DNA from: Lamprocystis purpurea DSM 4197
GTDB lineage: Bacteria; Pseudomonadota; Gammaproteobacteria; Chromatiales; Chromatiaceae
NCBI RefSeq assembly: GCF_000379525.1
Contig: NZ_KB902492.1
Span: 19,161-83,160, forward strand
Length of the DNA: 64,000 bases
Direction: 5' to 3'
This document shows, one piece after another, positions 1-64,000 of the stretch. Made by a program: the position numbers and the translations under genes. The notes under the pieces were generated by a model that was not told the origin of the DNA, did no database searches, and saw only the letters and a program-made list of their open reading frames with translations. How positions within the stretch are numbered: the stretch's first letter is position 1; each line of letters begins with the position of its first letter.

Positions 1-1233
1 CCTGACCTGCGGCAGGTGGTGCTGGTCGACGGCTTACCGGCTGACATCGCCGAACCCTTGCGCGCCCGCTGCGTCTGCGCCGCCGACCTCCTGAGCGACA
101 CCGGCGGCGGCTCCGCCGGGCACCGCCGCATCGACACCGACATGGCCGCCATCCTCTACACCTCAGGCAGCACCGGCGCACCCAAGGGCGTGGTGCTCTC
201 GCACCGCAACCTGATCGCCGGGGCGCTGAGCGTTGCCGAGTATCTGGAAAACCGGCCGGAGGACCGTCTGCTCGCGGTCCTGCCATTGAGTTTCGACTAT
301 GGACTGAGCCAATTCACCACCGCTTTTGCCGCCGGTGCGGCGGTCGTCCTGATGGACTACCTGCTGCCCACTGACGTGATCCGAGCCGTCACCCACTACG
401 GCATCACCGGACTGGCGGCGGTGCCGCCGCTCTGGATCCAGGTCGCCGGACTCGACTGGCCGCAAGCCGCCCGGACCTCGCTGCGCTACCTCACCAACTC
501 CGGCGGGTCGCTGCCCGCCCCCACCTTGCAGACCTTGCGCAGCCGGCTGCCGAACACCCGGATCTATCTGATGTATGGGTTGACCGAGGCCTTCCGCTCG
601 ACCTATTTGCCCCCGGATCAGGTCGATGCACGTCCCGACTCCATCGGCAAAGCCATCCCCAACGCCGAGGTCCTGGTGGTGCGGGAGGACGGCAGCCGGT
701 GCGGACCAGATGAACCCGGCGAGCTGGTGCATCGCGGCGCGCTGGTGTCCCTGGGCTACTGGAACGACCCCGCACGGACCCGCGAACGCTTCCGGCCGGC
801 GCCGGGCCAGCCCGGTGGACTCCCCAACCCGGAACTGGCCGTCTGGTCGGGCGATCAGGTCCGCCGCGATGCGGACGGTTACCTCTATTTCATCGGCCGC
901 CGGGACGAGCAGATCAAGACGTCCGGGTACCGCATCAGCCCCACCGAGGTCGAAGCGGTGGTCTACGGCTCGGGGCTGGTGGCCGAGGCGGCAGCCATCG
1001 GTGTCCCGCACGGGACCCTTGGCCAGGCGATCCTGGTCGTCGCCACGGCCGCGCGGGATCATGCCGGCCTCGAATCACGGGTCATCGCGCATTGCCGCGA
1101 TACCCTGCCCGGCTTCATGGTGCCCCAACGGGTCCTGTTCGCGTCGGACCTGCCGCGGAATCCAAACGGCAAGATCGACCGCAGGTTCCTGGCCTCGCGT
1201 TTCGAGAATTACTTTCGCGGGGAATCTTCCTGA
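1..1233 (+). CDS. Acyl-CoA ligase (AMP-forming), exosortase A-associated, 5' truncated by window edge
   Basis: This is the C-terminal 410 residues of an ANL-superfamily adenylate-forming ligase; the frame is open from base 1, so the start lies outside the window. The phosphate-binding loop LYTSGSTGAPKGV, the YGLTE motif, the hinge GRRDEQIKTSGYR and the C-terminal catalytic lysine in NPNGKIDR are all present, so the visible part looks active. Family knowledge: this type of ligase next to a PLP decarboxylase, an acyl carrier protein and the two alpha/beta hydrolases 1 and 2 is typical of exosortase-A (PEP-CTERM) exopolysaccharide loci. The substrate is unknown; loading of the nearby carrier protein at 6787 is a reasonable inference. 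Its stop codon overlaps the next start (TGATG), which suggests translational coupling. Confidence 0.88.
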   Translation, partial: PDLRQVVLVDGLPADIAEPLRARCVCAADLLSDTGGGSAGHRRIDTDMAAILYTSGSTGAPKGVVLSHRNLIAGALSVAEYLENRPEDRLLAVLPLSFDYGLSQFTTAFAAGAAVVLMDYLLPTDVIRAVTHYGITGLAAVPPLWIQVAGLDWPQAARTSLRYLTNSGGSLPAPTLQTLRSRLPNTRIYLMYGLTEAFRSTYLPPDQVDARPDSIGKAIPNAEVLVVREDGSRCGPDEPGELVHRGALVSLGYWNDPARTRERFRPAPGQPGGLPNPELAVWSGDQVRRDADGYLYFIGRRDEQIKTSGYRISPTEVEAVVYGSGLVAEAAAIGVPHGTLGQAILVVATAARDHAGLESRVIAHCRDTLPGFMVPQRVLFASDLPRNPNGKIDRRFLASRFENYFRGESS

Positions 1234-2495
1234 TGGCGGACAACGGGACGGGCACAGTGCCTGACACATCAGGGCACGCCGTCGGCGCGAGCGTTCGCGA
1301 CGCGCGCGGCGAACTCCTGATCGGCGGTATCCCGGTCAGCCGCCTGGCCGACCGGATGGGCGGCACGCCCTTCTACGCCTACGACCGCGCCGCGGTGAGC
1401 CGCCGCGCCGCACAGTGGCGGGCCGCCATGCCGCATCGCCTGCGCCTGCACTATGCGATCAAGGCCAATCCCATGCCGGCCCTGGTCCAGCACCTGCGCG
1501 ACCTGACCGACGGCTTCGATGTGGCCTCGCTGGGCGAGTTACAGGTCGCGCTGGACACCGGCATCCCCGCCGGGCGGATCAGCTTCGCCGGCCCGGGCAA
1601 GAGCGACCACGAGCTGCGCGCGGCAGTTGCGGCCGGCATCACCCTGCACCTGGAATCGGCCGGAGAGTTGGAACGGATCGCCCGCATTGGACACGCCATG
1701 GGCGTTCGTCCCGGCGTCGCCGTGCGCGTGAATCCGGATTTCGAACTGAAGTCGTCCGGCATGAAAATGAGCGGCGGGCCGAAACCGTTCGGCGTCGATG
1801 CGGAGCAGGTCCCCGATCTGCTGGCGCACCTTGGCACCCTCCCGGTCGGGTTCCGCGGCTTCCACATCTTCACCGGCTCACAGAACCTGAGCACCGCAGC
1901 GATCATCGAGGCCCATACCCGAACCCTGGCACTCGCGGAACAGTTGGCGCGGCAGGCGCCAGCGCCCGTCACCTCTCTCAACCTCGGCGGCGGACTGGGT
2001 ATCCCCTACTTCCCGGGCGAGCAACCGCTCGACCTCGCACCCATCGCCGCCAATCTCGCGGGGTGCATTGCGACACTCGGCCCCGGTCTGCGCGACGCCG
2101 AACTGGTGATGGAACTGGGGCGCTATCTGGTCGGCGAGGCCGGGATCTACGTCTGTCGGGTGATCGACCGCAAGGTGTCACGCGGACGCACCTATCTGGT
2201 TACCGACGGCGGCCTGCACCAGCATCTTGCCGCCTCGGGGAATCTTGGGCAGATCATCCGCAAGAACTTCCCGGTCATCGCCGCCGCCCGCGCGTCGCCG
2301 GTCGACACCCGCGAAAAGGTCACGGTCGTCGGCCCACTGTGCACCCCGCTCGATCTCCTGGCGGACCAGATCGAACTGCCGCGCTGCGCACCCGGCGACC
2401 TGATCGCCATCCTGCAATCCGGGGCCTACGGCTACTCGGCCAGTCCCCTGGGCTTTTTATCGCACCCGCCGCCCGGACAGGCACTGGTCGGCTGA
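1233..2495 (+). CDS. Pyridoxal-dependent decarboxylase, exosortase A system-associated
   Basis: 420-residue fold-type III PLP enzyme of the diaminopimelate/ornithine decarboxylase family. The PLP lysine is in YAIKANP (Lys78), the glycine-rich phosphate-binding stretch is NLGGGLGIPY, and the C-terminal active-site region has GPLCTPLD and GAYGYSAS. The ATG at 1233 overlaps the stop of the upstream ligase by one base and removes an implausible N-terminal extension, so it was chosen as the start. Family knowledge: this subfamily (TIGR03099-like) marks XrtA/PEP-CTERM loci. The amino acid substrate cannot be read from sequence. It probably makes an amine-containing building block or modification for the exported polysaccharide. 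Confidence 0.88.
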   Translation: MADNGTGTVPDTSGHAVGASVRDARGELLIGGIPVSRLADRMGGTPFYAYDRAAVSRRAAQWRAAMPHRLRLHYAIKANPMPALVQHLRDLTDGFDVASLGELQVALDTGIPAGRISFAGPGKSDHELRAAVAAGITLHLESAGELERIARIGHAMGVRPGVAVRVNPDFELKSSGMKMSGGPKPFGVDAEQVPDLLAHLGTLPVGFRGFHIFTGSQNLSTAAIIEAHTRTLALAEQLARQAPAPVTSLNLGGGLGIPYFPGEQPLDLAPIAANLAGCIATLGPGLRDAELVMELGRYLVGEAGIYVCRVIDRKVSRGRTYLVTDGGLHQHLAASGNLGQIIRKNFPVIAAARASPVDTREKVTVVGPLCTPLDLLADQIELPRCAPGDLIAILQSGAYGYSASPLGFLSHPPPGQALVG

Positions 2496-2504
2496 GTCAA
2501 GACG

Positions 2505-3461
2505 ATGTCCGAGCACACCGTGGCAGTCCCACGCAGACCGGCGGTTTCCGTCGTGATTCCCACGTACAACAGCGCACGCTATATCACCGAGACGATCGGC
2601 AGCGTGCTGAATCAAACCTTCGGCGACCTGGAACTGATCGTGGTGGACGACGGGTCCACGGACGACACCCCCACCGTGGTCACGGCCTGCGGTCCACCGG
2701 TGCGGCTGGTCAGCCAAGCCAACGCCGGCGTCTGCGCGGCCCGCAATCGCGGCATCCGGGAAGCCGCCGGGCGCTATCTGTGTCTGCTGGACCATGACGA
2801 TTACTGGTTTGGGGACAAACTGCAGCGGCAGGTGAAGGCAATGCAGGAACACCCCGACTGCGGTGTCATTTACAGCCCGTACATCCCGTGGGCGTCGGAT
2901 GCCGCCGGCCGCTTTCCGACACCCGACAGCTTCGATCTTGCGGCCTATGGTGATGGGATCGACGCCGCGTTCTCCGGTTGGATCTACCATCAGTTCCTGC
3001 TCGATTGCTGCATGCTGACCAGCACGTCCATGTTCCGCCGGGAGGTCTTCGACCACTGTGGCGGCTTCGATGAGGCGCTGCCCTACGGCGAGGACTGGGA
3101 TCTGTGGTTGCGGATTTCGCGTGATTTCACCTTTGTCAAATTGCGACGACCTGACACGCTGTACCGCCAGCATCCCCAACAGGGCAACCGCATGGTGCGC
3201 CCGCACGATTACCGGACATTGCTGTTGCGGCGGGCGATGCGCACCTGGGGCTTGTGCGGTCCGGATGCTCGCTGCGTACCGCGGGGGAAATTCCTCGGCC
3301 AGCTCGCCGAGTACCAGTCGGCCTATGCCTTGGGACAACTGCGCGCGGGCCACCGTGGTGCAGGACTGGCGGCCCTGGCCAGGGCCTGGGTAACACGCCC
3401 GCGCAAGGTCAAACTGCTGGCCTATCTGGCAGCCGCCCTCGTGGGGTGGCGGCCTAGGTAG
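2505..3461 (+). CDS. Glycosyltransferase family 2
   Basis: 318 residues with a GT-A fold. The N-terminus has the canonical VSVVIPTYN motif (residues about 11-19), the VVDDGSTDD nucleotide-binding motif, and an acidic cluster DHDDYW that would coordinate the metal. EDWDLWLR is the usual acceptor-side motif of GT2 enzymes. No membrane segment is evident, so the enzyme should act on the cytoplasmic face of the membrane in polysaccharide repeat-unit assembly. It starts 9 bases after the decarboxylase and is surely co-transcribed with it. It is the last gene of this stretch before the reverse-strand SufSE gene interrupts the locus. Donor sugar unknown. Confidence 0.88.
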   Translation: MSEHTVAVPRRPAVSVVIPTYNSARYITETIGSVLNQTFGDLELIVVDDGSTDDTPTVVTACGPPVRLVSQANAGVCAARNRGIREAAGRYLCLLDHDDYWFGDKLQRQVKAMQEHPDCGVIYSPYIPWASDAAGRFPTPDSFDLAAYGDGIDAAFSGWIYHQFLLDCCMLTSTSMFRREVFDHCGGFDEALPYGEDWDLWLRISRDFTFVKLRRPDTLYRQHPQQGNRMVRPHDYRTLLLRRAMRTWGLCGPDARCVPRGKFLGQLAEYQSAYALGQLRAGHRGAGLAALARAWVTRPRKVKLLAYLAAALVGWRPR

Positions 3462-3504
3462 GCGACCCCTCACCAAAAAGCTAAACAAGTCTTGAGGAGC
3501 GCCG

Positions 3505-3613
3505 TTGGCGGCTCGGTCGTTGTCGTTGTCGTTGTCGAGGAATAGACAGCGGGCTGCTCGTGCGCGAATTGACTTGCTTCTCCGATTACGACAACGACAA
3601 CGACAACGATTGA
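3505..3613. repeat. Interspersed inverted repeat, GTTGTC family, copy 1
   Basis: The left arm is a run of GTTGTC hexamers starting TCGGTCGTTGTCG, and the right arm is its complement, GATTACGACAACGACAACG, about 60 bases further on. The centre holds GACAGCGGGCTGCTCGTG, shared with copy 2 near 18.7 kb. The element fills the convergent gap between the GT2 gene and the sufSE 3' end, where a strong hairpin could also act as a bidirectional terminator. Other copies lie at 18594-18800, 34606-34625, 41213-41302 and 41808-41860. Confidence 0.8.
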
Positions 3614-3622
3614 ATTTGTGGT

Positions 3623-5491
3623 TTAACGTCGTTCCGACTGGTTACCAGTGGTCGTCGGCAGACGGGGACCTCGACGGCCGTGTTGCGGCCGTCGGGAATG
3701 AGCGCTCTGGGGAGCACTCTGCGCAATGACCGGCCCGGCGGCGACGCTCGCGACCCGCCGCAGGCGTTGGATCACCGCCTCTAATCCATTGCGGCGCGTC
3801 AGGCTCAGATGCCCCGCGAGCCCGAGCCGATCGATGAAGGCCGGGGTATCGAACGCCAGGATCGCCGCCGCGTGCTGCCCGGAAAACAACTGCCGCAGCA
3901 ATGCGATCAGCCCGCGGACGAGTTCCGCGTCACTATCCGCCAGAAATTCAATGATGTCGGTCGTGCCTGGCCTGATCCGCGGGGCCAAAAACACCAGACT
4001 TTGGCAGCCGGGGACGAAGTTCTCCTTTGTTTTGAGTGCAGGCGGCATCGGCGGCAACCCATGTCCCAGGTCGATGATCTGCTGATACCGCATCGGCCAA
4101 TCCGGCAAATCGTCGAAGAGGTCCAGGATGTCCTGCGCCGCCGCCGCGGGCGAAGCGGCCGTCGCGGCTGGATACATACACGTGAGTGCCGACGCGACGG
4201 CGGGCTTGGCGTCCTGGCCGGTCATCGCGATCGGTCCGGCGGTTGCAGGTCGCGCCTGCCGGACCTGGTCGACGATTTCCGCGAGTGCATCCGCCAATCG
4301 GTCGACCTCCTGCGCCGTGTTGTAGACGCCGAAGGACGCACGGGCGGTTCCCGCCACACCCAAACGCTCCATGAGCGGCTGACAGCAATGATGACCGGTG
4401 CGGATGCAGATCCCTTGCAGGTCGAGTCGGGTCCCGATATCCAGGGTCGCGAGCGGGGGGTCGGTGACGACCCAGGACAGCACGCCGGTCTTGCTCGGCG
4501 CGGTACCCTTGATCTCCAATCCGGGGATCGCCGACAGCCGGTCTGTGGCCTGACGCAGCAACCGGTGTTCATGGGCAGCGACCCGCTCCAAACCGACCTC
4601 CGACAGCCAGTCGATTGCCGCCGCCAAGCCAACGGCGCCGGCTATATGCGGCGTACCGGCTTCAAACCGATTGGGAATGTCGGCGTAGGTGGTATTCTCG
4701 AAACGCACGCGCTCGATCATGTCGCCGCCGCCCTGATAGGGCGGCATCGCGGCAAGCAACCGGCGCTTGCCGTACAGGACGCCGATACCGGTCGGACCGT
4801 AAAGCTTGTGCCCTGAAAATGCGTAGAAATCGGCGTCCAGCGCCTGGACGTCGGTCCGCCCATGGGCCACCCATTGGGCACCGTCGATCAGTACCAGCGC
4901 ACCCGCGGCATGCGCGTCGGCGATCATCTCCCGGACCGGGTTGCGGGTACCCAGGGCATTCGACACCGCGGTCACCGCGACCAATCGGGTACGGGACGAC
5001 AGCAACGCCCGATACTGGTCCAGCCGCAGCGCACCGTTGTCCTCAATCGGGATGACCTTGATCAGCGCGCCGGTGGATTGCGCCACCAGTTGCCAGGGTA
5101 CAATATTGGAGTGGTGCTCCAGCTCCGAGAGGATGATCTCGTCACCGGCGCGCAGGTTGGCGCGGCCCCAGGCCGCCGCGACCAGGTTGATGGACTCGGT
5201 GGTTCCACGGGTGAAGATGCACTCGGCGGGTTCTGCGGCCCCGATGAAGCGGGCGACCCGTGCGCGCGCCGACTCGTACAGCCCCGTAGCCGACTGCGAG
5301 AGGTGATAGGCGCCGCGATGGATGTTGGCGTTCCGGCTTGTGTAAAACTCGCCAATGGCGTCGATGACCCGCGCCGGCTTTTGGGTACTGGCCGCGCTGT
5401 CCAGGTAGACCAGCGGCTGACCATGGGCCAGGGTCTTCAGGAGCGGAAACTGGTCGCGTACCGCGAGCAATGCAGACGCGGGGTCGGCCAT
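3623..5491 (-). CDS. sufS: SufS-SufE fusion cysteine desulfurase
   Basis: A two-domain protein of about 622 residues. The first ~405 residues are a group II cysteine desulfurase: PLP lysine in FSGHKLYGPTGIG, active-site cysteine in RTGHHCCQPLM, and N-terminal LVYLDSAAS. The next ~130 residues are a SufE sulfur acceptor with its cysteine in KENFVPGCQS. The enzyme would strip sulfur from cysteine and pass it within one polypeptide to the SufE domain for Fe-S cluster assembly. A basic tail of ~35 residues after SufE is atypical and may be read-through into repeat-flanking DNA. The ATG at 5491 aligns best with SufS starts; 5518 and 5569 (GGAG 9 bases upstream) are alternatives. The gene lies antisense inside the EPS locus, without sufBCD. 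Confidence 0.9.
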   Translation of the reverse strand: MADPASALLAVRDQFPLLKTLAHGQPLVYLDSAASTQKPARVIDAIGEFYTSRNANIHRGAYHLSQSATGLYESARARVARFIGAAEPAECIFTRGTTESINLVAAAWGRANLRAGDEIILSELEHHSNIVPWQLVAQSTGALIKVIPIEDNGALRLDQYRALLSSRTRLVAVTAVSNALGTRNPVREMIADAHAAGALVLIDGAQWVAHGRTDVQALDADFYAFSGHKLYGPTGIGVLYGKRRLLAAMPPYQGGGDMIERVRFENTTYADIPNRFEAGTPHIAGAVGLAAAIDWLSEVGLERVAAHEHRLLRQATDRLSAIPGLEIKGTAPSKTGVLSWVVTDPPLATLDIGTRLDLQGICIRTGHHCCQPLMERLGVAGTARASFGVYNTAQEVDRLADALAEIVDQVRQARPATAGPIAMTGQDAKPAVASALTCMYPAATAASPAAAAQDILDLFDDLPDWPMRYQQIIDLGHGLPPMPPALKTKENFVPGCQSLVFLAPRIRPGTTDIIEFLADSDAELVRGLIALLRQLFSGQHAAAILAFDTPAFIDRLGLAGHLSLTRRNGLEAVIQRLRRVASVAAGPVIAQSAPQSAHSRRPQHGRRGPRLPTTTGNQSERR

Positions 5492-5638
5492 GGCCGGGGA
5501 CAGAGTGGCTGGTTTCATGAAGGAAACAGTGCGTACCGGCAAGCCAAAGATCAACCTGAGAGTTTTCATGGATCGCTGCTCCGATGACGTCCAGGCTGCG
5601 AGCGGGCAAGTGCCGCGCCCAACCGGGGGCGGTTTGCG

Positions 5639-6730
5639 ATGCGCGTCCTGACGCGCACGCAGTTACTGCGCTACGTCCAGGACAAGCACGCGCTTTTCGA
5701 TGCCGCGGCCGCCCGCGGTAATCCTTTCGCATGCAGCGCCTGGGTACTCAACTTCATCGCACAGGTTGCCGCGGACGACTGGCATTATTATGTCGCCGAA
5801 GACCCGTCGCAGGATGAGGGTTGTCTGGTTCTCTACAGTGAGCGCAGATCCCCCCATCGGCGTTTTGCGCTCACCAACTATTACGCATCCTTGTATACCC
5901 CGCTGCTCGGCGCCGCTGTCGACCGCGAAGCGTCACTGACCGCCATCGCCGCCGATCTGACACGCTCACGGCCCGCCTGTGCCGCGATCGATCTCGCGCC
6001 ACTCGCTCCCGAGGATGACGATACCACGGCGCTGCAGCGCGCCTTCGTGTCACAAGGCTGGTATGTCAAACGCTATTTTCGCTTTGGGAATTGGCACCTG
6101 CCCTGTGCCGATCTGTCATTCGCCGATTACATGCGTGCACGGGAATCACGCGTGCGCCATACCTGGTCTCGCAAGGTCAAAAAATTCAGCAAGCCCGATG
6201 GCTTGGCGCGGATTCGCATCGTGACGGCGCCGGACGAGATCGAGGCGGCCATGGATGCCTACGAGCAAGTTTATGCACAAAGCTGGAAACCCCCCGAGCC
6301 TTACCCCGAGTTCATCCGCCATTGGGCCCGAGTCTGTGCGGAAAATGGATGGTTGCGTCTCGGTCTGGCATCGGTGGCTGATGTACCGATCGCCGCACAG
6401 TTCTGGTTCACCATGCAGCGTCGGGCCTATATCTTCAAACTCGCTTACGCCCAGGACTATGCGCACTGGTCGGCAGGAACTGTACTGACGGCCCAACTGA
6501 TCGAACATAGCCTTGAGCAGGACCGGGTCACCGCGATCGACTACCTGAGCGGCGACGATCCCTATAAGCAGGCCTGGATGTCCAGGCGCCGAGAACGGAT
6601 CGGGCTGATTGCCTGCAACCTGGGCAATCCGCGTGGAGCGCTGATCGCGGCCTATGAATATGCCGGTGCCCTGCGCCGGCGTTGGCGGCACCCGGGCGTC
6701 GATCCGACAGCCGCGCCTGACCTGGTGTAG
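5639..6730 (+). CDS. GNAT-type (BioF2-like) acyltransferase in the EPS locus
   Basis: 363 residues resembling the FemAB/GNAT-like acyltransferases found in polysaccharide clusters. The C-terminal half carries the typical pattern of this fold: QFWFTMQRRAYIFKLAYA, then a SAGTVLTAQLIEH segment for acyl-CoA or aminoacyl binding, and a terminal IDYLSGDDPYKQAWM block. It probably transfers an acyl or aminoacyl group to a sugar precursor. There is no signal peptide. It is transcribed away from sufSE, from a divergent intergenic region of about 70-150 bases. The family assignment rests on these motifs only; the acceptor is unknown. Confidence 0.7.
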   Translation: MRVLTRTQLLRYVQDKHALFDAAAARGNPFACSAWVLNFIAQVAADDWHYYVAEDPSQDEGCLVLYSERRSPHRRFALTNYYASLYTPLLGAAVDREASLTAIAADLTRSRPACAAIDLAPLAPEDDDTTALQRAFVSQGWYVKRYFRFGNWHLPCADLSFADYMRARESRVRHTWSRKVKKFSKPDGLARIRIVTAPDEIEAAMDAYEQVYAQSWKPPEPYPEFIRHWARVCAENGWLRLGLASVADVPIAAQFWFTMQRRAYIFKLAYAQDYAHWSAGTVLTAQLIEHSLEQDRVTAIDYLSGDDPYKQAWMSRRRERIGLIACNLGNPRGALIAAYEYAGALRRRWRHPGVDPTAAPDLV

Positions 6731-6786
6731 AATCCGGCGCGGCCCGCCAACGGCTTGCTCACCAAGATTCAGACGCACAGGTTTAC

Positions 6787-7056
6787 ATGAGAGCCGCACC
6801 CGCTATGCTTGCTGTTTCAGACACCATTGGGGTGCTGCGGGACGTCCTGCGGCTCGGCGCGCGCGCTGACGATTTCACCGCGGCCACGCCGCTGCTCGGC
6901 AGCATCCCGGAACTCGACTCGATGGCCGTGGTCGACCTGCTCACCGCGCTCGAAGATCGCTTCGCGGTGCGCGTGGACGATGACGCGATCACCGCCGAAA
7001 CCTTCGAGACGGTCGGTTCCCTGCATGCCTGGGTACTCGCCAGGCTCGCGCTCTGA
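6787..7056 (+). CDS. Acyl carrier protein, exosortase A-associated
   Basis: 89 residues, all-helical acidic carrier protein. The phosphopantetheine attachment serine is in ELDSMAVVDLL. The third-helix region DRFAVRVDDDAI matches the acyl/peptidyl carrier family. Context: just upstream of hydrolases 2 and 1 and in the same locus as the AMP-dependent ligase at 1-1233, which could charge it. It probably carries an acyl or aminoacyl unit for the GNAT enzyme at 5639; that partnership is inference. Start may be Met1 or Met7. Confidence 0.85.
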   Translation: MRAAPAMLAVSDTIGVLRDVLRLGARADDFTAATPLLGSIPELDSMAVVDLLTALEDRFAVRVDDDAITAETFETVGSLHAWVLARLAL

Positions 7057-7065
7057 CCGCGGCTG

Positions 7066-7893
7066 GTGCTGCGCGCGCGCTTCCTGGCAGGCCCCCGCGG
7101 GCGGTTATTCAGTGTCGGCGTGCAGCCACCGGAGCAGCCGGGGCCGCACCACTGGGTGCTGGTGATACCGCCGCTGCTGGACGAACTCAATCAGTCACGT
7201 CGCACATTGCATCTGCTGGGCCACGCCCTGGCCGCGCGTGGGATCGGCTGTCTGCTGCCGGACCTCTACGGCACCGGAGACAGTGAGGGTGAGATCGGCG
7301 ATGCGACCTGGGACACCTGGATCGCGGACCTGAACTGCGTCCACGTCTGGCTGCTCGGGCAGGGTGCCGTGCGGGTCGACCTCCTCGCCCTGCGCGGCGG
7401 TGCACTGCTCATGCGGGACTGGCTCGCCGCGGCGCCAATCCGCGTGCCCCACCTGATCCTTTGGCAACCCATCATCAGCGGCGCCCAACTAGTCCAACAA
7501 TTGCTGCGCCTGCGCCTCGCCGCCGGGCTTGTTCGCGGCAGCCGTGCCACGGCCGCTGCCCTGCGCGAGCGCATGGCCCTGGACGGCTGGATCGAGATTG
7601 CCGGCTATCGCTTATCCGCGGCGCTCCTGACGCGCATCGAGGGGACCTCGCTTACACCGCCGGACGCCGACCAGGTGGGCATGGTCGACTGGTTTGCGCT
7701 CGTCACCACTGATCAGGCCCTAGCGCCCGCGGTCCAGCGCTGCACCCGCGCCTGGTCCGAGGCCGGCCTGCCACTCGGCGTGCAGCCGATTATCGGGGAG
7801 ACTTTCTGGGCCACCCCGGAGATCGTCGAAGCGGTTACGCTCATCGCGTCGACTGTCAGCCGCCTGGAGCAGGTGCGCGATGCGGTTGGCTGA
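7066..7893 (+). CDS. Hydrolase 2, exosortase A system-associated (alpha/beta hydrolase)
   Basis: 275-residue alpha/beta-hydrolase-like protein with a GTG start 9 bases after the carrier protein. The segment VIPPLLDELNQSRR near the N-terminus and LPDLYGTGDSEG match the XrtA-associated hydrolase 2 family (TIGR03101-like). The expected nucleophile elbow is not a clear GxSxG: the equivalent region reads LALRGGALL, so hydrolytic activity is doubtful from sequence alone. It overlaps the hydrolase 1 gene by 14 bases. In known XrtA clusters the two always come as a pair; they may act on acyl groups carried by the adjacent acyl carrier protein. Confidence 0.85.
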   Translation: MLRARFLAGPRGRLFSVGVQPPEQPGPHHWVLVIPPLLDELNQSRRTLHLLGHALAARGIGCLLPDLYGTGDSEGEIGDATWDTWIADLNCVHVWLLGQGAVRVDLLALRGGALLMRDWLAAAPIRVPHLILWQPIISGAQLVQQLLRLRLAAGLVRGSRATAAALRERMALDGWIEIAGYRLSAALLTRIEGTSLTPPDADQVGMVDWFALVTTDQALAPAVQRCTRAWSEAGLPLGVQPIIGETFWATPEIVEAVTLIASTVSRLEQVRDAVG

Positions 7894-8734
7894 ACCCGAG
7901 TCGCCGCTCCTCTTCGACTGCGTTGGCGCGCAACTGCTGGGCATCCTTCATCACGGCGCGGCTGATGCGCGGCGCGCGGTCCTGGTGGTGGTCGGCGGCC
8001 CTCAGTACCGGGTCGGCAGCCACCGCCAGTTCGTGCTGCTCGCCCGGCGGCTCGCCGTCGTCGGCATCCCCACCCTGCGCTTCGACACGCGCGGCATGGG
8101 TGACAGCGACGGGGAGACCCGCACCTTCGAAGACATCAGCGACGATATCGCCGCTGCCATCGAACGGCTCTTCGGCGCAGTTCCCGGACTCCAACAGGTG
8201 GTCCTCTGGGGGCTCTGCGATGCGGCGACTGCCGTCTCCTTCTATGCACCGCAGGACCCACGGGTCGCCGGTCTGGTCCTGCTGAACCCCTGGGTGCACA
8301 CCGCCGCGGGCGAGGCACACGCCTACCTCAGACACTACTACCCCGGTCGCGTGTTAAGCCGCGATTTCTGGTGCAGGCTGTGTTCCGGCAAGGTCGATCT
8401 ACGCGACGCGCTCCGCGGCTTGCGCCGGTTCCAGGAGTCCGCCAGGACGCCCGATCGACGGACCGAAATCGCCGGCGCTGCCGCACCCTTGCCGGAGCGG
8501 ATGCTGCGCAGCCTGCGCCGGTTCGACGGCCGGGTGCTGCTGATTCTGAGCGGCAAGGATCTGACCGCGCGTGAATTCGCGGGGCTGCTGACGACCGAGC
8601 CCGCCTGGTCCAACTGGTGCGCGGGCCCGGCCGTCGAGCGGCGCGACCTGCCCGACGCCGACCACACCTTCGCGTCGGATCTGTGGCGCGGACAGGTCGA
8701 ACAGTGGACACTCACCTGGCTGCGGTCCTGGTGA
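7880..8734 (+). CDS. Hydrolase 1, exosortase A system-associated (alpha/beta hydrolase)
   Basis: 284 residues. The N-terminal oxyanion region VVVGGPQYRVGSHRQ and the strand FDTRGMGDSDGE are hallmarks of the XrtA-associated hydrolase 1 family (TIGR03100-like). The elbow equivalent reads LWGLCDAATA, with cysteine in the usual serine position, and a candidate catalytic histidine is in DADHTFAS near the C-terminus. Cysteine-type nucleophile is therefore an inference. The start overlaps hydrolase 2 by 14 bases, and its TGA overlaps a GTG start of the following glycosyltransferase (GTGA), so the genes are translationally coupled. Confidence 0.87.
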   Translation: MRLAEPESPLLFDCVGAQLLGILHHGAADARRAVLVVVGGPQYRVGSHRQFVLLARRLAVVGIPTLRFDTRGMGDSDGETRTFEDISDDIAAAIERLFGAVPGLQQVVLWGLCDAATAVSFYAPQDPRVAGLVLLNPWVHTAAGEAHAYLRHYYPGRVLSRDFWCRLCSGKVDLRDALRGLRRFQESARTPDRRTEIAGAAAPLPERMLRSLRRFDGRVLLILSGKDLTAREFAGLLTTEPAWSNWCAGPAVERRDLPDADHTFASDLWRGQVEQWTLTWLRSW

Positions 8735-9963
8735 ATTCCGGCCCGCGCCCGCCGACCAGGCCCCGACTGCTGGTCTTCAGCTCGTTGTTTCCCCATGCAG
8801 CCCAGCCGGGCAGCGGGCTCTTCGTGCGCGAACGGATGTTCCGCGTCGGCCGGATCCTGCCGCTCTGGGTCGTCTCGCCGCGCCCGGCCTCACCGCTGGA
8901 CTCCCTGGTGCGCTGTCGCCACCCCCACTATCGCCCCCCGGCCCCAGACACTGAAATCCAAGCCGGATTCACTGTCCGGTTCCCGCGCTTCCCGTCACTC
9001 CCCATCCTGGGGCGCGGGGCCGACGGGATCATGATGGCCCTCGGCGCCCTGCCGCTGCTCTACCGGCGGCGGGAGACCTTCGACGTCATCGACGCCCATT
9101 TCGGCTATCCGGACGGCTATGCCGCGACCCGGCTCGGCCGCTGGCTCGGCAAACCGGTCACGGTCACGCTGCGCGGTACTGAGGTTCCGCATGCCCGCGA
9201 CCCCACGAAACGGCAGCGCCTGATCCGCACCTGCACGGATGCCGCGCACCTGTTCGCCGTGTCGGGATCACTGGCACGCCTGGCCGCCGAGTTGGGCGCC
9301 GCCGCCGAGAAGATCCAAGTGGTAGGCAATGGCGTGGACCCGGAGCGCTTCCGTCCGCTGGAGCGCGCCGCCATGCGGGCCCGGTTCGGCCTCCCGGTCG
9401 ACGCTCAGGTGTTGATCTCGGTCGGCGGGCTGGTGGAGCGCAAGGGATTCCACCGCGTGATCGAAGTCCTGCCGGAGTTGGTCCGGGACCATCCGCGTCT
9501 GCACTATCTGATCGTCGGCGGCGCCGGCGCCGAGGGTGACTTTGCCGCCACCCTGCATGAGCGTGTCGCGACCCGGAACCTTGGCGCACGCGTGCATTTC
9601 CTCGGCCACCTGCCGCCCGAGCGACTCGCCGAGCCGCTATCCGCCGCGGATGTGTTCGTGCTGGCCAGCAGTAACGAGGGCTGGGCCAACTGCTTTCTGG
9701 AAGCTATGGCCTGCGGCCTGCCGGTCGTGACCACGGACGTGGGAGGCAATCGCGAGGTGGTCAGTGACGCGATCCTGGGGACCATCGTCCCGTTCGGTGA
9801 CCCGCGCGCCCTCGCCGACGCCCTGACCGCCGCGCTGCGACGACGCTGGGACAGCAGCGCGATCCGCGCTCATGCGCAGGCCAACACCTGGGACCAACGG
9901 GTCGCGACCCTGGTGCAGACGTTCAGACGCATCAACACCGCGACCAGGACCCCCGCCCGATGA
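8731..9963 (+). CDS. Glycosyltransferase family 4
   Basis: About 410 residues with a GT-B fold. The N-terminal domain carries LFVFSSLFP-like and FVRERM motifs and DVIDAHFGYPDG. The C-terminal domain carries the nucleotide-sugar site: VGNGVDPERFRP, VGGLVERKGFHR and the EX7E motif region SSNEGWANCFLEAMACGLPVV, in which both glutamates are present. The GTG at 8731 overlaps the TGA of hydrolase 1; an upstream in-frame GTG at 8704 is the alternative, and anything earlier would be out-of-frame sequence of the previous gene. Retaining glycosyltransferase for EPS assembly; donor unknown. Last recognisable gene of the EPS locus here. Confidence 0.88.
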   Translation: MNSGPRPPTRPRLLVFSSLFPHAAQPGSGLFVRERMFRVGRILPLWVVSPRPASPLDSLVRCRHPHYRPPAPDTEIQAGFTVRFPRFPSLPILGRGADGIMMALGALPLLYRRRETFDVIDAHFGYPDGYAATRLGRWLGKPVTVTLRGTEVPHARDPTKRQRLIRTCTDAAHLFAVSGSLARLAAELGAAAEKIQVVGNGVDPERFRPLERAAMRARFGLPVDAQVLISVGGLVERKGFHRVIEVLPELVRDHPRLHYLIVGGAGAEGDFAATLHERVATRNLGARVHFLGHLPPERLAEPLSAADVFVLASSNEGWANCFLEAMACGLPVVTTDVGGNREVVSDAILGTIVPFGDPRALADALTAALRRRWDSSAIRAHAQANTWDQRVATLVQTFRRINTATRTPAR

Positions 9964-10275
9964 GTCCACAGCAGCGCAGACAGCACCGAGCCTTGCGGTT
10001 GATGCGATTTTCGTTACCGAACAGCCTATGTTTCGAATCGCCGCGCGGTACCGATCGATCGCGCGCAAGGCACTGATCCAACAAGGGCTAGCGACTCATC
10101 ACGGGGTGCTGACCACGCGGTACCGGCGTGATGCATTTCACAATTCGCTAATTTAGGGTTTACCCGACATAGGGTTTTCCCGTACCATCCTGGCCATCCG
10201 CAAACGACCGGCCGGCGGCGCAGCCCATTTTGGGCATCAGGCAGCCGACCGGCCCGAAACAAACGGTTGGCTCTT
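9964..10275. other. Intergenic region between EPS locus and rlpA-like gene
   Basis: 312 bases with no convincing gene. Short ORFs on both strands show no family resemblance. The palindromic core CGGTACCG appears twice, at about 10046 and 10118, which could be a pair of operator half-sites or chance. The sequence becomes A/T-richer just before the rlpA-like gene and ends in a possible promoter area. Confidence 0.5.
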
Positions 10276-10683
10276 ATGAACAAGACATTGGTTTCCAGTG
10301 CCCTGATCGCCGCGACGCTCATGACCGGACTCATGACCAGCACCGACACTCTGGCCGCATCCCGCGGCGGTAGTACCCAATCCGGTAAGGCGTCCTACTA
10401 TCACGACCGCTTCCATGGCCGCAAGACCGCGAGCGGTGTCGCGTACAACAAGCACGCGCTGAGCGCCGCCCACAAAACCTTGCCCCTGGGCACGCAGGTC
10501 CGGGTGACCGACGCCCGCAGCGGCAAGAGCGTCGTGGTACAGATCAATGACCGCGGACCCTACGCCCGCGGCCGCGTCATCGACCTCTCCCGTGCCGCGG
10601 CCCGCGAGATCGGCCTGGTCAACAAGGGCGTCGCCAACGTCAAGCTGGAAATCCTCGGGCGTTCGGGGAAAGGCGGCATCTGA
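10276..10683 (+). CDS. rlpA: RlpA-like double-psi beta-barrel protein
   Basis: 135 residues: a signal peptide of about 28 residues ending near TLAASRG, followed by one RlpA-like domain with the signature [31 protein letters not shown] and [16 protein letters not shown]. RlpA proteins are septal-ring lytic transglycosylases that cleave denuded glycan strands. This copy is short, has no SPOR domain and no lipobox cysteine, so it is likely a soluble periplasmic variant. The ATG at 10276 was chosen over an upstream TTG because the Lys-containing n-region and hydrophobic segment follow directly. Convergent with mtnA. Confidence 0.88.
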
Positions 10684-10686
10684 GAC

Positions 10687-11742
10687 TTACCCCATCAACG
10701 CCCGCATCTTCGCCGCGTTCGGCGCCAGGACCACACCCCGCTCGGTGACGATGGCGTCGACCAAGGCGGCTGGAGTCACATCGAACACCGGATTGCGCGC
10801 CGCACAACCGGCCGGAGCCAGACGCCGGCCGCCGCAGGACAGCAGTTCCTCCGGATCACGCTCCTCGATCGGAATCCCGCTGCCGCTGGCCAGTTCCATG
10901 TCGATGGTGGAGGTCGGCGCGGCGACCATCACCTTGACGCCATGGTAGCGGGCCACCACCGCCAGCCCATAGGTCCCGATCTTGTTGGCAACATCGCCAT
11001 TGGCGGCGATGCGGTCGGAGCCGACGATCACCCAACCGATGCCGCCGCCGGCCATCAGGCTGGCGGCCGCACCATCGGCCTGTAAGGTCACCGGGATGCC
11101 CGCATGCATCAACTCCCAGGCGGTGAGACGCGCACCCTGCATCCAGGGTCGGGTCTCATCGGCATAGACCCGCCCGATCTTGCCCGCCGCGTAGGCACTG
11201 CGCACCACCCCCAGCGCAGTTCCGTAGCCGCCGGTGGCGATGGCACCGGCGTTACAGTGGGTGATGATGTCGGTCCGCCCGGTGATCAACTCGGCCCCCA
11301 GGTCGCCCATCCGGCGGTTGGCGGCGCGGTCTTCCGCATGGATCGCCAGGGCTTCCGCCAGCAGTGCCGGCGCCGGGTCTGCACCATCCAGAGCGGCGAT
11401 CAGGCGCGCCATGCGGCGCACGGCCCAGGCCAGATTCACGGCGGTCGGACGCGCCTCCCGCAACTGGTCGAGGTCGGGCGTGATCGCCTCCTTCCAGCCC
11501 GCACCGGCCGACTGGTAGGCGTCCCGGCCCGCTAACACCACGCCATACGCCGCGGCGACACCGATGGCCGGCGCCCCCCGCACCACCATGTCGCGGATGG
11601 CGATGGCGACTGACCTGGCGTCATCCAGGACCAAAAACTCGGCACGCTCGGGTAGCCGGCGCTGATCGGTCAAATAAAGCCGGCCGGCGTGCCAGAGGGC
11701 GGCATCATCAGGCGTGGGGGCAGCGGGCAGATTGGTGACCAT
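10687..11742 (-). CDS. mtnA: S-methyl-5-thioribose-1-phosphate isomerase
   Basis: 351 residues, full length for the MtnA/eIF2B-alpha-like family. The catalytic cysteine is in [13 protein letters not shown] and the catalytic aspartate in [33 protein letters not shown] is the N-terminal signature. It converts 5-methylthioribose-1-phosphate to the ribulose isomer in the methionine salvage pathway. It is transcribed divergently from mtaD at 11916, and together they would handle methylthioadenosine through a deaminase route. No mtnP-like phosphorylase is in the window. Confidence 0.93.
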
Positions 11743-11915
11743 GGGGTACTCTCGGGTAGGATGTGATACGGAACTGTTTTGAGTTTTCAGTTTTTCGTTT
11801 TTCGGCGATGTTGATCAAGTATCGGATTACGAAAAACAAGAAACGAAAAACCAACAACGACGGGTATACCCAGCATTGTCGCCGATTCGCACCCTGCCGC
11901 AATAGGACCTGATCC
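11743..11915. promoter_or_regulatory. Divergent mtnA/mtaD intergenic region with interrupted inverted repeat
   Basis: 173 bases separating the two divergent starts. It is A/T-rich and holds an imperfect inverted repeat, CAGTTTTTCGTTTTTCGG on the left and ACGAAAAACAAGAAACGAA on the right, centred near 11815. It should contain both promoters. The repeat could be a shared operator or another dispersed palindrome; I cannot tell which. Confidence 0.4.
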
Positions 11916-13229
11916 ATGCACGCCGACCTCCTGATCCACCCCCAGTGGCTGATCCCAGTGGACCCCCAGGACCGGGAACTCCAGGAACATGCGGTCGCGG
12001 TCGCTGATGGGCGCATCCTCGCGGTGCTGCCGTCGGCGCAGGCACGCGAGTCCATCACGGCCGATCGGGTACTGGAACTGCCCGGCCACGCCCTGCTGCC
12101 GGGCCTGGTGAATGCCCATACCCATGCGGCCATGACCCTGATGCGCGGACTGGCCGACGATCTGCCGCTCATGGCCTGGCTGCACGCGCATATCTGGCCG
12201 ATCGAGAAACGCTGGGTCGATCCGGGGTTCGTCGGTGACGGCAGCCGGCTGGCGATCCTGGAGATGTTGCGCGGCGGCGTCACCTGCTTCAACGACATGT
12301 ATTTCTACCCGGAGGTAACCGCGCAGGCGGCGGCGGACGCCGGGATACGCGCGGTCATCGGCCTGGTCGTGGTGGATTTTCCCACCAGCTACGCCGACAG
12401 CGCCGACACCTGTATCGCCAAGGGTCTGGCGCTGCACGCCTACTATCGTGACCACCCGCTGATCCGCGTCGCCTTCGCACCACACTCGCCCTACGCCGTT
12501 TCCGATGCCGCCCTGGGCCGGGTGCGGATGCTGGCCGATGAACTGGAAGTGCCGATTCACCTGCATCTGCACGAAACCCGGGACGAGATCGTTCAATCCC
12601 TGCGCGACCACGGAGAGCGTCCACTCGCCCGCCTGGACGAACTGGGCCTGATCGGACCCGGACTGATCGCGGTCCACATGACGCAACTGGAGGATGCCGA
12701 GATCGAACGGTTGGCCGCGGCCGGCGCCCAGGTCGTGCACTGTCCGGAATCCAACCTGAAGCTCGCCAGCGGGTTCTGCCCGGTGGCGCGACTGCTGGCC
12801 GCCGGGGTGAATGTCGCGCTGGGTACGGACGGGGCGGCCAGCAACAATGATCTCAACCTGTTCGGCGAAATGCGCACCGCCGCCTTGCTTGCCAAGGGGG
12901 TCGCCGGATCGGCCGCGGTCGTCCCGGCCGCTGTCGCGCTGCGCATGGCAACCATCAACGGCGCGCGCGCGCTGGGTCTGGAGCGCGAGATCGGGTCGAT
13001 CGAACCTGGCAAGTCCGCGGATCTGGTGGCGGTCGACCTGAGTGATTCCTATACCCAGCCCGTGTACCATGCAGTCTCGCAACTGGTCTATACCGCCGGG
13101 CGCCATCAGGTCCGTCACGTGTGGGTCCAGGGTCGACAGGTCATCCGCGATGGAACCCCGACCACGCTGGACCCGCAAGCGGTGATCTGCGCTGCGCACA
13201 CCTGGTGCGAACGACTTCGCCCTTCCTGA
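11916..13229 (+). CDS. mtaD: 5-methylthioadenosine / S-adenosylhomocysteine deaminase (TRZ/ATZ family)
   Basis: 437-residue amidohydrolase. The metal ligands are in place: NAHTHAAM (HxH), HLHLHETRDE, VHMTQLED and GTDGAASNNDLN. ILEMLRGGVTCFNDMY is typical of the MTA/SAH deaminase branch. It would deaminate methylthioadenosine to methylthioinosine (or SAH to S-inosylhomocysteine). With the divergent mtnA this suggests salvage through methylthioinosine rather than direct MTA phosphorolysis; that is an inference from the pairing and from work on pseudomonads. Confidence 0.9.
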   Translation: MHADLLIHPQWLIPVDPQDRELQEHAVAVADGRILAVLPSAQARESITADRVLELPGHALLPGLVNAHTHAAMTLMRGLADDLPLMAWLHAHIWPIEKRWVDPGFVGDGSRLAILEMLRGGVTCFNDMYFYPEVTAQAAADAGIRAVIGLVVVDFPTSYADSADTCIAKGLALHAYYRDHPLIRVAFAPHSPYAVSDAALGRVRMLADELEVPIHLHLHETRDEIVQSLRDHGERPLARLDELGLIGPGLIAVHMTQLEDAEIERLAAAGAQVVHCPESNLKLASGFCPVARLLAAGVNVALGTDGAASNNDLNLFGEMRTAALLAKGVAGSAAVVPAAVALRMATINGARALGLEREIGSIEPGKSADLVAVDLSDSYTQPVYHAVSQLVYTAGRHQVRHVWVQGRQVIRDGTPTTLDPQAVICAAHTWCERLRPS

Positions 13230-13414
13230 AGATGCCCGATGCGTGACTTGTGATCCACGCCACAGAAATCGGAGAACGAGAAGCACATCACAGAAACGGA
13301 AGTACAGGAGATTTACACTGCGCATGAAAATCAGATGGGTATCCGTTATCCAACGGATCGGCCGCACATGCCCGGACGCGTCATCTTGCTGGTATCACGG
13401 ACCGAGGGACAAGC

Positions 13415-15769
13415 ATGCCCATGCCGATCATCAGTTCAAATGTCGTTTACCTGCGCCCACGGGCCTGGTCATCGAGCACAAGTGCGCAAACGCTGAGTCC
13501 CGCAACCCGACTCGGCAGTAGCGTCGCCATGGCGGTCGCGGGGCAACTGGCGCTGACGCGCTGGTCAACGCCTGAGCCGCACGAGGATCCTGACGCTCTG
13601 CGGGAGGGATCGCGCTTCCGCGATCTCTTCGAACGCTCGCCCGCCTGTCTGCTGGTGATGGATCAGTCAGCCGTCATTCAGCGCGCCAATGCCACCGCCG
13701 CCGCGCTGCTGACCAAAGCACCGACTGAACTCGCGGGCACGAGTCTATTCGATCGCTGCGTGCCATCGAGCCGGCCCACGCTCCAGGCGCATCTTGAACG
13801 ACTCGCGGCCGACGGCGCCTTCGATTCTTGCGAGATCGACCTGGCGCTCGGTGCCGACATCCAACTGCCGATGTGCCTCGTGACCCTGAACTTGGGCGAC
13901 ACCCCGGAGGGTCCGTTACGGTCTGCTTTGTTCGACGTGTCCGGGTTGCGGGAACTGGAGTCCGGCCTCGCGCTGGCGGCCAGTGTCGTCGAGCACACCT
14001 CCCAAGGCGTGATCGTCACCGACGCCGACCACCGGGCCATCGCCGTGAATCCGGCCTTCACTACCATTTCCGGGTATGCGGCAAGCGAGGTGTTGGGCAC
14101 GGTGCCGACCGTTTTCCGTACCGACGCGGCAAACGTTCGCTTGACCAGACAGGTGATCCAGGCGCTACACAATCAGGGACATTGGCAAGGCGAGGTCTGG
14201 AGCCGCCGCAAAGGGGGTGATGCATACCTCGAATGGGTGAGTGTCAACGAGATTCGCGACGACGAGGGCATGCCGATCCGCTACGTCTGCATCGGCTCGG
14301 ACATGACCAGCCAGGAAGACGCCAGACGCGAACTCATGCGGCTGGCGCACTACGACGACCTCACCAACCTGCCCAATCGCCCTAACCTGCTTGCCCAGTT
14401 GAACCGTGCCCTGGTCGAGGGGAAGCATGAGAAATATCTGGTAGGAGTCCTCTTTCTGGACCTGGATGGGTTCAAGGACGTGAATGACTCGTTCGGCCAC
14501 CAGATCGGCGATCGACTGCTCCGATTCGTTGCCGAACAACTCAAGAGCGCGGTCCGCGCGACCGACCTGGTTGCCCGCCTGTCCGGTGACGAGTTCGCCA
14601 TCCTGATCCCCGCGCTCAAGAGCGAACAATTGGCCGGACAGATCGCCGACAAGGTGCTGCACCAACTGTCGCAGACCGCGTTCCGCGACAATGGCAGGGA
14701 ACTCTACGTCGGGGCCAGCATCGGCATCGCCCTCTTTCCCAAGGACGCCGCCAACGCCGAGGAGCTGCTGCGCTGCGCCGATCAGGCGATGTACGCGGCC
14801 AAGAGTGCCGGCGGCATCACCTATCGCTTCCACGGCAAATCCACCGACGTCGGGACCTGGGACGGGAACCGGATTGAATCCCAACTGCGCCGTGCCTTGG
14901 AACGTCAAGAACTCGGTCTGCACTACCAGCCGCGCGTGAGCATGCGCAACTTCCGCATCCGCGGTTGCGAGGCCGTGCTGTATTGGGAACGCGGCGACCT
15001 GGACCAGGTCGCTCCAGAGGCTTTCATCCCCGCGGCGGAAAAATCCGGCCTGATCGTTCCCTTGGAGCACTGGGCACTGCAATCGGTGGCGACTCAGACT
15101 CGGGGTTGGACACTCCCGAACCGGCCTCCACCTCGGATATCACTCCACCTGTCGTCCGTTCATTTGCAGCCGGGGCATGTGGAACGCCTGCTGCAGCAAC
15201 TGGCCGCGAGCATCAGCGCGGGAGGAAATCCGTTCGAAGTGCTGATCGATACCGCGGCAATCAGTGATGCTAAAGACTGGACGATCACCGCGCTGAACCG
15301 TATCCATGGCCTGGGGATCAGGATCGCTCTGGACCGCTTCGGCGCCGGCCCGACCCCACTGCGCCAGATCCAGTCTCTACCGGTCAGTCGGGTGCGGCTC
15401 GACCCCACCCTGGTTCGCGACCTGGAAACGGACCCGGAAGTCGCCGGCTTCGTAGGAGCGATGATCGCCCTCGCCCATTCATTCCGCATCAAAGTCGTCG
15501 CCGGAGGCGTGGTGACGCATGCCCAACTGCAGTCGCTGCGTGCCCATCGTTGCGACGAGGCCCAGGGCGCACTGTTCAGTCCACCCATCCCGCCCGATCA
15601 GTTCGTCGCCTTGTTTAAACAGGCATCCCAGTGTGAACACGACGCCGGGTACACCGATCGCACGGTCTCAGAACGCCGGACGCCGGGATTGATCCATACC
15701 CTATCCAGCGGCTGGTCGCGGGTCGTCGCCGGGATCCTCGGCGCCGACCGCAATGAGAAGAAACAGTGA
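13415..15769 (+). CDS. PAS-GGDEF-EAL protein with degenerate EAL domain
   Basis: 784 residues, no membrane segment. Two PAS-like domains (about residues 65-170 and 185-300, the second with a PAC-type end IRYVCIGSDMTSQEDA) precede a GGDEF domain. The active-site loop reads RLSGDEFAIL (Ser390-Phe394), a variant that can be active in diguanylate cyclases. The EAL domain is eroded: EAL is EAV (519-521) in GCEAVLYWER, the DDFG motif reads LDRFG (the second Asp is Arg641), the substrate-site Asn in ISVNLS is His, and the EGVET motif reads GGVVT. It is probably a sensor-coupled c-di-GMP synthase whose EAL half is inactive or binds ligand only. A GAGGG Shine-Dalgarno precedes Met1. Confidence 0.85.
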   Translation: MPMPIISSNVVYLRPRAWSSSTSAQTLSPATRLGSSVAMAVAGQLALTRWSTPEPHEDPDALREGSRFRDLFERSPACLLVMDQSAVIQRANATAAALLTKAPTELAGTSLFDRCVPSSRPTLQAHLERLAADGAFDSCEIDLALGADIQLPMCLVTLNLGDTPEGPLRSALFDVSGLRELESGLALAASVVEHTSQGVIVTDADHRAIAVNPAFTTISGYAASEVLGTVPTVFRTDAANVRLTRQVIQALHNQGHWQGEVWSRRKGGDAYLEWVSVNEIRDDEGMPIRYVCIGSDMTSQEDARRELMRLAHYDDLTNLPNRPNLLAQLNRALVEGKHEKYLVGVLFLDLDGFKDVNDSFGHQIGDRLLRFVAEQLKSAVRATDLVARLSGDEFAILIPALKSEQLAGQIADKVLHQLSQTAFRDNGRELYVGASIGIALFPKDAANAEELLRCADQAMYAAKSAGGITYRFHGKSTDVGTWDGNRIESQLRRALERQELGLHYQPRVSMRNFRIRGCEAVLYWERGDLDQVAPEAFIPAAEKSGLIVPLEHWALQSVATQTRGWTLPNRPPPRISLHLSSVHLQPGHVERLLQQLAASISAGGNPFEVLIDTAAISDAKDWTITALNRIHGLGIRIALDRFGAGPTPLRQIQSLPVSRVRLDPTLVRDLETDPEVAGFVGAMIALAHSFRIKVVAGGVVTHAQLQSLRAHRCDEAQGALFSPPIPPDQFVALFKQASQCEHDAGYTDRTVSERRTPGLIHTLSSGWSRVVAGILGADRNEKKQ

Positions 15770-16118
15770 GTGTAGGGATTTTCCTACATCGATGCGGGAT
15801 TTTTCTTCGGGAGCGACGGGAACTATCGCCGTAGGCGGGAACCCTTCAGACGCCTATCCTAATGCTCAAAGGGACAAGGATTCAGGAACCGTATCAGGAA
15901 ACCGGGCGCGGCAGGATGCCGCGGGGCACGGAGCAGGACGCTAGGAGCGGATCGGGGCAGTTCGATGGAAGCGAGGCCCCAAGGACACCCCGGAAATCGC
16001 CCAAGGCGATTTCCGAACAAATTGGTGTAGGGGCGGGTTTGAAACCCGCCCCTAGGTCCCGTTATCACGTCCGACGGCTATACCAGGTCGGTTCAATCGC
16101 CGATGACCGGGCGACACC
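15770..16118. other. Gap with short palindromic repeat, between GGDEF-EAL gene and cobS
   Basis: 349 bases in a convergent intergenic region. No gene was seen. It contains copy 1 of the GGGGCGGGTTT palindrome (16028-16054) followed by CCCGTTATCACGTCCGA. The complement of that tag reappears beside copy 2 near 20.62 kb. This may serve as a terminator for both flanking genes. Confidence 0.5.
16028..16054. repeat. 27-bp palindrome TAGGGGCGGGTTT/AAACCCGCCCCTA, copy 1
   Basis: Perfect 13-bp arms around a single central base. Copies also occur at 20635-20661 and 53591-53617, all just outside operon ends. The length, perfect symmetry and position suggest a REP-like element or a mobile terminator hairpin. 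Confidence 0.8.
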
Positions 16119-16901
16119 TTAGCCGCTGAAACCAGCCTCGCATCCGAGCGCCGGCAGGAGCAGCACGAGAGCCTCGGTCAACTCCACCAAGGCACCGGCC
16201 GTGTCCCCGGTAAAACCACCCAGACGCGCCATCAGGGTGCGCCGGACCAGCCAGTACAGCCCGCCAGCCGCGCTCAAGAGCACAAGACCCGTCCAGCCGA
16301 GTGCCAACCCGACAGCACCGGCCGCAAGGAGAATGGCCAGGCGCGAGGCCACAGGAGGCGCAGTCCGGGCCGGGTCCGCGGCCATCCCCTGCGGGCGGGC
16401 GTAGGGCGTGGACAGCAGCAGCAGCGGCAACTGCGCCCGCGCGATGAGCGGTGCCCACAGCAACAGCCACGCATCCCCGGCCCCGATCAATGCCTCCAAG
16501 GCCGCGAATTTCGCTATCAGAACCAGCACCACAGCACTGACCCCCGCCGGCCCGCTGCTGGGGTCCTTCATGATCGCCAGCGTGCGCTCGCGGCTGCCGA
16601 GACCGCCGACCCAGGCATCAGCGGTATCCGCCAGTCCATCCAGATGCAGCCCCCCGGTGGACCACACCCATAGGGCTAGAACCAGGGCCGCGACGACCCC
16701 GGGCGGTCCATTCAGCACCGCCGGCCCCAACACCAGGGCGACGGCGCTGATCACCAGCCCCAGCAGCAACCCGATCCATGGATACCAGGGAACCGCCTGA
16801 CCCAGTTCGGTCGGGTCGATTGCCCCTGGATCCGGGAAAGGAAAGCGGGTCAGGAAGCGCCCGGCGATCCAGAGTGGGCGCAGACCAGGACCCAGCTTCA
16901 T
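16119..16901 (-). CDS. cobS: Adenosylcobinamide-GDP ribazoletransferase (cobalamin-5-phosphate synthase)
   Basis: 260-residue integral membrane protein with about six hydrophobic segments. Family motifs: FLTRFPFP near the N-terminus, VPWYPWIGLLLG, and the metal/substrate motif HLDGLADTADAW, with FTGDTAGALVELTE in the last third. It joins adenosylcobinamide-GDP with alpha-ribazole (phosphate) in the last step of cobalamin assembly. ATG at 16901 overlaps the cobC stop (ATGA), so the reported upstream in-frame extension is not used. It is the last gene of the cobalamin operon. Confidence 0.93.
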   Translation of the reverse strand: MKLGPGLRPLWIAGRFLTRFPFPDPGAIDPTELGQAVPWYPWIGLLLGLVISAVALVLGPAVLNGPPGVVAALVLALWVWSTGGLHLDGLADTADAWVGGLGSRERTLAIMKDPSSGPAGVSAVVLVLIAKFAALEALIGAGDAWLLLWAPLIARAQLPLLLLSTPYARPQGMAADPARTAPPVASRLAILLAAGAVGLALGWTGLVLLSAAGGLYWLVRRTLMARLGGFTGDTAGALVELTEALVLLLPALGCEAGFSG

Positions 16902-17494
16902 CGGTCGATCACGCCATGGGCCATGACACTCGGCCGGCCGGGGGACACCGGGATACGCAGTCGCGTCAGGCTCCCAGGCGGGACTTCGATCAGCATCCCC
17001 GAGCAATCGTTCATCCCCAACACCTCGGCGAGAATGACCCTTACCACGCCCCCATGGGTCAAGACCAGCGTGTGGGCGGCGCCGGCGGCGGTGAGCTGGT
17101 GCCATCCCGCCAGGACACGTTGCCGGAAGTTCGCGAAAGGCTCCGCCGCGGGCGGCGTATAGCCGACCGGGTCATCCCAGAACCGCGTCAGCTCCGCGGC
17201 CGGTATCTGGTGGGCAGCCAAGCCTTCCCAATCGCCGAAACAGCGCTCGGCCAAGGCCGGGCGGACGTCCAGCGGCACCCCCCGCTCAGCCGCCAAGGCG
17301 CGGGCGAAGTCTGCACAGCGGCGCGACGGTGAACTGACAATCTGCCCGAGGTCGGCCTCCCCACGCACCGCGGCCCGTAATTGCGCCCAACCCGCATCGC
17401 TCAACGCATCGTCATGACCGCCGCGAAAGCGCGCTCCGCCCAAGACCTCCCCGTGGCGCAACAGCACGATGAAGCGATCGGCCGGGATGCTCAA
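16898..17494 (-). CDS. cobC: Histidine phosphatase family protein, probable alpha-ribazole phosphatase
   Basis: 198 residues. The phosphohistidine motif is LLRHGEV near residue 13, with the second histidine in [11 protein letters not shown] and an arginine in SSPSRRC. The phosphoglycerate-mutase-like fold and its place between cobT and cobS indicate alpha-ribazole-5'-phosphate phosphatase. It overlaps cobT by 4 bases upstream and cobS by 4 bases downstream, so the three are translationally coupled. Confidence 0.88.
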
Positions 17495-18543
17495 CTCGAG
17501 ACTCCGGCCTGCGCGAAGGTCGCCATTCCGGCGTGCAGATCGCAGGCCAGGCGCAGCACCGGCACCGCCATGGCCGCCCCGCTGCCCTCCCCCAACCGCA
17601 TGCCCAGATCCAACAATGGCGTCGCATCCAGGGCGGCGAGCAAGCGCCGGTGACCAGGCTCGGCGGACCCGTGGGAGAACAACAGCCAGGCACCCAGACT
17701 CGGGTTGATCCGGCAGGCCGCCAGGGCCGCCGCGGTCGAGATATAACCGTCCACCAGCAGGGCCACGCCCCCTTGGGCGGCCGCCAGGTAGCAGCCGGCG
17801 AGCGCGGCGATTTCGAAGCCGCCGAGCCGCTCCAGCACGGCCAACGGATCCTGCCCGGCAACCGCGTGCCGGGCCAGGGCACGATCGACCACCTGCACCT
17901 TACGACGGATCCCGGCGCCGTCGAGCCCGGTCCCCGGACCGACCAGGTCCGCGGCGGGCAACCCCAGGAGCGCGCAACCCAAGGCCGCGGCGGCGGTGGT
18001 GTTGCCGATGCCCATTTCACCGCCGATCACCAGCCGGGCCCCGCCCGCGACGGCGCGCCGCGCGGCATCGCGCCCGACCAGCAACGCCTGCGCGAGTTGC
18101 GGTTTCGTCATCGCCGACTGCAGCGCGATGTTCCCGGTGCCGGCACCCACGCGCTCGCCGCGAACCCCGGCGATTGCCCCAGGGTCTTCACGACTGCCGC
18201 AATCGATGATCTCCAGCCCGGCCCCCAGACTGCGGGCCAGGACCGAGATGGCCGCCCCGCCGCGGGCGATGTTGCGCACCATCTCGACCGTCACCGACTG
18301 GGGAAAGGCGGAGATCCCTTCCGCCGTCACGCCGTGATCGGCGGCGAACAGACAAATCTGGACCGGATCGACACGCGGGGTCACGCTGCCCTGCAGTGCC
18401 GCCAGTTGGATCGCCACGGACTCCAGACGGCCCAAGGCGCCGCGGGGTTTGGTGAGTTGATCCTGGCGTTCACGCGCGGCGGCGGCGGCGGTTGCGTCAG
18501 GGGACGGGCAAGGTTCGGTCAGCCAGGCGAAAGGATCGGTCAT
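17491..18543 (-). CDS. cobT: Nicotinate-nucleotide--dimethylbenzimidazole phosphoribosyltransferase
   Basis: 350 residues, full length. Typical motifs: [12 protein letters not shown] at the N-terminus, [32 protein letters not shown], and the C-terminal catalytic glutamate in [12 protein letters not shown]. It makes alpha-ribazole-5'-phosphate from dimethylbenzimidazole and nicotinate mononucleotide. It lies 284 bases from cobU, a gap filled by a dispersed repeat, so cobT-cobC-cobS may be a partly separate transcription unit. Confidence 0.94.
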
Positions 18544-18593
18544 GGGAGAGTGGTTAGTGGTTAGTGGTTAGAAATCGCCGAGGGAACCGTTCA

Positions 18594-18800
18594 CGAAAAG
18601 GCAAAACTTGTTCATTAGGGCGCCTATGGCGTCTCGGTCGTTGTCGTTGTCGTTGTCGTAATCGTAATCGAGTTTATCTTTCAAACGCTTGGCGGCCTAA
18701 TACACGCACGCGACGGAGCGAATCGAAGCTCGATCGACAGCGGGCTGCTCATGTCGAAATTCAATCGCTTCTTCGATTACGACAACGACAACGAGTGTGG
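18594..18800. repeat. Interspersed inverted repeat, GTTGTC family, copy 2 (longest)
   Basis: The left arm CTCGGTCGTTGTCGTTG is followed by extra GTAATC hexamers; the right arm ends CGATTACGACAACGACAACG. The central block GACAGCGGGCTGCTCATG and the downstream GGTTTAACTTG-like flank match copy 1. The left border ACTTGTTCATTAGGGCGCC also resembles copy 1. It sits in the cobU-cobT gap and so interrupts an otherwise tightly coupled operon. Confidence 0.78.
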
Positions 18801-18827
18801 TCTGGGTTTAACTTGATATCCGACTCA

Positions 18828-19373
18828 TTACCGACTCAGCGCCGGCCCTTTCACGACCAGCGGCAAGCCGGCGACCATGAACAAGACCTGATCACAGCGG
18901 GCGGCCAGGTCCTGATGCAGGCGCCCGACCAGATCGCAGTAGCGGCGCGATAACTCGCCCAAGGGAATCACGCCCATGTTGGTCTCGTTCCCGACCAGGA
19001 TCAGGCGGCCGGGTGCCGCGGCGATCACCTCGGGCAGACGTTCCAGCGCGTGCTCGATCCGTGGGCCGTCGGCTTCCATGAGCAGATTGGTCACCCACAG
19101 GGTCAAACATTCCACCAGGACACAGCGCTGCGCGGCCGCCTCGACGCTGATGCGTTCCGCCAGATCGAGCGGTTCTTCGACCAGGCGCCACTGGGCCGGG
19201 CGGCGGCGGCGGTGCGCCTCGATGCGTCGCGCCATCTCCCCGTCACCCGCCCGCGCGGTGGCGAGATAGGTCACCGGCAGTCCGCTGCCAAGGGCCAGAT
19301 GCTCGGCCAGCCGGCTCTTGCCGGAGCGCACCCCACCCAGAATCAGGGTGAGCCGCGGCGGGGCCTCGGTCAC
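18828..19373 (-). CDS. cobU: Bifunctional adenosylcobinamide kinase / adenosylcobinamide-phosphate guanylyltransferase
   Basis: 181 residues. P-loop GGVRSGKSRLAE at the N-terminus, LATARAGDGEMARRIEAH with the guanylylated histidine region, LVECLTLWVTNLL and VGNETNMGVIP are CobU signatures. It activates adenosylcobinamide to its GDP form for CobS. It overlaps cobO by 4 bases (ATGA-type coupling). Confidence 0.94.
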   Translation of the reverse strand: MTEAPPRLTLILGGVRSGKSRLAEHLALGSGLPVTYLATARAGDGEMARRIEAHRRRRPAQWRLVEEPLDLAERISVEAAAQRCVLVECLTLWVTNLLMEADGPRIEHALERLPEVIAAAPGRLILVGNETNMGVIPLGELSRRYCDLVGRLHQDLAARCDQVLFMVAGLPLVVKGPALSR

Positions 19374-19975
19374 AGCTCGATGCCCTTCTGCGCCATCACC
19401 CCGGCATCGAAGGCGTGCTTGATGGGCCGCATCTCGGTCACGGTATCGGCGATTTCGATCAATCCCGGGGGCGCGCCGCGGCCGGTCACCACGACATGCT
19501 GATGGTCGGGACGCGCGTCCAGTGCATCGATGACCCGATCCAGTGGGACCAAACCGAGCTTGAGCGCGATGTTGAGTTCATCCAACACCACCACCTGAAC
19601 GCTTGGATCGGCCAGAAAGCCGGCTGCCAGTTCCCAGGCCGCCAGGGCGGCGCGGCGATCCAGTTCCGGGTCCTGGGTCTCCCAGGTAAACCCCTCGCCC
19701 ATCACATGGTATTCAACTTCCGGAAAACGCCGAAAAAACGCCTCCTCCCCGGTCGCGAAACTCCCCTTGATGAACTGCACCACGGCAACCTTCATGCCGT
19801 GACCCAGGGCGCGCGCCACCACACCGAAGGCCGAGGAACTCTTGCCTTTTCCGTTACCCGTATTGACCACCAGGACCCCGCGGTCGATGGTGGCGCCGGC
19901 CACGCGCGCGTCGACGATTTCCTTGTGACGCTGCATGCGGCGGCGATGGCGCTCGCGCGCGGTATCCTCGGTCAT
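19370..19975 (-). CDS. cobO: Cob(I)yrinic acid a,c-diamide adenosyltransferase
   Basis: 201 residues of the CobA/CobO/BtuR family. The modified P-loop NTGNGKGKSSSAFG is near residue 37, with VVQFIKGSF, VVLDELNIALKLG and VVTGRGAPPGLIEIADTVTEM following. It transfers the adenosyl group from ATP to the corrin cobalt. It is adjacent to the membrane protein gene (1-base overlap) and to cobU (4-base overlap). Confidence 0.94.
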   Translation of the reverse strand: MTEDTARERHRRRMQRHKEIVDARVAGATIDRGVLVVNTGNGKGKSSSAFGVVARALGHGMKVAVVQFIKGSFATGEEAFFRRFPEVEYHVMGEGFTWETQDPELDRRAALAAWELAAGFLADPSVQVVVLDELNIALKLGLVPLDRVIDALDARPDHQHVVVTGRGAPPGLIEIADTVTEMRPIKHAFDAGVMAQKGIEL

Positions 19976-20547
19976 CAGGAACCGACGCGGCCGGACACCT
20001 GACGCGGGTTCAGCGTCAGGTGTGCGACCGCCGCCAGACCGACATAGCCGAAGAGCGCGGCCAGGGTGCCCGGCAGGTAGCTAACCAAGCTATGACCCAG
20101 ACCGACCAGGCTGGGCTCGAAGCGGCCGGACAGGAGATAGAAACCGCCGCTGGCAAAAGCCTCCGCCGCCACCCCGCCGATCAACAAGACCGCCCCGAGG
20201 AGCGGCAGCGTGGCCAGGTCCGGGCGATGACGGGTCTGGTACCAGCGCCCCAGCGCCCACAGGCTGCCGTAAGCCGGAACCAGCATCCCATAGGCCGGGC
20301 TGAGGCAATAGCCGCTGACCCCGCCCCACCCGATGGCCGTCAGATCGATGGCGGTGGCCAACGCGAACAGCGCCAGCGGCACCCACCGGGCGCGCAGGTA
20401 GAACCCGGCCAGGAAAAAGACGGCGAGCGAGGCATCCGGCAGATGGTGCCCCAGCGGGGCGAACTGCTGACCGCGAGTGGCGGCCATCAGCCCGGCGAGG
20501 GCCAGCAGGATCAGGATACGGGAACGGGACTGCGTGGTGTCGGTCAT
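19975..20547 (-). CDS. Membrane protein leading the cobalamin operon, possible vitamin/corrinoid transporter component
   Basis: 190 residues with about five or six hydrophobic segments and almost no hydrophilic domain. The size and topology resemble the substrate-binding S components of ECF vitamin transporters; Gly/Ala-rich helices and the end SYLPGTLAALFGYVGLAAVAHL fit. Its ATG is the first of the operon and its stop overlaps the cobO start. A role in uptake of a corrinoid precursor is inferred from this position only. No ECF A or T component is in the window, and I do not recognise a specific family. Confidence 0.55.
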   Translation of the reverse strand: MTDTTQSRSRILILLALAGLMAATRGQQFAPLGHHLPDASLAVFFLAGFYLRARWVPLALFALATAIDLTAIGWGGVSGYCLSPAYGMLVPAYGSLWALGRWYQTRHRPDLATLPLLGAVLLIGGVAAEAFASGGFYLLSGRFEPSLVGLGHSLVSYLPGTLAALFGYVGLAAVAHLTLNPRQVSGRVGS

Positions 20548-20634
20548 TCAGGGCGGACTCCGGTAAGGATGCGCGGGCGGGCGAAGTTCCGGGGGATCAC
20601 CCGGATTATCGCCTTCGGACGTGATAACCGGACG

Positions 20635-20661
20635 TAGGGGCGGGTTTCAAACCCGCCCCTA
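20635..20661. repeat. 27-bp palindrome TAGGGGCGGGTTT/AAACCCGCCCCTA, copy 2
   Basis: Same palindrome as at 16028 with the central base changed to C. It is preceded by TCGGACGTGATAACCGG, the complement of the tag that follows copy 1, so the copies are in opposite orientation and the element is longer than the palindrome. It lies upstream of the cobalamin operon. I looked here for a cobalamin riboswitch and did not find the B12-box pattern. Confidence 0.8.
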
Positions 20662-20836
20662 CACCAAGGATCTGCCTGGACATCAGGTACGAAGGCTATA
20701 CCTCCCATTGTAGGGCGTCGCGCGCAAAGTCACTAGCCGATTCCCGTCCACCCCCAGCGATCCGTGTGGGCGCCGATCCGCATCCCGGCGAGCACGCTCG
20801 AATCCCCGGGGCTTGCAGCCACGGAACCACACGGAA

Positions 20837-20864
20837 GGCACCGGAACAGCAGCGTTCCGGTGCC
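20837..20864 (-). terminator. Hairpin downstream of the FG-GAP locus
   Basis: An 11-bp perfect stem, GGCACCGGAAC with GTTCCGGTGCC, separated by a 6-base loop. It lies 26 bases beyond the last codon of the minus-strand FG-GAP copy. No clear U-tract follows, so intrinsic termination is plausible but not certain. Confidence 0.5.
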
Positions 20865-20889
20865 CTCCATGCAGATCCGCCGACGGGGC

Positions 20890-22463
20890 TCAGAATTCCA
20901 GCCGCCGCAGGGACGCACCGGTCTTGGCATCCTTGACCAAGGCCCGCAGCTCCAGATCCTGACCGCAACTGCCCAGCATGACCAGTTCCTCGGCACCGTT
21001 GCCGTTGACATCGGCAATGCTCACCAGGTCCAGCGGGATGCACTCCCGATCGAACCAGACCCGTTTGACCAGCTTGGCGCTGCGGCTGTCGCGAACCTCC
21101 GCCGTCACCTGTCCGGTTGCGGCGTTATGACCCAAGAGCGCGTACTCCTCACTGTGGTTGCCGTTCAGATCCGCCACCGCGACCAACCGCACCGGGGTGA
21201 CGGTCTGGTCGTATCCGGTCACCTTGGCCAACGGCGTATTGGTGGCCGCATCGGCCACCCACACGGTGGTCGCGCCGCTGAGCGGGTCGCGCAGCAACAT
21301 CGCCACATCCGCGCCGCCGTTGCCACTGCGGTCGGCGACCACCACCGCCTCCCGCAGTTCAAAGGTTCGTTCGTTTCCCCGCGGCAGCAGGCTCTGGACC
21401 CGCTGCTTCGTCAGCGTATCCTTAGATGACGACCCGGTCGATGTCGTCCGGCTTCGACAGGACCACGCCCACCTCGGCGCTGCCGTTGCCGTTGAGGTCG
21501 GGGAGCGCGAGCACCTGCCGCGGCTCGAATTGCTCCGGGAACACCAGCGTGGTGACAGTACCCCCGGAGACCCCGTCGCGCAGCTCGACCTGGGTCGGGT
21601 TCGCGGTGAGCAGGGCGAGTTCCGGGGCGTCGTTGCCGTCCCGATCCGGGAGCACCGCCAGGTCCAGCGGGCGGAAGCGAGCATCAAAGGTCACGCTCCC
21701 AAGCCAATCCCCCGTAAGCATCGCAACCTTGTTTGCGACGGTGTAATAGGAATCCGCATCGGAATAGTCGCCGAGCAACACCAAGCCCAGTCCGTCGCCT
21801 AGGTCGGGCGCCACCTCGACGTCCACCACACGGGAGCGGCCTGATCTAAAATCCCAAATCAACGCACCATTTGCAGCGTCTTTCACGGTGATCCAGGCAG
21901 CATCGTAAGAGTCGCGTTGGACGACACCGATCTCCGGAGTACCGTCGTCGTTGGTGTCGCCAAGGGACCGCAGCCAGGCGCGTCTGGCCGAGACCGTGCC
22001 TGTCTGCGACTCGAACGCACCCAAGTCAATGCGCCCATTGCGCACGCGGTCGAAACCCGCGCCGCGCTGGTCCCACCGAGCGCGCCCCTGGAGGTCGTAT
22101 GCAGCATCAGGATCACCGCGGTCGAGTGCGGGGCTACCGGGCAGCAGGGCCTGCGTCAGCGCCGGCCCGCCGTTGTCTTGCAGAGGACCGAGCAGCGGGT
22201 CGACACCGAAGAGATTGGAACCAGGGACACCTTCGGTAATGATAGCATCGCCCAAGTTGCCGACCAGCGAATAGCTCAACTCCACCCATGGGTCAACAAC
22301 CGACATCGACTGGCTAATTTGGATGTCCGGATTAGTCGCCACTCCGTTTCCTGCAACAATACTGTTGATAATTTGCACACTGCTGTCGTTCATGTCATTG
22401 ACCATCAGCATACCTCGGCCAGAGACCGCCGCGTTGTCAGTGATTGATGAGAACCCGATCGGT
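20890..22463 (-). pseudogene. Second, truncated copy of FG-GAP/choice-of-anchor surface protein, frameshifted
   Basis: The copy begins directly after the stop codon of the upstream copy with no start of its own, at the beta-helix segment SSITDNAAVSG. It continues through a choice-of-anchor-Q-like linker (DNGGPALTQALLPGSPALDRG) and FG-GAP-like repeats with calcium-loop patterns such as DLNGNGSAEVG and DVNGNGAEELV. At about 21425 one extra base (ATC-TAA-GGA in place of an ATC-xxG-GAT reading) puts a stop in frame; the remainder to 20890 is open in another frame. It matches the copy at 22464-24776 over nearly its whole length. This is most simply a tandem duplication of the 3' two-thirds of the gene, now degenerate. 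Confidence 0.75.
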
Positions 22464-24776
22464 CTAGAAATCCAGCTGCCGCAGGGACGCGCCGGTTTTG
22501 GCATCCACGACGAACGCGCGCAATTGCGCCTCGGTGCCGCACCGACCCAGCATCACCAACTCCGCGGCGCCGTTGCCGTTGACATCGCCGATGCTCACCA
22601 AGTCGAGCGGCGTAAACTCCCTTTTGAACTGGATGCGTCTCACCAGAGAGGAATTGGCACCGTCCCGAATCTCGGCCGTTACCTCGCTGGTCGCGGTATT
22701 GCGGGCCAAGAGCGCGAATTCCTCGACGCCGTTGCGTGTCAGGTCAGACACCGCGACCCATGTCTCCGGCGTAAAGTCCTTGCGGTATCCGACCACCTTC
22801 GCCAGTAACGCATTGGTCAATGCGTCGGCGACCCACACCGGGGTCTCGCCAGTCATCGGGTTGCGCAGCAGCAGCGCCACGTCCGCGGCACCGTTGTGGT
22901 TCCGGTCGGCGACGACCACCGCGCCCCGCAGCGTCAAGACGCGATAGGCCGAACCCGGCATCACGACCCGGATCTGCCGCTTCGTCAGCGTGTCGCTGAT
23001 GATAACGCGGTCGGACTCGCCGGTCCCGGACAGAATAACGCCCACCTCGGCGCTGCCATTCCCATTGAGGTCGGGAAACGCAAGCACCTGCCGTGGTTCG
23101 TAGCGTGCGGGGAAGGTCAAGCGCCCGCGCAGCGTCCCCGTGAACGCGTCACGCACCTCAACCTGGGCCGGAGCAGCAGTCAGCAAGCCAAGTCCGGCAG
23201 CACCGTTGCCGTCCTGGTCCGGGAGCACAGTCAGACCCAGAAGGCGGGCACTTGGACTGAGCGCGAACGACCCAATCACGTCGCCGGAGAGAACGGCCCG
23301 CGTGTTCGCAGTGGCGGAATAGGACACCGGGTCCGGGCTGGAACTGGCATAGGAACCCAGTAGCACCAGACGCGGGCCGTCGTCCCGATCGGGCATCACC
23401 GCGACGTCCACCAGACGCCCGGACGACGTGCCATCGAACGTGCTGACCAAGGACCCGTCGGCCGCGTCCATCACACTGACCACGTCACGGCCGTACCCAT
23501 CGCGCTTGACGACACCGATCCCCGGGGTCCCGTCGCCGTCGATGTCGCCCAGCGACCGTAGCCAGGCGCTCCCCTTGAGGACCTCACCGACCCCCAACTC
23601 GCAGGCACCCATGTCGATGCGGCCGTTGCGCACGCGCTCGAAGCCTTCCCCTCGCTGGTCCCAGTCGGGAGGCACCAAACCACATGAGTCGGATGACACT
23701 AACCACGAGCAGTCGTAGCGAGGAGGCAGCAGCGCATCGGGATCTCCGCTGTCGAGCGCCGGACTGGCGCGCCCCAAGGCGTGGGTCTTGGTCGGGCCGC
23801 CGTTACTCTGCAGGAGTCCGAGTTGCGGATCTTCACCGAAGCGGTTGGAACCGGGGATCGCATCGGTGATGTAGGCGTCTCCCGGGTCGCCGATCAGCGA
23901 ATAGCTTGTCTCCACCGGCAAGATGAATTCCCAAGCGGACGGGGAACCGCTGCGCAGATCCGGATCACTCGTCGCCGCATTCCCCGCAACAATAGTATTG
24001 TGAATTCGCGTTTCCTCGATCAACGTATCGCCACCCCAGCCCCATTCGTCGTAGAAGCGCTTAAAAAATCCGCCGCCGCCGACTGCCGTGTTACCGGTAA
24101 TGGTGCTGCTTTCTATCACGGTGGTTCCGGTATCTGTCGGCAATGACGCTCCCGACCATCTCGGTATCGCCTCCAACAATCACGACGCCAGTTCCGCTAT
24201 TGCCGGAGATCACCAGGTTTTCGAGCCGGACGGTTCCCCATCCAGTGTAAAGCCAATCAAAAATCTCGATTCCTGCGTCCGCCGTTGCGGTAATGCCGGA
24301 GTCGGCAATCGTGATGGCGGTGGCCGCACCGAAACGTCCGCTGATGAGCAGGCCGCGATCCGCATTCTTGAGCGTAACCCCCGAGATCGCGAGGGAACTG
24401 TCTGCGCCGTAAAGGAAACTCTCGATCACGGAACTGCCGGCATTGCCGTCGATTGCCAGCCGATCCGCCCCCGGACCGGTAATCACCAGACGATCAGCAA
24501 CATTTTCGTAATAGTAGCTCGCGAAGCCATCGTTGGTCAGCGGCCCGGACCTGAGAAAAATGGTACCGGTAACGCTCGAGTCGAAGATGATCTGATCGGA
24601 CCCTGGACTGGCGTTTGCGTCACTGATCGCCTGGCACAGGCTGCCGCCCCCCCGTCGTCGGTGTTGGTGACGGCGAAGGTCGCCGCTTGCGCCGGTGCGA
24701 CGACACCAAGGGCCGCACCCAGCCCCAGCACACAGATCAGTGGGAGTCGCCTCGGTCTGAGACATTCGGTGATCAC
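22464..24776 (-). pseudogene. Choice-of-anchor/FG-GAP secreted surface protein with two frameshifts
   Basis: Read through the shifts it would be about 770 residues: a GTG start, a signal peptide (LICVLGLGAALGVVAPAQA), ATFAVTNTDDGG, a right-handed beta-helix part (GGDTLIEETRIHNTIVAGN), a choice-of-anchor-Q-like block (DNGG/SPALDSGD type) and about six FG-GAP-like repeats ending ASLRQLDF. The first shift is at a run of seven G (minus strand) near 24645; six G would restore the frame to GGGSLCQAISDANASPG. The second is near 24135, where one base too many separates SVIAD from TGTTVIESS. Likely an exported adhesin-like protein once; now a pseudogene, a phase-variable gene or a victim of sequencing errors. 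Confidence 0.7.
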
Positions 24777-25150
24777 CGTCGCCAGTTTCCGACGAGCGGC
24801 GCTGAGTCTTTGGGTCGATGGCGGCGATGCGTTGGCACCCGCGGCCATGCACCAATTGTTTCTTTTCGTGTTCGCTCGTCCGCGGCGGTGATTCCGGCAA
24901 GCGCGCAATCCAGTGCCGACACTCGACTGCCGCTGCCGACTGCAGGCCAGCGCCACCGGCAACGCCGCAACATGATCAACCTTCCTTAACCAACCTAGGG
25001 GCTGCGACTTTTGTCAATGCCGACGACGCGGGGAATTTGTAAACTGCCCGTCAATCCATCTCTGTCCTGCCCGCCATGGCATCCGCGACCGACGACCGGG
25101 AGCGCCGATCTTGATCGGTTGCAGCAGACGTACACTAACTGGAGTCCTCT

Positions 25151-25294
25151 ATGTCGAACCAAATGCTTCGCGCCGCTGCACCGCGTCCCGCACCCTCGCG
25201 GCGGTCGTCCCTCTGGCCCTGGATACCGGTCCTCTCGACCGCCGCGGCACTGAGCGTCCTGCTGGTACTCACCTCGCCCCTGCCGCTGCACTGA
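25151..25294 (+). CDS. Small single-pass membrane protein (47 aa) upstream of SLAC1-type channel
   Basis: A short ORF, MSNQMLRAAAPRPAPSRR at its start, then WPWIPVLSTAAALSVLLV as one membrane helix, ending TSPLPLH. A GGAG Shine-Dalgarno sits 6 bases before the ATG, and the stop is only 18 bases before the channel gene, so co-transcription is likely. Cytoplasmic basic N-terminus by the positive-inside rule. I do not recognise a family; it could be an accessory peptide of the channel. Confidence 0.6.
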   Translation: MSNQMLRAAAPRPAPSRRSSLWPWIPVLSTAAALSVLLVLTSPLPLH

Positions 25295-25312
25295 GGCGCG
25301 CCCGGAGCCCCC

Positions 25313-26284
25313 ATGACAACGCCAACACAACTCGATTCCCGACTGGAAAACTTCCCCATCTCGTTCTTCGCGATGGTGATGGGGATGTCAGGTCTGACCA
25401 TCGGCTGGGAAAAGGCCCAGCACATCCTGGGGGTGGATCTGGGGATCACGCCCTGGCTGGTCGGTGTCACCAGTCTGCTGTTCCTGACCCTGGTCATGCT
25501 TTACGGAACCAAGCTCGTGCTGTACCGCCAGGCCGTGCTGAGCGAACTGCGGCACCCGGTCAAGCTCAATTTTTTCCCGACCATCTCCATCAGCCTGCTG
25601 CTGCTCTCGATTGCCTTCCTGCCGCTGGCGCCGGAACTGACCCGCTGGCTGTGGCTGGCCGGGGCCACGCTGCACCTGGCCTTCATGCTCTACGTGGTGA
25701 ACGTCTGGATGCACCATGACCACTTTAAAGTGCAGCACATGAACCCGGCCTGGTTCATCCCGGCGGTCGGCAACGTGCTGGTGCCGGTGGCTGGGGTGCC
25801 GCTGGGATACATCGATATTTCCTGGTTCTTCTTCAGCATCGGCATGCTGTTCTGGGTGATGCTGATGACCATCATTCTCTATCGGGTGCTGTTCCATGAC
25901 CCCATCGATGAACGTCTGATGCCGACCCTGTTCATTCTGATCGCTCCGCCTGCCGTCGGCTTCATCGCCTACAGCCGGCTGGTTCCCGAACTGGACGCCT
26001 TCGGACGGATTCTCTATTACGCCGGTCTGTTCCTCACCCTGCTGCTCTTCACCCAGGCCGCCCGCTTCCTGAAGCTGCGCTTTTTCCTCTCCTGGTGGGC
26101 CTATTCCTTCCCCCTGGCGGCGATCAGCATCGCGAGTCTGGTGATGTTCGAGCGCTCGGGCAATGATCTTTACCGCTATCTGGGGCTCGGCCTGCTTACC
26201 CTGCTGACCGGCATCATCCTGATCCTGCTCACCCGCACCGCCAATGCGGTGCGGCAGGGCGGGATCTGCGTGCCCGGTCACTAA
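25313..26284 (+). CDS. SLAC1/TehA family anion channel or transporter
   Basis: 323 residues with about ten hydrophobic helices. LENFPISFFAMVMGMSGLTIGWEKA at the start and HMNPAWFIPAVGNVLVP in the middle are the family signature of TehA/SLAC1/Mae1 proteins. Family members move small anions such as nitrate, chloride, sulfite or C4-dicarboxylates, or give tellurite resistance; the substrate here cannot be told. In a sulfur-oxidising host a sulfur oxyanion would be a reasonable guess. It follows the 47-residue membrane peptide and precedes an OmpA-like gene by 35 bases. Confidence 0.85.
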   Translation: MTTPTQLDSRLENFPISFFAMVMGMSGLTIGWEKAQHILGVDLGITPWLVGVTSLLFLTLVMLYGTKLVLYRQAVLSELRHPVKLNFFPTISISLLLLSIAFLPLAPELTRWLWLAGATLHLAFMLYVVNVWMHHDHFKVQHMNPAWFIPAVGNVLVPVAGVPLGYIDISWFFFSIGMLFWVMLMTIILYRVLFHDPIDERLMPTLFILIAPPAVGFIAYSRLVPELDAFGRILYYAGLFLTLLLFTQAARFLKLRFFLSWWAYSFPLAAISIASLVMFERSGNDLYRYLGLGLLTLLTGIILILLTRTANAVRQGGICVPGH

Positions 26285-26319
26285 GGCCCTTCTGACCCCT
26301 TACCCAGACCGGAGATCCC

Positions 26320-27069
26320 ATGTCCGAACCCACACCCGCCGAGCGCCCCTGGCTCCCCTTGGCACCCATCGCCCTGGTTCTGCTGTTTGGCGCCGGGCTG
26401 CTGCTTGCGTACCTCATCGACCCCGCGCCGATCGAGCGGCACCCGACACCAGAGACAACGGATGCCCGGACCGGCGCCGCGCTCCCGCCCTGCCGGCCGA
26501 CCACCGGGGATACCGAATTACCGACCCTCAGACAGCGGGTACTGGACCTCGAGCAGACCATTGCGGATCTCGGAACCAGCCACGCGGCCGCCTTGGCAGC
26601 CGCCCGCGGCGAGGCCGCGGCGGCATTGGCCACGGCCGAGGCATCGGTCAACCGCTGTCGGGAGGAGGCGGGGCAACTGCGTCAGACTGCTGAGCTCGGC
26701 GCTCGGGTGACCGACCGCGGCTTGCAAGTCACCCTCGCCGAAACCGACTTGCGCTTCAAACCGGGTCAAGGGACCCTGCCGTCCTCGGTGCCGGATGGCC
26801 TGAAGCGGATGGCCGCGTTCCTTGAGCAGAATCCGCGCATTCAGGTCCAGGTCGAAGGCCACACCGACAGCAAAGGCGACGCCAAGGCCAACCTGAGCCT
26901 CTCGACCCAGCGGGCCGAATCGGTCAAAGCCGCGCTGGCTGCCTTGGGTATCGCCGCGGACCGGATCACGGCCACGGGCAAGGGCGAGACACAGCCCATT
27001 GCCGGGAACCAATCCGAGGACGGACGCAGCCGCAACCGGCGGGTCGAGGTGCTGCTCATTGAGCCCTGA
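26320..27069 (+). CDS. OmpA-family peptidoglycan-binding protein with N-terminal membrane anchor
   Basis: 249 residues. One N-terminal transmembrane helix (APIALVLLFGAGLLLAYLI, residues about 15-33), a coiled-coil Ala/Glu-rich linker, then an OmpA-C domain: LRFKPGQGTLPSS, VQVEGHTDSKGDAKANLSLS and NRRVEVLL contain the diaminopimelate-binding Asp and Arg. There is no beta-barrel. The protein is anchored in the inner membrane and reaches into the periplasm, as MotB- or YiaD-like proteins do. Convergent with the DUF2189 gene, 3 bases apart. Confidence 0.87.
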   Translation: MSEPTPAERPWLPLAPIALVLLFGAGLLLAYLIDPAPIERHPTPETTDARTGAALPPCRPTTGDTELPTLRQRVLDLEQTIADLGTSHAAALAAARGEAAAALATAEASVNRCREEAGQLRQTAELGARVTDRGLQVTLAETDLRFKPGQGTLPSSVPDGLKRMAAFLEQNPRIQVQVEGHTDSKGDAKANLSLSTQRAESVKAALAALGIAADRITATGKGETQPIAGNQSEDGRSRNRRVEVLLIEP

Positions 27070-27072
27070 CCG

Positions 27073-27858
27073 TCACTCCCGCGCGACCAGGTCCCGATAG
27101 GCATGCCAGGTCCCATGGCCGACCAGCGGCACGGCCACAAAGAGCCCGATATAGAAGGTCATGAGCCCGGCACCCCCGATCAGCACCAGGAGCGCGGCCC
27201 ACAGCAACATGGGCGCCCAGTTGAGGCTGACCGCCCGCACGCTGGTGCGCATGGCGGTGAAGCCGTCCACCTGACGATCGATCAACATCGGGATCGTGAT
27301 CGCGCTGATGCAAAAAGCACAGACGGCGAAAAAGGCGCCGACCAGGGTGATCACGGTCAGCAACCCCGTGTACTGACCCGACAGCACGACCACCGGGATG
27401 AAGTTCTTCCAGGTGGGAAAGGGATCGTGGAACAACATGATGAAGAGAAACACCGACGCCAGTATCCACAACTGCATCGTGATGAACAGAAAACCGGTCG
27501 CGACCCCCAACTGGCCCTGGTTGCGGCGCACCGCTTCCAGCGCCTGACAGTGCCGCGGCGACTCGCCCCGTTCCAGATGGGCGCTCATCTGATAGAGACC
27601 GATCGCCAGGAGCGGCGCCATCAGAAAAAACCCGGCCGTGAGAAAGGGCACCAGAAAAGTCAGATGACCAAGCACGGTGAGCAGGACGATCAGCGCGCTG
27701 ATCACCACAATCCCCGCGCCGTAACGCAGGCTGTAGGTTGGCGCAGACTTGATATCCTGCCAACCTTTCGCAAGCCAACGCCAGGGATGACCGAGGGTCA
27801 CCCGGTTCACGCGCGGGTCCCTCCCGCCGGGGACCGGCGGCATGATCGTCTCGTTCAT
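27073..27858 (-). CDS. DUF2189 integral membrane protein
   Basis: 261 residues with six to seven hydrophobic segments. The N-terminal GWQDIKSAPTYSLRYGAGI and FFLMAPLLAIGLYQMSAHLERGE patterns are typical of DUF2189 (family knowledge), common next to respiratory genes in proteobacteria. Function unknown. It is transcribed alone on the minus strand. Confidence 0.82.
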   Translation of the reverse strand: MNETIMPPVPGGRDPRVNRVTLGHPWRWLAKGWQDIKSAPTYSLRYGAGIVVISALIVLLTVLGHLTFLVPFLTAGFFLMAPLLAIGLYQMSAHLERGESPRHCQALEAVRRNQGQLGVATGFLFITMQLWILASVFLFIMLFHDPFPTWKNFIPVVVLSGQYTGLLTVITLVGAFFAVCAFCISAITIPMLIDRQVDGFTAMRTSVRAVSLNWAPMLLWAALLVLIGGAGLMTFYIGLFVAVPLVGHGTWHAYRDLVARE

Positions 27859-27873
27859 TACGGATCGTCCTCT

Positions 27874-28278
27874 TTATTTTGATGGATCAGTGAGCCCATG
27901 GGGCTGACCCAGTATAGACCCGCCTGAGCCCGGCGCAGCGGATCCCATCCTGTCGCCTGCTGAAACCCTAGCGGTCACCACGGCACCGACAGCCGCTCCA
28001 CCACATCGCGACGCGCCAGGACCCGCGAACACAGATCCCACCGCGCAATGTCCTCCGCGCCGCGGGGTATCCTCCCACAGAATCTCGTAGTTCCCGGCGA
28101 AGGCGCGCTTGGTCTCGTTGATCGACCCCAGAAAGCAAATCTTGGCGCCGTCCGCCGCCTCGATGACCCCGGCCTTGCCGTGCAGAAAGACCCGATCCTT
28201 GGGCACCACCAGAATCTCCACCCGCCCGCTGGTCAGCAGGTCATGCAGTTTCAGCGCTCGGGAACCAGGACCGCCTGT
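27874..28278 (-). pseudogene. Fragment of a PLD-domain helicase-like protein
   Basis: The frame encodes ALKLHDLLTSGRVEILVV, DRVFLHGKAGVI and GSINETKRAFAGNYEILWED, a phospholipase-D-like HxK half-motif as found at one end of SNF2/PLD helicases of defence loci. Homology fades after WEDTPRRGG and there is no proper start; the frame opens directly after the DUF29 stop. It is a remnant, cut at both ends. Together with the DUF499-like remnant at 28764 it suggests that one larger locus has decayed here. Confidence 0.55.
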
Positions 28279-28731
28279 TCATGCCTCGCTGCTGTCGCCA
28301 GGAAAAAAATCCGGGGACAGTGACTGCTCCAGGGTATATGGACACTGGCTCGGAAACGTCCGCCGATCGATTCCGGTCTCATCCTCTGCCTTGAGCTTCG
28401 CTTTCTCATAAGCCGTCTGGATCTTTTCCGCCACCAGCGGCTGCAAGCTGGGGCTGTCTTCAAGCAGGTCAGCGATGTCCATGCGTTGCGTCAGTATCGT
28501 ATTGCGCCAACTGCGCGTCCTCTTGGACGCCTGGTACTGCCACTTGAGTAGGTGCATCAGTAAGACGGCGAGGCGATTCAACAGTTCACGCTTCTCGCTC
28601 CTCGCCATCGCCTCCAACTCCTCGGCAATATGCTCGACATCGACTTGGTCGAATTGATGGTTGCGCATCAATTGCGCATTCGCGTTCAACCAGCCGAAAA
28701 AATCATGGTCGTAACTCTGCGCAACAGTCAT
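28279..28731 (-). CDS. DUF29 family protein
   Basis: 150 residues, helical and charged. YDHDFFGWLNANAQLMRN, DVEHIAEELEAMARSEKREL and LLMHLLKWQYQASKRTRSW are the family signature of DUF29, abundant in cyanobacteria and purple sulfur bacteria. Function unknown; proposed links to mobile or defence regions are only contextual. Intact length for the family. Confidence 0.85.
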   Translation of the reverse strand: MTVAQSYDHDFFGWLNANAQLMRNHQFDQVDVEHIAEELEAMARSEKRELLNRLAVLLMHLLKWQYQASKRTRSWRNTILTQRMDIADLLEDSPSLQPLVAEKIQTAYEKAKLKAEDETGIDRRTFPSQCPYTLEQSLSPDFFPGDSSEA

Positions 28732-28763
28732 GCTTCGACACTCCTAAATACGCTTCAGTTCGC

Positions 28764-29141
28764 TCATCCGATCCGTTGGTTGAGCACCAGTTCACTCAGC
28801 ACCCGCGCCGCGCTCGCCTCGTCCGGTCGCAGGGTCTTCTGACTCAAGCCATCGAAGAGACGCTGCACTTCCTCCCGGTCCCAGACGGAGCGCGGCAGCC
28901 GGGACACGAGTTCGATCAAGCCGCGCGTCTGGCGAAACTGCTTGGCGATCTCGCCCCAGAAGAAGTGGTTGGGATTGTTGCGACCGGTGAAGGCGGCGAT
29001 GTCCGCAGTTGCGAAGGCATCCGCGTGGGCCAGGCCGGCGCAGTGGGTCTTGCGCAGCGCCGGATAGTTGGCGAGCAAACCGAAGCCAACGAGGAGGTGC
29101 GTCTTGCCGCCGCCCATGGCCTGCTTCAGGTGAAAACTTGA
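28764..29141 (-). pseudogene. Fragment of a DUF499-type ATPase
   Basis: The frame carries KQAMGGGKTHLLVGFGLLA, a Walker A motif typical of DUF499 ATP-binding proteins, followed by FTGRNNPNHFFWGEIAKQF. The rest (LSQKTLRPDEASAARVLSEL) does not match the same part of the family, so an internal deletion is likely. A full-length DUF499 protein is near 1000 residues, so most is missing. Its upstream end runs into the DUF1640-like gene at 29149. Confidence 0.55.
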
Positions 29142-29148
29142 CGAAACG

Positions 29149-29391
29149 CTATAGCAGCTTGACCAACGTGGCGACAATCGCTGCCTGTGCCAACAGCAGA
29201 CCGGCCATCCATTTCACCAGATCGGCCTTCACGGCCTCAAGGTCGGACTTGGTCGCGAGTTCGCGAATGGCGATGGTCTCTCCGAGCGCCGCCGCCAGCG
29301 CCTCGACTTCGGCCTTGGCCTGCTCATCAGAGACACCCCCGGCCTTCAGCCGCTCAACGAACTTCAGCGTATCGAAAGTTATGGTGGTCAT
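29149..29391 (-). CDS. DUF1640-like small coiled-coil membrane protein
   Basis: 80 residues: MTTITFDTLKFVERLKAGG, a short coiled coil (EQAKAEVEALAAALGE, ATKSDLEAVKADLVKW) and one C-terminal membrane helix ending VATLVKLL. This matches the small DUF1640/CCDC90-like proteins common in gammaproteobacteria. The ATG at 29391 was preferred to one seven codons upstream. A related protein with the same C-terminal tail lies at 58051. Confidence 0.75.
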   Translation of the reverse strand: MTTITFDTLKFVERLKAGGVSDEQAKAEVEALAAALGETIAIRELATKSDLEAVKADLVKWMAGLLLAQAAIVATLVKLL

Positions 29392-29556
29392 CACGAATCC
29401 TCTGGTACGCAAACCCTGGGGCCGGGGCGTTCACCCCCGGCTAATCCCGAATCCCCAACTTAGCCTTTGCGGGATCAGGGGTCAACCGGCAGCCGGGAGG
29501 CGCATCCCGCGCTCAGCCCGACACACCAAGTGCTACCGGCGTCTGTTCCGCGCGGG

Positions 29557-32500
29557 CTAGGCTTGGCTCACGCGACCCGCATCCACCGCCGCAGCCGACC
29601 GACCGGACTCGGGTCCCGCCGCATCGGCCCCCTGCCGCCGCGGCATCAGCCGCTTGAGCAAACGCAGCAGATCGTCCACATAGGTAAAGACCACCGGAAT
29701 GACCAGCAGGCTCAGAAAGGTGGAGGTGATGAGCCCGCCGATGACGGCAATCGCCATCGGCGAGCGGAAGCTCGGCTCGGCACCCAGACCCAGGGCGACC
29801 GGAAGCATACCGGCCCCCATGGCAATGGTGGTCATGACAATGGGCCGGGCGCGCTTGTGGCAGGCGTCAAGAATGGCGCTGCGCCGGTCCAGGCCATGTT
29901 GGCGGCGGGCGGCAATGGCGTATTCGACCAGGAGAATCGAGTTCTTGGTGACGATCCCCATCAACATCAGGATGCCGATGACGGAGGGCATGGAGAAGCT
30001 GTTATGCGTCAGCAACAGCGCAATGAAGGCCCCGCCGAATGAGAGCGGCAGCGCGGCGAGGATGGTGACCGGCTGCATGAAATCATGGAACAGCAACACC
30101 AGCACCGCATAGATGCACAGCACGCCGATCAGCATGGCGGTCCCGAAGGAGGTGAACAATTCGGCCATCCGCTCGGCATCGCCCTGCTCGATCCGCATCA
30201 CGGCGGGCGGCAGGTTATTGAGTGACGGCAGGGCATTGGCCTCGTCGAGCACGGCGCCGATCAGTCGCGCGCCCAATTCAACGTCGATATTGACGTTGCG
30301 CATCGGATCCACCCGGTTGATCTGGGCCGGACCGCTGCCCAGCCGTAGCTCGGCCACCGCCGACAGCGGCACCGATCCGGCCTTGGCCGGGACCCGCAAC
30401 TGGGCGATGGCGTCCAAGTCCTGACGCAGCCCTGGGTCCAGCCGCACGCGGATGGGAATCTGGCGCTGCGGCAGGTTGAGCTTGGGCAGATTGACCTTGA
30501 AGTCGCCGGAGGTGGCCACCCGCACCGCACTGGCCAGGGCCGCGGTGGTCACTCCAAGGTCGGCGGCGCGGGCGAAGTCCGGACGGATTTGGATCTCCGG
30601 ACGCTGGAGACTGGCCCCCGAGACGATGTTGCCGACCCCCTCCAGGGTGCGCAGATCGCGTTCCACCGCCTGGGCGGCAGCCGCCAGGGCCAGTGGATCG
30701 TCGCTCGCCAGCCCAACCTGGAGTTTGCCGCCGGGTTCGCTGCCGCCGATGGAGATGCGCACCCCGGGTAGGGCCTGCAAACGCTCGCGGACTTCCTGCT
30801 CCACCTGGGTCTGGTTGCGGTCGCGGTCGCGGCGATAGACCAGTTTCAGGTTCAGGGTGGCCAGGCGGACGTCTTTGGCGCCGCCCTCCGCCATCGGACC
30901 CTGGCCAGCGACGCTGCCCACCGCGGTGAAGCTGCCGGTGATGTCCGTCATGGGTGCCAGCAAGGCACGCGCCCGCTCGGCCGCGAGCCGCGTGTCCGCC
31001 AGGGCGCTGCCGGGGGGGAGTTCCAGCTTGACGATGGTCAGACCGCGATCCGCGGCGGGCACGAACCCCTTGGGCAGCAGGGGCAGAATCTGCAGCGAAC
31101 CGATGAAGAAGAGGATGGCGATCAGCGCCGTGGTCCGGCGATGGTTCAGGCACCAGCCGACCGCGCGCAGATAGCGGGTCATGATGAACCCGTCGTGGTT
31201 GCCCTCGGGGTGGGCCTTCAGGAAATAGGCCGACATCATCGGCGTCAACAGCCGCGCCACCAGGAGCGAGGCGACCACCGCCACCGCGGCGGTGATGCCG
31301 AACTGAACGAAGAACTTTCCCGGAATACCGCCCATGAACGCCGTCGGCAGGAAGACCGCCACCAGGGTGAAGGTGGTCGCGATGACCGCCAGCCCGATCT
31401 CGTCGGCCGCCTCCATCGCCGCCTGGAAGGGCGGCTTACCCATCCGCAGATGCCGCACGATGTTCTCGATCTCGACGATGGCATCGTCGACCAGAATCCC
31501 CACCACCAGAGCCAGGGCGAGCAGCGTCAGGATGTTGAGACTGAAACCCAGCCACAGCATGACGGCGAAGGTGGGAATGATGGACAGCGGCAGCGCCACC
31601 GCCGCGATCAGCGTGGCCCGCCAGTCGCGCAGGAACCAGAAGACCACCAGGATCGCCAGCACCGCCCCCTCCCAGAGCAGCTCCATGGACCCCCGATAAT
31701 TGTCCTGCACCGGGTCCACGGTGTTGAAGGCTTCGGCGATCCGGACCTGCGGGTGCAGGGCCCCAAGCCGCGCCACCTCGGCCTGCACGGCGGCCGCGAC
31801 CGCCACCTCGCTAGCACCCCGGATGCGCGTGACCTCGAAGGCAACCACCGGGGTTTCATCCAGCACGGCGTGCGAACTGCGCTCGGCGAAACTGTCGCTG
31901 ACGGTGCCCAGATCGCCGATCCGCACCCGTCGACCATCGGCCAGCGGGACCTCCAGATCCGCAATGCCGGCCACGGTGCCCACCGCGCCCAGGCTGCGCA
32001 CCGACTGGACCGCCCCGCCGATGTCGCCGCGCCCACCGGAAGCATCCTGCTGGACGCGCTTCAATTGCGCCGAGATATCCCCGGCGGTCACCCCCAGGGC
32101 CTGCATCCGGGCGCTGTCCAGATCGACGTGCACCTCGCGGTCCACCCCGCCGAGCCGCGCCACCCGCCCCACGCCCTTGACGGACAGCAACGCCTTGGAG
32201 ATCTCGTTGTCGACGAACCAGGACAAGGCCTGCTCGTCCATCCGTTGTGAGGCGACCGTGTAAGTGGCGATGGCCGAGCCGGAGGTGGTGACCTTGGAGA
32301 CCACCGGATCGGTCAGATCCTGCGGGAGATCGGCGCGCACGCTGTCCACCGCGTTGCGCACCTCATTCAAGGCGACCTCGGAATCCTTGTCGATCTGGAA
32401 CTCGACCCGGATGGTCGCGGACCCGTCGGTGAGGGTGGTGCGGATATGCTCGATGCCGCCCAGGGTGGCGACCTGATCCTCGATCTTACGGGCGACCTCG

Positions 32501-32682
32501 GTCTCCAACTGCGTCGGGTCCGCCCCTTCCAGAGCGGCCGTGACGGTGACGGCGGGCAATTCGATATCCGGGAAATTCTGAATCCCCAGACCGTGAAAGC
32601 CCATGATCCCGATGACGGTCAGCAGCGCGAACAACAGGATCGCGGGGACCGGGTGACGAATCGACCAGGAGGAGACGTTCAT
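29557..32682 (-). CDS. RND-family efflux transporter (HAE1/AcrB-type inner membrane pump)
   Basis: 1041 residues, full length. Two halves each with one N-terminal helix, a large periplasmic domain and five or six further helices. LALALVVGILVDDAIVEIENI contains the paired proton-relay aspartates, with GIVTKNSILLVEYA in the second half. It would export drugs, solvents or lipophilic compounds across the envelope with the adaptor encoded just upstream (4-base overlap). No outer membrane channel gene follows, so a TolC elsewhere would be needed. Regulated presumably by the TetR at 33872. Confidence 0.93.
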   Translation of the reverse strand: MNVSSWSIRHPVPAILLFALLTVIGIMGFHGLGIQNFPDIELPAVTVTAALEGADPTQLETEVARKIEDQVATLGGIEHIRTTLTDGSATIRVEFQIDKDSEVALNEVRNAVDSVRADLPQDLTDPVVSKVTTSGSAIATYTVASQRMDEQALSWFVDNEISKALLSVKGVGRVARLGGVDREVHVDLDSARMQALGVTAGDISAQLKRVQQDASGGRGDIGGAVQSVRSLGAVGTVAGIADLEVPLADGRRVRIGDLGTVSDSFAERSSHAVLDETPVVAFEVTRIRGASEVAVAAAVQAEVARLGALHPQVRIAEAFNTVDPVQDNYRGSMELLWEGAVLAILVVFWFLRDWRATLIAAVALPLSIIPTFAVMLWLGFSLNILTLLALALVVGILVDDAIVEIENIVRHLRMGKPPFQAAMEAADEIGLAVIATTFTLVAVFLPTAFMGGIPGKFFVQFGITAAVAVVASLLVARLLTPMMSAYFLKAHPEGNHDGFIMTRYLRAVGWCLNHRRTTALIAILFFIGSLQILPLLPKGFVPAADRGLTIVKLELPPGSALADTRLAAERARALLAPMTDITGSFTAVGSVAGQGPMAEGGAKDVRLATLNLKLVYRRDRDRNQTQVEQEVRERLQALPGVRISIGGSEPGGKLQVGLASDDPLALAAAAQAVERDLRTLEGVGNIVSGASLQRPEIQIRPDFARAADLGVTTAALASAVRVATSGDFKVNLPKLNLPQRQIPIRVRLDPGLRQDLDAIAQLRVPAKAGSVPLSAVAELRLGSGPAQINRVDPMRNVNIDVELGARLIGAVLDEANALPSLNNLPPAVMRIEQGDAERMAELFTSFGTAMLIGVLCIYAVLVLLFHDFMQPVTILAALPLSFGGAFIALLLTHNSFSMPSVIGILMLMGIVTKNSILLVEYAIAARRQHGLDRRSAILDACHKRARPIVMTTIAMGAGMLPVALGLGAEPSFRSPMAIAVIGGLITSTFLSLLVIPVVFTYVDDLLRLLKRLMPRRQGADAAGPESGRSAAAVDAGRVSQA

Positions 32683-33875
32683 TGTGGTGTTGACGAGAGG
32701 GTCGATACTGAATCAGGAGGTAACGGGGTGAGTCCGTCCGCGGCGTCCGGTGCGGGCGCGGGCTCGACCCGCACCCGGTCGCCGTCGTTCAGAAAGGCCC
32801 CGCCGCTCGCCGCCACCTGGGCACCCGGCGTCAGACCGCCGAGGATCTCCACCCGACCCTGGGCGCGGCGCCCGGTCTCGATCTTGCGCTGGGCGACGCG
32901 GCCATCGGCGAGGACCTCGAAACTGAAACTATTGCCGTCGCGCAGCACCACGGCGGACTCCGGCAGGCTCAGCGCGGCCGTCACCCCCAGGCGGATACTG
33001 CCCCGCGCGAACATCCCCGGCCGGGCCGGGCTGTCCGGCGGAATGTCGACATAGACCAGCCCGTAGCGGGTGTTGATATCCAGGGTCGGGGCCGCGATGC
33101 GCACCCGACCCGACACCTGCTCCCCGCCGGGGAGTGTGAGCGCCGCTTCCTGGCCGGGCACGACCTGCGCCAGTTGCGCCGCGGTGACCTCGGCCCGCCA
33201 CTCGACACGGCCCTGACGCACGATGCGAAACAGCTCGGTGCCGGGTTGGACCACGGTTCCCAGCGTCACGCTGCGGGCGGTGATCACGCCATCGTCGACC
33301 GACAGGATATGCGTCTGTTCCAGGCGAATCCGCTCCATGTCCCGCGCCGCCTCGGCCGCCGCCAGATTGGCCTGGGCCGCCTCCTCCCCGAGCAGATACT
33401 GGGTGCGCTGCTGTTCCGGCATGGCCCCCCGATCCTTGACGGTGCGCGCGCGGTCGGCGTTGGCGCGTGCCTCCGCCAGACTGGCCCGCGCCTGGGCCAC
33501 CTTCGCCTCCTGCTGGGCCAGTTCAGCCTTCACCGTCTCCTGGGCCAGACGCGCCAGTTCCTGGCCGCGCCGCACCCGGTCCCCCACATCCACCGCCACC
33601 AACACCACCCGCAGGCCGCCGGTCTCAGCGGCGATCACCCCCTCCTGCCAGGCAAAGAGCCCGCCGCTCGCCTCGATCTCCCGCGGCCAATCGGCCGCTT
33701 GCGGGGTGACTAGGGTCACGGCCAGGGACGGACGGGGTACCGCCGCGCGGGGCGGTTCCTGCACGGCCCCGTCAGCGGCCCGGACCGGACGGGGCAGTCC
33801 CACGGCCGCAAGCAGGCCGGCCGCGATCAGCACGGCTGGAACCGCCCAAGGGGATGACGTCGGTATGATCCTCAT
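32679..33875 (-). CDS. RND efflux periplasmic adaptor (membrane fusion protein)
   Basis: 398 residues from the ATG at 33875, which overlaps the TetR stop (ATGA). An N-terminal signal or anchor (AVLIAAGLLAAVGLPRPVRA) is followed by a lipoyl-like half-motif, an alpha-helical hairpin (AKVAQARASLAEARANADRA), the second lipoyl half (VDDGVITARSVTLGTVVQPG) and beta-barrel domains. It bridges the RND pump and an outer membrane channel. No lipobox cysteine is evident. Confidence 0.92.
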   Translation of the reverse strand: MRIIPTSSPWAVPAVLIAAGLLAAVGLPRPVRAADGAVQEPPRAAVPRPSLAVTLVTPQAADWPREIEASGGLFAWQEGVIAAETGGLRVVLVAVDVGDRVRRGQELARLAQETVKAELAQQEAKVAQARASLAEARANADRARTVKDRGAMPEQQRTQYLLGEEAAQANLAAAEAARDMERIRLEQTHILSVDDGVITARSVTLGTVVQPGTELFRIVRQGRVEWRAEVTAAQLAQVVPGQEAALTLPGGEQVSGRVRIAAPTLDINTRYGLVYVDIPPDSPARPGMFARGSIRLGVTAALSLPESAVVLRDGNSFSFEVLADGRVAQRKIETGRRAQGRVEILGGLTPGAQVAASGGAFLNDGDRVRVEPAPAPDAADGLTPLPPDSVSTLSSTPQ

Positions 33876-34594
33876 ATAACGACTCCAGGGTCGGCGGGCG
33901 GATGGTCTCGAGGTTCCAGTCCGATCGCCCGGTTGATCAGGTCGATGACGGTGCGGGTGAGCAAGTCCAGGCGCGCGGGGGTGTAATCTTCCCAGTCGAC
34001 CTGTCGCCACAGAATCGGGCGCGAAAAGACCAGATGGCCCACCTGCCCGTAGAGCACATTGGCGGTGAGCCGCACGGACTCCGCCTCGGGTGCCAATCCT
34101 TGGGCAGCCCCGACCACCCGCGCCAGCAGATCCAGCAGGGGGGCGGCCCGGCGGCGGTAGAGCAGCTCGAAAAGTTCGCCGGGAAAAGCGAGCTCCCGCG
34201 CCAACAGCACACTGAACCAGCGGAAATTCTCGTACGTGGAAATCCGCCTCACCATCCCGCCGGCCAGGATCTCGACCGCGGCCGGCAGTTGCGTCCGATC
34301 CACCACGGTGTGCCCCAATAGCCGGGCGACCTTGGCCAATTGCGCCGCGAAACGCGCCTCATCGTCGTCCAGAACGGTCTCGAAGATGGTCCGATAGAGC
34401 CCCTGCTTGCCGCCAAAATGGTAATTGACGGCGGCGACATTGACTTGCGCCGCGGCGCTGATGTCGCGCACGGACACGCCCCGGAAGCCATGCTCGGCAA
34501 AGAGACGCAACGAGGTATCGATGATGCGCCGCCGGGTCGCCGCGGTGCGGGGATCGGGGGCGCGCAGGTGAGTCGCGGGATGGATCTCGGGCAT
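33872..34594 (-). CDS. TetR/AcrR family repressor of the efflux operon
   Basis: 240 residues. HTH at residues about 20-66: AATRRRIIDTSLRLFAEHGF, then VRDISAAAQVNVAAVNYHFGGKQGLY, the classic TetR signature. The C-terminal domain resembles the CerR/DUF1956-type ligand-binding domain. It is the first gene of the operon and probably autoregulates it. Unusually, its first ~45 bases are duplicated 77 bases upstream in a different frame, with a GTTGTC-type repeat remnant between; see findings. Confidence 0.9.
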   Translation of the reverse strand: MPEIHPATHLRAPDPRTAATRRRIIDTSLRLFAEHGFRGVSVRDISAAAQVNVAAVNYHFGGKQGLYRTIFETVLDDDEARFAAQLAKVARLLGHTVVDRTQLPAAVEILAGGMVRRISTYENFRWFSVLLARELAFPGELFELLYRRRAAPLLDLLARVVGAAQGLAPEAESVRLTANVLYGQVGHLVFSRPILWRQVDWEDYTPARLDLLTRTVIDLINRAIGLEPRDHPPADPGVVI

Positions 34595-34671
34595 GCGAAT
34601 ACAATCGTTGTCTTTGTCGTAATCGGAGGGGATCGGGCGCGGAGTTGAGTCAAGGAATGGATCTCGGGCAT
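34580..34671 (-). repeat. Duplicated start region of the TetR gene with an inserted GTTGTC-repeat remnant
   Basis: ATGCCCGAGATCCAT occurs twice on the minus strand, at 34671-34657 and at the real start 34594-34580. The similarity continues for about 30 further bases (GACTCAxCTxCGCGCCC). Between the copies lies the complement of TCGTTGTCTTTGTCGTAATC at 34606-34625, a remnant of the GTTGTC family. The upstream ATG is out of frame with the gene. Confidence 0.75.
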
Positions 34672-34867
34672 GGGCCGCCGCGGGCAGAGATCTGGGAACC
34701 TAGTCTAATCCGAACGCCCCATTTTTTCAAACAGTCGTTTGACATCTTTCGCGATACGCGCGGCGGTCGACTGGAGTGTCATCAAGGGTTGACGTTGCGT
34801 TAGACTGACACCCCATCAGCCGTCCCATACCGCCGATGCCCAATCCTGGGATCAAGGCCGCGGCACC

Positions 34868-36340
34868 ATGCGCACGGCGTTACGCTTCCGCCAGGTAGGT
34901 CACCAGATGCTCGCACCCCTTGCGCTCTTGGAGCAGTTGCAGGCCCGACTCGACGAGGCGATCGGGCTCATCCCGACCGACCGGACCCCAGGGTTCGCCT
35001 CGCTTGTTCTCGAACTGCCGGAGGCGATCACACTGCCGCCCGAGTTGGACTGCGCGAGCTTCAGCTTCTCGCATGGCCAGGCCGGTGAACTGCGCGCGGG
35101 CTACGGGGTGGCGGCACAGTGGACCGCTCAAGGATCGGACCGCCTGCGGGTGTTGAGCGCCCGCGTGCGCGATCTCACCCGCCACTGGCAGCACCTCGAC
35201 CCGGATGAGACCGGGTTTCTCGGCTTTGCCATGCTCGGTTTCGCCGCCGCGCCCCATCCGGCGTCCACGCCCGTCCCGGCGCGCCCGGCGGACAGGACCG
35301 CGGACGCGTCAGCGGATCTGCCCGATGCCCTGCTGTGGCTCCCGGAACTCGGACTCTGCACCCGCCGCGGCCAAGCGGCGCTGGTGCTGACGACCCGACT
35401 GCCGGCGACCCACGCCGACCTGCGTCGGCGCTGGCGCGACTGGCTGGCGCGACTGGTACCCGCGCTCGATGCCCCGCTGCCCGAGCCGCTGACCTCCAGC
35501 ACACTCACCAATCTCGGCAGCCTGCCGGACCTGCGTGACTGGCAGATCCTGGTCGAGTCCGCCCTGACGGCGATTCGCAGCGGTCCGCTCGACAAGGTCG
35601 TCCTATGCCGCCGCATCGGGCTGCGCGGCCGCCGGCCCTTCGACCTGCGACGGCTGCTGGCCGCGCTCACGTACCTCTTTCCGTCCTGCCAGGTCATCAG
35701 CATCGAGCGCGGTGAGACCCGTTTCGTCGCCGCCACACCGGAACGTCTGCTGCGCGTCCATGGCCGGCAGGTGGAGGTCGACGCCATCGCCGGCACCGCG
35801 GCGCGCTCGGCCAGCGCACCGCGTGACGCTGCACTGACGGCCGCACTGCAGGCCTCCCGCAAGGACCAGCGGGAGCACGCCATGGTGGTGGAGGCGGTGC
35901 GCGAGGTGCTGGATGGCTGCTGCGACGCGGTCCAAGTGCCGGCCGTCCCTCGGGTCATGCAGTTGCACAACGCACAGCACCTGTGGAGCCCCGTGAGCGG
36001 TCGACTGCGCGATGCGACCGACCTCTTTACCCTGGCCGAACGCCTGCATCCGACCCCGGCGACCAACGGCAAGCCGCAGTTGGAGGCGCGGCAGTGGCTG
36101 CACCGCATGGAGCCCCTGGAGCGCGGCTGGTATACCGGCGTCGCGGGCATTCTCGAGGCGGGCACGAGTCCCCAACTGGACGGCGAACTCTGGGTGCTGC
36201 TGCGCTGCGCGCAGATCCAAGGGGATGAAGCACAACTCTACGCCGGGGCGGGGATCGTACTCGGCTCGGATCCCCTGGCCGAATGGCGCGAGACGGGACA
36301 CAAACTCGCCGCCATCGCCACCGCCTTGCAGTTCGCATGA
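34868..36340 (+). CDS. menF: Isochorismate synthase
   Basis: 490 residues of the chorismate-utilising family. LDKVVLCRRIGL, SIERGETRFVAATPERLL, VDAIAGTAAR, HNAQHLWSPVSGRL and LHPTPATNGKPQ are characteristic, and YAGAGIVLGSDPLAEW closes the active site. It converts chorismate to isochorismate at the entry to menaquinone synthesis. A shorter start at Met14 is possible. Its stop overlaps the menD start (ATGA). Confidence 0.93.
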   Translation: MRTALRFRQVGHQMLAPLALLEQLQARLDEAIGLIPTDRTPGFASLVLELPEAITLPPELDCASFSFSHGQAGELRAGYGVAAQWTAQGSDRLRVLSARVRDLTRHWQHLDPDETGFLGFAMLGFAAAPHPASTPVPARPADRTADASADLPDALLWLPELGLCTRRGQAALVLTTRLPATHADLRRRWRDWLARLVPALDAPLPEPLTSSTLTNLGSLPDLRDWQILVESALTAIRSGPLDKVVLCRRIGLRGRRPFDLRRLLAALTYLFPSCQVISIERGETRFVAATPERLLRVHGRQVEVDAIAGTAARSASAPRDAALTAALQASRKDQREHAMVVEAVREVLDGCCDAVQVPAVPRVMQLHNAQHLWSPVSGRLRDATDLFTLAERLHPTPATNGKPQLEARQWLHRMEPLERGWYTGVAGILEAGTSPQLDGELWVLLRCAQIQGDEAQLYAGAGIVLGSDPLAEWRETGHKLAAIATALQFA

Positions 36341-38118
36341 CCGGGTCCCCATCCCCATCCGTCGCTGACCCGGCCGCCGCCGATCCGGCTGTCGGCGGGG
36401 TGCGCTGGTGCCTGGCCCTGCTCGACGGCCTGCTGGCCGGCGGGGTACGGGACCTGGTGCTCTCTCCCGGCTCACGCTCCACACCGGTGATCCTGGCCGC
36501 CCAGCAGCGCCCCGGGCTGACCCTGACGCCGATCCTGGACGAGCGCAGCGCCGCCTTTTATGCACTGGGTCTGGCGCGCGCCCAGGGCCGACCGGCGGCG
36601 CTGCTGGCCACCTCCGGCAGCGCCCCGGCGCATTGGTATCCGGCGGTCATGGAGGCGAGCGAGTTCGGCATCCCGCTGATCCTGCTCTCGGCGGATCGGC
36701 CGCCGGAGCTGCGCGGCTGGGGGGCCAACCAAACCACGGATCAGACCCGACTGTTCGGCACCCAGGTGCGCGAGTTCCATGATCCGGGAGCACCGCTGGA
36801 CAGCCCCGCCGCCCGCGCGGCACTGACCGCGCTGGGACGACGCGCCGCCGCGGTGAGCCAGGGCCGACGGCCGGGGCCGGTGCACATCAATCTGCCCCTG
36901 CGCGAACCGCTGGTGCCGCGCGGGAGCGGTGCTGCGGACGCTGTTGGCGTGGATCTGCCGCCGCCGGGGGACCGCCCTCCCGACCGCCTGAGCATTGCGG
37001 CCATCCCGGCGGCACTGCGTGAGCGCCTGCACGGCCGCGGTCTCATCTATTGCGGCCCCGACATCGACCGACCCGGTTTCGCCGCGGCAGCCCAGCGCTG
37101 CGCCCTCGCCTTGGGGGTCCCGCTGCTGGCCGATCCATTATCCGAGGTACGCTTCGGTCCGGTGCCCGCGGCCGCCCCTCAGGGCCACAGCCCCCGCATC
37201 ACCCGCTACAAAACACTGGCACGTAACCCGGCCGCCGCACAAGCGTTACGACCGGACTGGATCCTGCGGTTCGGTCGCGCACCGATCTCCAAGACCGTGC
37301 TGGAATGGCTGCCGGGCATCACCCTGATCCTGGTCGACCCGGCCGAGCGCTGGTCCGATCCATCACACGACCTGGCCCGGGAGCGGTCGCTGCATCTGGC
37401 GGTCGACCCCGGCGCACTGTGCGACGCCCTGGCCGCCGATCCGCCCGGCCGCGCGGATGCCGGCTGGCTCGCGCGCTGGGTGCAGGCCGAGCAGCGACTG
37501 GCGGTCCTGGCCGCCGACTACCTGGCGCAGGCCCCCTGGTGCGAGGCCCAACTGATCACCGACCTGGTAGCCGCCCTGCCGGCCGGTGACGGGCTGCTGT
37601 GCGCCAACTCACTGCCGATCCGCCAGTTCGAGACCTGGTCCGGCACCCGCGCGGCGCCGCTGCGCGTCTTCGGCAACCGCGGTCTGAGCGGTATCGACGG
37701 CCAGCTCTCGACCCTGGCGGGCCTCAACGCCGGGGGAGTACCCACCACCGGATTGCTCGGGGACCTGTCGTTCCTGCACGATCTCTCCGGCCTGCTGCTC
37801 GCGACACGGCTCGACCGGCCCTGCATCGTCCTGAATAATGGGGGCGGCCGCATCTTCGATTATCTGCCGCAGTACGGCCTGCCGGATTTCGAACGGCTGT
37901 GGCGCACGCCGCGCCCGGTTGATCTCGGCGCCCTGGCACGCACCTTCGGGCTGCACCACCAGCGAGTCAGTGACGCCGCCGGCTGGCAGGAAGCCTTGGC
38001 CTCGGGACTTTCCGGGCGCGGCGGCCAACTCATCGAGGTCATGATCGACGCCGACCGCAGCCGGGAGACCCATCTGGCGTTCCGACAGCGGATCGCGGAG
38101 GCGGATCTGCTGGGTTAG
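36337..38118 (+). CDS. menD: 2-succinyl-5-enolpyruvyl-6-hydroxy-3-cyclohexene-1-carboxylate synthase
   Basis: 593 residues, ThDP-dependent. LSPGSRSTPVILAA and the DERSAAFYALGLARA glutamate region lie in the Pyr domain; LLGDLSFLHDLSGLL with NNGGGRIFDYLPQ forms the ThDP/Mg site in the PP domain. ATG at 36337 overlaps the menF TGA by one base pattern (ATGA), which fixes the start. It condenses isochorismate with 2-oxoglutarate. Confidence 0.94.
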   Translation: MTGSPSPSVADPAAADPAVGGVRWCLALLDGLLAGGVRDLVLSPGSRSTPVILAAQQRPGLTLTPILDERSAAFYALGLARAQGRPAALLATSGSAPAHWYPAVMEASEFGIPLILLSADRPPELRGWGANQTTDQTRLFGTQVREFHDPGAPLDSPAARAALTALGRRAAAVSQGRRPGPVHINLPLREPLVPRGSGAADAVGVDLPPPGDRPPDRLSIAAIPAALRERLHGRGLIYCGPDIDRPGFAAAAQRCALALGVPLLADPLSEVRFGPVPAAAPQGHSPRITRYKTLARNPAAAQALRPDWILRFGRAPISKTVLEWLPGITLILVDPAERWSDPSHDLARERSLHLAVDPGALCDALAADPPGRADAGWLARWVQAEQRLAVLAADYLAQAPWCEAQLITDLVAALPAGDGLLCANSLPIRQFETWSGTRAAPLRVFGNRGLSGIDGQLSTLAGLNAGGVPTTGLLGDLSFLHDLSGLLLATRLDRPCIVLNNGGGRIFDYLPQYGLPDFERLWRTPRPVDLGALARTFGLHHQRVSDAAGWQEALASGLSGRGGQLIEVMIDADRSRETHLAFRQRIAEADLLG

Positions 38119-38143
38119 GAACGGCAGTCGTCGCTTAGGGCCA

Positions 38144-38191
38144 CCGGCCGCTGGAGCGGCCGGACGGCATTCCCACGCTGGAGCGTGGGAA
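38144..38191. repeat. Doublet of REP-like hairpins between menD and menB
   Basis: Two perfect hairpins 6 bases apart: CCGGCCGCT-GG-AGCGGCCGG at 38144-38163 and TTCCCACGCT-GG-AGCGTGGGAA at 38170-38191, the latter followed by CGAG. Both share the apex CGCTGGAGCG, suggesting a common origin. This is the architecture of REP doublets; no RAYT transposase is seen in the window. Confidence 0.75.
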
Positions 38192-38256
38192 CGAGAAATT
38201 AGTGCTCATTCGCGGCTAAATTTTCTTCTCTGAAATTCTCTCCGGAGTCATCTCTA

Positions 38257-39102
38257 ATGCAGCAGCAAGGCGACCAGCCGGCCGTCCACTGGGAAACACC
38301 GCCCGGACCGGTCTATGGTGATATCCTCTATCAGCACTGGACCGGCGTGGCCAAGATCACCATCAATCGGCCGGAGGTCCGCAATGCCTTCCGCCCCGAG
38401 ACCGTGCGGGAACTCATCGACGCCTTCCACCGCGCCCATCTGGACCCCTCGATCGGGGTCATCGTACTCACCGGCGCCGGCGACCTGGCCTTCTGCTCCG
38501 GAGGAGATCAGCGGGTTCGCGGCGACGAGGGCTATCGCGACGGCGCGGGGGTCGAACAACTCAACGTCCTGGATCTGCAACGCCAGATTCGCACCCTGCC
38601 CAAACCCGTGGTGGCGATGGTGGCGGGTTACGCCATCGGCGGCGGCCATGTGCTGCATCTGATCTGCGATCTCAGCATCGCGGCGGACAATGCCCGCTTC
38701 GGTCAGACCGGACCCCGGGTCGGGAGCTTCGACGGGGGCCTCGGCGCCGGACTCATGGCCCGCACGGTCGGCCTCAAGCGGGCCAAGGAGATTTGGTTTC
38801 TGTGTCGACAATACGACGCGCAGGAAGCCCTGCAAATGGGGCTGGTCAACACCGTGGTGCCGCTGGCCGACCTGGAGACCGTGACCCTGGACTGGTGCCG
38901 GACCATGCTCGCGTTGTCGCCCACGGCCCTGCGGATGCTGAAAGCCGCCTTCAATGCCGACACCGATGGACTGTCCGGTATTCAGGAACTGGCAGGCAAC
39001 GCCACCGCACTCTTCTACACTACAGAGGAGGCCCAGGAGGGGCGCGACGCCTACCTGGAGCGCCGTCCGCCTGACTTCGGCAAGTTTCCGCGGCGGCCCT
39101 GA
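38257..39102 (+). CDS. menB: 1,4-dihydroxy-2-naphthoyl-CoA synthase
   Basis: 281-residue crotonase-fold enzyme. Motifs: [48 protein letters not shown], and [18 protein letters not shown] with the catalytic aspartate in SFDGG. It cyclises succinylbenzoyl-CoA. A GGAG 9 bases before the ATG supports this start. It is separated from menD by 138 bases with a REP-like doublet. Confidence 0.94.
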
Positions 39103-39152
39103 TCAGCGATGGTCCGCCAGGCAACGCACGTGAACGCGACTGTAACAACACG

Positions 39153-40103
39153 ATGCAACAAGATACCGACACCTTGACCGTGCCGCTCGACCTGGAACCG
39201 ACCAACCGGGCCGATGCCGGGGCCTCGGCCATCGGCCGTTGGGTCGCCGCCGCGCGCCCCAAGACCCTGCTGCTGGCCGCCACGCCGGTGCTGGCCGGCA
39301 TCGCCCTGGCCGCCATCACGACCGGGACCCTGGCGCCCCTGGTCGCCGCCGCGACCCTGCTCGCCGCGCTCGCCATCCAGGTCGGCACCAACCTGCACAA
39401 TGACGCGGCCGACTTCGAGCGCGGCACCGACACACCGGAGCGGGTAGGCCCGCCGCGCGCCACGGCCCAAGGCTGGTTCACCGCCCGCCAGGTACGCACC
39501 GCCGCCCATCTGACCTTCGGACTTGCTTTCGCGCTCGGGCTGCTGTTGGTGGCGCGCGGCGGTTGGCCCATCTTCCTGGTCGGTGTCGCCGCCCTGGCCA
39601 GCGGCTATGCCTATACCAGCGGCCCCCGGCCCATCGCTTACGGCCCGTTCGGCGAACTCTATGTGCTGGCCTTCTTTGGGATCACCGCGGTCGCGGGCAG
39701 CTATTACCTGCAAACCCTGACGCTGGACCGACCGGCAGTGACGCTCGGCCTGGCCCTGGGTCTGCCGGCGGCAGCCGTGCTGCTGCTCAACAACTATCGC
39801 GATCTGGAAACCGACGTTGCCGCGGGTCGCCGCACCCTCTGTGACGTGCTGGGACGACCGCGGGCACGGGTCCTGTACGCACTCCTGATGCTGCTGCCCC
39901 TGCCGCTGCTGCTCGGCGCCGGACTCCCCGGGGCGACCTGGCTGACCCTAGGTGCCCTGCCCCTGGGACTGCTGCTGATCGCCCGTCTCTACCACGGCGC
40001 CCAAGGCGCCCAAATCAACCCGATGCTCGGCCAGACCGGGCTTTACCAGGGCCTGCTGACCCTGCTGATGATCGTCGGGTTCGCCTTCGGAGGCAGCGCA
40101 TGA
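39153..40103 (+). CDS. menA: 1,4-dihydroxy-2-naphthoate polyprenyltransferase
   Basis: 316-residue UbiA-superfamily membrane prenyltransferase with about eight helices. The first Asp-rich motif is NLHNDAADFERGTD and the second NNYRDLETDVAAGRRTL; WVAAARPKTLLLAATPV is the MenA N-terminal signature. It attaches the isoprenoid tail to DHNA. The stop overlaps a start-like ATG that would encode an 11-residue leader ending at the menC ATG. Confidence 0.93.
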   Translation: MQQDTDTLTVPLDLEPTNRADAGASAIGRWVAAARPKTLLLAATPVLAGIALAAITTGTLAPLVAAATLLAALAIQVGTNLHNDAADFERGTDTPERVGPPRATAQGWFTARQVRTAAHLTFGLAFALGLLLVARGGWPIFLVGVAALASGYAYTSGPRPIAYGPFGELYVLAFFGITAVAGSYYLQTLTLDRPAVTLGLALGLPAAAVLLLNNYRDLETDVAAGRRTLCDVLGRPRARVLYALLMLLPLPLLLGAGLPGATWLTLGALPLGLLLIARLYHGAQGAQINPMLGQTGLYQGLLTLLMIVGFAFGGSA

Positions 40104-40131
40104 GCAGTCCCCGCGTCCCGTGGCCCGAACC

Positions 40132-41205
40132 ATGACCGCGCCCCTGATCGAGCGCGTGGATTTGGTGCCCTACCGACTGCCGCTGTCCCGGGTCTGGGCC
40201 AGCGCCCGCGGCAACTTCCGGGAGCGGCGCGGCTGGCTGGTCAGCGTGAGGTGCGGGGATCTGCGCGGCTATGGGGATTGTGCCCCCTTGCCCGAGGCGG
40301 GCACCGAAACCGCCGAGGCGGCGGCGCAACGTCTGCCGGAGCAACGCGCCAGGCTCACCGGCATGGCACTCGACCAGGCCTTGGACACCCTGCTGACCCA
40401 CGCCGATCACCGCACCCCCGCCGCCGATTTCGCCCTGGACTGCGCCCTGTCGGACTTGCGCAGCCGACTCGCCGGGACCAGCCTGCGCTGCTGGCTGGCG
40501 GCCGATGCGCCCGCCCAGGTACCGGTCAACGGCGTCCTGGGGCCGCTGGTGGAGACGACCCGCGCCGATCTGGAGCGCGCCGCCCGCGCCGGCTTCCGGG
40601 TGGTCAAACTCAAGGTCGGGATCGCTGCACCGGACCGCGAACTGGAACGACTGGACACACTCGCCGCAACCCTGCCCAAAGGGCTTGGTCTGCGTCTGGA
40701 TGCCAACGGCGCCTGGGAGCCGGGGACCGCCACCCGTGTCCTCAGCGCCTTGCGCGGGCTGCCCGGACAGCCCGTAGAATCGCTCGAAGAGCCTTTGCGG
40801 GAACCCGACTGGGCGACGCTGGCGCGGCTCCAGTCGATCGCCGGGTTCCCCCTGGCCTTGGACGAATCCATCCCGCTGTTGGGCATCGACTTCGATCCCG
40901 CCGGCTTCCCGGTCCGGCGCGCCGTCCTCAAGCCCGCCGCCATCGGCGGCCTGCGGCGCACCCTGGCCTTGGCCCGGCGCCTGTCGGCGGCGGGGATCGA
41001 GGTGGTGGTCACCAGCCTGATCGAATCCGCGGCCGGTCACTGGCCGACCGCGCAACTCGCCGCCGCCATCGGCAGCCAGATTCCCCAAGGACTGGCCACC
41101 GCCGACTGGCTGGCCGAGAACCTGGGTCCGCCGCCCCGCCCGGTGGCCGGCTACCTGCGGCTGCCCGATACGGTTGGCTCCGGGTTTGCGCCCTATGCCA
41201 CCTGA
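40132..41205 (+). CDS. menC: o-succinylbenzoate synthase
   Basis: About 357 residues, enolase superfamily. The catalytic lysine pair is in VVKLKVG, metal ligands in RLDANGAW, SLEEPL and LDESIPL, and the second base in VLKPAAIGG. It dehydrates SHCHC to o-succinylbenzoate. ATG at 40132 was preferred; an in-frame GTG at 40120 would add four residues. Confidence 0.92.
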   Translation: MTAPLIERVDLVPYRLPLSRVWASARGNFRERRGWLVSVRCGDLRGYGDCAPLPEAGTETAEAAAQRLPEQRARLTGMALDQALDTLLTHADHRTPAADFALDCALSDLRSRLAGTSLRCWLAADAPAQVPVNGVLGPLVETTRADLERAARAGFRVVKLKVGIAAPDRELERLDTLAATLPKGLGLRLDANGAWEPGTATRVLSALRGLPGQPVESLEEPLREPDWATLARLQSIAGFPLALDESIPLLGIDFDPAGFPVRRAVLKPAAIGGLRRTLALARRLSAAGIEVVVTSLIESAAGHWPTAQLAAAIGSQIPQGLATADWLAENLGPPPRPVAGYLRLPDTVGSGFAPYAT

Positions 41206-41212
41206 TAGCGCA

Positions 41213-41302
41213 CGTCGTTGTTGTTGTCGTTGTCGTTGTCGTAGTCGGATAAGCGATTCAGGGCTCCATAAACTCGATTACGATTACGACAACGACAACG
41301 AC
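41213..41302. repeat. Interspersed inverted repeat, GTTGTC family, copy 3
   Basis: Left arm TCGTTGTTGTTGTCGTTGTC, right arm GATTACGACAACGACAACG, about 35 bases apart. It ends two or three bases before the ATG of the thioesterase gene, which therefore has no ordinary Shine-Dalgarno sequence; the hairpin could affect its translation. Confidence 0.8.
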
Positions 41303-41304
41303 CA

Positions 41305-41778
41305 ATGGTGACGCAGCCCCCCCCTCTCGAATCCCCGGCGTTCTTTACCCATGACCTGCGCATCCGCCTGCACGATACGGACGCGGCCGGGGTGCTGTTC
41401 TACGGTCATCTGTTCCGGCATGCCCACGATGCCTACGAGTCCTTTATGGAGCACATCGGGTTTGCGCTGCCCGCGTTGATCGGGCTTGGGCCAACCCCGC
41501 TCCTCCCGCTGCCGATCATCCAGGCGCAGGCACGCTACCTGCGCCCGCTGCGCCACGGCGAGGCGGTCCGGATCGAACTGCGGGTCACCGAGGTGCGCGA
41601 CCGCTCATTCGCCCTGGATTACCGCTTTTGCGACACCCAGGGGCGCGCCTGCGCCACGGCAAGCACCGTGCATTGCCTGGCCGATGCGCAGATGACCCTG
41701 CCCGCGGAACTGCGTCGTGCGCTGACCGCCCGGATCGCGGACCTCGATCATCATTCCAGCCGGGTGGACAAGCGCTAG
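41305..41778 (+). CDS. menI: Hotdog-fold thioesterase, probable 1,4-dihydroxy-2-naphthoyl-CoA hydrolase
   Basis: 157 residues of the 4HBT/FcbC type. The signature HDLRIRLHDTDAAGVLFYG contains the catalytic aspartate in DTDAAGV. At the end of a men cluster this would be the DHNA-CoA thioesterase that releases DHNA for MenA, as in cyanobacteria and plants; this is inference from position. Start at 41305 or the GTG three bases later; the repeat element immediately precedes it. Confidence 0.82.
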   Translation: MVTQPPPLESPAFFTHDLRIRLHDTDAAGVLFYGHLFRHAHDAYESFMEHIGFALPALIGLGPTPLLPLPIIQAQARYLRPLRHGEAVRIELRVTEVRDRSFALDYRFCDTQGRACATASTVHCLADAQMTLPAELRRALTARIADLDHHSSRVDKR

Positions 41779-41807
41779 CCCAGTCCACCAAATCCCGCGC
41801 CACAACG

Positions 41808-41860
41808 CGTCGTTGTCGTGATCGGAGAAGCGATTCGATTCGAGCATGAGCCGCCCGTGC
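41808..41860. repeat. Partial GTTGTC-family repeat, copy 4
   Basis: TCGTTGTCGTGATCGGAGAA, then GCGATTCGATTCGAGCATGAG and CCGCCC. This matches the complement of the right half of copy 2, including the GGGCTGCTCATG block. One arm only. Confidence 0.65.
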
Positions 41861-41878
41861 AAGTCGCGTAGCGAGCCC

Positions 41879-41971
41879 GTGGGAGCGGCGTCCCGCCGCG
41901 ATGCGGTGCCGCGGTGCCCTCTAACGCCGCGGTGACGCGCCGGTCCCGTCGCGGCGGGACGCCGCTCCCAC
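41879..41971. repeat. MITE-like element with 23-bp terminal inverted repeats, copy A
   Basis: 93 bases bounded by perfect inverted termini GTGGGAGCGGCGTCCCGCC(GCGA). The interior contains GCGGTGCCGCGGTG. A second copy in the opposite orientation lies at 43525-43615, so the ammonium transporter gene sits between the two. No coding capacity. Confidence 0.8.
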
Positions 41972-42254
41972 AGGGCACTGTCATCTGACCAAGTCGGTGC
42001 GCGACGCACCACACCACCCACAAAACGCCCTCGCTTGGTGCGTCGCTTTTCGTAGGACCACAAGCCGCTCCCGGCAGGTAACGTCGGCTCGGCAAGCAAG
42101 AACACCTGACTTCCGGCCGCTTGACAGCCCGCTGCCCCATCCAGCCGTGCAGCCCCCGCGACCAACCCTCAGTGCCGCATCCGCCCGGCATAGTTCGTGC
42201 TTAGCCTTGCACCAATTTCGCACAAGACAACCCAACGACACGAGGTGATTTTCG
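41972..42254. other. Upstream region of the ammonium transporter
   Basis: Rest of the 476-base gap between menI and amt, apart from repeat elements. No gene was seen; the minus-strand frames show no family features. It contains the candidate sigma-54 promoter listed separately and a GGTGCG/CGCACC inverted repeat near 41994. Confidence 0.4.
42186..42201 (+). promoter_or_regulatory. Candidate sigma-54 promoter of the ammonium transporter
   Basis: CGGCATAGTTCGTGCT matches the -24/-12 pattern with GG and GC separated by ten bases and deviates from consensus at the outer T and one T of the -12 element. It lies 54 bases before the start codon. Ammonium transporter genes are commonly NtrC/sigma-54 dependent, which raises its plausibility, but a single match by eye is weak evidence. 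Confidence 0.35.
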
Positions 42255-43460
42255 ATGGAAACACTGCGGGACGGTACTGACGTCCTCTTCATTTTGATCG
42301 GCGCCGTGATGGTACTCGCCATGCACGCCGGCTTCGCTTTCCTGGAGTTGGGGACGGTTCGCGCCAAGAATCAGGTCAATGCCCTGGCCAAGATCATGAG
42401 CGACTTCGCCGTCTCCACCCTCGCCTACTTTTTTGTCGGTTACTGGATCGCTTACGGTGTCAACTTTTTCTCGAATGCCGCCTCGCTGCAGGTCGAACAT
42501 GGCTTTGCTCTGGTCAAATTCTTCTTTCTCTTGACCTTTGCCGCGGCCATTCCGGCCATCGTCTCCGGCGGCATCGCCGAGCGCGCACGCTTCTACCCCC
42601 AATTATTCGCCTCACTGCTCATCGTCAGCCTGCTCTATCCGTTCTTCGAGGGCATGGCCTGGAACGGGAATTTCGGCATGCAGGCCCTCATCGAAAGCAC
42701 CTTCGGCAAACCCTTCCACGACTTCGCCGGATCGGTGGTGGTCCACGCCGTCGGCGGCTGGATCGCCCTGGCCGCCGTGCTCCTGCTCGGGCCGCGCCAG
42801 GGACGCTACCGGGCCGACGGCGGCGTGACCGCTCACCCGCCGTCCTCGATCCCCTTCCTCTCGCTCGGCGCCTGGACCCTGACCGTCGGCTGGTTCGGCT
42901 TCAATGTCATGTCGGCCCAGACCGTCGAGGCGGTCAGCGGGCTGGTCGCGGTCAACTCGCTGATGGCGATGGTCGGCGGCATCCTGGCGGCACTGGTCAT
43001 CGGCAAGAACGACCCCGGCTTCCTGCACAACGGACCGCTGGCCGGCTTGGTCGCGGTGTGCGCCGGTTCGGACCTGATGCACCCGATCGGTGCCTTGGTG
43101 ACCGGCGCCGTGGCAGGCGGCCTGTTCGTCTATGCCTTCACCCTGACTCAGAACAAGTGGCGCATCGACGACGTGCTGGGTGTCTGGCCCCTGCACGGAC
43201 TCTGCGGACTCTGGGGCGGCATCGCGGCGGGAATCTTCGGACTCACGGCGCTGGGCGGCGTCGGCGGGGTAACCTTCGGCGGCCAGGTGGCAGGGACCCT
43301 GATCGGGGTCGGCATCGCCTTCGGCGGCGGCTTCCTGATCTATGGCGGGATCAAGCTGCTCATGGGGCTGCGGCTCAGTCAGGAAGACGAATACATCGGC
43401 GCCGACCTGAGTATCCATAAGATCACGGCGCAACCCGACTACAATCGCGGCGAAGTCTGA
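42255..43460 (+). CDS. amt: Ammonium transporter
   Basis: 401 residues with eleven membrane helices. Family signatures DFAVSTLAYFFVGYWIAYG, FAGSVVVHAVGGWIALAAV (with the pore His) and GVWPLHGLCGLWGG with the second pore His are intact; no extra signal peptide precedes helix 1. A GAGGTG Shine-Dalgarno lies 9 bases before the ATG. There is no glnK next to it, which is uncommon for amtB. MITE-like repeats lie on both sides. Confidence 0.94.
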   Translation: METLRDGTDVLFILIGAVMVLAMHAGFAFLELGTVRAKNQVNALAKIMSDFAVSTLAYFFVGYWIAYGVNFFSNAASLQVEHGFALVKFFFLLTFAAAIPAIVSGGIAERARFYPQLFASLLIVSLLYPFFEGMAWNGNFGMQALIESTFGKPFHDFAGSVVVHAVGGWIALAAVLLLGPRQGRYRADGGVTAHPPSSIPFLSLGAWTLTVGWFGFNVMSAQTVEAVSGLVAVNSLMAMVGGILAALVIGKNDPGFLHNGPLAGLVAVCAGSDLMHPIGALVTGAVAGGLFVYAFTLTQNKWRIDDVLGVWPLHGLCGLWGGIAAGIFGLTALGGVGGVTFGGQVAGTLIGVGIAFGGGFLIYGGIKLLMGLRLSQEDEYIGADLSIHKITAQPDYNRGEV

Positions 43461-43472
43461 CCGCGCCTGCCC

Positions 43473-43498
43473 GCGGGGCGCGCCCGGCCGCGCCCCGC
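43473..43498 (+). terminator. Hairpin after the ammonium transporter
   Basis: 10-bp perfect stem GCGGGGCGCG with CGCGCCCCGC and a 6-base loop, 12 bases after the amt stop codon. No U-tract follows, so this is a probable but not certain intrinsic terminator. Confidence 0.5.
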
Positions 43499-43524
43499 AC
43501 CCCGCCCACCATTGCTCCGGACCT

Positions 43525-43615
43525 GTGGGAGCGGCGTCCCGCCGCGATGAGGTCGGGCGTGTCACCGCCGTTCGAGATCACCGCGGCACCGCATCGCGGC
43601 GGGACGCCCCTCCCA
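43525..43615. repeat. MITE-like element with terminal inverted repeats, copy B
   Basis: 91 bases bounded by GTGGGAGCGGCGTCCCGCC(GCGAT) and its complement with one mismatch. Its interior is the complement of copy A's interior (GCGGTGCCGCGGTG on the minus strand), so the two copies are inverted with respect to one another. Confidence 0.8.
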
Positions 43616-43772
43616 CGGGGGCCATACATCGTCCGGAAGAGTGCCGGACCTTGCGTCTGACCGGGCATGCGCGTAAAGAATGCGGCCTCTTTGTCACCGC
43701 AACCGCTGGCCCTGAAGGCCAACGCACCCAGGTCGGCGCCACCTCCGACCGTCCAGCGAGGGCGCTCCTATC

Positions 43773-44000
43773 ATGCGCGGCCTTTACCCACTGCACCCGA
43801 CCGCCGAGTTCCTCGATCCGGTCACGCTGCTGTATCGCGCCGCAAGAGTGGTCTATCAGGCATTCCGCTGCTTTCGTGCACTGATTGGCGGGGACAAAGC
43901 GATCGTCTTCCGGGAGTGCCACCTCCTGGCGCTCGCGCTCGTACTTGTCGGCGCCGTCCTTCTCGTCGCGGTGCTGACCGATGTGCTTGATCCCGCGTAG
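43773..44000 (+). CDS. Possible small membrane protein (75 aa)
   Basis: The frame encodes a basic N-terminal half (LLYRAARVVYQAFRCFRALI) and one C-terminal membrane helix (LLALALVLVGAVLLVAVL). No clear ribosome site and no recognised family. An overlapping frame on the other strand is longer but looks like low-complexity shadow. This is a weak call. Confidence 0.3.
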   Translation: MRGLYPLHPTAEFLDPVTLLYRAARVVYQAFRCFRALIGGDKAIVFRECHLLALALVLVGAVLLVAVLTDVLDPA

Positions 44001-44089
44001 AATGCGGCGAGTAGGTGAGGACGGCGGGATTTCTCTCCCCTTTGCCACCCCATCATTCGTTCGCCATAGCCACCCGGACGGAGGTCTCC

Positions 44090-45289
44090 ATGTCGCAGTC
44101 GAATCGGAATTCCGATCGTTCCGTTCCCTCGCTTCAACAGGAAATCATCCTCGCCTTGGCGGCTATTGCGACGGTGCTGCTTGGATTCGGCCTGGTCACG
44201 GACATCCGCACCGAGGGGCCCGGGACCCTTGTGCTCTTCATCGGCTTCGCACTGAGCACCGTCGCGGGCGCAAGCGCCCTCCGCATCGCCCGCGAGCGTC
44301 CGATGGGACGCAAACTCTGGGCGGGACTACTGGGCGTGCTGATGCTGCTGTTCGGGCTCGGAGGGGCATTGTTGCTGCTGGTGCTTCTCTTCCTGGCCTT
44401 TAATGGGGGCTTCGGTGTCGGGGGGCGCCCGCTGCGGGCACAAGGTCGCCGCCTGCTACCGGAACTGCGCGTCGGCAGCGACTGGACCCGCGGCGAGCGT
44501 CCGGACACCTCCGGTCTGGACAGGGCGACCCGGTCCGCCCTGGAGACACTGTGGCTGCAGGACGCACAAGCGGAGCACGCGAGCATACCGGCGTTCGCGC
44601 GGATCAGTTGGCTGCTGGCCGCGACCGGGGCTCCGCCGAACCTGATGGAGCGCGCCCATCAGGCCGGCCTGGAGGAGATCGACCATGCCCGGCGCTGCTT
44701 CGCCCTGGCGGCCGGCTACGGCGAGCGCTCCCACAGCGTCCGACCGATGCCGGACTTGCTGCGCGGTATCGTGGATGTCGCCGGGGACCCGCGGGTGACC
44801 CTTGCAGTGGAGAGTCTGCGGGATGGCTGCCTGCTGGAGGGCTTCGGCGCCGATATGGCCGCGGCCGCTGCCGTCGAATGTCGGGACCCGGCGGTACGGG
44901 ACCTGTTGGAACGGATCGCCCTGGAGGAGCGCTCCCACGCCGCATTTTCCTGGGACCTGCTGGCCTGGGCACTGCAAGCCGGGGGTGAGCCGGTACGCGC
45001 GGCCGTCGCCGAGGCGGCCCAGGGGCTGATGCGGATACGACGGCCCATCGCCACCAGCGCGCAGACCACGATCCTGGTATCCGCGGCCGACCCTCGGCGC
45101 CTGCGCGAGCACGGGCGACTGCCCGATACCGAGTGGGTCCCGTTGTGGGACAAGCGCCTGGCCGAGACCGCCGCCCGGGTGGCGGGGCTGCTGCACGCAG
45201 AAACTGAAGAGGAAAAGAGGGAAAAGAGGGAAAAGAGGGAAAAGAGGGAAAAGAGGGGAGAAGCGGCCAGGCTCAACGAAATCGTTTGA
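44090..45289 (+). CDS. Ferritin-like diiron protein with two N-terminal membrane helices
   Basis: 399 residues from the ATG at 44090, with GGAGG just upstream. Two hydrophobic helices (about 20-45 and 70-105) are followed by a ferritin-like four-helix domain with repeated carboxylate/histidine motifs: DAQAEHASIPAF, GLEEIDHARRC, LLEGFGADMA and ALEERSHAAFSW, which fit a diiron site. Function unknown; the group is annotated only as ferritin-like. The C-terminus is a low-complexity (KRE)n stretch encoded by five copies of a 9-base repeat. Confidence 0.8.
   Translation: MSQSNRNSDRSVPSLQQEIILALAAIATVLLGFGLVTDIRTEGPGTLVLFIGFALSTVAGASALRIARERPMGRKLWAGLLGVLMLLFGLGGALLLLVLLFLAFNGGFGVGGRPLRAQGRRLLPELRVGSDWTRGERPDTSGLDRATRSALETLWLQDAQAEHASIPAFARISWLLAATGAPPNLMERAHQAGLEEIDHARRCFALAAGYGERSHSVRPMPDLLRGIVDVAGDPRVTLAVESLRDGCLLEGFGADMAAAAAVECRDPAVRDLLERIALEERSHAAFSWDLLAWALQAGGEPVRAAVAEAAQGLMRIRRPIATSAQTTILVSAADPRRLREHGRLPDTEWVPLWDKRLAETAARVAGLLHAETEEEKREKREKREKREKRGEAARLNEIV
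45212..45257. repeat. In-frame 9-bp tandem repeat
   Basis: Five copies of AAAAGAGGG near the 3' end of the ferritin-like gene. Each unit adds one Lys-Arg-Glu triplet, so copy-number change keeps the frame and only alters the length of a charged tail. Confidence 0.85.
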
Positions 45290-45935
45290 GCGGATAGCAA
45301 TAAGGTCTCAATCCCACTACAGTGTTGGAGCCCACATCGCTGACCTCGATACCGTAGAGCAGATCCCATCGGTCGAGCTGGTGGATGATGGCTTCGGTTT
45401 CCAGGTCAAAGTTGCAATCATTGGTTCCTGCCTTCACGACTGAACGCAGCTTGGGGTTGATCTTGCGTATCTTCGACCTGCCGGCGCCTTCCATGCCCGG
45501 AAAGAGCCGCTCCAGCCATTTGACGAGATCCTTATGGCCATTCGCCTTTGCAAGAACGATCAGCGTGTGTTTCGGCTCTCCGCCGAAAAGATGGGTAGGG
45601 TCGGCCCCGGCCTCCAGCAGGAGCTTGATGATCTCAATCTGGTTGTGTTGCACGGCACTCATCAGGGGGGTGTGCCGCGGGTCGTGCCCTTCCGCATTGG
45701 CGCCGTGCAGGAGTAGAAATCGCACCATGTCGGCGTCATGCCCGATCACTGCCAGAGACAGCGGACAAATCATCAGGTGGTTGATGTCGATGCCATCGGC
45801 AAAGAGTTGCAGAAGACACGCACGATCGCGTTCGAGTACCGCCTTCTTCATCCGCAGAACGCGTTCATCGCCGCGATCGGCTCCGTATTCGCTTAGCAGA
45901 TTTTCCTGGTGACACCGCTCCGCGGTGTCACCCAT
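45273..45935 (-). CDS. Ankyrin-repeat protein
   Basis: 220 residues. At least two ankyrin units can be seen, LSLAVIGHDADMVRFLLLHG and TPLMSAVQHNQIEIIKLLLEAGAD, plus degenerate flanking ones. Probably a soluble protein-binding protein of unknown target. The first ~10 codons from the ATG at 45935 are encoded by a perfect hairpin (45909-45933), so the Met29 codon at 45851 may be the true start. The 3' end overlaps the ferritin-like gene's end by 17 bases. Lower GC than the genes upstream. Confidence 0.7.
   Translation of the reverse strand: MGDTAERCHQENLLSEYGADRGDERVLRMKKAVLERDRACLLQLFADGIDINHLMICPLSLAVIGHDADMVRFLLLHGANAEGHDPRHTPLMSAVQHNQIEIIKLLLEAGADPTHLFGGEPKHTLIVLAKANGHKDLVKWLERLFPGMEGAGRSKIRKINPKLRSVVKAGTNDCNFDLETEAIIHQLDRWDLLYGIEVSDVGSNTVVGLRPYCYPLKRFR
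45909..45933. repeat. Palindrome GGTGACACCGC/GCGGTGTCACC
   Basis: 11-bp perfect arms and a 3-base loop, located exactly between the truncated Fic gene and the ankyrin gene and overlapping the start of the latter. It could be a terminator, or a REP-like insertion that cut the fic gene. Confidence 0.6.
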
Positions 45936-46560
45936 GTCTCGGCCGCTCTGCGGCCCGCGGCGTCCTGAAAGCCAAGCCGGGCGGGGTATGCCCCATCAAC
46001 TTGATGGCGGGATCGGTCGCGTTGTACCAGGCCAAGAATCGGGCCATCTCCTGCGGCACCCGAGATGCCGGTGGTGCTTCGTAATGCACCCGCTGTTTAC
46101 CGATGTAACCGGAGACGATCAGCATCGGCGCGTCGCCGCGGCGAAAGACGCCCCGCTCCAACGCATGGAACGGGCGCTCCGGGATCGCCATGGTCTGCCA
46201 GGTGCCGAGCAAAGCAGCGTCCAGCGGCCGGGCAACGTTGTCGCGGACGGACACCATGAGGGCAGCGATCCCGTCGGCCCGCGGGTCTCGGGACAGGGTG
46301 TCTTTCGGAGTCAGTCCGATATAGGCTTTGATTGAGGAGCGTACCGACGCACGATCCAGTTGCTCGCCTTCGATGGCACTGGTCTTGATTGCCTCTGAAA
46401 CGAGCAGGTCCACCAGGGCTTCCCAGCGGTCATCGACGGCTAATTGCGACACGGCACCCGCGAGCGCCTCGGCCCGACGCCGATACTCGGCGACAGCCGA
46501 AGCCAGGCGGCTCGCATCAAAACTGAAGGTCGGCCAGTCAGGCCGTTGCCGGATCCACAT
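45928..46560 (-). pseudogene. Truncated Fic-family protein (DUF4172 plus partial Fic domain)
   Basis: 210 residues from MWIRQRPDWPTF. The N-terminal DUF4172 domain is intact and contains the inhibitory helix motif TSAIEGE. The Fic domain runs to ARFLAWYNATDPAIK and then breaks off into unrelated MGHTPPGLAF sequence, before the HPFxxGNGR catalytic loop. Full-length relatives are about 370 residues. It cannot be an active AMP-transferase. The break lies next to the palindrome at 45909, which may be the cause. Confidence 0.8.
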
Positions 46561-46623
46561 GAGCCGATTATAGGCCCTATTCGGCTCAGCTCGGCGCAAT
46601 GGCACCCAGCGCCCCACGTGTAA

Positions 46624-46707
46624 ACCCGGCCGTTTCGCGATCTGCGCGGTCGTCGGTCCGCGTAGCGGACCCTACGGGTCGTCGGTCCACACAGCGGACC
46701 GTCCGCG
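46624..46707. repeat. GGTCCGCG/CGGACC repeat cluster upstream of the fic remnant
   Basis: Two imperfect hairpins in a row, GGTCCGCGTAGCGGACC and GGTCCACACAGCGGACC, each preceded by GTCGTC, with CTACGG between. They look like a duplicated short palindromic repeat. No gene. Confidence 0.55.
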
Positions 46708-46767
46708 GCCGAATACCTATTGGCAAAGCTCGAAAGCATTTCCAGACGCTCCGAGTTGCTTTTGATA

Positions 46768-46986
46768 TCACAGCTTATTCGGGTCCAATTCTGTTGTCAT
46801 GCCTTGCTCTTCCTCCCGCAAAGCTTCGGCAGCCAACTGAGCCAAGACGTCTTCCGATTCCGAGAAAAGCTCATCCCATTTCTTTTCTAATTCGATCTCG
46901 TCAAGAAGCGATCGTTCTAGAATATTTTGCTTTAAGACGGGGAGCTTTGATGCGACATCAAAGGCTTTCTCAAGCAAGCTGGTCAT
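46768..46986 (-). CDS. Addiction-module antitoxin-like protein, orphan
   Basis: 72 residues, acidic and helical. MTSLLEKAFDVASKLPVLKQ, then EKKWDELFSESEDVLAQLA and EALREEEQGMTTELDP match a common family of RelB-like antitoxins. Such genes are normally followed by a RelE/ParE toxin, but the next 200 bases downstream on the minus strand hold only repeats. It is therefore an orphan antitoxin. Lower GC than the genome core. Confidence 0.7.
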   Translation of the reverse strand: MTSLLEKAFDVASKLPVLKQNILERSLLDEIELEKKWDELFSESEDVLAQLAAEALREEEQGMTTELDPNKL

Positions 46987-47128
46987 GGCGCGCTTCCTCT
47001 TCTATCTTTACATCTATATGTTGAAAGTAACGAGAAAAGTGTGAGGGATGGGGTCATTAGGGATGGGGTCAGATCTTTCCTACTTGCCTGATCGGAGGCA
47101 AAAGTCAAGACCTGATCCCATCCCTCAT

Positions 47129-47338
47129 TTATTGCGCAACGGCAGCAGGCCGAGCCCCTTCGATTATCCATTTTCCCGTCCGAAGTTGCTCGTTTAAGCA
47201 GGCTGAGCAAACGTTAATTTGCGTTCTATTAGGCACCGTCCAGACCGCGGTGATGGGGGCGGCCTCTTTAGCAACGCATACGCTCGTTTGCACGACGCAG
47301 GTCCCGAACATGACAACGCCGCTTGGTTCGACTTTCAT
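47129..47338 (-). CDS. Hypothetical small cysteine-containing protein (69 aa)
   Basis: MKVEPSGVVMFGTCVVQTSV and the segment INVCSACLNEQLRTGKW, with four cysteines, two in a CSAC pair that could bind a metal. A purine-rich GAGAGAAAGAG precedes the ATG. I do not recognise a family, and the surrounding DNA is degenerate. Confidence 0.4.
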   Translation of the reverse strand: MKVEPSGVVMFGTCVVQTSVCVAKEAAPITAVWTVPNRTQINVCSACLNEQLRTGKWIIEGARPAAVAQ

Positions 47339-47727
47339 ACTCTTTCTCTCATCAGAATGATGGCGATGTAGCGGACCAAGCTAACCCGCGTATCAGTCGG
47401 TCTCTGGCATCCTCGACCAGGTCTTCACGGTCTCGTCGACCAAGGACTCGATACGAATAATGGGCCAGGCTCAATTAAATCCGGCAGGAGGAGGAGAAGA
47501 ACCTAATTGAGCCTAGCCCCTTTTACCGTGGCCCCTTTTACCGAACAAACCGACGCAAAATCCCCTGATCGCGGCGGTGATGCGGCTCGTGGCTTAATTG
47601 AAAACAGGAAACTTCAGTGATTTAGTTGAGCCCCTTTTAACCGGATGGCGCTTCTACGAGCACTGCTAGCCGCCCCAGTAGCCGGTACGGTGACCAATGC
47701 CTCTTCATCGTCCGTCTGGCTTTCGGG
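47339..47727. other. Gap with degenerate repeats
   Basis: 389 bases between the small cysteine protein and the antitoxin-like gene. It includes copy 1 of the GGA-repeat element (47468-47513) and partial echoes of its flanks (TTAGTTGAGCCCCTTTTA near 47622). A short minus-strand frame, ESLVDETVKTWSRMPE, is too short to assign. No gene supported. Confidence 0.5.
47468..47513. repeat. GGA-repeat element, copy 1 (3 GGA)
   Basis: GGCTCAATTAAATCCGGCA, three GGA units, GAAGAACC, TAATTGAGCC. The outer bases form an inverted repeat GGCTCAATTA/TAATTGAGCC. A longer copy is at 48598-48661. Confidence 0.75.
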
Positions 47728-47904
47728 TTAGGCCGCCTTAGGGGTAGAGAGAGGTTTACGTGGGGGTAGAGATACCAAAGCCTTCTTGGTTTGGCTCTGA
47801 CGCTTAAGAATATCCTCAAAGATAGCGTCGGGGTCGTGATTGAACCTCTGCGCATATAGCTCTCGAAGCTCGCGCGTTTCTTTAACTATCGGGTCTTGCC
47901 ACAT
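47728..47904 (-). CDS. Antitoxin-like partner of a PIN-domain toxin
   Basis: 58 residues: MWQDPIVKETRELRELYAQ, then RFNHDPDAIFEDILKRQSQ and a C-terminal LVSLPPRKP. This is the small family usually encoded beside PIN-domain proteins of the type at 47909. ATG at 47904 was chosen; the longer frame reads out-of-frame PIN sequence. Its start is 5 bases after the truncated PIN gene. Confidence 0.65.
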   Translation of the reverse strand: MWQDPIVKETRELRELYAQRFNHDPDAIFEDILKRQSQTKKALVSLPPRKPLSTPKAA

Positions 47905-47908
47905 AACA

Positions 47909-48259
47909 TCAGCCCTCCATACCATGCACTGCCGCAACGGCAATGTGGTAAGAATCGATTTCCGCTTTAAGCGGTAACGCACCCCGGGCAATTAGCGCCT
48001 TACCAAGAATCCTAACTTCTTCCGTAGTTGTAAGTTCCGAGATGTCTTCTAGAGCGGTCATGCGGCGGCGGGCAGCGTCCGGATGACCGAGCCCCGCCTC
48101 AGCCAAAACAAATTCCGAAACGAACAGATCAAACATAGTGCGATGACTTTCCCACCACTCAACAGTTGCATTTTGGTTTGCCGCAACTCGAATGTCATTG
48201 CTCGGCCGCGATGTGAGATAGCTGACAATTGAGGTTTCCAAATAAACGGTTGGCTTCAA
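47909..48259 (-). pseudogene. PIN-domain (VapC-like) toxin, C-terminally truncated
   Basis: 116 residues: MKPTVYLETSIVSYL (acidic residue 1), FVSEFVLAEAG (residue 2) and AEIDSYHIAVAAVHGM (residue 3). Relatives continue for about 25 more residues with a LLTWNCxHIANA block; here the frame ends EG-stop just after HGM. The last acidic residue and helix are missing, so nuclease activity is doubtful. The antitoxin-like ORF survives directly downstream. Confidence 0.7.
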
Positions 48260-48697
48260 GAATCACCCCATTAATTTACTTTACTTGTCGCCCGATCTTA
48301 GCATTCCGGCGCTAAGCCTGAGGGCGCGCCTCGTTAATCAGACGATGGTCCAGCTTTTCTTTTCCAGAAAGGAAACCGTGGTCTGTCCCTTATTGTCCCT
48401 CTTATTGTCCCTCTTATTGTCCCTCTTATTGTCCCTTGGTCTGTCCCTTATTGTCCCTTCCTCCTTGTGTGATTAGCGCCCACGCCATTGTGCAGTATTC
48501 GATCTGAGTCTCGGTAAGGGCAGATGTATTTCGTGTTGGGAACATACTATCAAGCCAGACTTAGCAATACAGTACGAATAAGGCGAATAAGGGGCCAGGC
48601 TCAATTAAATCCGGCAGGAGGAGGAGGAGGAGGAGGAGGAGGAGAAGAATCTAATTGAGCCTGGTCCCTTTTACCCCGGAACTCACCGGAACTCTAT
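48260..48697. other. Gap with tandem and trinucleotide repeats
   Basis: 438 bases. It contains a 12-base tandem repeat CTTATTGTCCCT (four to five units, 48385-48435, with further half-units to about 48470) and copy 2 of the GGA-repeat element at 48598-48661. A plus-strand frame through the 12-base repeat gives a Leu-Ser run and is not a gene. Confidence 0.6.
48598..48661. repeat. GGA-repeat element, copy 2 (9 GGA)
   Basis: Same ends as copy 1 (GGCTCAATTAAATCCGGCA and CTAATTGAGCC), but nine GGA units between them instead of three. The flanks (CGAATAA, GGGGCCA, TGGTCCCTTTTACC) are also shared. This is a dispersed palindrome with a variable trinucleotide core. Confidence 0.78.
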
Positions 48698-49291
48698 TCA
48701 TGCTTTGATTTCAACGCCGGCAGCCTTTATTAGCTGAAGCATTCGACCAATGTTGGTATTAGCAAGCGTCGTTGTCAATTTTGGCAAGACGGCAGCCAAG
48801 AGTTCTCGCATGTCGAGAACCTTTATTGGATTGCCGCCAAGTGCCGCACGAAAGGCAGAATTGGTTTCCCAGAGGGACTTATCGCCATGGATCTTCGTGA
48901 CTGCTGTAATATAAGTGAACTGCCTTGTGCCTGTAACTTCCTCAAGTCGCTCAATAAACGCTGCCGACCACTTTGGACTTACAAGTTCTCTGAATGGCTT
49001 CCATCTCTCTCGTCCAGCGACTATTTTATTTTGGGCGATTGCTTCAATTTCAGCTTTAGGGTTGAACCCTCCTTGCCAACTCTTGCAACTTACGGCGACT
49101 ACCTTGTCCAAACCTATTCGTAAAGGGTGGATCCCGACAACATCAATGTCACTGTGATTCGAGTCCGATTGCTTTACATAACCGTCATGGGTCTCGTTTG
49201 GCCGGAACTTTATGTTGTGCTGAACAAAGTAGCCCTCGTGAAGCAAGTACTCTTCCACAAGTTGCTCAAGTATGTCTTCCTTGGTAGACAT
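48698..49291 (-). CDS. Restriction-endonuclease-like protein
   Basis: 197 residues. The middle has a PD-(D/E)xK-like arrangement: SDIDVVGIHP followed by VVAVSCKSW, and the N-terminal EDILEQLVEEYLLHEGYFVQ helix is typical of Mrr- or VSR-like nucleases that act on DNA. No methyltransferase or helicase partner adjoins it. The lower GC and isolated position suggest recent acquisition. The specific family is not certain. Confidence 0.6.
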   Translation of the reverse strand: MSTKEDILEQLVEEYLLHEGYFVQHNIKFRPNETHDGYVKQSDSNHSDIDVVGIHPLRIGLDKVVAVSCKSWQGGFNPKAEIEAIAQNKIVAGRERWKPFRELVSPKWSAAFIERLEEVTGTRQFTYITAVTKIHGDKSLWETNSAFRAALGGNPIKVLDMRELLAAVLPKLTTTLANTNIGRMLQLIKAAGVEIKA

Positions 49292-49966
49292 GGCGCGGTG
49301 CGAATATTTGCGGTCTAACGTGCAGCCTAAAGCGGCGCGCGCCTCTGATGAGCTAGCGAATTAGCACGACGCCTGTGGCGCGCGCTCGCTTTTTGGCGTA
49401 TGTTAGCGCTTTTCATGCTGAAGATAGGACATTAAGTCTTTCGCAATATTTGTGCATAACGTCGGCGTCCTGATTATCGAGGGATCGGGTACTGGAGCCG
49501 ATTAGCCACGGAGCGGTCCATGGCATCCAACCGGTATCACATAGTCTGTCCGTCCAAGACAAGTCGGGCCAAATTGGATTAGGATGCAAATACTCGAGAT
49601 AGCATTAGGATGCTAGTGCTCTACGTTGCGTTAGTAACGGTTCAATAACAAGGTGAACAGGTATTTTTTTCGCAAGCGACTGTTTTATCTAGCATGTGGT
49701 TAATTGATGCATATAACCTGTTCTTGAGCCGTCACTTAGGACGTTAGTGGTCTAGACTGCACCCGGTCTAGCACTCAAGTATCCTATCGCACCCGCACCG
49801 CGCCGCCAAGAGGGCGGCTCGCCGATTTGTGTCCACTCCCCGTACGTTACCCTCGATCATCGCTCCGACCACAACGGCTCTCATGGGATCGGGTCAGCTC
49901 GGTAAGCGGCGCCAAGGCGTTGATCATCGTTCCGGCGGCCTTGATCGTAATCCCGGCCAGCGGCGT

Positions 49967-50022
49967 GCGTCGTCAGGGCTTCCAGCCCTGACGGTGTCAG
50001 GCCAGGATGGCCTGACGACGCA
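49967..50022. repeat. Compound hairpin
   Basis: Outer arms TGCGTCGTCAGG/CCTGACGACGCA enclose two inner hairpins, CAGGGCTTCCAGCCCTG and CAGGCCAGGATGGCCTG. The cruciform-like arrangement resembles paired REP elements. Confidence 0.7.
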
Positions 50023-50339
50023 CCCGGCAAGCCCAAGTGACCTGAATCTTGATGTAGGCAATTCCGGCCAGTTTCCGCCGAGGCCCTGGGGCGGAAAGTT
50101 ATCCACAGACGAACACCGATGTTTTTCTTCATCTGTGAACATCTGTGACATCTGTGGACAATTCCGAGCAGTCACTTTGGCCGAACCGGCGATCATGGCC
50201 CACGCCAAACACCCACTGGGCGCCGTGCAGTTCCTCCCCGACAGGATGGTGAATCGGCAAGCCGTTGATGTACCGATGCTGCGGTTCGTGCCTGACACTG
50301 GCGGCGGATTCTCCCGACCGCGGAGTCTGGAAAGAACGT

Positions 50340-50476
50340 GTCTCACGCCAAGGCGCCAAGCACGCCAAGCACGCCAAGAAGAGCGCAATCCTGCAGTGAC
50401 CCCGTCACCCCGCGAGCGCCTCCGGTTTCGATAGCGCTTTGAAGAACCTTGGCGTCTTGGCGCCTTGGCGTGAGAC
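50340..50476. repeat. 137-bp element with 22-bp perfect terminal inverted repeats
   Basis: Termini TGTCTCACGCCAAGGCGCC(AAG) and its exact complement. The interior left side continues with three CACGCCAAG repeats. A non-coding dispersed repeat or MITE-like element. Confidence 0.7.
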
Positions 50477-50740
50477 ATTCCGGATCTGAGCCAAGCCGGT
50501 GCGGCGGATACGCCCGTTTGAGCGCACTTCGCCACCAGTGTCCGTGCCTGACCGCATCGTACAGAACAATGCACGGCGCCCGGAGTCCTCATCGCAACCG
50601 CGCCCGTCAACGGCCTCACACTCTGTTCCACCGCTTCCGGTGTAGGCTGTTAGAATCCCTGACCCGGTCTCGGGTCACCTGCACCTCAGGCTGACCGAAA
50701 ACGCCAAACACGACCGCCACCGACCCCGAGCCCTCCGTTC

Positions 50741-51661
50741 ATGAGCGAACCCCAACCCGCGTCGACCGGCGTTCTTTCCGCCGCGGCGCCGACCGATCGC
50801 CGCCCGCGCGTGCTGGTCATCGTTGACCGGGCGGCAGGTACCGACACGCCGGTGCCGACCGCGGACGCGCTGAGCGCCGACGGGTTTCGGCTGGAACCGG
50901 CGCGCGGCCTGCCGGATGGGTTGACCGTGCTCGCTCAGGAACAGGTGGACTGCGTCTTGCTGGACCTGCCCGGTGTCGATGCCCAGGGGTACGAGGCCCT
51001 GGCCCGGCTGCGTACGCAGCGCCCGGACGTGCCGGTGGTGGTGCGCACACCCGACTCCGGCGAGGATCTCGGTCCGGCACTGATCGCGGCGGGTGCCGAG
51101 GATGCCGTGTGCCGCGGCGATGGCCAGGCGCTCGCGCGCGCCCTGCGCCACGCGATTGCCCGCCAGCGGGCGCGGCAGCGGACCGCGGCGGCGGAACTCG
51201 AGGTGCAGGGGGCGCGCGAACGGCGCGACGTGGGACGTCTGCTCGACCCGAACCGCCACCCCGGAGAGGCCGCGCGCATCTATGGTGCCGCAACCCTGCG
51301 CGAGACCGACCCGGACCTCTTCGATGAGATCGTCGGTGACTATGTGGAGCTGATCAAACATACGGCCGAGGGCCAGGTCTACCGCACCGAACCCGCAACG
51401 GTCCGCAGCGCCCGGCCACTGGCCGAACACCTGGGGTTCCTGGGGGCCGGCCCGCGCGATACCATCGAGATTCACACCGAAGCCCTGATCCGCCTGGACC
51501 GGGAACTCAGTACCGCCAACCAACGCCAGATTGCCCTCGAGGGACGTATCGTCGTCCTGGAACTTATGGGGTATCTCGTGAGCTACTATCGCCGTTATTA
51601 TCTGAACAGCATGCCCCGCGCGCACGACTTGGGCGGCGCCGTCGAGCGTCAGCCGGACTAA
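50741..51661 (+). CDS. KaiA-like protein: degenerate receiver domain plus KaiA-C/RsbU-N-like helical domain
   Basis: 306 residues. Residues about 22-140 form a CheY-like receiver: VLVIVDRA, CVLLDLPGVDAQGYEAL with the phospho-acceptor Asp75, and GAEDAVCRGD where the usual lysine is Arg125. A linker is followed by a helical domain (about 185-288): LFDEIVGDYVELIKH, RDTIEIHTEALIRLDRELS and EGRIVVLELMGYLVSYYRRY. The spacing and the IEIHxE motif resemble the C-terminal four-helix bundle of KaiA, which binds the KaiC tail, and the related RsbU N-terminal domain. It is 13 bases upstream of kaiB and followed by kaiC. A KaiA role is inference. Confidence 0.7.
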   Translation: MSEPQPASTGVLSAAAPTDRRPRVLVIVDRAAGTDTPVPTADALSADGFRLEPARGLPDGLTVLAQEQVDCVLLDLPGVDAQGYEALARLRTQRPDVPVVVRTPDSGEDLGPALIAAGAEDAVCRGDGQALARALRHAIARQRARQRTAAAELEVQGARERRDVGRLLDPNRHPGEAARIYGAATLRETDPDLFDEIVGDYVELIKHTAEGQVYRTEPATVRSARPLAEHLGFLGAGPRDTIEIHTEALIRLDRELSTANQRQIALEGRIVVLELMGYLVSYYRRYYLNSMPRAHDLGGAVERQPD

Positions 51662-51674
51662 TACCGGACCGCGC

Positions 51675-52019
51675 ATGACCAACCACACCGGACTCACCAG
51701 CACCATGTCAAGCACCATGGGTAAGTATCTCCTCAAGCTCTATATCACCGGGCGCACGCCGCAAGGGAACCGTGCCATCGCCAACCTGCAACGGATCTGC
51801 CAGGCCGAACTGGACGGGCAGTATGAGATGGAAGTCATCGACGTGATCGAGGACCCGCAGGCGGCGGAAGATGCCCGCATCATCGCCACACCCACCCTCA
51901 TCAAGGCCCTGCCGCCACCGCTGCGACGCATCATCGGGGATCTGTCGAATAAGGAAAAAGTATTGATTGGATTAGATTTGTCGTCTCCTGGAGACGAGGA
52001 GGGGCACCGCCGTGGCTGA
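51675..52019 (+). CDS. kaiB: Circadian clock protein KaiB
   Basis: 114 residues, or 100 from the alternative Met15. The thioredoxin-like KaiB fold signature is clear: LLKLYITGRTPQGNRAIANL, VIDVIEDPQAAEDARIIATP, and PPLRRIIGDLSNKEKVLIGL, the last block nearly identical to cyanobacterial KaiB. The fold-switching C-terminal half is complete. The stop overlaps the kaiC GTG start by 8 bases. It would bind the KaiC CI ring and oppose KaiC phosphorylation. Confidence 0.95.
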   Translation: MTNHTGLTSTMSSTMGKYLLKLYITGRTPQGNRAIANLQRICQAELDGQYEMEVIDVIEDPQAAEDARIIATPTLIKALPPPLRRIIGDLSNKEKVLIGLDLSSPGDEEGHRRG

Positions 52020-53550
52020 ACCCGCACAGCGACCTTCGGTGACCAAGTCGCCGACCGGCATCGAAGGTTTCGACCATATCAGCCTGGGCGGCGTACCGAC
52101 CGGACGCACCACCCTGGTGTCGGGTTCCGCCGGCAGCGCCAAGACCATCTTCGCCGCCCAGTTTTTGGCGGAGGGCATCCGCCAGTACGACCAGGCCGGG
52201 GTCTTCGTCACCTTCGAGGAGTCCGCCGCGGATATCCGCGCCAACGTGTCCTCGCTGGGTTGGGACGTGGCCGACTGGGAAGCGGCCGGCAAATGGGCCT
52301 TCGTCGACGCCGCTCCCCAACCAGGGGATGAGGTGGTCGTGAGCGGCGCCTTCGACCTGGGTGCCTTGGTGGTCCGGGTGGAGGCCGCGGTGCGGCGCAC
52401 CGGGGCGGCACGCGTCGCGATCGACTCGCTGGGAGCGGTCTTTTCCCGCTTCGAGAACGAGGTGATCGTCCGCGCCGAGCTGTTCCGGCTGGCCTCGGCG
52501 CTGAAGGGTATGGGTGTCACCTCGGTGATGACCGCCGAGCGCACCAGCGAGTACGGTGAAATCAGCCGCCACGGGGTCGAGGAATTCGTCACCGATAACG
52601 TGGTGATCCTGCGCAACGTGCTGGAGGGCGAGAAACGCCGCCGCACGGTCGAGGTCCTCAAGTTCCGCGGCACCATCCATCAGAAAGGCGAATACCCGTT
52701 CACCATCATGCCGGATCAGGGGATCGTGGTGATCCCGCTGTCCGCCATCGAACTGGATCAGCGCTCCTCCTACACCCGCATCTCCTCCGGCAACGCGGAG
52801 TTGGATGCCATGTGCGGCGGCGGCTTCTTCCGCGATTCGGTGATCCTGGTCTCCGGGGCCACCGGCTGCGGCAAGACCCTGACCTCCACCGAGTTCATCG
52901 GCGGCGGCGTCGACAACGGCGAGCGTTCGCTGCTCATGGCCTTCGAGGAAAGCCGCGATCAGTTGAGCCGCAACGCCTCGGGCTGGGGCCGCGACTTCGA
53001 CCGTTATGAACGCGAGGGTCTGCTCAAGGTGGTCGCGCTCTACCCCGAGTCCGCCGGGCTGGAGGACCATCTGATCCGCATCAAGCGGGAGATCGACTCG
53101 TTCAAGCCCAACCGGGTGGCGGTCGACAGCCTCTCCGCCCTGGAGCGGGTCAGCAGCATCAAGGGTTTCCGCGAGTTCGTCATCAGTTTGACGAGCTTCA
53201 TCAAACATCAGGAGATCGCCGGGCTCTTCACCGCCACCACCAACAGTCTGATGGGCGGCGAGTCGGTGACCGAGACCCACATCTCCACCATCACCGACGC
53301 CATCATCCTGCTGCGTTATGTGGAAATGTTCGGTGAGATGAAACGCGGACTCACGGTGTTGAAGATGCGCGGCTCGGCCCACGACAAGGAGATCCGCGCC
53401 TTCACCATCGACGGCACTGGGATGCACATCGGCGCCGCCTTCCGCAACGTGACCGGCATCCTCGCCGGGCACCCGCGTCATGTGCCCTCCGCCGAAATCG
53501 AGCGGCTGGACCAGCTCTTCCGCCCGGAGGGGCCGCGCGGCAGGGACTGA
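52012..53550 (+). CDS. kaiC: Circadian clock ATPase/kinase KaiC
   Basis: 512 residues with both RecA-like domains. CI has Walker A GSAGSAKT (38-45) and the catalytic glutamate pair in VTFEES (69-70). CII has Walker A GATGCGKT (282-289), catalytic FEES (311-314) and the autophosphorylation pair Ser425-Thr426 in THISTITD, equivalent to S431/T432 of Synechococcus. A C-terminal A-loop and tail of normal length (AAFRNVTGILAG onward) is present, the segment KaiA binds. GTG start with AGGAGG ten bases upstream. All residues needed for the ATPase and phosphorylation cycle are visible. Confidence 0.96.
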   Translation: MAEPAQRPSVTKSPTGIEGFDHISLGGVPTGRTTLVSGSAGSAKTIFAAQFLAEGIRQYDQAGVFVTFEESAADIRANVSSLGWDVADWEAAGKWAFVDAAPQPGDEVVVSGAFDLGALVVRVEAAVRRTGAARVAIDSLGAVFSRFENEVIVRAELFRLASALKGMGVTSVMTAERTSEYGEISRHGVEEFVTDNVVILRNVLEGEKRRRTVEVLKFRGTIHQKGEYPFTIMPDQGIVVIPLSAIELDQRSSYTRISSGNAELDAMCGGGFFRDSVILVSGATGCGKTLTSTEFIGGGVDNGERSLLMAFEESRDQLSRNASGWGRDFDRYEREGLLKVVALYPESAGLEDHLIRIKREIDSFKPNRVAVDSLSALERVSSIKGFREFVISLTSFIKHQEIAGLFTATTNSLMGGESVTETHISTITDAIILLRYVEMFGEMKRGLTVLKMRGSAHDKEIRAFTIDGTGMHIGAAFRNVTGILAGHPRHVPSAEIERLDQLFRPEGPRGRD

Positions 53551-53906
53551 ACCTGGACCCTGAACCTGATATCCAGACAGACCCTTGGTTTAGGGGCGGG
53601 TTTGAAACCCGCCCCTACACTGCCTGCCCAATCTCAGAACCCGCAGACAACCAAGTGCCTGTCGGCGTTTTTCCAGGATATAACCTAGCGTTATGCTAAG
53701 TAATGACCATGTATTGAACATAGGATTCCTTGTAACTGCCTTGGTCTGCATCTATCCTCTGGTCCGTAGGAGAATGGGAAAGAAGAACGAACAGCTCGTG
53801 TCTTGACGATCGCGGCGCCGCCGCGGGATAGACCTCAAGACGCCACTATTCGAACTGATTTTGTCCATGACGATACCGTTCAAAAAACTCGACAGAGGTG
53901 ATTGCC
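53551..53906. other. Gap after kaiC with palindrome and promoter-like A/T-rich stretch
   Basis: 356 bases. It holds palindrome copy 3 (53591-53617) 41 bases after the kaiC stop, a plausible terminator position, then an A/T-richer stretch leading to the 35-residue gene. No other gene was seen. Confidence 0.5.
53591..53617. repeat. 27-bp palindrome TAGGGGCGGGTTT/AAACCCGCCCCTA, copy 3
   Basis: Identical to copy 1 over the 27 bases. It directly follows the kai operon. Confidence 0.8.
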
Positions 53907-54014
53907 ATGAGCGAACAACGCATCCGTTCCACGACCCGCTGGGCGATCTGGCTTGGAGTCGCAATCATGCTGGTGCCGCTGGTGCCCTACGCCTTGCGGG
54001 GCGGGGGCGCATGA
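53907..54014 (+). CDS. Small single-pass membrane protein (35 aa)
   Basis: MSEQRIRSTTRWAIWLGVAI, then a helix continuing MLVPLVPYAL and a short GGGA tail. A strong GAGGTG Shine-Dalgarno lies 6 bases before the ATG, and an 11-bp hairpin follows 36 bases after the stop, so this looks like a complete monocistronic unit. The basic N-terminus should face the cytoplasm. I do not recognise a family. Confidence 0.6.
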   Translation: MSEQRIRSTTRWAIWLGVAIMLVPLVPYALRGGGA

Positions 54015-54049
54015 ACTAGCCGCACCGCCGAGGAGGTTGGAGAAGAATA

Positions 54050-54075
54050 GAAACGGGGCCTGACGGCCCCGTTTC
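54050..54075. terminator. Intrinsic terminator hairpin
   Basis: GAAACGGGGCC and GGCCCCGTTTC form an 11-bp perfect stem with a TGAC loop. A T-rich tail is present when read on the minus strand; on the plus strand the stem itself ends in TTTC. It probably insulates the small gene from the sulfate operon. Confidence 0.7.
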
Positions 54076-54192
54076 ATGTATTGAGGCCGGATTCCTGCGA
54101 AAATGGCGGGCGAACGGCGACGCGCGGGCAGGTGCCCGACCAGGCGGCGCCGCACTCGGATACCCCGACCCGATTCAGCTCAGGAATCAAGC

Positions 54193-55248
54193 ATGCACCG
54201 CTCACGACGCTTATCTGCACTTGCCTCGCTGGCCCTCGCCGCCGCGACCCTGGTCTACGGTTGCGGAGACACGACGCCCGACGCCGGCACGGGCGCGCCG
54301 GTGCGCACCCTGACACTCGGCGCCTACACCACCCCGCGGGAGGCTTACGGCAAAGCGATCATCCCGGCCTTCCAGCGGTACTGGCACGCCAAGACCGGCG
54401 AGGACGTGCGCTTCGAGGAATCCTATCTCGGCAGCGGCGCCCAGGCCCGGGCCATCGTCGGCGGTTTCGAGGCGGATGTGGCCGCCTTATCGCTGGAGGC
54501 GGACGTGGAAACCATCGCCCGCGCCGGCCTGATCACGCGGGACTGGAAGGCCGGCCCCCACCAGGGGATGGTCACGCGCTCCATCGTCGTCATCGCCGTG
54601 CGAGCCGGCAACCCGCACGGCATTCGCGATTGGGATGATCTCGCCCGGCCGGGTCTGAACGTGCTCACCCCGAACGTGCGCACCAGCGGCGGCGCCATGT
54701 GGAACGTCTGCGCCATTTACGGCGCCGCACTGCGCGGCGGCACCGCGGCACCCAAAGGCGACCCGGCGGCGGCCGAGTCGCTCCTGGGCGGGGTCCTGCG
54801 CAACGTCAGCATCATGGATAAGGGGGCACGCGAGTCGATCGTCAGCTTCGAGAAAGGTCTGGGCGACGCGGCCATCACCTACGAAAACGAGGTCCTGGTC
54901 GGGCGTCAGGCCGGCCGGACCTATGATATGGTCGTCCCCCGCTCCACCATCCTGATCGAGAATCCCGCGGCGGTCATCGACACCTATGCGGACAAGCACG
55001 GTAACCGCGATCTGGCCGACGCCTTCGTCGCCTTCCTCACCAGCCCGGAGGCGCAACGGTTCTTCACCGACTTCGGGCTGCGTCCCGTGGAGGCCGGCGT
55101 GGCGGCGGAGATGAAAGACCGCTTCCCCGCGGTGACCGATCGCTTCAGCATCAGCGACTTGGGCGGCTGGCCGACGGTCACCCAGACCCTGTTCGCCACC
55201 GGCGGGGTCTATGACCGGGTGATGACCTCACTGCAGCCGCAACCGTGA
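54193..55248 (+). CDS. sbp: Sulfate/thiosulfate ABC transporter substrate-binding protein
   Basis: 351 residues from the ATG at 54193. A signal sequence ends LVYGCGD, which could be a lipobox. The mature part matches the Sbp/CysP family: TLTLGAYTTPREAYGKAIIP, GGFEADVAALSLEADVE, RPGLNVLTPNVRTSGGA and ITYENEVLVGRQAG. The SGGAMWN segment is the oxyanion-binding helix. It captures sulfate or thiosulfate in the periplasm. First gene of a cysPTWA-type operon; its TGA overlaps the permease GTG. Confidence 0.92.
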   Translation: MHRSRRLSALASLALAAATLVYGCGDTTPDAGTGAPVRTLTLGAYTTPREAYGKAIIPAFQRYWHAKTGEDVRFEESYLGSGAQARAIVGGFEADVAALSLEADVETIARAGLITRDWKAGPHQGMVTRSIVVIAVRAGNPHGIRDWDDLARPGLNVLTPNVRTSGGAMWNVCAIYGAALRGGTAAPKGDPAAAESLLGGVLRNVSIMDKGARESIVSFEKGLGDAAITYENEVLVGRQAGRTYDMVVPRSTILIENPAAVIDTYADKHGNRDLADAFVAFLTSPEAQRFFTDFGLRPVEAGVAAEMKDRFPAVTDRFSISDLGGWPTVTQTLFATGGVYDRVMTSLQPQP

Positions 55249-56075
55249 GCCGACCCGCCCAGATCACCGGCGTCCAGCGCGGACGCCTGGCGCTGCGCTC
55301 CGGAGTCATGATCTATGTCGGGGTGCTGGTGGTCCTGCCGCTGGCCGCCCTGGTGCAGCATGGCCTGGCCGACGGCCTGCTGGGTCTGTGGCGCGCCGCC
55401 GTGACCCCGGTCGCCCTCCAGGCGCTGGAATTGACGCTCTGGACCGCCGCCCTGATGGCCGTCATCAACGCCGTCATGGGCACCCTCACCGCCTGGGCCC
55501 TGGTGCGCTACGAGTTCCCCGGCCGCGGCCTCCTGTCCGCGCTGGTGGACCTGCCTTTCGCCATCCCGACCCTGGTCACCGGCGTGATGCTGGTCATCCT
55601 GCTGGGACCCCAATCGCCCCTGGGCGGCTGGCTGGCGGCGCAGGGGATGCCGATCGCCTTCGCCCCACCCGCCATCGTGCTCGCCTTGCTCTTCATCACC
55701 GTGCCCTTTGTGGTGCGGGCGGTCGAACCGGTCCTGCTGGAACAGGACCCGGCCGAGGAGGAGGCCGCGCGCACCCTGGGCGCCGGAACCTGGACGGTGT
55801 TCCGGCGCATCCTGCTGCCGCCGATCCTCCCTGCCCTGCTCTCGGGCACCATCCGCTCCTTCGCCCGCGCTTTGGGCGAACTGGGGTCGGTGATCGTGGT
55901 CTCCGGCAACATCCCCTACCGCACCCTGACTGCCCCGATCTATATCTTCGGCGAGATCGAGAGCGGGCAGCCTCAGACCGCGGCGGCCGTTTCGGTGGTG
56001 CTGCTCGCGCTGGCGCTGGTGCTGGCCTTCGCCGCACGCGGTATCGAGCACGCGACCGGGGTACACAATGGCTAG
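55245..56075 (+). CDS. cysT: Sulfate ABC transporter permease CysT
   Basis: 276 residues with six membrane helices and the EAA loop EQDPAEEEAARTLGAGTWTV facing the ATPase. GTG start overlapping the binding-protein stop (GTGA). The SFARALGELGSVIVVSGNIP segment is typical of CysT/CysU. It overlaps cysW by 8 bases. Confidence 0.92.
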   Translation: MSRPAQITGVQRGRLALRSGVMIYVGVLVVLPLAALVQHGLADGLLGLWRAAVTPVALQALELTLWTAALMAVINAVMGTLTAWALVRYEFPGRGLLSALVDLPFAIPTLVTGVMLVILLGPQSPLGGWLAAQGMPIAFAPPAIVLALLFITVPFVVRAVEPVLLEQDPAEEEAARTLGAGTWTVFRRILLPPILPALLSGTIRSFARALGELGSVIVVSGNIPYRTLTAPIYIFGEIESGQPQTAAAVSVVLLALALVLAFAARGIEHATGVHNG

Positions 56076-56895
56076 GCGCGCGCGGACCCGTCAACTGACC
56101 GGCGCCCAACGACTCATCGTGCTGCTGGTCTTCGCCTACCTGGGGCTGATCCTGGTGCTGCCCCTGGGCGCCATGGTGATTCGCGCCCTTGAAGAAGGGC
56201 CCGGCATCTTGCTGCTGACCCTGACCGAGCCGGCAGCCCTCCAGGGACTGCTCCTGACCCTAATGGTGGCGGCCATCTGCGTGACGGCGAACGGCATCTT
56301 CGGGGTCGCCGGCGCCCTGGTGCTGACGCGCCACCGCTTTCTCGGACGACGCGTGCTGGACGCCCTGGTCGACCTGCCGCTGGCGGTCTCCCCGGTGATG
56401 ACCGGACTCGCCTTCCTGCTGATCTTCGGGCGCGGCGGCTGGCTGGACGGCCCGCTCGACCTGCTGGGGCTCAAGGTGACCTTCGCCGTCCCCGGCCTGG
56501 TGCTGGCGACCCTGTTCGTGACCTTCCCCTTCACCTTGCGCGAGGTCGCTTATGTTCTGGAGGAACTGGGCACCAGCGAGGAGCAGGCAGCCATGACCCT
56601 CGGCGCCTCGCCCTGGCAGACCTTTTGGCTGGTCACCCTGCCCAACATCCGCTTCGGCCTGGGCTATGGGATCGTACTGACCCTGGCGCGGGCGCTGGGC
56701 GAGTTCGGGGCGGTACTGGTGGTCGGCGGTGCCATCTCCGGGCGCACCCAGACCGCGACCACCTTCATCTATAACGCCCTGGAAGAGCGCCAGGAGGCGG
56801 CGGCCTACGGCATGGCCCTGCTGCTGGCGGTCATCAGCGTCGCCCTGCTGGTGGCGATCGAGTGGCTGAAACGACGACGCGAACGAGGGGAATGA
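56068..56895 (+). CDS. cysW: Sulfate ABC transporter permease CysW
   Basis: 275 residues, six helices, EAA loop EELGTSEEQAAMTLGASPWQ. LTLARALGEFGAVLVVGGAI is the CysW counterpart of the CysT motif. It pairs with CysT to form the channel. The gap to cysA is 3 bases. Confidence 0.92.
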   Translation: MARRARTRQLTGAQRLIVLLVFAYLGLILVLPLGAMVIRALEEGPGILLLTLTEPAALQGLLLTLMVAAICVTANGIFGVAGALVLTRHRFLGRRVLDALVDLPLAVSPVMTGLAFLLIFGRGGWLDGPLDLLGLKVTFAVPGLVLATLFVTFPFTLREVAYVLEELGTSEEQAAMTLGASPWQTFWLVTLPNIRFGLGYGIVLTLARALGEFGAVLVVGGAISGRTQTATTFIYNALEERQEAAAYGMALLLAVISVALLVAIEWLKRRRERGE

Positions 56896-56898
56896 ACC

Positions 56899-57963
56899 AT
56901 GGGCATCCGCGTCGCGGGTCTGACCAAACACTTCGGCGAGTTTCTCGCCGTGGACAACGTGAGCCTGACGGTGGAGTCCGGCGAACTGGTCGCCTTCCTC
57001 GGCCCCTCGGGCGGCGGCAAAAGCACCATCCTGCGCATCATCGCCGGTCTGGAGACCGCCGACGCGGGAACCGTCTCCTTCAACGGACAGCCGGCCGATC
57101 ACCTGCACCCGAGCGCCCGCGGCGTCGGCTTCGTCTTCCAGCACTATGCCCTGTTCCGCCACATGACGGTGGCGGCCAACATCGCCTTTGGTCTGCGGGT
57201 GCAAGGGGCGAGCCGCCGACGCCAGGCCGAGCGGGTGACCGAACTGCTGGAGCTGATGGGGCTTACAGGTCTGGGCCACCGCTACCCGAGCCAACTCTCA
57301 GGCGGCCAACGTCAGCGCGTCGCGCTCGCCCGCGCGCTGGCCCCCGAACCCAAGGTGCTGCTGCTCGACGAACCCTTCGGCGCGGTCGATGCCAAGGTGC
57401 GGGAGGAACTGCGACATTGGCTGCGCAAGCTCCACGATGAGGTCCATGTCACCTCGATCTTCGTCACCCACGATCAGGAAGAAGCCTTCTCGGTGGCCGA
57501 TAAGGTGATGGTGATCCACCGCGGGCGGCTGGAGCAGTCGGGCACCCCGGATGAGATTCTGGATCATCCGCGCACCGAGTTCGTCGCCCGCTTCATCGGC
57601 GAGGCCAATGTGTTCGAGACCAGGGTGCAAGGCGGCGCGGGCCCGGTCGGCGCACTGCGCATCCCGGTGGAAGGGATCGCCGACGGCACCCCGGTCTGTC
57701 TCGTCGTGCGCTTCTATGATCTGAAGTTCTGGCGCGACGATCAGGGCTGTGCGCGCGTGGTGCGCATGACCACCCTGGGCGATCGGGTCAAGGTGGAGGC
57801 GCAGATCGACGGGGCCGGCCGGATCTTCTCCCAGTTCCCGCGCCGCAGCAGCCTGCTGCACGGGATCGAGCCGGGTTGCCGCATCCATATCGAAGTGACG
57901 CTGTCGCGAGCCTTCATGACCGGGACTGAGGACGGCGCGATCGAAACTGCTGCGGATTGCTGA
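56899..57963 (+). CDS. cysA: Sulfate ABC transporter ATP-binding protein CysA
   Basis: 354 residues. Walker [11 protein letters not shown]-loop in [12 protein letters not shown], signature [15 protein letters not shown], Walker [13 protein letters not shown] and switch HDQEEA are intact, with a C-terminal regulatory domain of about 110 residues. It drives sulfate/thiosulfate import. No cysteine biosynthesis genes follow. Confidence 0.93.
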
Positions 57964-58050
57964 CCACGCTTCGAATCAGCGGAAAATGATCGTCGAATCT
58001 CGTAAGATGCTGGGACTCCTCTCAGCAAGCTTTCTGAAGGAACCGATCCC

Positions 58051-58434
58051 ATGGGTTCTGTCGTCGCACTCTACGAAGCCCTGGCCAGTGCTCAGGACGA
58101 GCGGGCGCGCGCGCGGGTCATCGCCGAGGCCTTCGAGCGACTCGAAGAACGCTACCCGAACCTGCCGGAACTGGCCACCCAGGAGCATTTGCGCGAGGGC
58201 GAACTGCGGTTGCAGAAGGACATCGAACTGGTCCGCGCCGAACTGAAGGAAACTGAACTGCGGTTACAGAAGGAAATCGCGCAGGTGCGCGCGGACCTGA
58301 CGGTCCAGATCGAGCAGTTGCGCGGGGAGGTCAGAACCGCCATCGAGCGCAGTCGCAACAGCCTGTTGTTGTGGCTCATCCCGCTGATGTTCGCCCAAGT
58401 CGGCGCCATCGCGGCTTTGGTGAAATTGCTGTAG
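58051..58434 (+). CDS. Coiled-coil, tail-anchored membrane protein (DUF1640-like)
   Basis: 127 residues. A long coiled coil with repeated ELRLQKDIELVRAELKE and ELRLQKEIAQVRADL units precedes one C-terminal helix (LLLWLIPLMFAQVGAIAALV) ending KLL, the same tail as the protein at 29149. Probably a tail-anchored inner membrane protein. Function unknown. Confidence 0.75.
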   Translation: MGSVVALYEALASAQDERARARVIAEAFERLEERYPNLPELATQEHLREGELRLQKDIELVRAELKETELRLQKEIAQVRADLTVQIEQLRGEVRTAIERSRNSLLLWLIPLMFAQVGAIAALVKLL

Positions 58435-58902
58435 GCCTGGCAGGGGATCAGCGCCGAATGGCCCTGACTGACCCGAGAGCCTGTCCGTCGCGATCCTCAA
58501 TCGCGGCATCCAACCCGCGGAACGGACCGGCAAGCAGGCATTGATCACGGTTCCGGCCATGCGGCATCGTACAGCCGCGCCGCCGACACGCGACTGACGG
58601 CGGCCAGCCGAATCTGGAACCGCTGAACCGAGCTTGTTTGACTGGCGCGAAGTAGAATTTAGGTATAGTGTTAGTGGGGGTGTCTCCCGGAAATTGCCTC
58701 GGCTGTTCGTGCGGGGCGCTGGATGTCATCACGATCCTGCGATGCCTCGTCCGCCCTGGGTGATCCGCTTGGGCATGGCAGACATAAAGAATCAAGAGGC
58801 TACGGTGCCGCGATGTGCGCTGCTGGGCCGGGATTTTACTCGGGCGCCGCGGGGCTTGCGGTCGGCGCCGAGGCAACTGGTGTGGTGTGTTGGGAGGCGA
58901 TG
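58435..58902. other. Gap upstream of the beta-propeller gene
   Basis: 468 bases. No gene is supported. It includes a weak promoter-like pair, TTGACT at 58638 and TATAGT at 58664 (20-base spacing, longer than ideal), and a long leader of about 230 bases before the beta-propeller start, with room for 5' regulation. Confidence 0.35.
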
Positions 58903-61392
58903 ATGGGCACGGAAAGTTTGCGTGTAGTGCGGTTGGCGGTGCAGGGGCGGCCTAGAGAAGGCAGCGCAGGGAAGAAGGGGCTCCGGATCTCTCTCGCTCG
59001 TTTTGCGAAACGTGGCCTGAAACCTGTTGTTTTGCGATTTGGGCGGTATGCGACAGCCCTCGCGACGGGGTTGATGATGGTCATCTCATCATCTTCGATC
59101 CAAGCGACGGTCCTCTGCGACGGCTATACTGGCTTCAACCCTGATGGGACTGTGTTCGAAGGGCGCGGCGTTGCCTGGTCGGGGAGTTTACTCGTAGCGG
59201 TGGGTAGCGCGGGTGTGATCAAGACCAGCCCAGACGGTTATAGTCTCGATTGGACCGAGCAGACCTCCCCCACCACGAATCAGCTCAATGCCATAGTATG
59301 GTCGGGCACTCAATTCATCGCCGTGGGCGAAGCTGGCGCGGTGGTGACCAGCGACAAGAGCGCGACGAGTTGGAATCTCGCCACCATCGGTGACGGTAGC
59401 GTCGCTTTTTATGGAATCACCTGGGGAGGGGGCCAGTTTGTCGCGGTGGGTACCGGGGGCGCTATTTATACCAGTGCCGACGGTAGCAATTGGACTTCCC
59501 AGACCTCCGGCACGGCGCAAAACCTCTACGGCGTCACTCGTTCGACCGATAAATATGTCGCCGTTGGTACCGCCGGCACCATCCGCACTAGTGCGGACGG
59601 GGTCACCTGGACCGGCGTCACGTCCAATGCCACGACGCAACTGGAGGGGATCGCCTGGTCAGGCAGTTCGTTCGTGGTGGTAGGCCAAAATTACATAGCG
59701 AACAATTGTCCAGGCACCCCTACGACGACCCTCGCGTGCAACACCATTCTGACCAGCCCGGATGGCACCACTTGGACCCGTCGGCGCGTGACGAATCCGG
59801 TGCGAAACCTTCACGCGGTCACCTGGAGCGGCGGCAAATTCAATGTCGCGGCGGATGGCGGCGTCATTTTGAGTAGCGCCACCGGAGCATTACCTTGGAC
59901 GTCCAGCTTACTGAGCGTGGGTGGTGAGCGCCTGCAAGGCGTCACCTGGACCGGATTCAACTTCGTGACCGTGGGCGCCACCAACCGGTTCGGCTACAAC
60001 GACTGCCCCTGGGGCGATGGGATGTCGCTTGCCGCCGACCGGTGGACCCAGATCGGCCTGCCGGCCGCGCCAGAAAATTCATCCGTCTACGGTGTGTTCC
60101 AAACCAACCAGGCTCAACCTTACTCAGGCCTGGCGGACGCGAGCAACTACACCGTGCCCGCCGATGGGTCGGAGTCTACCTGGATCGTGCAAAAACGCGA
60201 TGCAAGCACTGGCGCGTATGTCCCTTTAGCCGATACATCAGTACCGATGAACCAGACCGACGGCTATTGGATCAAGAGTTGGGGCGCCGGTTATGACGTC
60301 GCGCTCGACTATGCCATGGAGAGCGGCACCATCCCAGCCACGGCCACCCCCTTGGTCACGACGAATGCCAACTGCCCATCGACCGTCGGCTGCTACGAAA
60401 TCGCCCTCACCGCCCCGGCCAGCGGCGCCGACCGCGCCAACCTGGTCAGCTTCCCGCTGCCCTATCCGGTCCTGTGGTCGGATGTGCGTTTCGAAGTCAA
60501 CGGCGTCGCCTATACCCCCTCTGAGGCCCAGACCGCCGACTTCGCGCGCAAGACCTATTACATCTGGAATGGCACAAGCTACGCGAGCTTCGACGACTCC
60601 ACCGCCGGCCTGATCGGCCAGTTACAACCCTGGCAGGGCATTTGGGTGATGGTCAAGCCGGGCGCCTCCGGCAAGAATCCCAAGCTTTTGATACCCGCCA
60701 TTCCGAAGGTGAGTCAAGTTGCGCCGGCCTCCCAAAGCTGGATGGCTCAGGTCCTGGATTGGCTGATAGCGCCAGCCGCCGCCGCTTCTCAGATCCCCGC
60801 CGAGCCGCGGGTTCCGGCCGAGCCGGCGCCCGCCAAGGCAACAGCCCAGGCGGCGCAAGGATGGGCATTCGGTGCAACGGCAGCCCAAGGCTTAGAGGCC
60901 CGCTCGGCCAGCTTGGGTGCCGACGCCAGCGCGATTGACGAGGGTAGCAACTGGTATGTGCGGATCGTGGCTTTCGAGCCTGTTGAAAACATGCTTGACC
61001 GCAGTAATGTGTTTGGACAACTTGATGGCACCTCCATAGGCTACGATGATCACGATCTCTCCGCCATGGCCCCGATCGGGTCGCCCTATCTGGATCTGGT
61101 TTTTTCCCATACCGATTGGGGCGCCCAGTCAGGCATCTATAATTCCGATTATCGGCCTGTTGCCGCGGGCAATGGAGCGGATCAGTGGCGATTCCAGTTA
61201 CGAAGCGATATTCCCCGCCAAGTGAGGCTGACCTGGGAAGGCCCCAAGGAAGTCCTCGATCGTTCCGTGCTCGTCAATGATCGTACCGGCCAGCAATTCT
61301 CCCTCAAAACGCCAAACATCCAGCTTTACGGCGTCTTGATCACGATGAAGAAGCCTACGGAGTCTTTCACCTGGCGATATCTGGGACGCTGA
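58903..61392 (+). CDS. Secreted beta-propeller (YCF48/BNR-like) protein
   Basis: About 829 residues. A basic N-terminal stretch and signal segment (YATALATGLMMVISSSSIQA) is followed by at least seven repeats of about 42 residues with the pattern GVAWSGxxFVAVGxxGxI and TSxDGxxW, a BNR/YCF48-type propeller (residues about 85-400). The second half has a Trp/Gly-rich domain (DGYWIKSW, QPWQGIWVMVKPG) and a Pro/Ala linker, then a final beta domain. GGGAGG five bases before the ATG at 58903 decides the start. A secreted or periplasmic protein; binding partner unknown. It is the first gene of the PqqD/HprK-like cluster. Confidence 0.75.
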   Translation: MGTESLRVVRLAVQGRPREGSAGKKGLRISLARFAKRGLKPVVLRFGRYATALATGLMMVISSSSIQATVLCDGYTGFNPDGTVFEGRGVAWSGSLLVAVGSAGVIKTSPDGYSLDWTEQTSPTTNQLNAIVWSGTQFIAVGEAGAVVTSDKSATSWNLATIGDGSVAFYGITWGGGQFVAVGTGGAIYTSADGSNWTSQTSGTAQNLYGVTRSTDKYVAVGTAGTIRTSADGVTWTGVTSNATTQLEGIAWSGSSFVVVGQNYIANNCPGTPTTTLACNTILTSPDGTTWTRRRVTNPVRNLHAVTWSGGKFNVAADGGVILSSATGALPWTSSLLSVGGERLQGVTWTGFNFVTVGATNRFGYNDCPWGDGMSLAADRWTQIGLPAAPENSSVYGVFQTNQAQPYSGLADASNYTVPADGSESTWIVQKRDASTGAYVPLADTSVPMNQTDGYWIKSWGAGYDVALDYAMESGTIPATATPLVTTNANCPSTVGCYEIALTAPASGADRANLVSFPLPYPVLWSDVRFEVNGVAYTPSEAQTADFARKTYYIWNGTSYASFDDSTAGLIGQLQPWQGIWVMVKPGASGKNPKLLIPAIPKVSQVAPASQSWMAQVLDWLIAPAAAASQIPAEPRVPAEPAPAKATAQAAQGWAFGATAAQGLEARSASLGADASAIDEGSNWYVRIVAFEPVENMLDRSNVFGQLDGTSIGYDDHDLSAMAPIGSPYLDLVFSHTDWGAQSGIYNSDYRPVAAGNGADQWRFQLRSDIPRQVRLTWEGPKEVLDRSVLVNDRTGQQFSLKTPNIQLYGVLITMKKPTESFTWRYLGR

Positions 61393-61406
61393 TACGGTAA
61401 ATTTAT

Positions 61407-61433
61407 GCCCAGGCATCCTTCAGGTGCCTGGGC
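61407..61433 (+). terminator. Hairpin between the propeller gene and the small peptide gene
   Basis: 9-bp stem GCCCAGGCA/TGCCTGGGC with a 9-base loop, 15 bases after the propeller stop. It could be a terminator or an attenuator that lowers downstream expression. Confidence 0.5.
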
Positions 61434-61465
61434 GGCTCTTCAAACATTACAGACTTACGACCAAC

Positions 61466-61675
61466 ATGAGCGAATCAAAGACTTCTCCAAGTCCCCCTTC
61501 GGCCCCTTCGGCATCCATGGTATCGCCTGAAGGCGACCCAGACCCTGGCCGACGTGCCGCATTGGGGAAACTGGCCCTGTGGACGCCGCCCGTCATGCTG
61601 ACGCTGATGATGTCCAGTCGAGCCAGCGCGGAAAGTTGTGGTGATGACCCCCTGCCGCCGTGCCCGCCGACATGA
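61466..61675 (+). CDS. Small peptide with hydrophobic core, candidate precursor of the PqqD/HprK cluster
   Basis: 69 residues: a Ser/Pro-rich N-terminus, then DPGRRAALGKLALWTPPVML and a hydrophobic run TLMMSSRASA, ending ESCGDDPLPPCPPT with two cysteines. The RRxxLxKL-plus-hydrophobic layout looks like a signal or leader, cleaved after SRASA. Similar small proteins commonly lie before PqqD/HprK-related genes. A role as a modified or exported peptide is inference. An upstream in-frame Met is 14 codons earlier. Confidence 0.5.
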   Translation: MSESKTSPSPPSAPSASMVSPEGDPDPGRRAALGKLALWTPPVMLTLMMSSRASAESCGDDPLPPCPPT

Positions 61676-61695
61676 GTCACATGAAATCCTGAGCT

Positions 61696-62898
61696 TTGTA
61701 TTCCGCAGGTTCCGCGGACCACACCCTTCCTCGCCTTTGCGTGCTGAGTGCCCCGTTGGCGGGCGGTAGGGTGCTGGCCCGCCATGCGAGTGAACGCCTG
61801 TTCGTCCTCAACCCGCCCGCCGCCGCCCTCTGGGATCTCTACACTGGCGGGCTGGACCCGGAGGCCATTGCGGCTTTGCTGAGCCGACGGTATGGGCTGA
61901 CTGAAAACGCCGCGCGCGCCCAGATCCAAAGTCTGGTTGACGCGTGGCGCCAAGCGGGATTGGTCGCCGACCGACAGCTTCCTCCGGCCCCTCCCGCGGC
62001 GGACGCCAACGGTTTTTTGGCAGGCGAGCGCCCTGCCTGCGAGCGGGCGTTCAGTCCGCCGCCACAGGCGGAACTGACGTTGGATGTCGCCGATCGACGG
62101 ATCGGCCTGGATATCGATCTGGTTGCGGCGAAGCAGCCGCTTGCCACGCTCTTACACTCATTGCGCAGTGCCGCGGACGGCCCGCTCACCGATTACCTGC
62201 ACCTGTCCGGCACCGCTGCGGATTGGTTACTCCGCGTCGATGGCGCGGCCCGCGCCAATGGCCGGGGTACGGATGCCGCCGTGGTGGGAACCCTCAGCGC
62301 ACTGATCGACCTCGGCTGCCGCCCGCATGAGCGGCTGCTGGTCATCCATGGCGCCGGTCTGGCCCTGGAAGACGGCCGCGGCCTGTTGTTGATCGCCCCC
62401 GGCGGCTCCGGCAAGACCACCCTCGCCGCGGCGCTGAACGCCGGGGGGTTTGGGTTGTTGAGCGACGACGTGGTTCCGGTGACGCCGGACGGTGCGCTGG
62501 TGGGTCTGGGTATGCCGCTCTGCCTGAAGTCGGGGAGTTGGCCGGTGCTGGCGGCCTGCCGTCCGGAGTTGGCGGCGATCCCCGTGACATGGCGTCACGG
62601 TCAGGCCGTGCGCTTTCTGACCCCGCGCGGACCCCGGGTGGCCACCCCGCGTCCCCTAGGACTCATGCTGTTTCCCCGCTACGCGCCTGGCTCCGCCCCT
62701 CGCCTCGATGCCATGGATCCCGTGGCCGTGCTCCAAGGCGTGGTCGAGGCCGAGTCGGTGATCCGCGACCTGACCCAGGCCAAGCTCACGGCCATCACCC
62801 GCTGGGTGAGCGAGGCGCCCGCGTTTGCACTGACCTGTCCGGACCTGGAGAGCGGGCTCGAGCTGGTGCGGCAGGCCCTGACCAGGGTGCGACCATAA
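61696..62898 (+). CDS. PqqD-like domain fused to HPr kinase-related kinase (HPr-rel-A system)
   Basis: 400 residues. The N-terminal ~90 residues are a PqqD-like peptide-chaperone domain (RLFVLNPPAAALWDLY, IQSLVDAWRQAGLV). The C-terminal part is an HprK-type kinase: P-loop LIAPGGSGKTTLAAAL and LLSDDVVPVTPDG. In most genomes these two are separate proteins of the HPr-rel-A system (TIGR04352/4353-like), so the fusion is notable. The start is a TTG with no strong ribosome site; a GTG at 61741 is an alternative. The substrate phosphorylated is unknown. Confidence 0.8.
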   Translation: MYSAGSADHTLPRLCVLSAPLAGGRVLARHASERLFVLNPPAAALWDLYTGGLDPEAIAALLSRRYGLTENAARAQIQSLVDAWRQAGLVADRQLPPAPPAADANGFLAGERPACERAFSPPPQAELTLDVADRRIGLDIDLVAAKQPLATLLHSLRSAADGPLTDYLHLSGTAADWLLRVDGAARANGRGTDAAVVGTLSALIDLGCRPHERLLVIHGAGLALEDGRGLLLIAPGGSGKTTLAAALNAGGFGLLSDDVVPVTPDGALVGLGMPLCLKSGSWPVLAACRPELAAIPVTWRHGQAVRFLTPRGPRVATPRPLGLMLFPRYAPGSAPRLDAMDPVAVLQGVVEAESVIRDLTQAKLTAITRWVSEAPAFALTCPDLESGLELVRQALTRVRP

Positions 62899-62905
62899 TC
62901 CGATA

Positions 62906-63823
62906 ATGAAGAGCGCAACGCCACTAGCGCACCTGCGTGCCTGTCTGGCGGTGGGTGATACCGCCAGTCCGACCTTGGTTGCCGCCATCACCGGTCGGCA
63001 AATCGATTGGCGACAGGTCTGCTGGCAAGCCGGCACGCACCTGGTGACCCCCAGTCTCGCCGGGGCGTTGCGGCGCAAGGCACTCATACATCTGCTGCCA
63101 TGCGAGGCGCGAAGCTATCTGGATGAGATGCAGGCCCTGAATCAGAACCGCAGCCGGATGCTATGCACCGCGCTGGGGCAGATTGCCGACAGGCTAAACC
63201 GGATCGACATCGCGCCGCTCCTGCTCAAAGGCGCCAATGCGCTATTGCCGGATCAATACGACGGCGCCGAGGATCGGGTGATCGGCGACCTGGATCTCTT
63301 GGTGCCGGAAAACCGGATTGAGCCGGCGACGCAAGCCATACGGGATTTGGGCTATCGCCAAGTCGAACAGGACAACCTGCTGCCCGGGGAGGGCAAAGAC
63401 AAGCACCATAGCTCCCCGCTGCTGCACCGATCACTACCCATCAAAGTGGAATTGCACCGCCGCATCCAGAGCGACCAGCGGGATGATGCACACCTGATGC
63501 GTGGCCTGGAATCAAAAAGAATCACGCTTCCCGATGGGCCGATGATCCAGACTCCGGACACCGAGACGCGTTTGCTGCATAACTTCTTGCACGCCCAGAT
63601 CTCCGATCGCCAGCGTCGCCGTCGCCTTCTCAATCTCAGGCAGTTGTTGGAATTTGCCGCCCTGGCACAGTGGCAGGCCGAGACACTGGATTGGTCGGCC
63701 ATGCGTCAGCGCCTGCGGCCAAGTCGCCGCCAGGCGTTTGCGGAGTATCTTGCGCAGGCGGAGTGTTGGCTTGGCCTGGCCTACCCGGCTATAGTGGACC
63801 CTGAAAACCGGACAGTAATTTAA
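62906..63823 (+). CDS. Nucleotidyltransferase family protein, 3' end replaced by IS sequence
   Basis: 305 residues. The nucleotidyltransferase core is LLKGANALLPDQYDG and VIGDLDLLVP with the DxD metal site, then VELHRRI; this is the NTP_transf_5-like protein that accompanies HPr-rel-A kinases. The native sequence stops at LGLAYPAI, and the last nine residues (VDPENRTVI) and the stop are encoded inside the IS terminus at 63795. Relatives are expected to be about 60-80 residues longer. The core is intact, so residual activity cannot be excluded. Confidence 0.8.
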   Translation: MKSATPLAHLRACLAVGDTASPTLVAAITGRQIDWRQVCWQAGTHLVTPSLAGALRRKALIHLLPCEARSYLDEMQALNQNRSRMLCTALGQIADRLNRIDIAPLLLKGANALLPDQYDGAEDRVIGDLDLLVPENRIEPATQAIRDLGYRQVEQDNLLPGEGKDKHHSSPLLHRSLPIKVELHRRIQSDQRDDAHLMRGLESKRITLPDGPMIQTPDTETRLLHNFLHAQISDRQRRRRLLNLRQLLEFAALAQWQAETLDWSAMRQRLRPSRRQAFAEYLAQAECWLGLAYPAIVDPENRTVI

Positions 63824-64000
63824 GCTCGCGTCGAACCAAAAGGGGCATATCATAATGGGCGAAGCGAAGCGCAAGACGTACACGGCATCCTTCAAGGCCA
63901 AAGTCGGCCTGGAGGCGATCCGCGGGGTCAAAACGACGAACGAGATCGGACAGGAGCATGGAGTCCATCCGGTCCAGGTGGGGCAGTGGAAAAAGGAGAT
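63795..64000 (+). mobile_element. IS3-family insertion sequence, left end (runs off the window)
   Basis: The left terminus begins TGGACCCTGAAAACCGGACA, with the TG ... end typical of IS3-family inverted repeats. An OrfA-type transposase starts 60 bases in. The right end and any target duplication are outside the window. Confidence 0.8.
63855..64000 (+). CDS. IS3-family transposase OrfA, partial
   Basis: 48 residues to the window edge: MGEAKRKTYTASFKAKVGLE and a helix-turn-helix EIGQEHGVHPVQVGQWKKE. This is the standard N-terminus of IS3/IS911-type OrfA (HTH_Tnp_1), which binds the element's ends. The frame is open to base 64000. Confidence 0.88.
   Translation, partial: MGEAKRKTYTASFKAKVGLEAIRGVKTTNEIGQEHGVHPVQVGQWKKE

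Follow-up and report, generated by a model that had tools for sequence, protein, structure and literature searches.

The window, that is, the whole stretch of 64,000 nucleotides that was analysed, carries three open frames on the forward strand in the order A–B–C (Table 1), in agreement with the original prediction made from the same DNA. The gene products match the Pfam families Response_reg (5.5e-8), KaiB (9.6e-28) and KaiC (3.1e-116). The source assembly is 6.9 Mb in size, features two photosynthetic reaction-centre genes and has close kin named Chromatiaceae bacterium ppb02, Lamprocystis and Thiodictyon. Judged by these named kin, the host is likely a member of the Chromatiaceae, and the probable purple sulfur bacterium that had been proposed is supported.

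Table 1 Features of the kai operon in the window
Feature	Position	Strand	Remarks
kaiA3	50741..51661	+	306 aa; receiver-like domain and KaiA-like C-terminal domain; kin of Synechocystis salina KaiA3 (L074)
KaiA3 receiver domain	50798..51175	+	residues about 20-145
KaiA-like C-terminal helical domain	51242..51658	+	KaiA3 residues 168-306
kaiB3 open frame	51675..52019	+	likely true start ATG 51720, giving 99 aa
kaiC3	52012..53550	+	512 aa; GTG start; without KaiC2-type C-terminal extension
KaiC CI P-loop	52123..52146	+	variant GSAGSAKT, Ala for second Gly
KaiC CII P-loop	52855..52878	+	GATGCGKT, regular
Ser425-Thr426 phosphorylation pair	53284..53289	+	corresponds to S431/T432 of Synechococcus (numbering as given in PMC5520375)
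KaiC A-loop region	53440..53475	+	FRNVTGILAGHP; KaiC3-like

In the closely related loci L025 and L026, one extra base puts the ATG corresponding to 51675 out of frame with kaiB, while ATG 51720 (MGKYLL...) is common to all four aligned loci. The start at 51675 is therefore probably wrong, and the gap between the first gene and kaiB becomes 58 bases instead of the 13 bases given previously. The 8-base overlap of kaiB and kaiC is unaffected by this correction and stands. The operon is followed by genes for a solute-binding protein and an ABC transporter ATPase and preceded by a PIN-domain gene (47912-48259) and an open frame without Pfam match (48701-49330), all of which look unrelated to it. 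Within 4 kb on either side, neither a histidine kinase nor a GGDEF gene was detected.

The KaiC of the window keeps T420, the Ser425-Thr426 pair and both Glu pairs, the latter two as predicted. Of the two P-loops, also described as kept, the CII loop is regular, whereas the CI loop is a variant. Ala or Ser in place of the second Gly is common among the compared KaiC3s (GTAGSSKT in S. salina KaiC3), so the variant is no sign of damage. The A-loop (NVTGILAG) has no charged residues. Identity to the three KaiCs of S. salina is 66% for KaiC3 (L118), 56% for KaiC1 (L119) and 39% for KaiC2 (L126); these were typed by proximity to a canonical KaiA on the same contig (KaiC1), by Ser-Ser sites and tail (KaiC2), and by exclusion and a tree position beside kaiA3-linked KaiCs (KaiC3). 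In a quick tree, from which 14 of 84 KaiCs were omitted (the 84 exclude KaiCs matching over fewer than 400 residues), the window KaiC groups with those of other Chromatiaceae in the KaiC3 part. It shares a branch of 60 rows with S. salina KaiC3, for which the SH-aLRT value, the only support measure of this tree, is 99. Based on these sequence comparisons, the window KaiC is assigned to KaiC3, and not to KaiC1 or KaiC2.

This assignment bears on the hourglass systems to which the locus had been compared, which are of the KaiC2 type. A timer of the hourglass kind described for Rhodobacter or Rhodopseudomonas, in which KaiB and KaiC would answer to ATP/ADP and the first gene would only tune the level, appears rather unlikely here. 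Purple-bacterial timers of that type are published (PMC10076222, PMC11372060), and the A-loop of KaiC3 had been interpreted as indicating KaiA-independent kinase activity (PMC5520375). However, the published timers use a KaiC2 with Ser-Ser sites and a C-terminal extension of about 50 aa, neither of which is present in the window KaiC, and KaiA3 was reported to raise the phosphorylation of Synechocystis KaiC3 (PMC11372060).

The first gene product does not reach the curated cut-off of PF07688 (KaiA) that marks a canonical KaiA; searched alone, it yields no match to this family at E 10. Against the same model, KaiAs from six cyanobacterial genomes reach 209.5-215.4 bits. The receiver is the only part with any strength in single-sequence searches of Pfam, NCBIfam and PDB. 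The best 60 PDB matches listed for the family profile were receiver-type proteins, as were the 50 listed for the full model, and the C-terminal domain was therefore modelled separately. The helical bundle is present in the predicted model with KaiA-C as its best fold match, which bears out the KaiA-C-like ending claimed for this gene, although the signal of the four-helix domain is weak both in sequence searches and in Foldseek. The expected match to KaiA-C or RsbU-N fails in Pfam for the protein alone and emerges in its family, where 8 of 60 members match KaiA-C and 7 match RsbU_N at E 10 or better.

Kin were collected by a protein search (45 proteins at E 0.001 or better, 22 of them aligned as probe). 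The probe matched 154 stretches in the named genomes, 119 of which encode kin, and the best 80 of these 119 loci were kept. One KaiA3 alignment comprised 60 hand-chosen rows; L038 was omitted from the KaiA3 alignments for lack of an open frame at the start of the match, and for the C-terminal domain, 11 of 77 rows were dropped by choice as near-duplicates. Synechocystis salina, Microcystis, Roseiflexus and Crocosphaera are among the best 80 (the proteins of strain PCC 6803 themselves lie outside the comparison), and the first three are genera named in the KaiA3 paper (PMC11372060). By sequence kinship, the first gene belongs with the KaiA3 proteins, and like these it lies upstream of kaiB3 and kaiC3.

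Among the best 80 of the 119 loci, the order A–B–C on one strand is found in 67. Eight (seven Microcystis and one Synechocystis) have A–B only, with space left for a further gene, two end at a contig edge and three lack KaiB. These loci carry names from Chromatiaceae, Nitrospirota, Elusimicrobiota, Planctomycetota, Zixiibacteriota, Ignavibacteriota and Armatimonadota and from one Asgard archaeon; KaiA3 had been reported from five genera outside the cyanobacteria (PMC11372060). A stress or metabolic switch without a clock, in which the first gene would act like the N-terminal domain of RsbU on another partner, is improbable given that the gene precedes kaiB and kaiC across phyla, that it co-occurs with KaiC3 and not with KaiC2-like KaiCs, and that KaiA-C is the best fold of its C-terminal domain.

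Variation was also observed within the family. For the KaiA3-like genes L055, L077 and L090, the following 6 kb contain neither a kaiB nor a kaiC match. Six longer frames of 470-655 aa (L087, L088, L096, L100, L101 and L102, the last truncated inside kaiB) have a KaiA-like C-terminal domain, and the match to the window protein stops short of the receiver; all six lie upstream of kaiB. Two further kin, P0019 and P0023, have PAS domains in place of the receiver. The sensor half seems to be swapped in these proteins.

The KaiA3 receiver of the window has Val28-Asp29, the acceptor Asp75, Thr103 and Arg125. Two of the five characteristic residues are lost, with Val28 at the first acidic position and Arg125 in place of the active-site Lys. 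This makes the domain a pseudo-receiver under the definition that any one of the five is missing (PMC12632262). The acceptor Asp is kept together with the Response_reg match, as expected for a KaiA3, a group for which exceptions to this Asp are listed (PMC11372060). The active-site Lys is absent in all genus mates examined, and in four of their loci the acceptor Asp is replaced as well (Glu in L026, Thr in L027, Asn in L028 and Ser in L170). The KaiA3s of Rhabdochromatium, Halochromatium, Lamprobacter and Thiorhodococcus keep five of five residues.

Comparison of the window protein with P0004 resulted in identities of 50% for the receiver and 97% for the C-terminal domain, and with P0007 of 42% and 66%. 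Across 25 pairs picked by hand, C-terminal identity exceeded receiver identity by 19-47 points in six pairs of the decayed clade and by 6 points in the near-identical pair of the window protein and P0002. The difference was -4 to +13 points in twelve pairs between lineages with Asp and Lys retained; it amounted to 17-27 points for three cyanobacterial and 12-21 for three mixed pairs. These identities indicate that the receiver diverges faster than the C-terminal domain in the decayed clade. An ordinary phosphorylated response regulator that lies upstream of kaiBC by chance would fit the finding that Response_reg is the sole Pfam domain above cut-off and the naming of kin as 'response regulator' or 'CheY-like' in their sources; since decay affects the receiver here while the C-terminal half is conserved, we regard this explanation as highly improbable.

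In S. salina KaiA3, both acidic residues are kept and Leu occupies the expected Lys site, with a Lys adjoining. Several cyanobacterial KaiA3s have the Lys one residue past the expected site, so its loss is less sure there than in the clade of the window. The Synechocystis KaiA3 receiver was called genuine in a 2026 review (PMC13421787). A pseudo-receiver is likewise present in canonical KaiA, where it binds quinones (PMC12632262), and a parallel with the decayed KaiA3 receiver is therefore possible by analogy.

A same-strand histidine kinase within 2 kb of kaiA3 was found at 24 of the 31 loci with an intact receiver, compared to 2 of the 23 others (54 scorable loci). Here, 'intact' refers to Asp and Lys only; L060, L072 and others lack another of the five residues. 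L052 and L091 have a kinase despite a non-intact receiver, and seven intact-receiver loci have none. From 81 rows, 18 were left out as their match was short of the receiver, eight for too little flank, and L078, which was classed as being without a receiver. Kinases were searched for with tblastn, using three query domains from the kaiA3 loci themselves, so that divergent kinases may be missed. Fisher's test gave p = 3.9e-7 when kin are treated as independent, whereas the association is without phylogenetic significance (sign test, median p 0.5), with two independent pairs on supported branches and six on the best tree. Shared descent explains much of the association. The kinase genes beside KaiA3 receivers that keep Asp and Lys are candidates for the cognate kinase, described as not yet identified in PMC11372060, and both these neighbours and the decay of the receiver are leads worth testing.

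Other upstream neighbours were observed in relatives. In two Thiodictyon MAGs (L027:3633-5900 and L028:1134-3332) and in a further genus mate (L170:8438-11158), kaiA3 is directly preceded by a PAS-GGDEF-EAL gene of the same orientation, and Rhabdochromatium has a PAS-GGDEF gene upstream of kaiA3. A link between clock and c-di-GMP through the PAS-GGDEF-EAL neighbour is possible.

In a survey of 194 genomes drawn from the host's own family (KaiC at E 1e-60, KaiA3 at E 1e-10), 42 had some KaiC, which was of the KaiC3 type in 11 (73-100% identity). KaiA3 was matched in 12 genomes, i.e. in the same 11 and in G130, where the match is weak (52 bits), has an internal stop and lacks kaiB and kaiC in the 7 kb examined. 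The three-gene order recurs in other Chromatiaceae, where it had been suggested to look for it; the same set is present in Rhabdochromatium marinum DSM 5261, Halochromatium roseum DSM 18859, Lamprobacter modestohalophilus DSM 25653 and Thiorhodococcus mannitoliphagus DSM 18266. The kai set is broken in the genus mate G005, in which the kaiA3 match is split over two frames and the kaiC match stops after 52 residues. Genome G182 has two KaiBs, an intermediate KaiC (59% identity to that of the window) and no KaiA3 match. Its locus L166 (G182:C25:39249-41581) is ordered kaiB-kaiB-kaiC, with Ala-Ser instead of the Ser-Thr pair, and the next gene has a GGDEF motif and no KaiA3 match.

A second, KaiC2-like KaiC is present in 10 of the 11 family genomes with KaiC3. 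In the source genome, no KaiC1-like second KaiC was found at E 1e-40; one KaiC2 was found, with Ser-Ser sites and about 574 aa. It belongs to a separate kaiC2-kaiB-kaiB cluster (L169; G000:C112, about 42300-44800), and two Kai systems therefore probably run side by side in the host. This cluster resembles the kaiCBB of Thiodictyon syntrophicum, which is reported to adjoin a diguanylate cyclase and for which the consulted text makes no mention of kaiA (PMC5944118); this was the only open-licence PubMed Central paper found on kaiC in Thiodictyon. A kaiB fragment of about 43 residues (L171; G000:C123:40716-40805) is found immediately before a same-strand gene for a histidine kinase-receiver protein and may be what is left of a kaiB-kinase output pair. 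In the genus mates G001 and G003, one more full kaiB match was found outside their two kai clusters.

The closest described counterpart is the system of Synechocystis sp. PCC 6803, in which KaiA3 likewise combines a receiver with a KaiA-like C-terminal domain and is encoded upstream of kaiB (PMC11372060), and KaiC3 has Ser-Thr sites and no tail extension. The window differs in having kaiC3 in the same operon, a KaiC2 in place of a KaiC1-like second KaiC in the genome, and a receiver without the first acidic residue and Lys. Rhodospirillum rubrum is also a purple phototroph in which kaiA3 adjoins kaiBC, but it stands outside the Chromatiaceae and is reported to have a PAS histidine kinase before its kai clusters (PMC11372060, PMC10931921). 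Gene order, C-terminal fold, Ser-Thr sites and an N-terminal pseudo-receiver are shared with KaiABC of Synechococcus elongatus; in contrast to its KaiA, the N-terminal domain of the window protein is still recognised as an ordinary receiver, and the window KaiC is closer to KaiC3 than to KaiC1. The Rhodobacter KaiB-KaiC2 hourglass is a further purple-bacterial Kai system (PMC10076222), and a KaiC2 cluster is present elsewhere in the source genome; the Ser-Ser sites and coiled-coil extension of this type are missing from the window KaiC.

Taken together, we consider it probable that the three genes form a kaiA3-kaiB3-kaiC3 operon encoding a protein clock, in which KaiA3 is predicted to drive and KaiB3 to counter the phosphorylation of KaiC3. 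The direct basis for a clock operon is kinship, gene order, the KaiA-like fold of the predicted model and KaiC3-type phosphorylation sites without a KaiC2-type tail extension. By analogy with canonical KaiABC, KaiA3 would hold the KaiC3 tail, and KaiB3 would bind later and trap KaiA3. In Synechocystis, KaiA3 raises and KaiB3 lowers KaiC3 phosphorylation, the three proteins form a complex, and the rhythm of about 24 h is damped in vitro and stable in cells (PMC11372060). Accordingly modelled on that system, KaiA3 would drive autophosphorylation of KaiC3, KaiB3 would counter KaiA3 so that KaiC3 dephosphorylates, and the period would be roughly daily; the three genes likely keep daily time in the host. 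The self-sustained oscillator that had been suggested for this locus is a possibility.

The loss of the Lys suggests that kinase input to KaiA3 is gone in this genus. Its receiver probably no longer accepts phosphate from a histidine kinase and may set KaiA3 activity another way or not at all, in which case timing would follow ATP/ADP or a ligand. A more far-reaching reading appears unlikely: that KaiA3 was originally a histidine-kinase-driven clock input, and that in Thiodictyon and Lamprocystis a true circadian oscillator of the KaiABC type operates, its KaiA arm having lost the link to the kinase and become a pseudo-receiver clock protein, a route that cyanobacterial KaiA followed independently as well.

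KaiA is the part thought to convert an hourglass into an oscillator, and the locus bears on the question of whether bacteria beyond the cyanobacteria have true circadian clocks. The statement that purple bacteria have no kaiA is outdated, as KaiA3B3C3 was published in 2024, including that of Rhodospirillum rubrum (PMC11372060, PMC10931921). The system is thus already known; its presence across the Chromatiaceae was not found in the open-licence PubMed Central literature, where no paper combines kaiA, kaiB, kaiC and Chromatiaceae, although the supplement of PMC11372060 may list a case. For Chromatium okenii, a complete kaiABC relay is described as not found (PMC6374484). The KaiA3 set of the window sits in a probable phototroph, and its relatives with culture-collection numbers would allow testing.

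Outside the bacteria, a MAG named Candidatus Helarchaeota (L043; G218:C1:463261-467549) has kaiA3-kaiB-kaiC followed by a second kaiB-kaiC, and is the only one of 227 genomes of its phylum with a KaiA3 match. Its contig is probably truly archaeal, since many Ras-type GTPase matches flank the locus left and right, the nearest at distances of about 8 kb and 30 kb; as the Ras family was also matched in 13 of 14 control genomes, this is no proof. The Asgard kai set is likely a transfer from bacteria.
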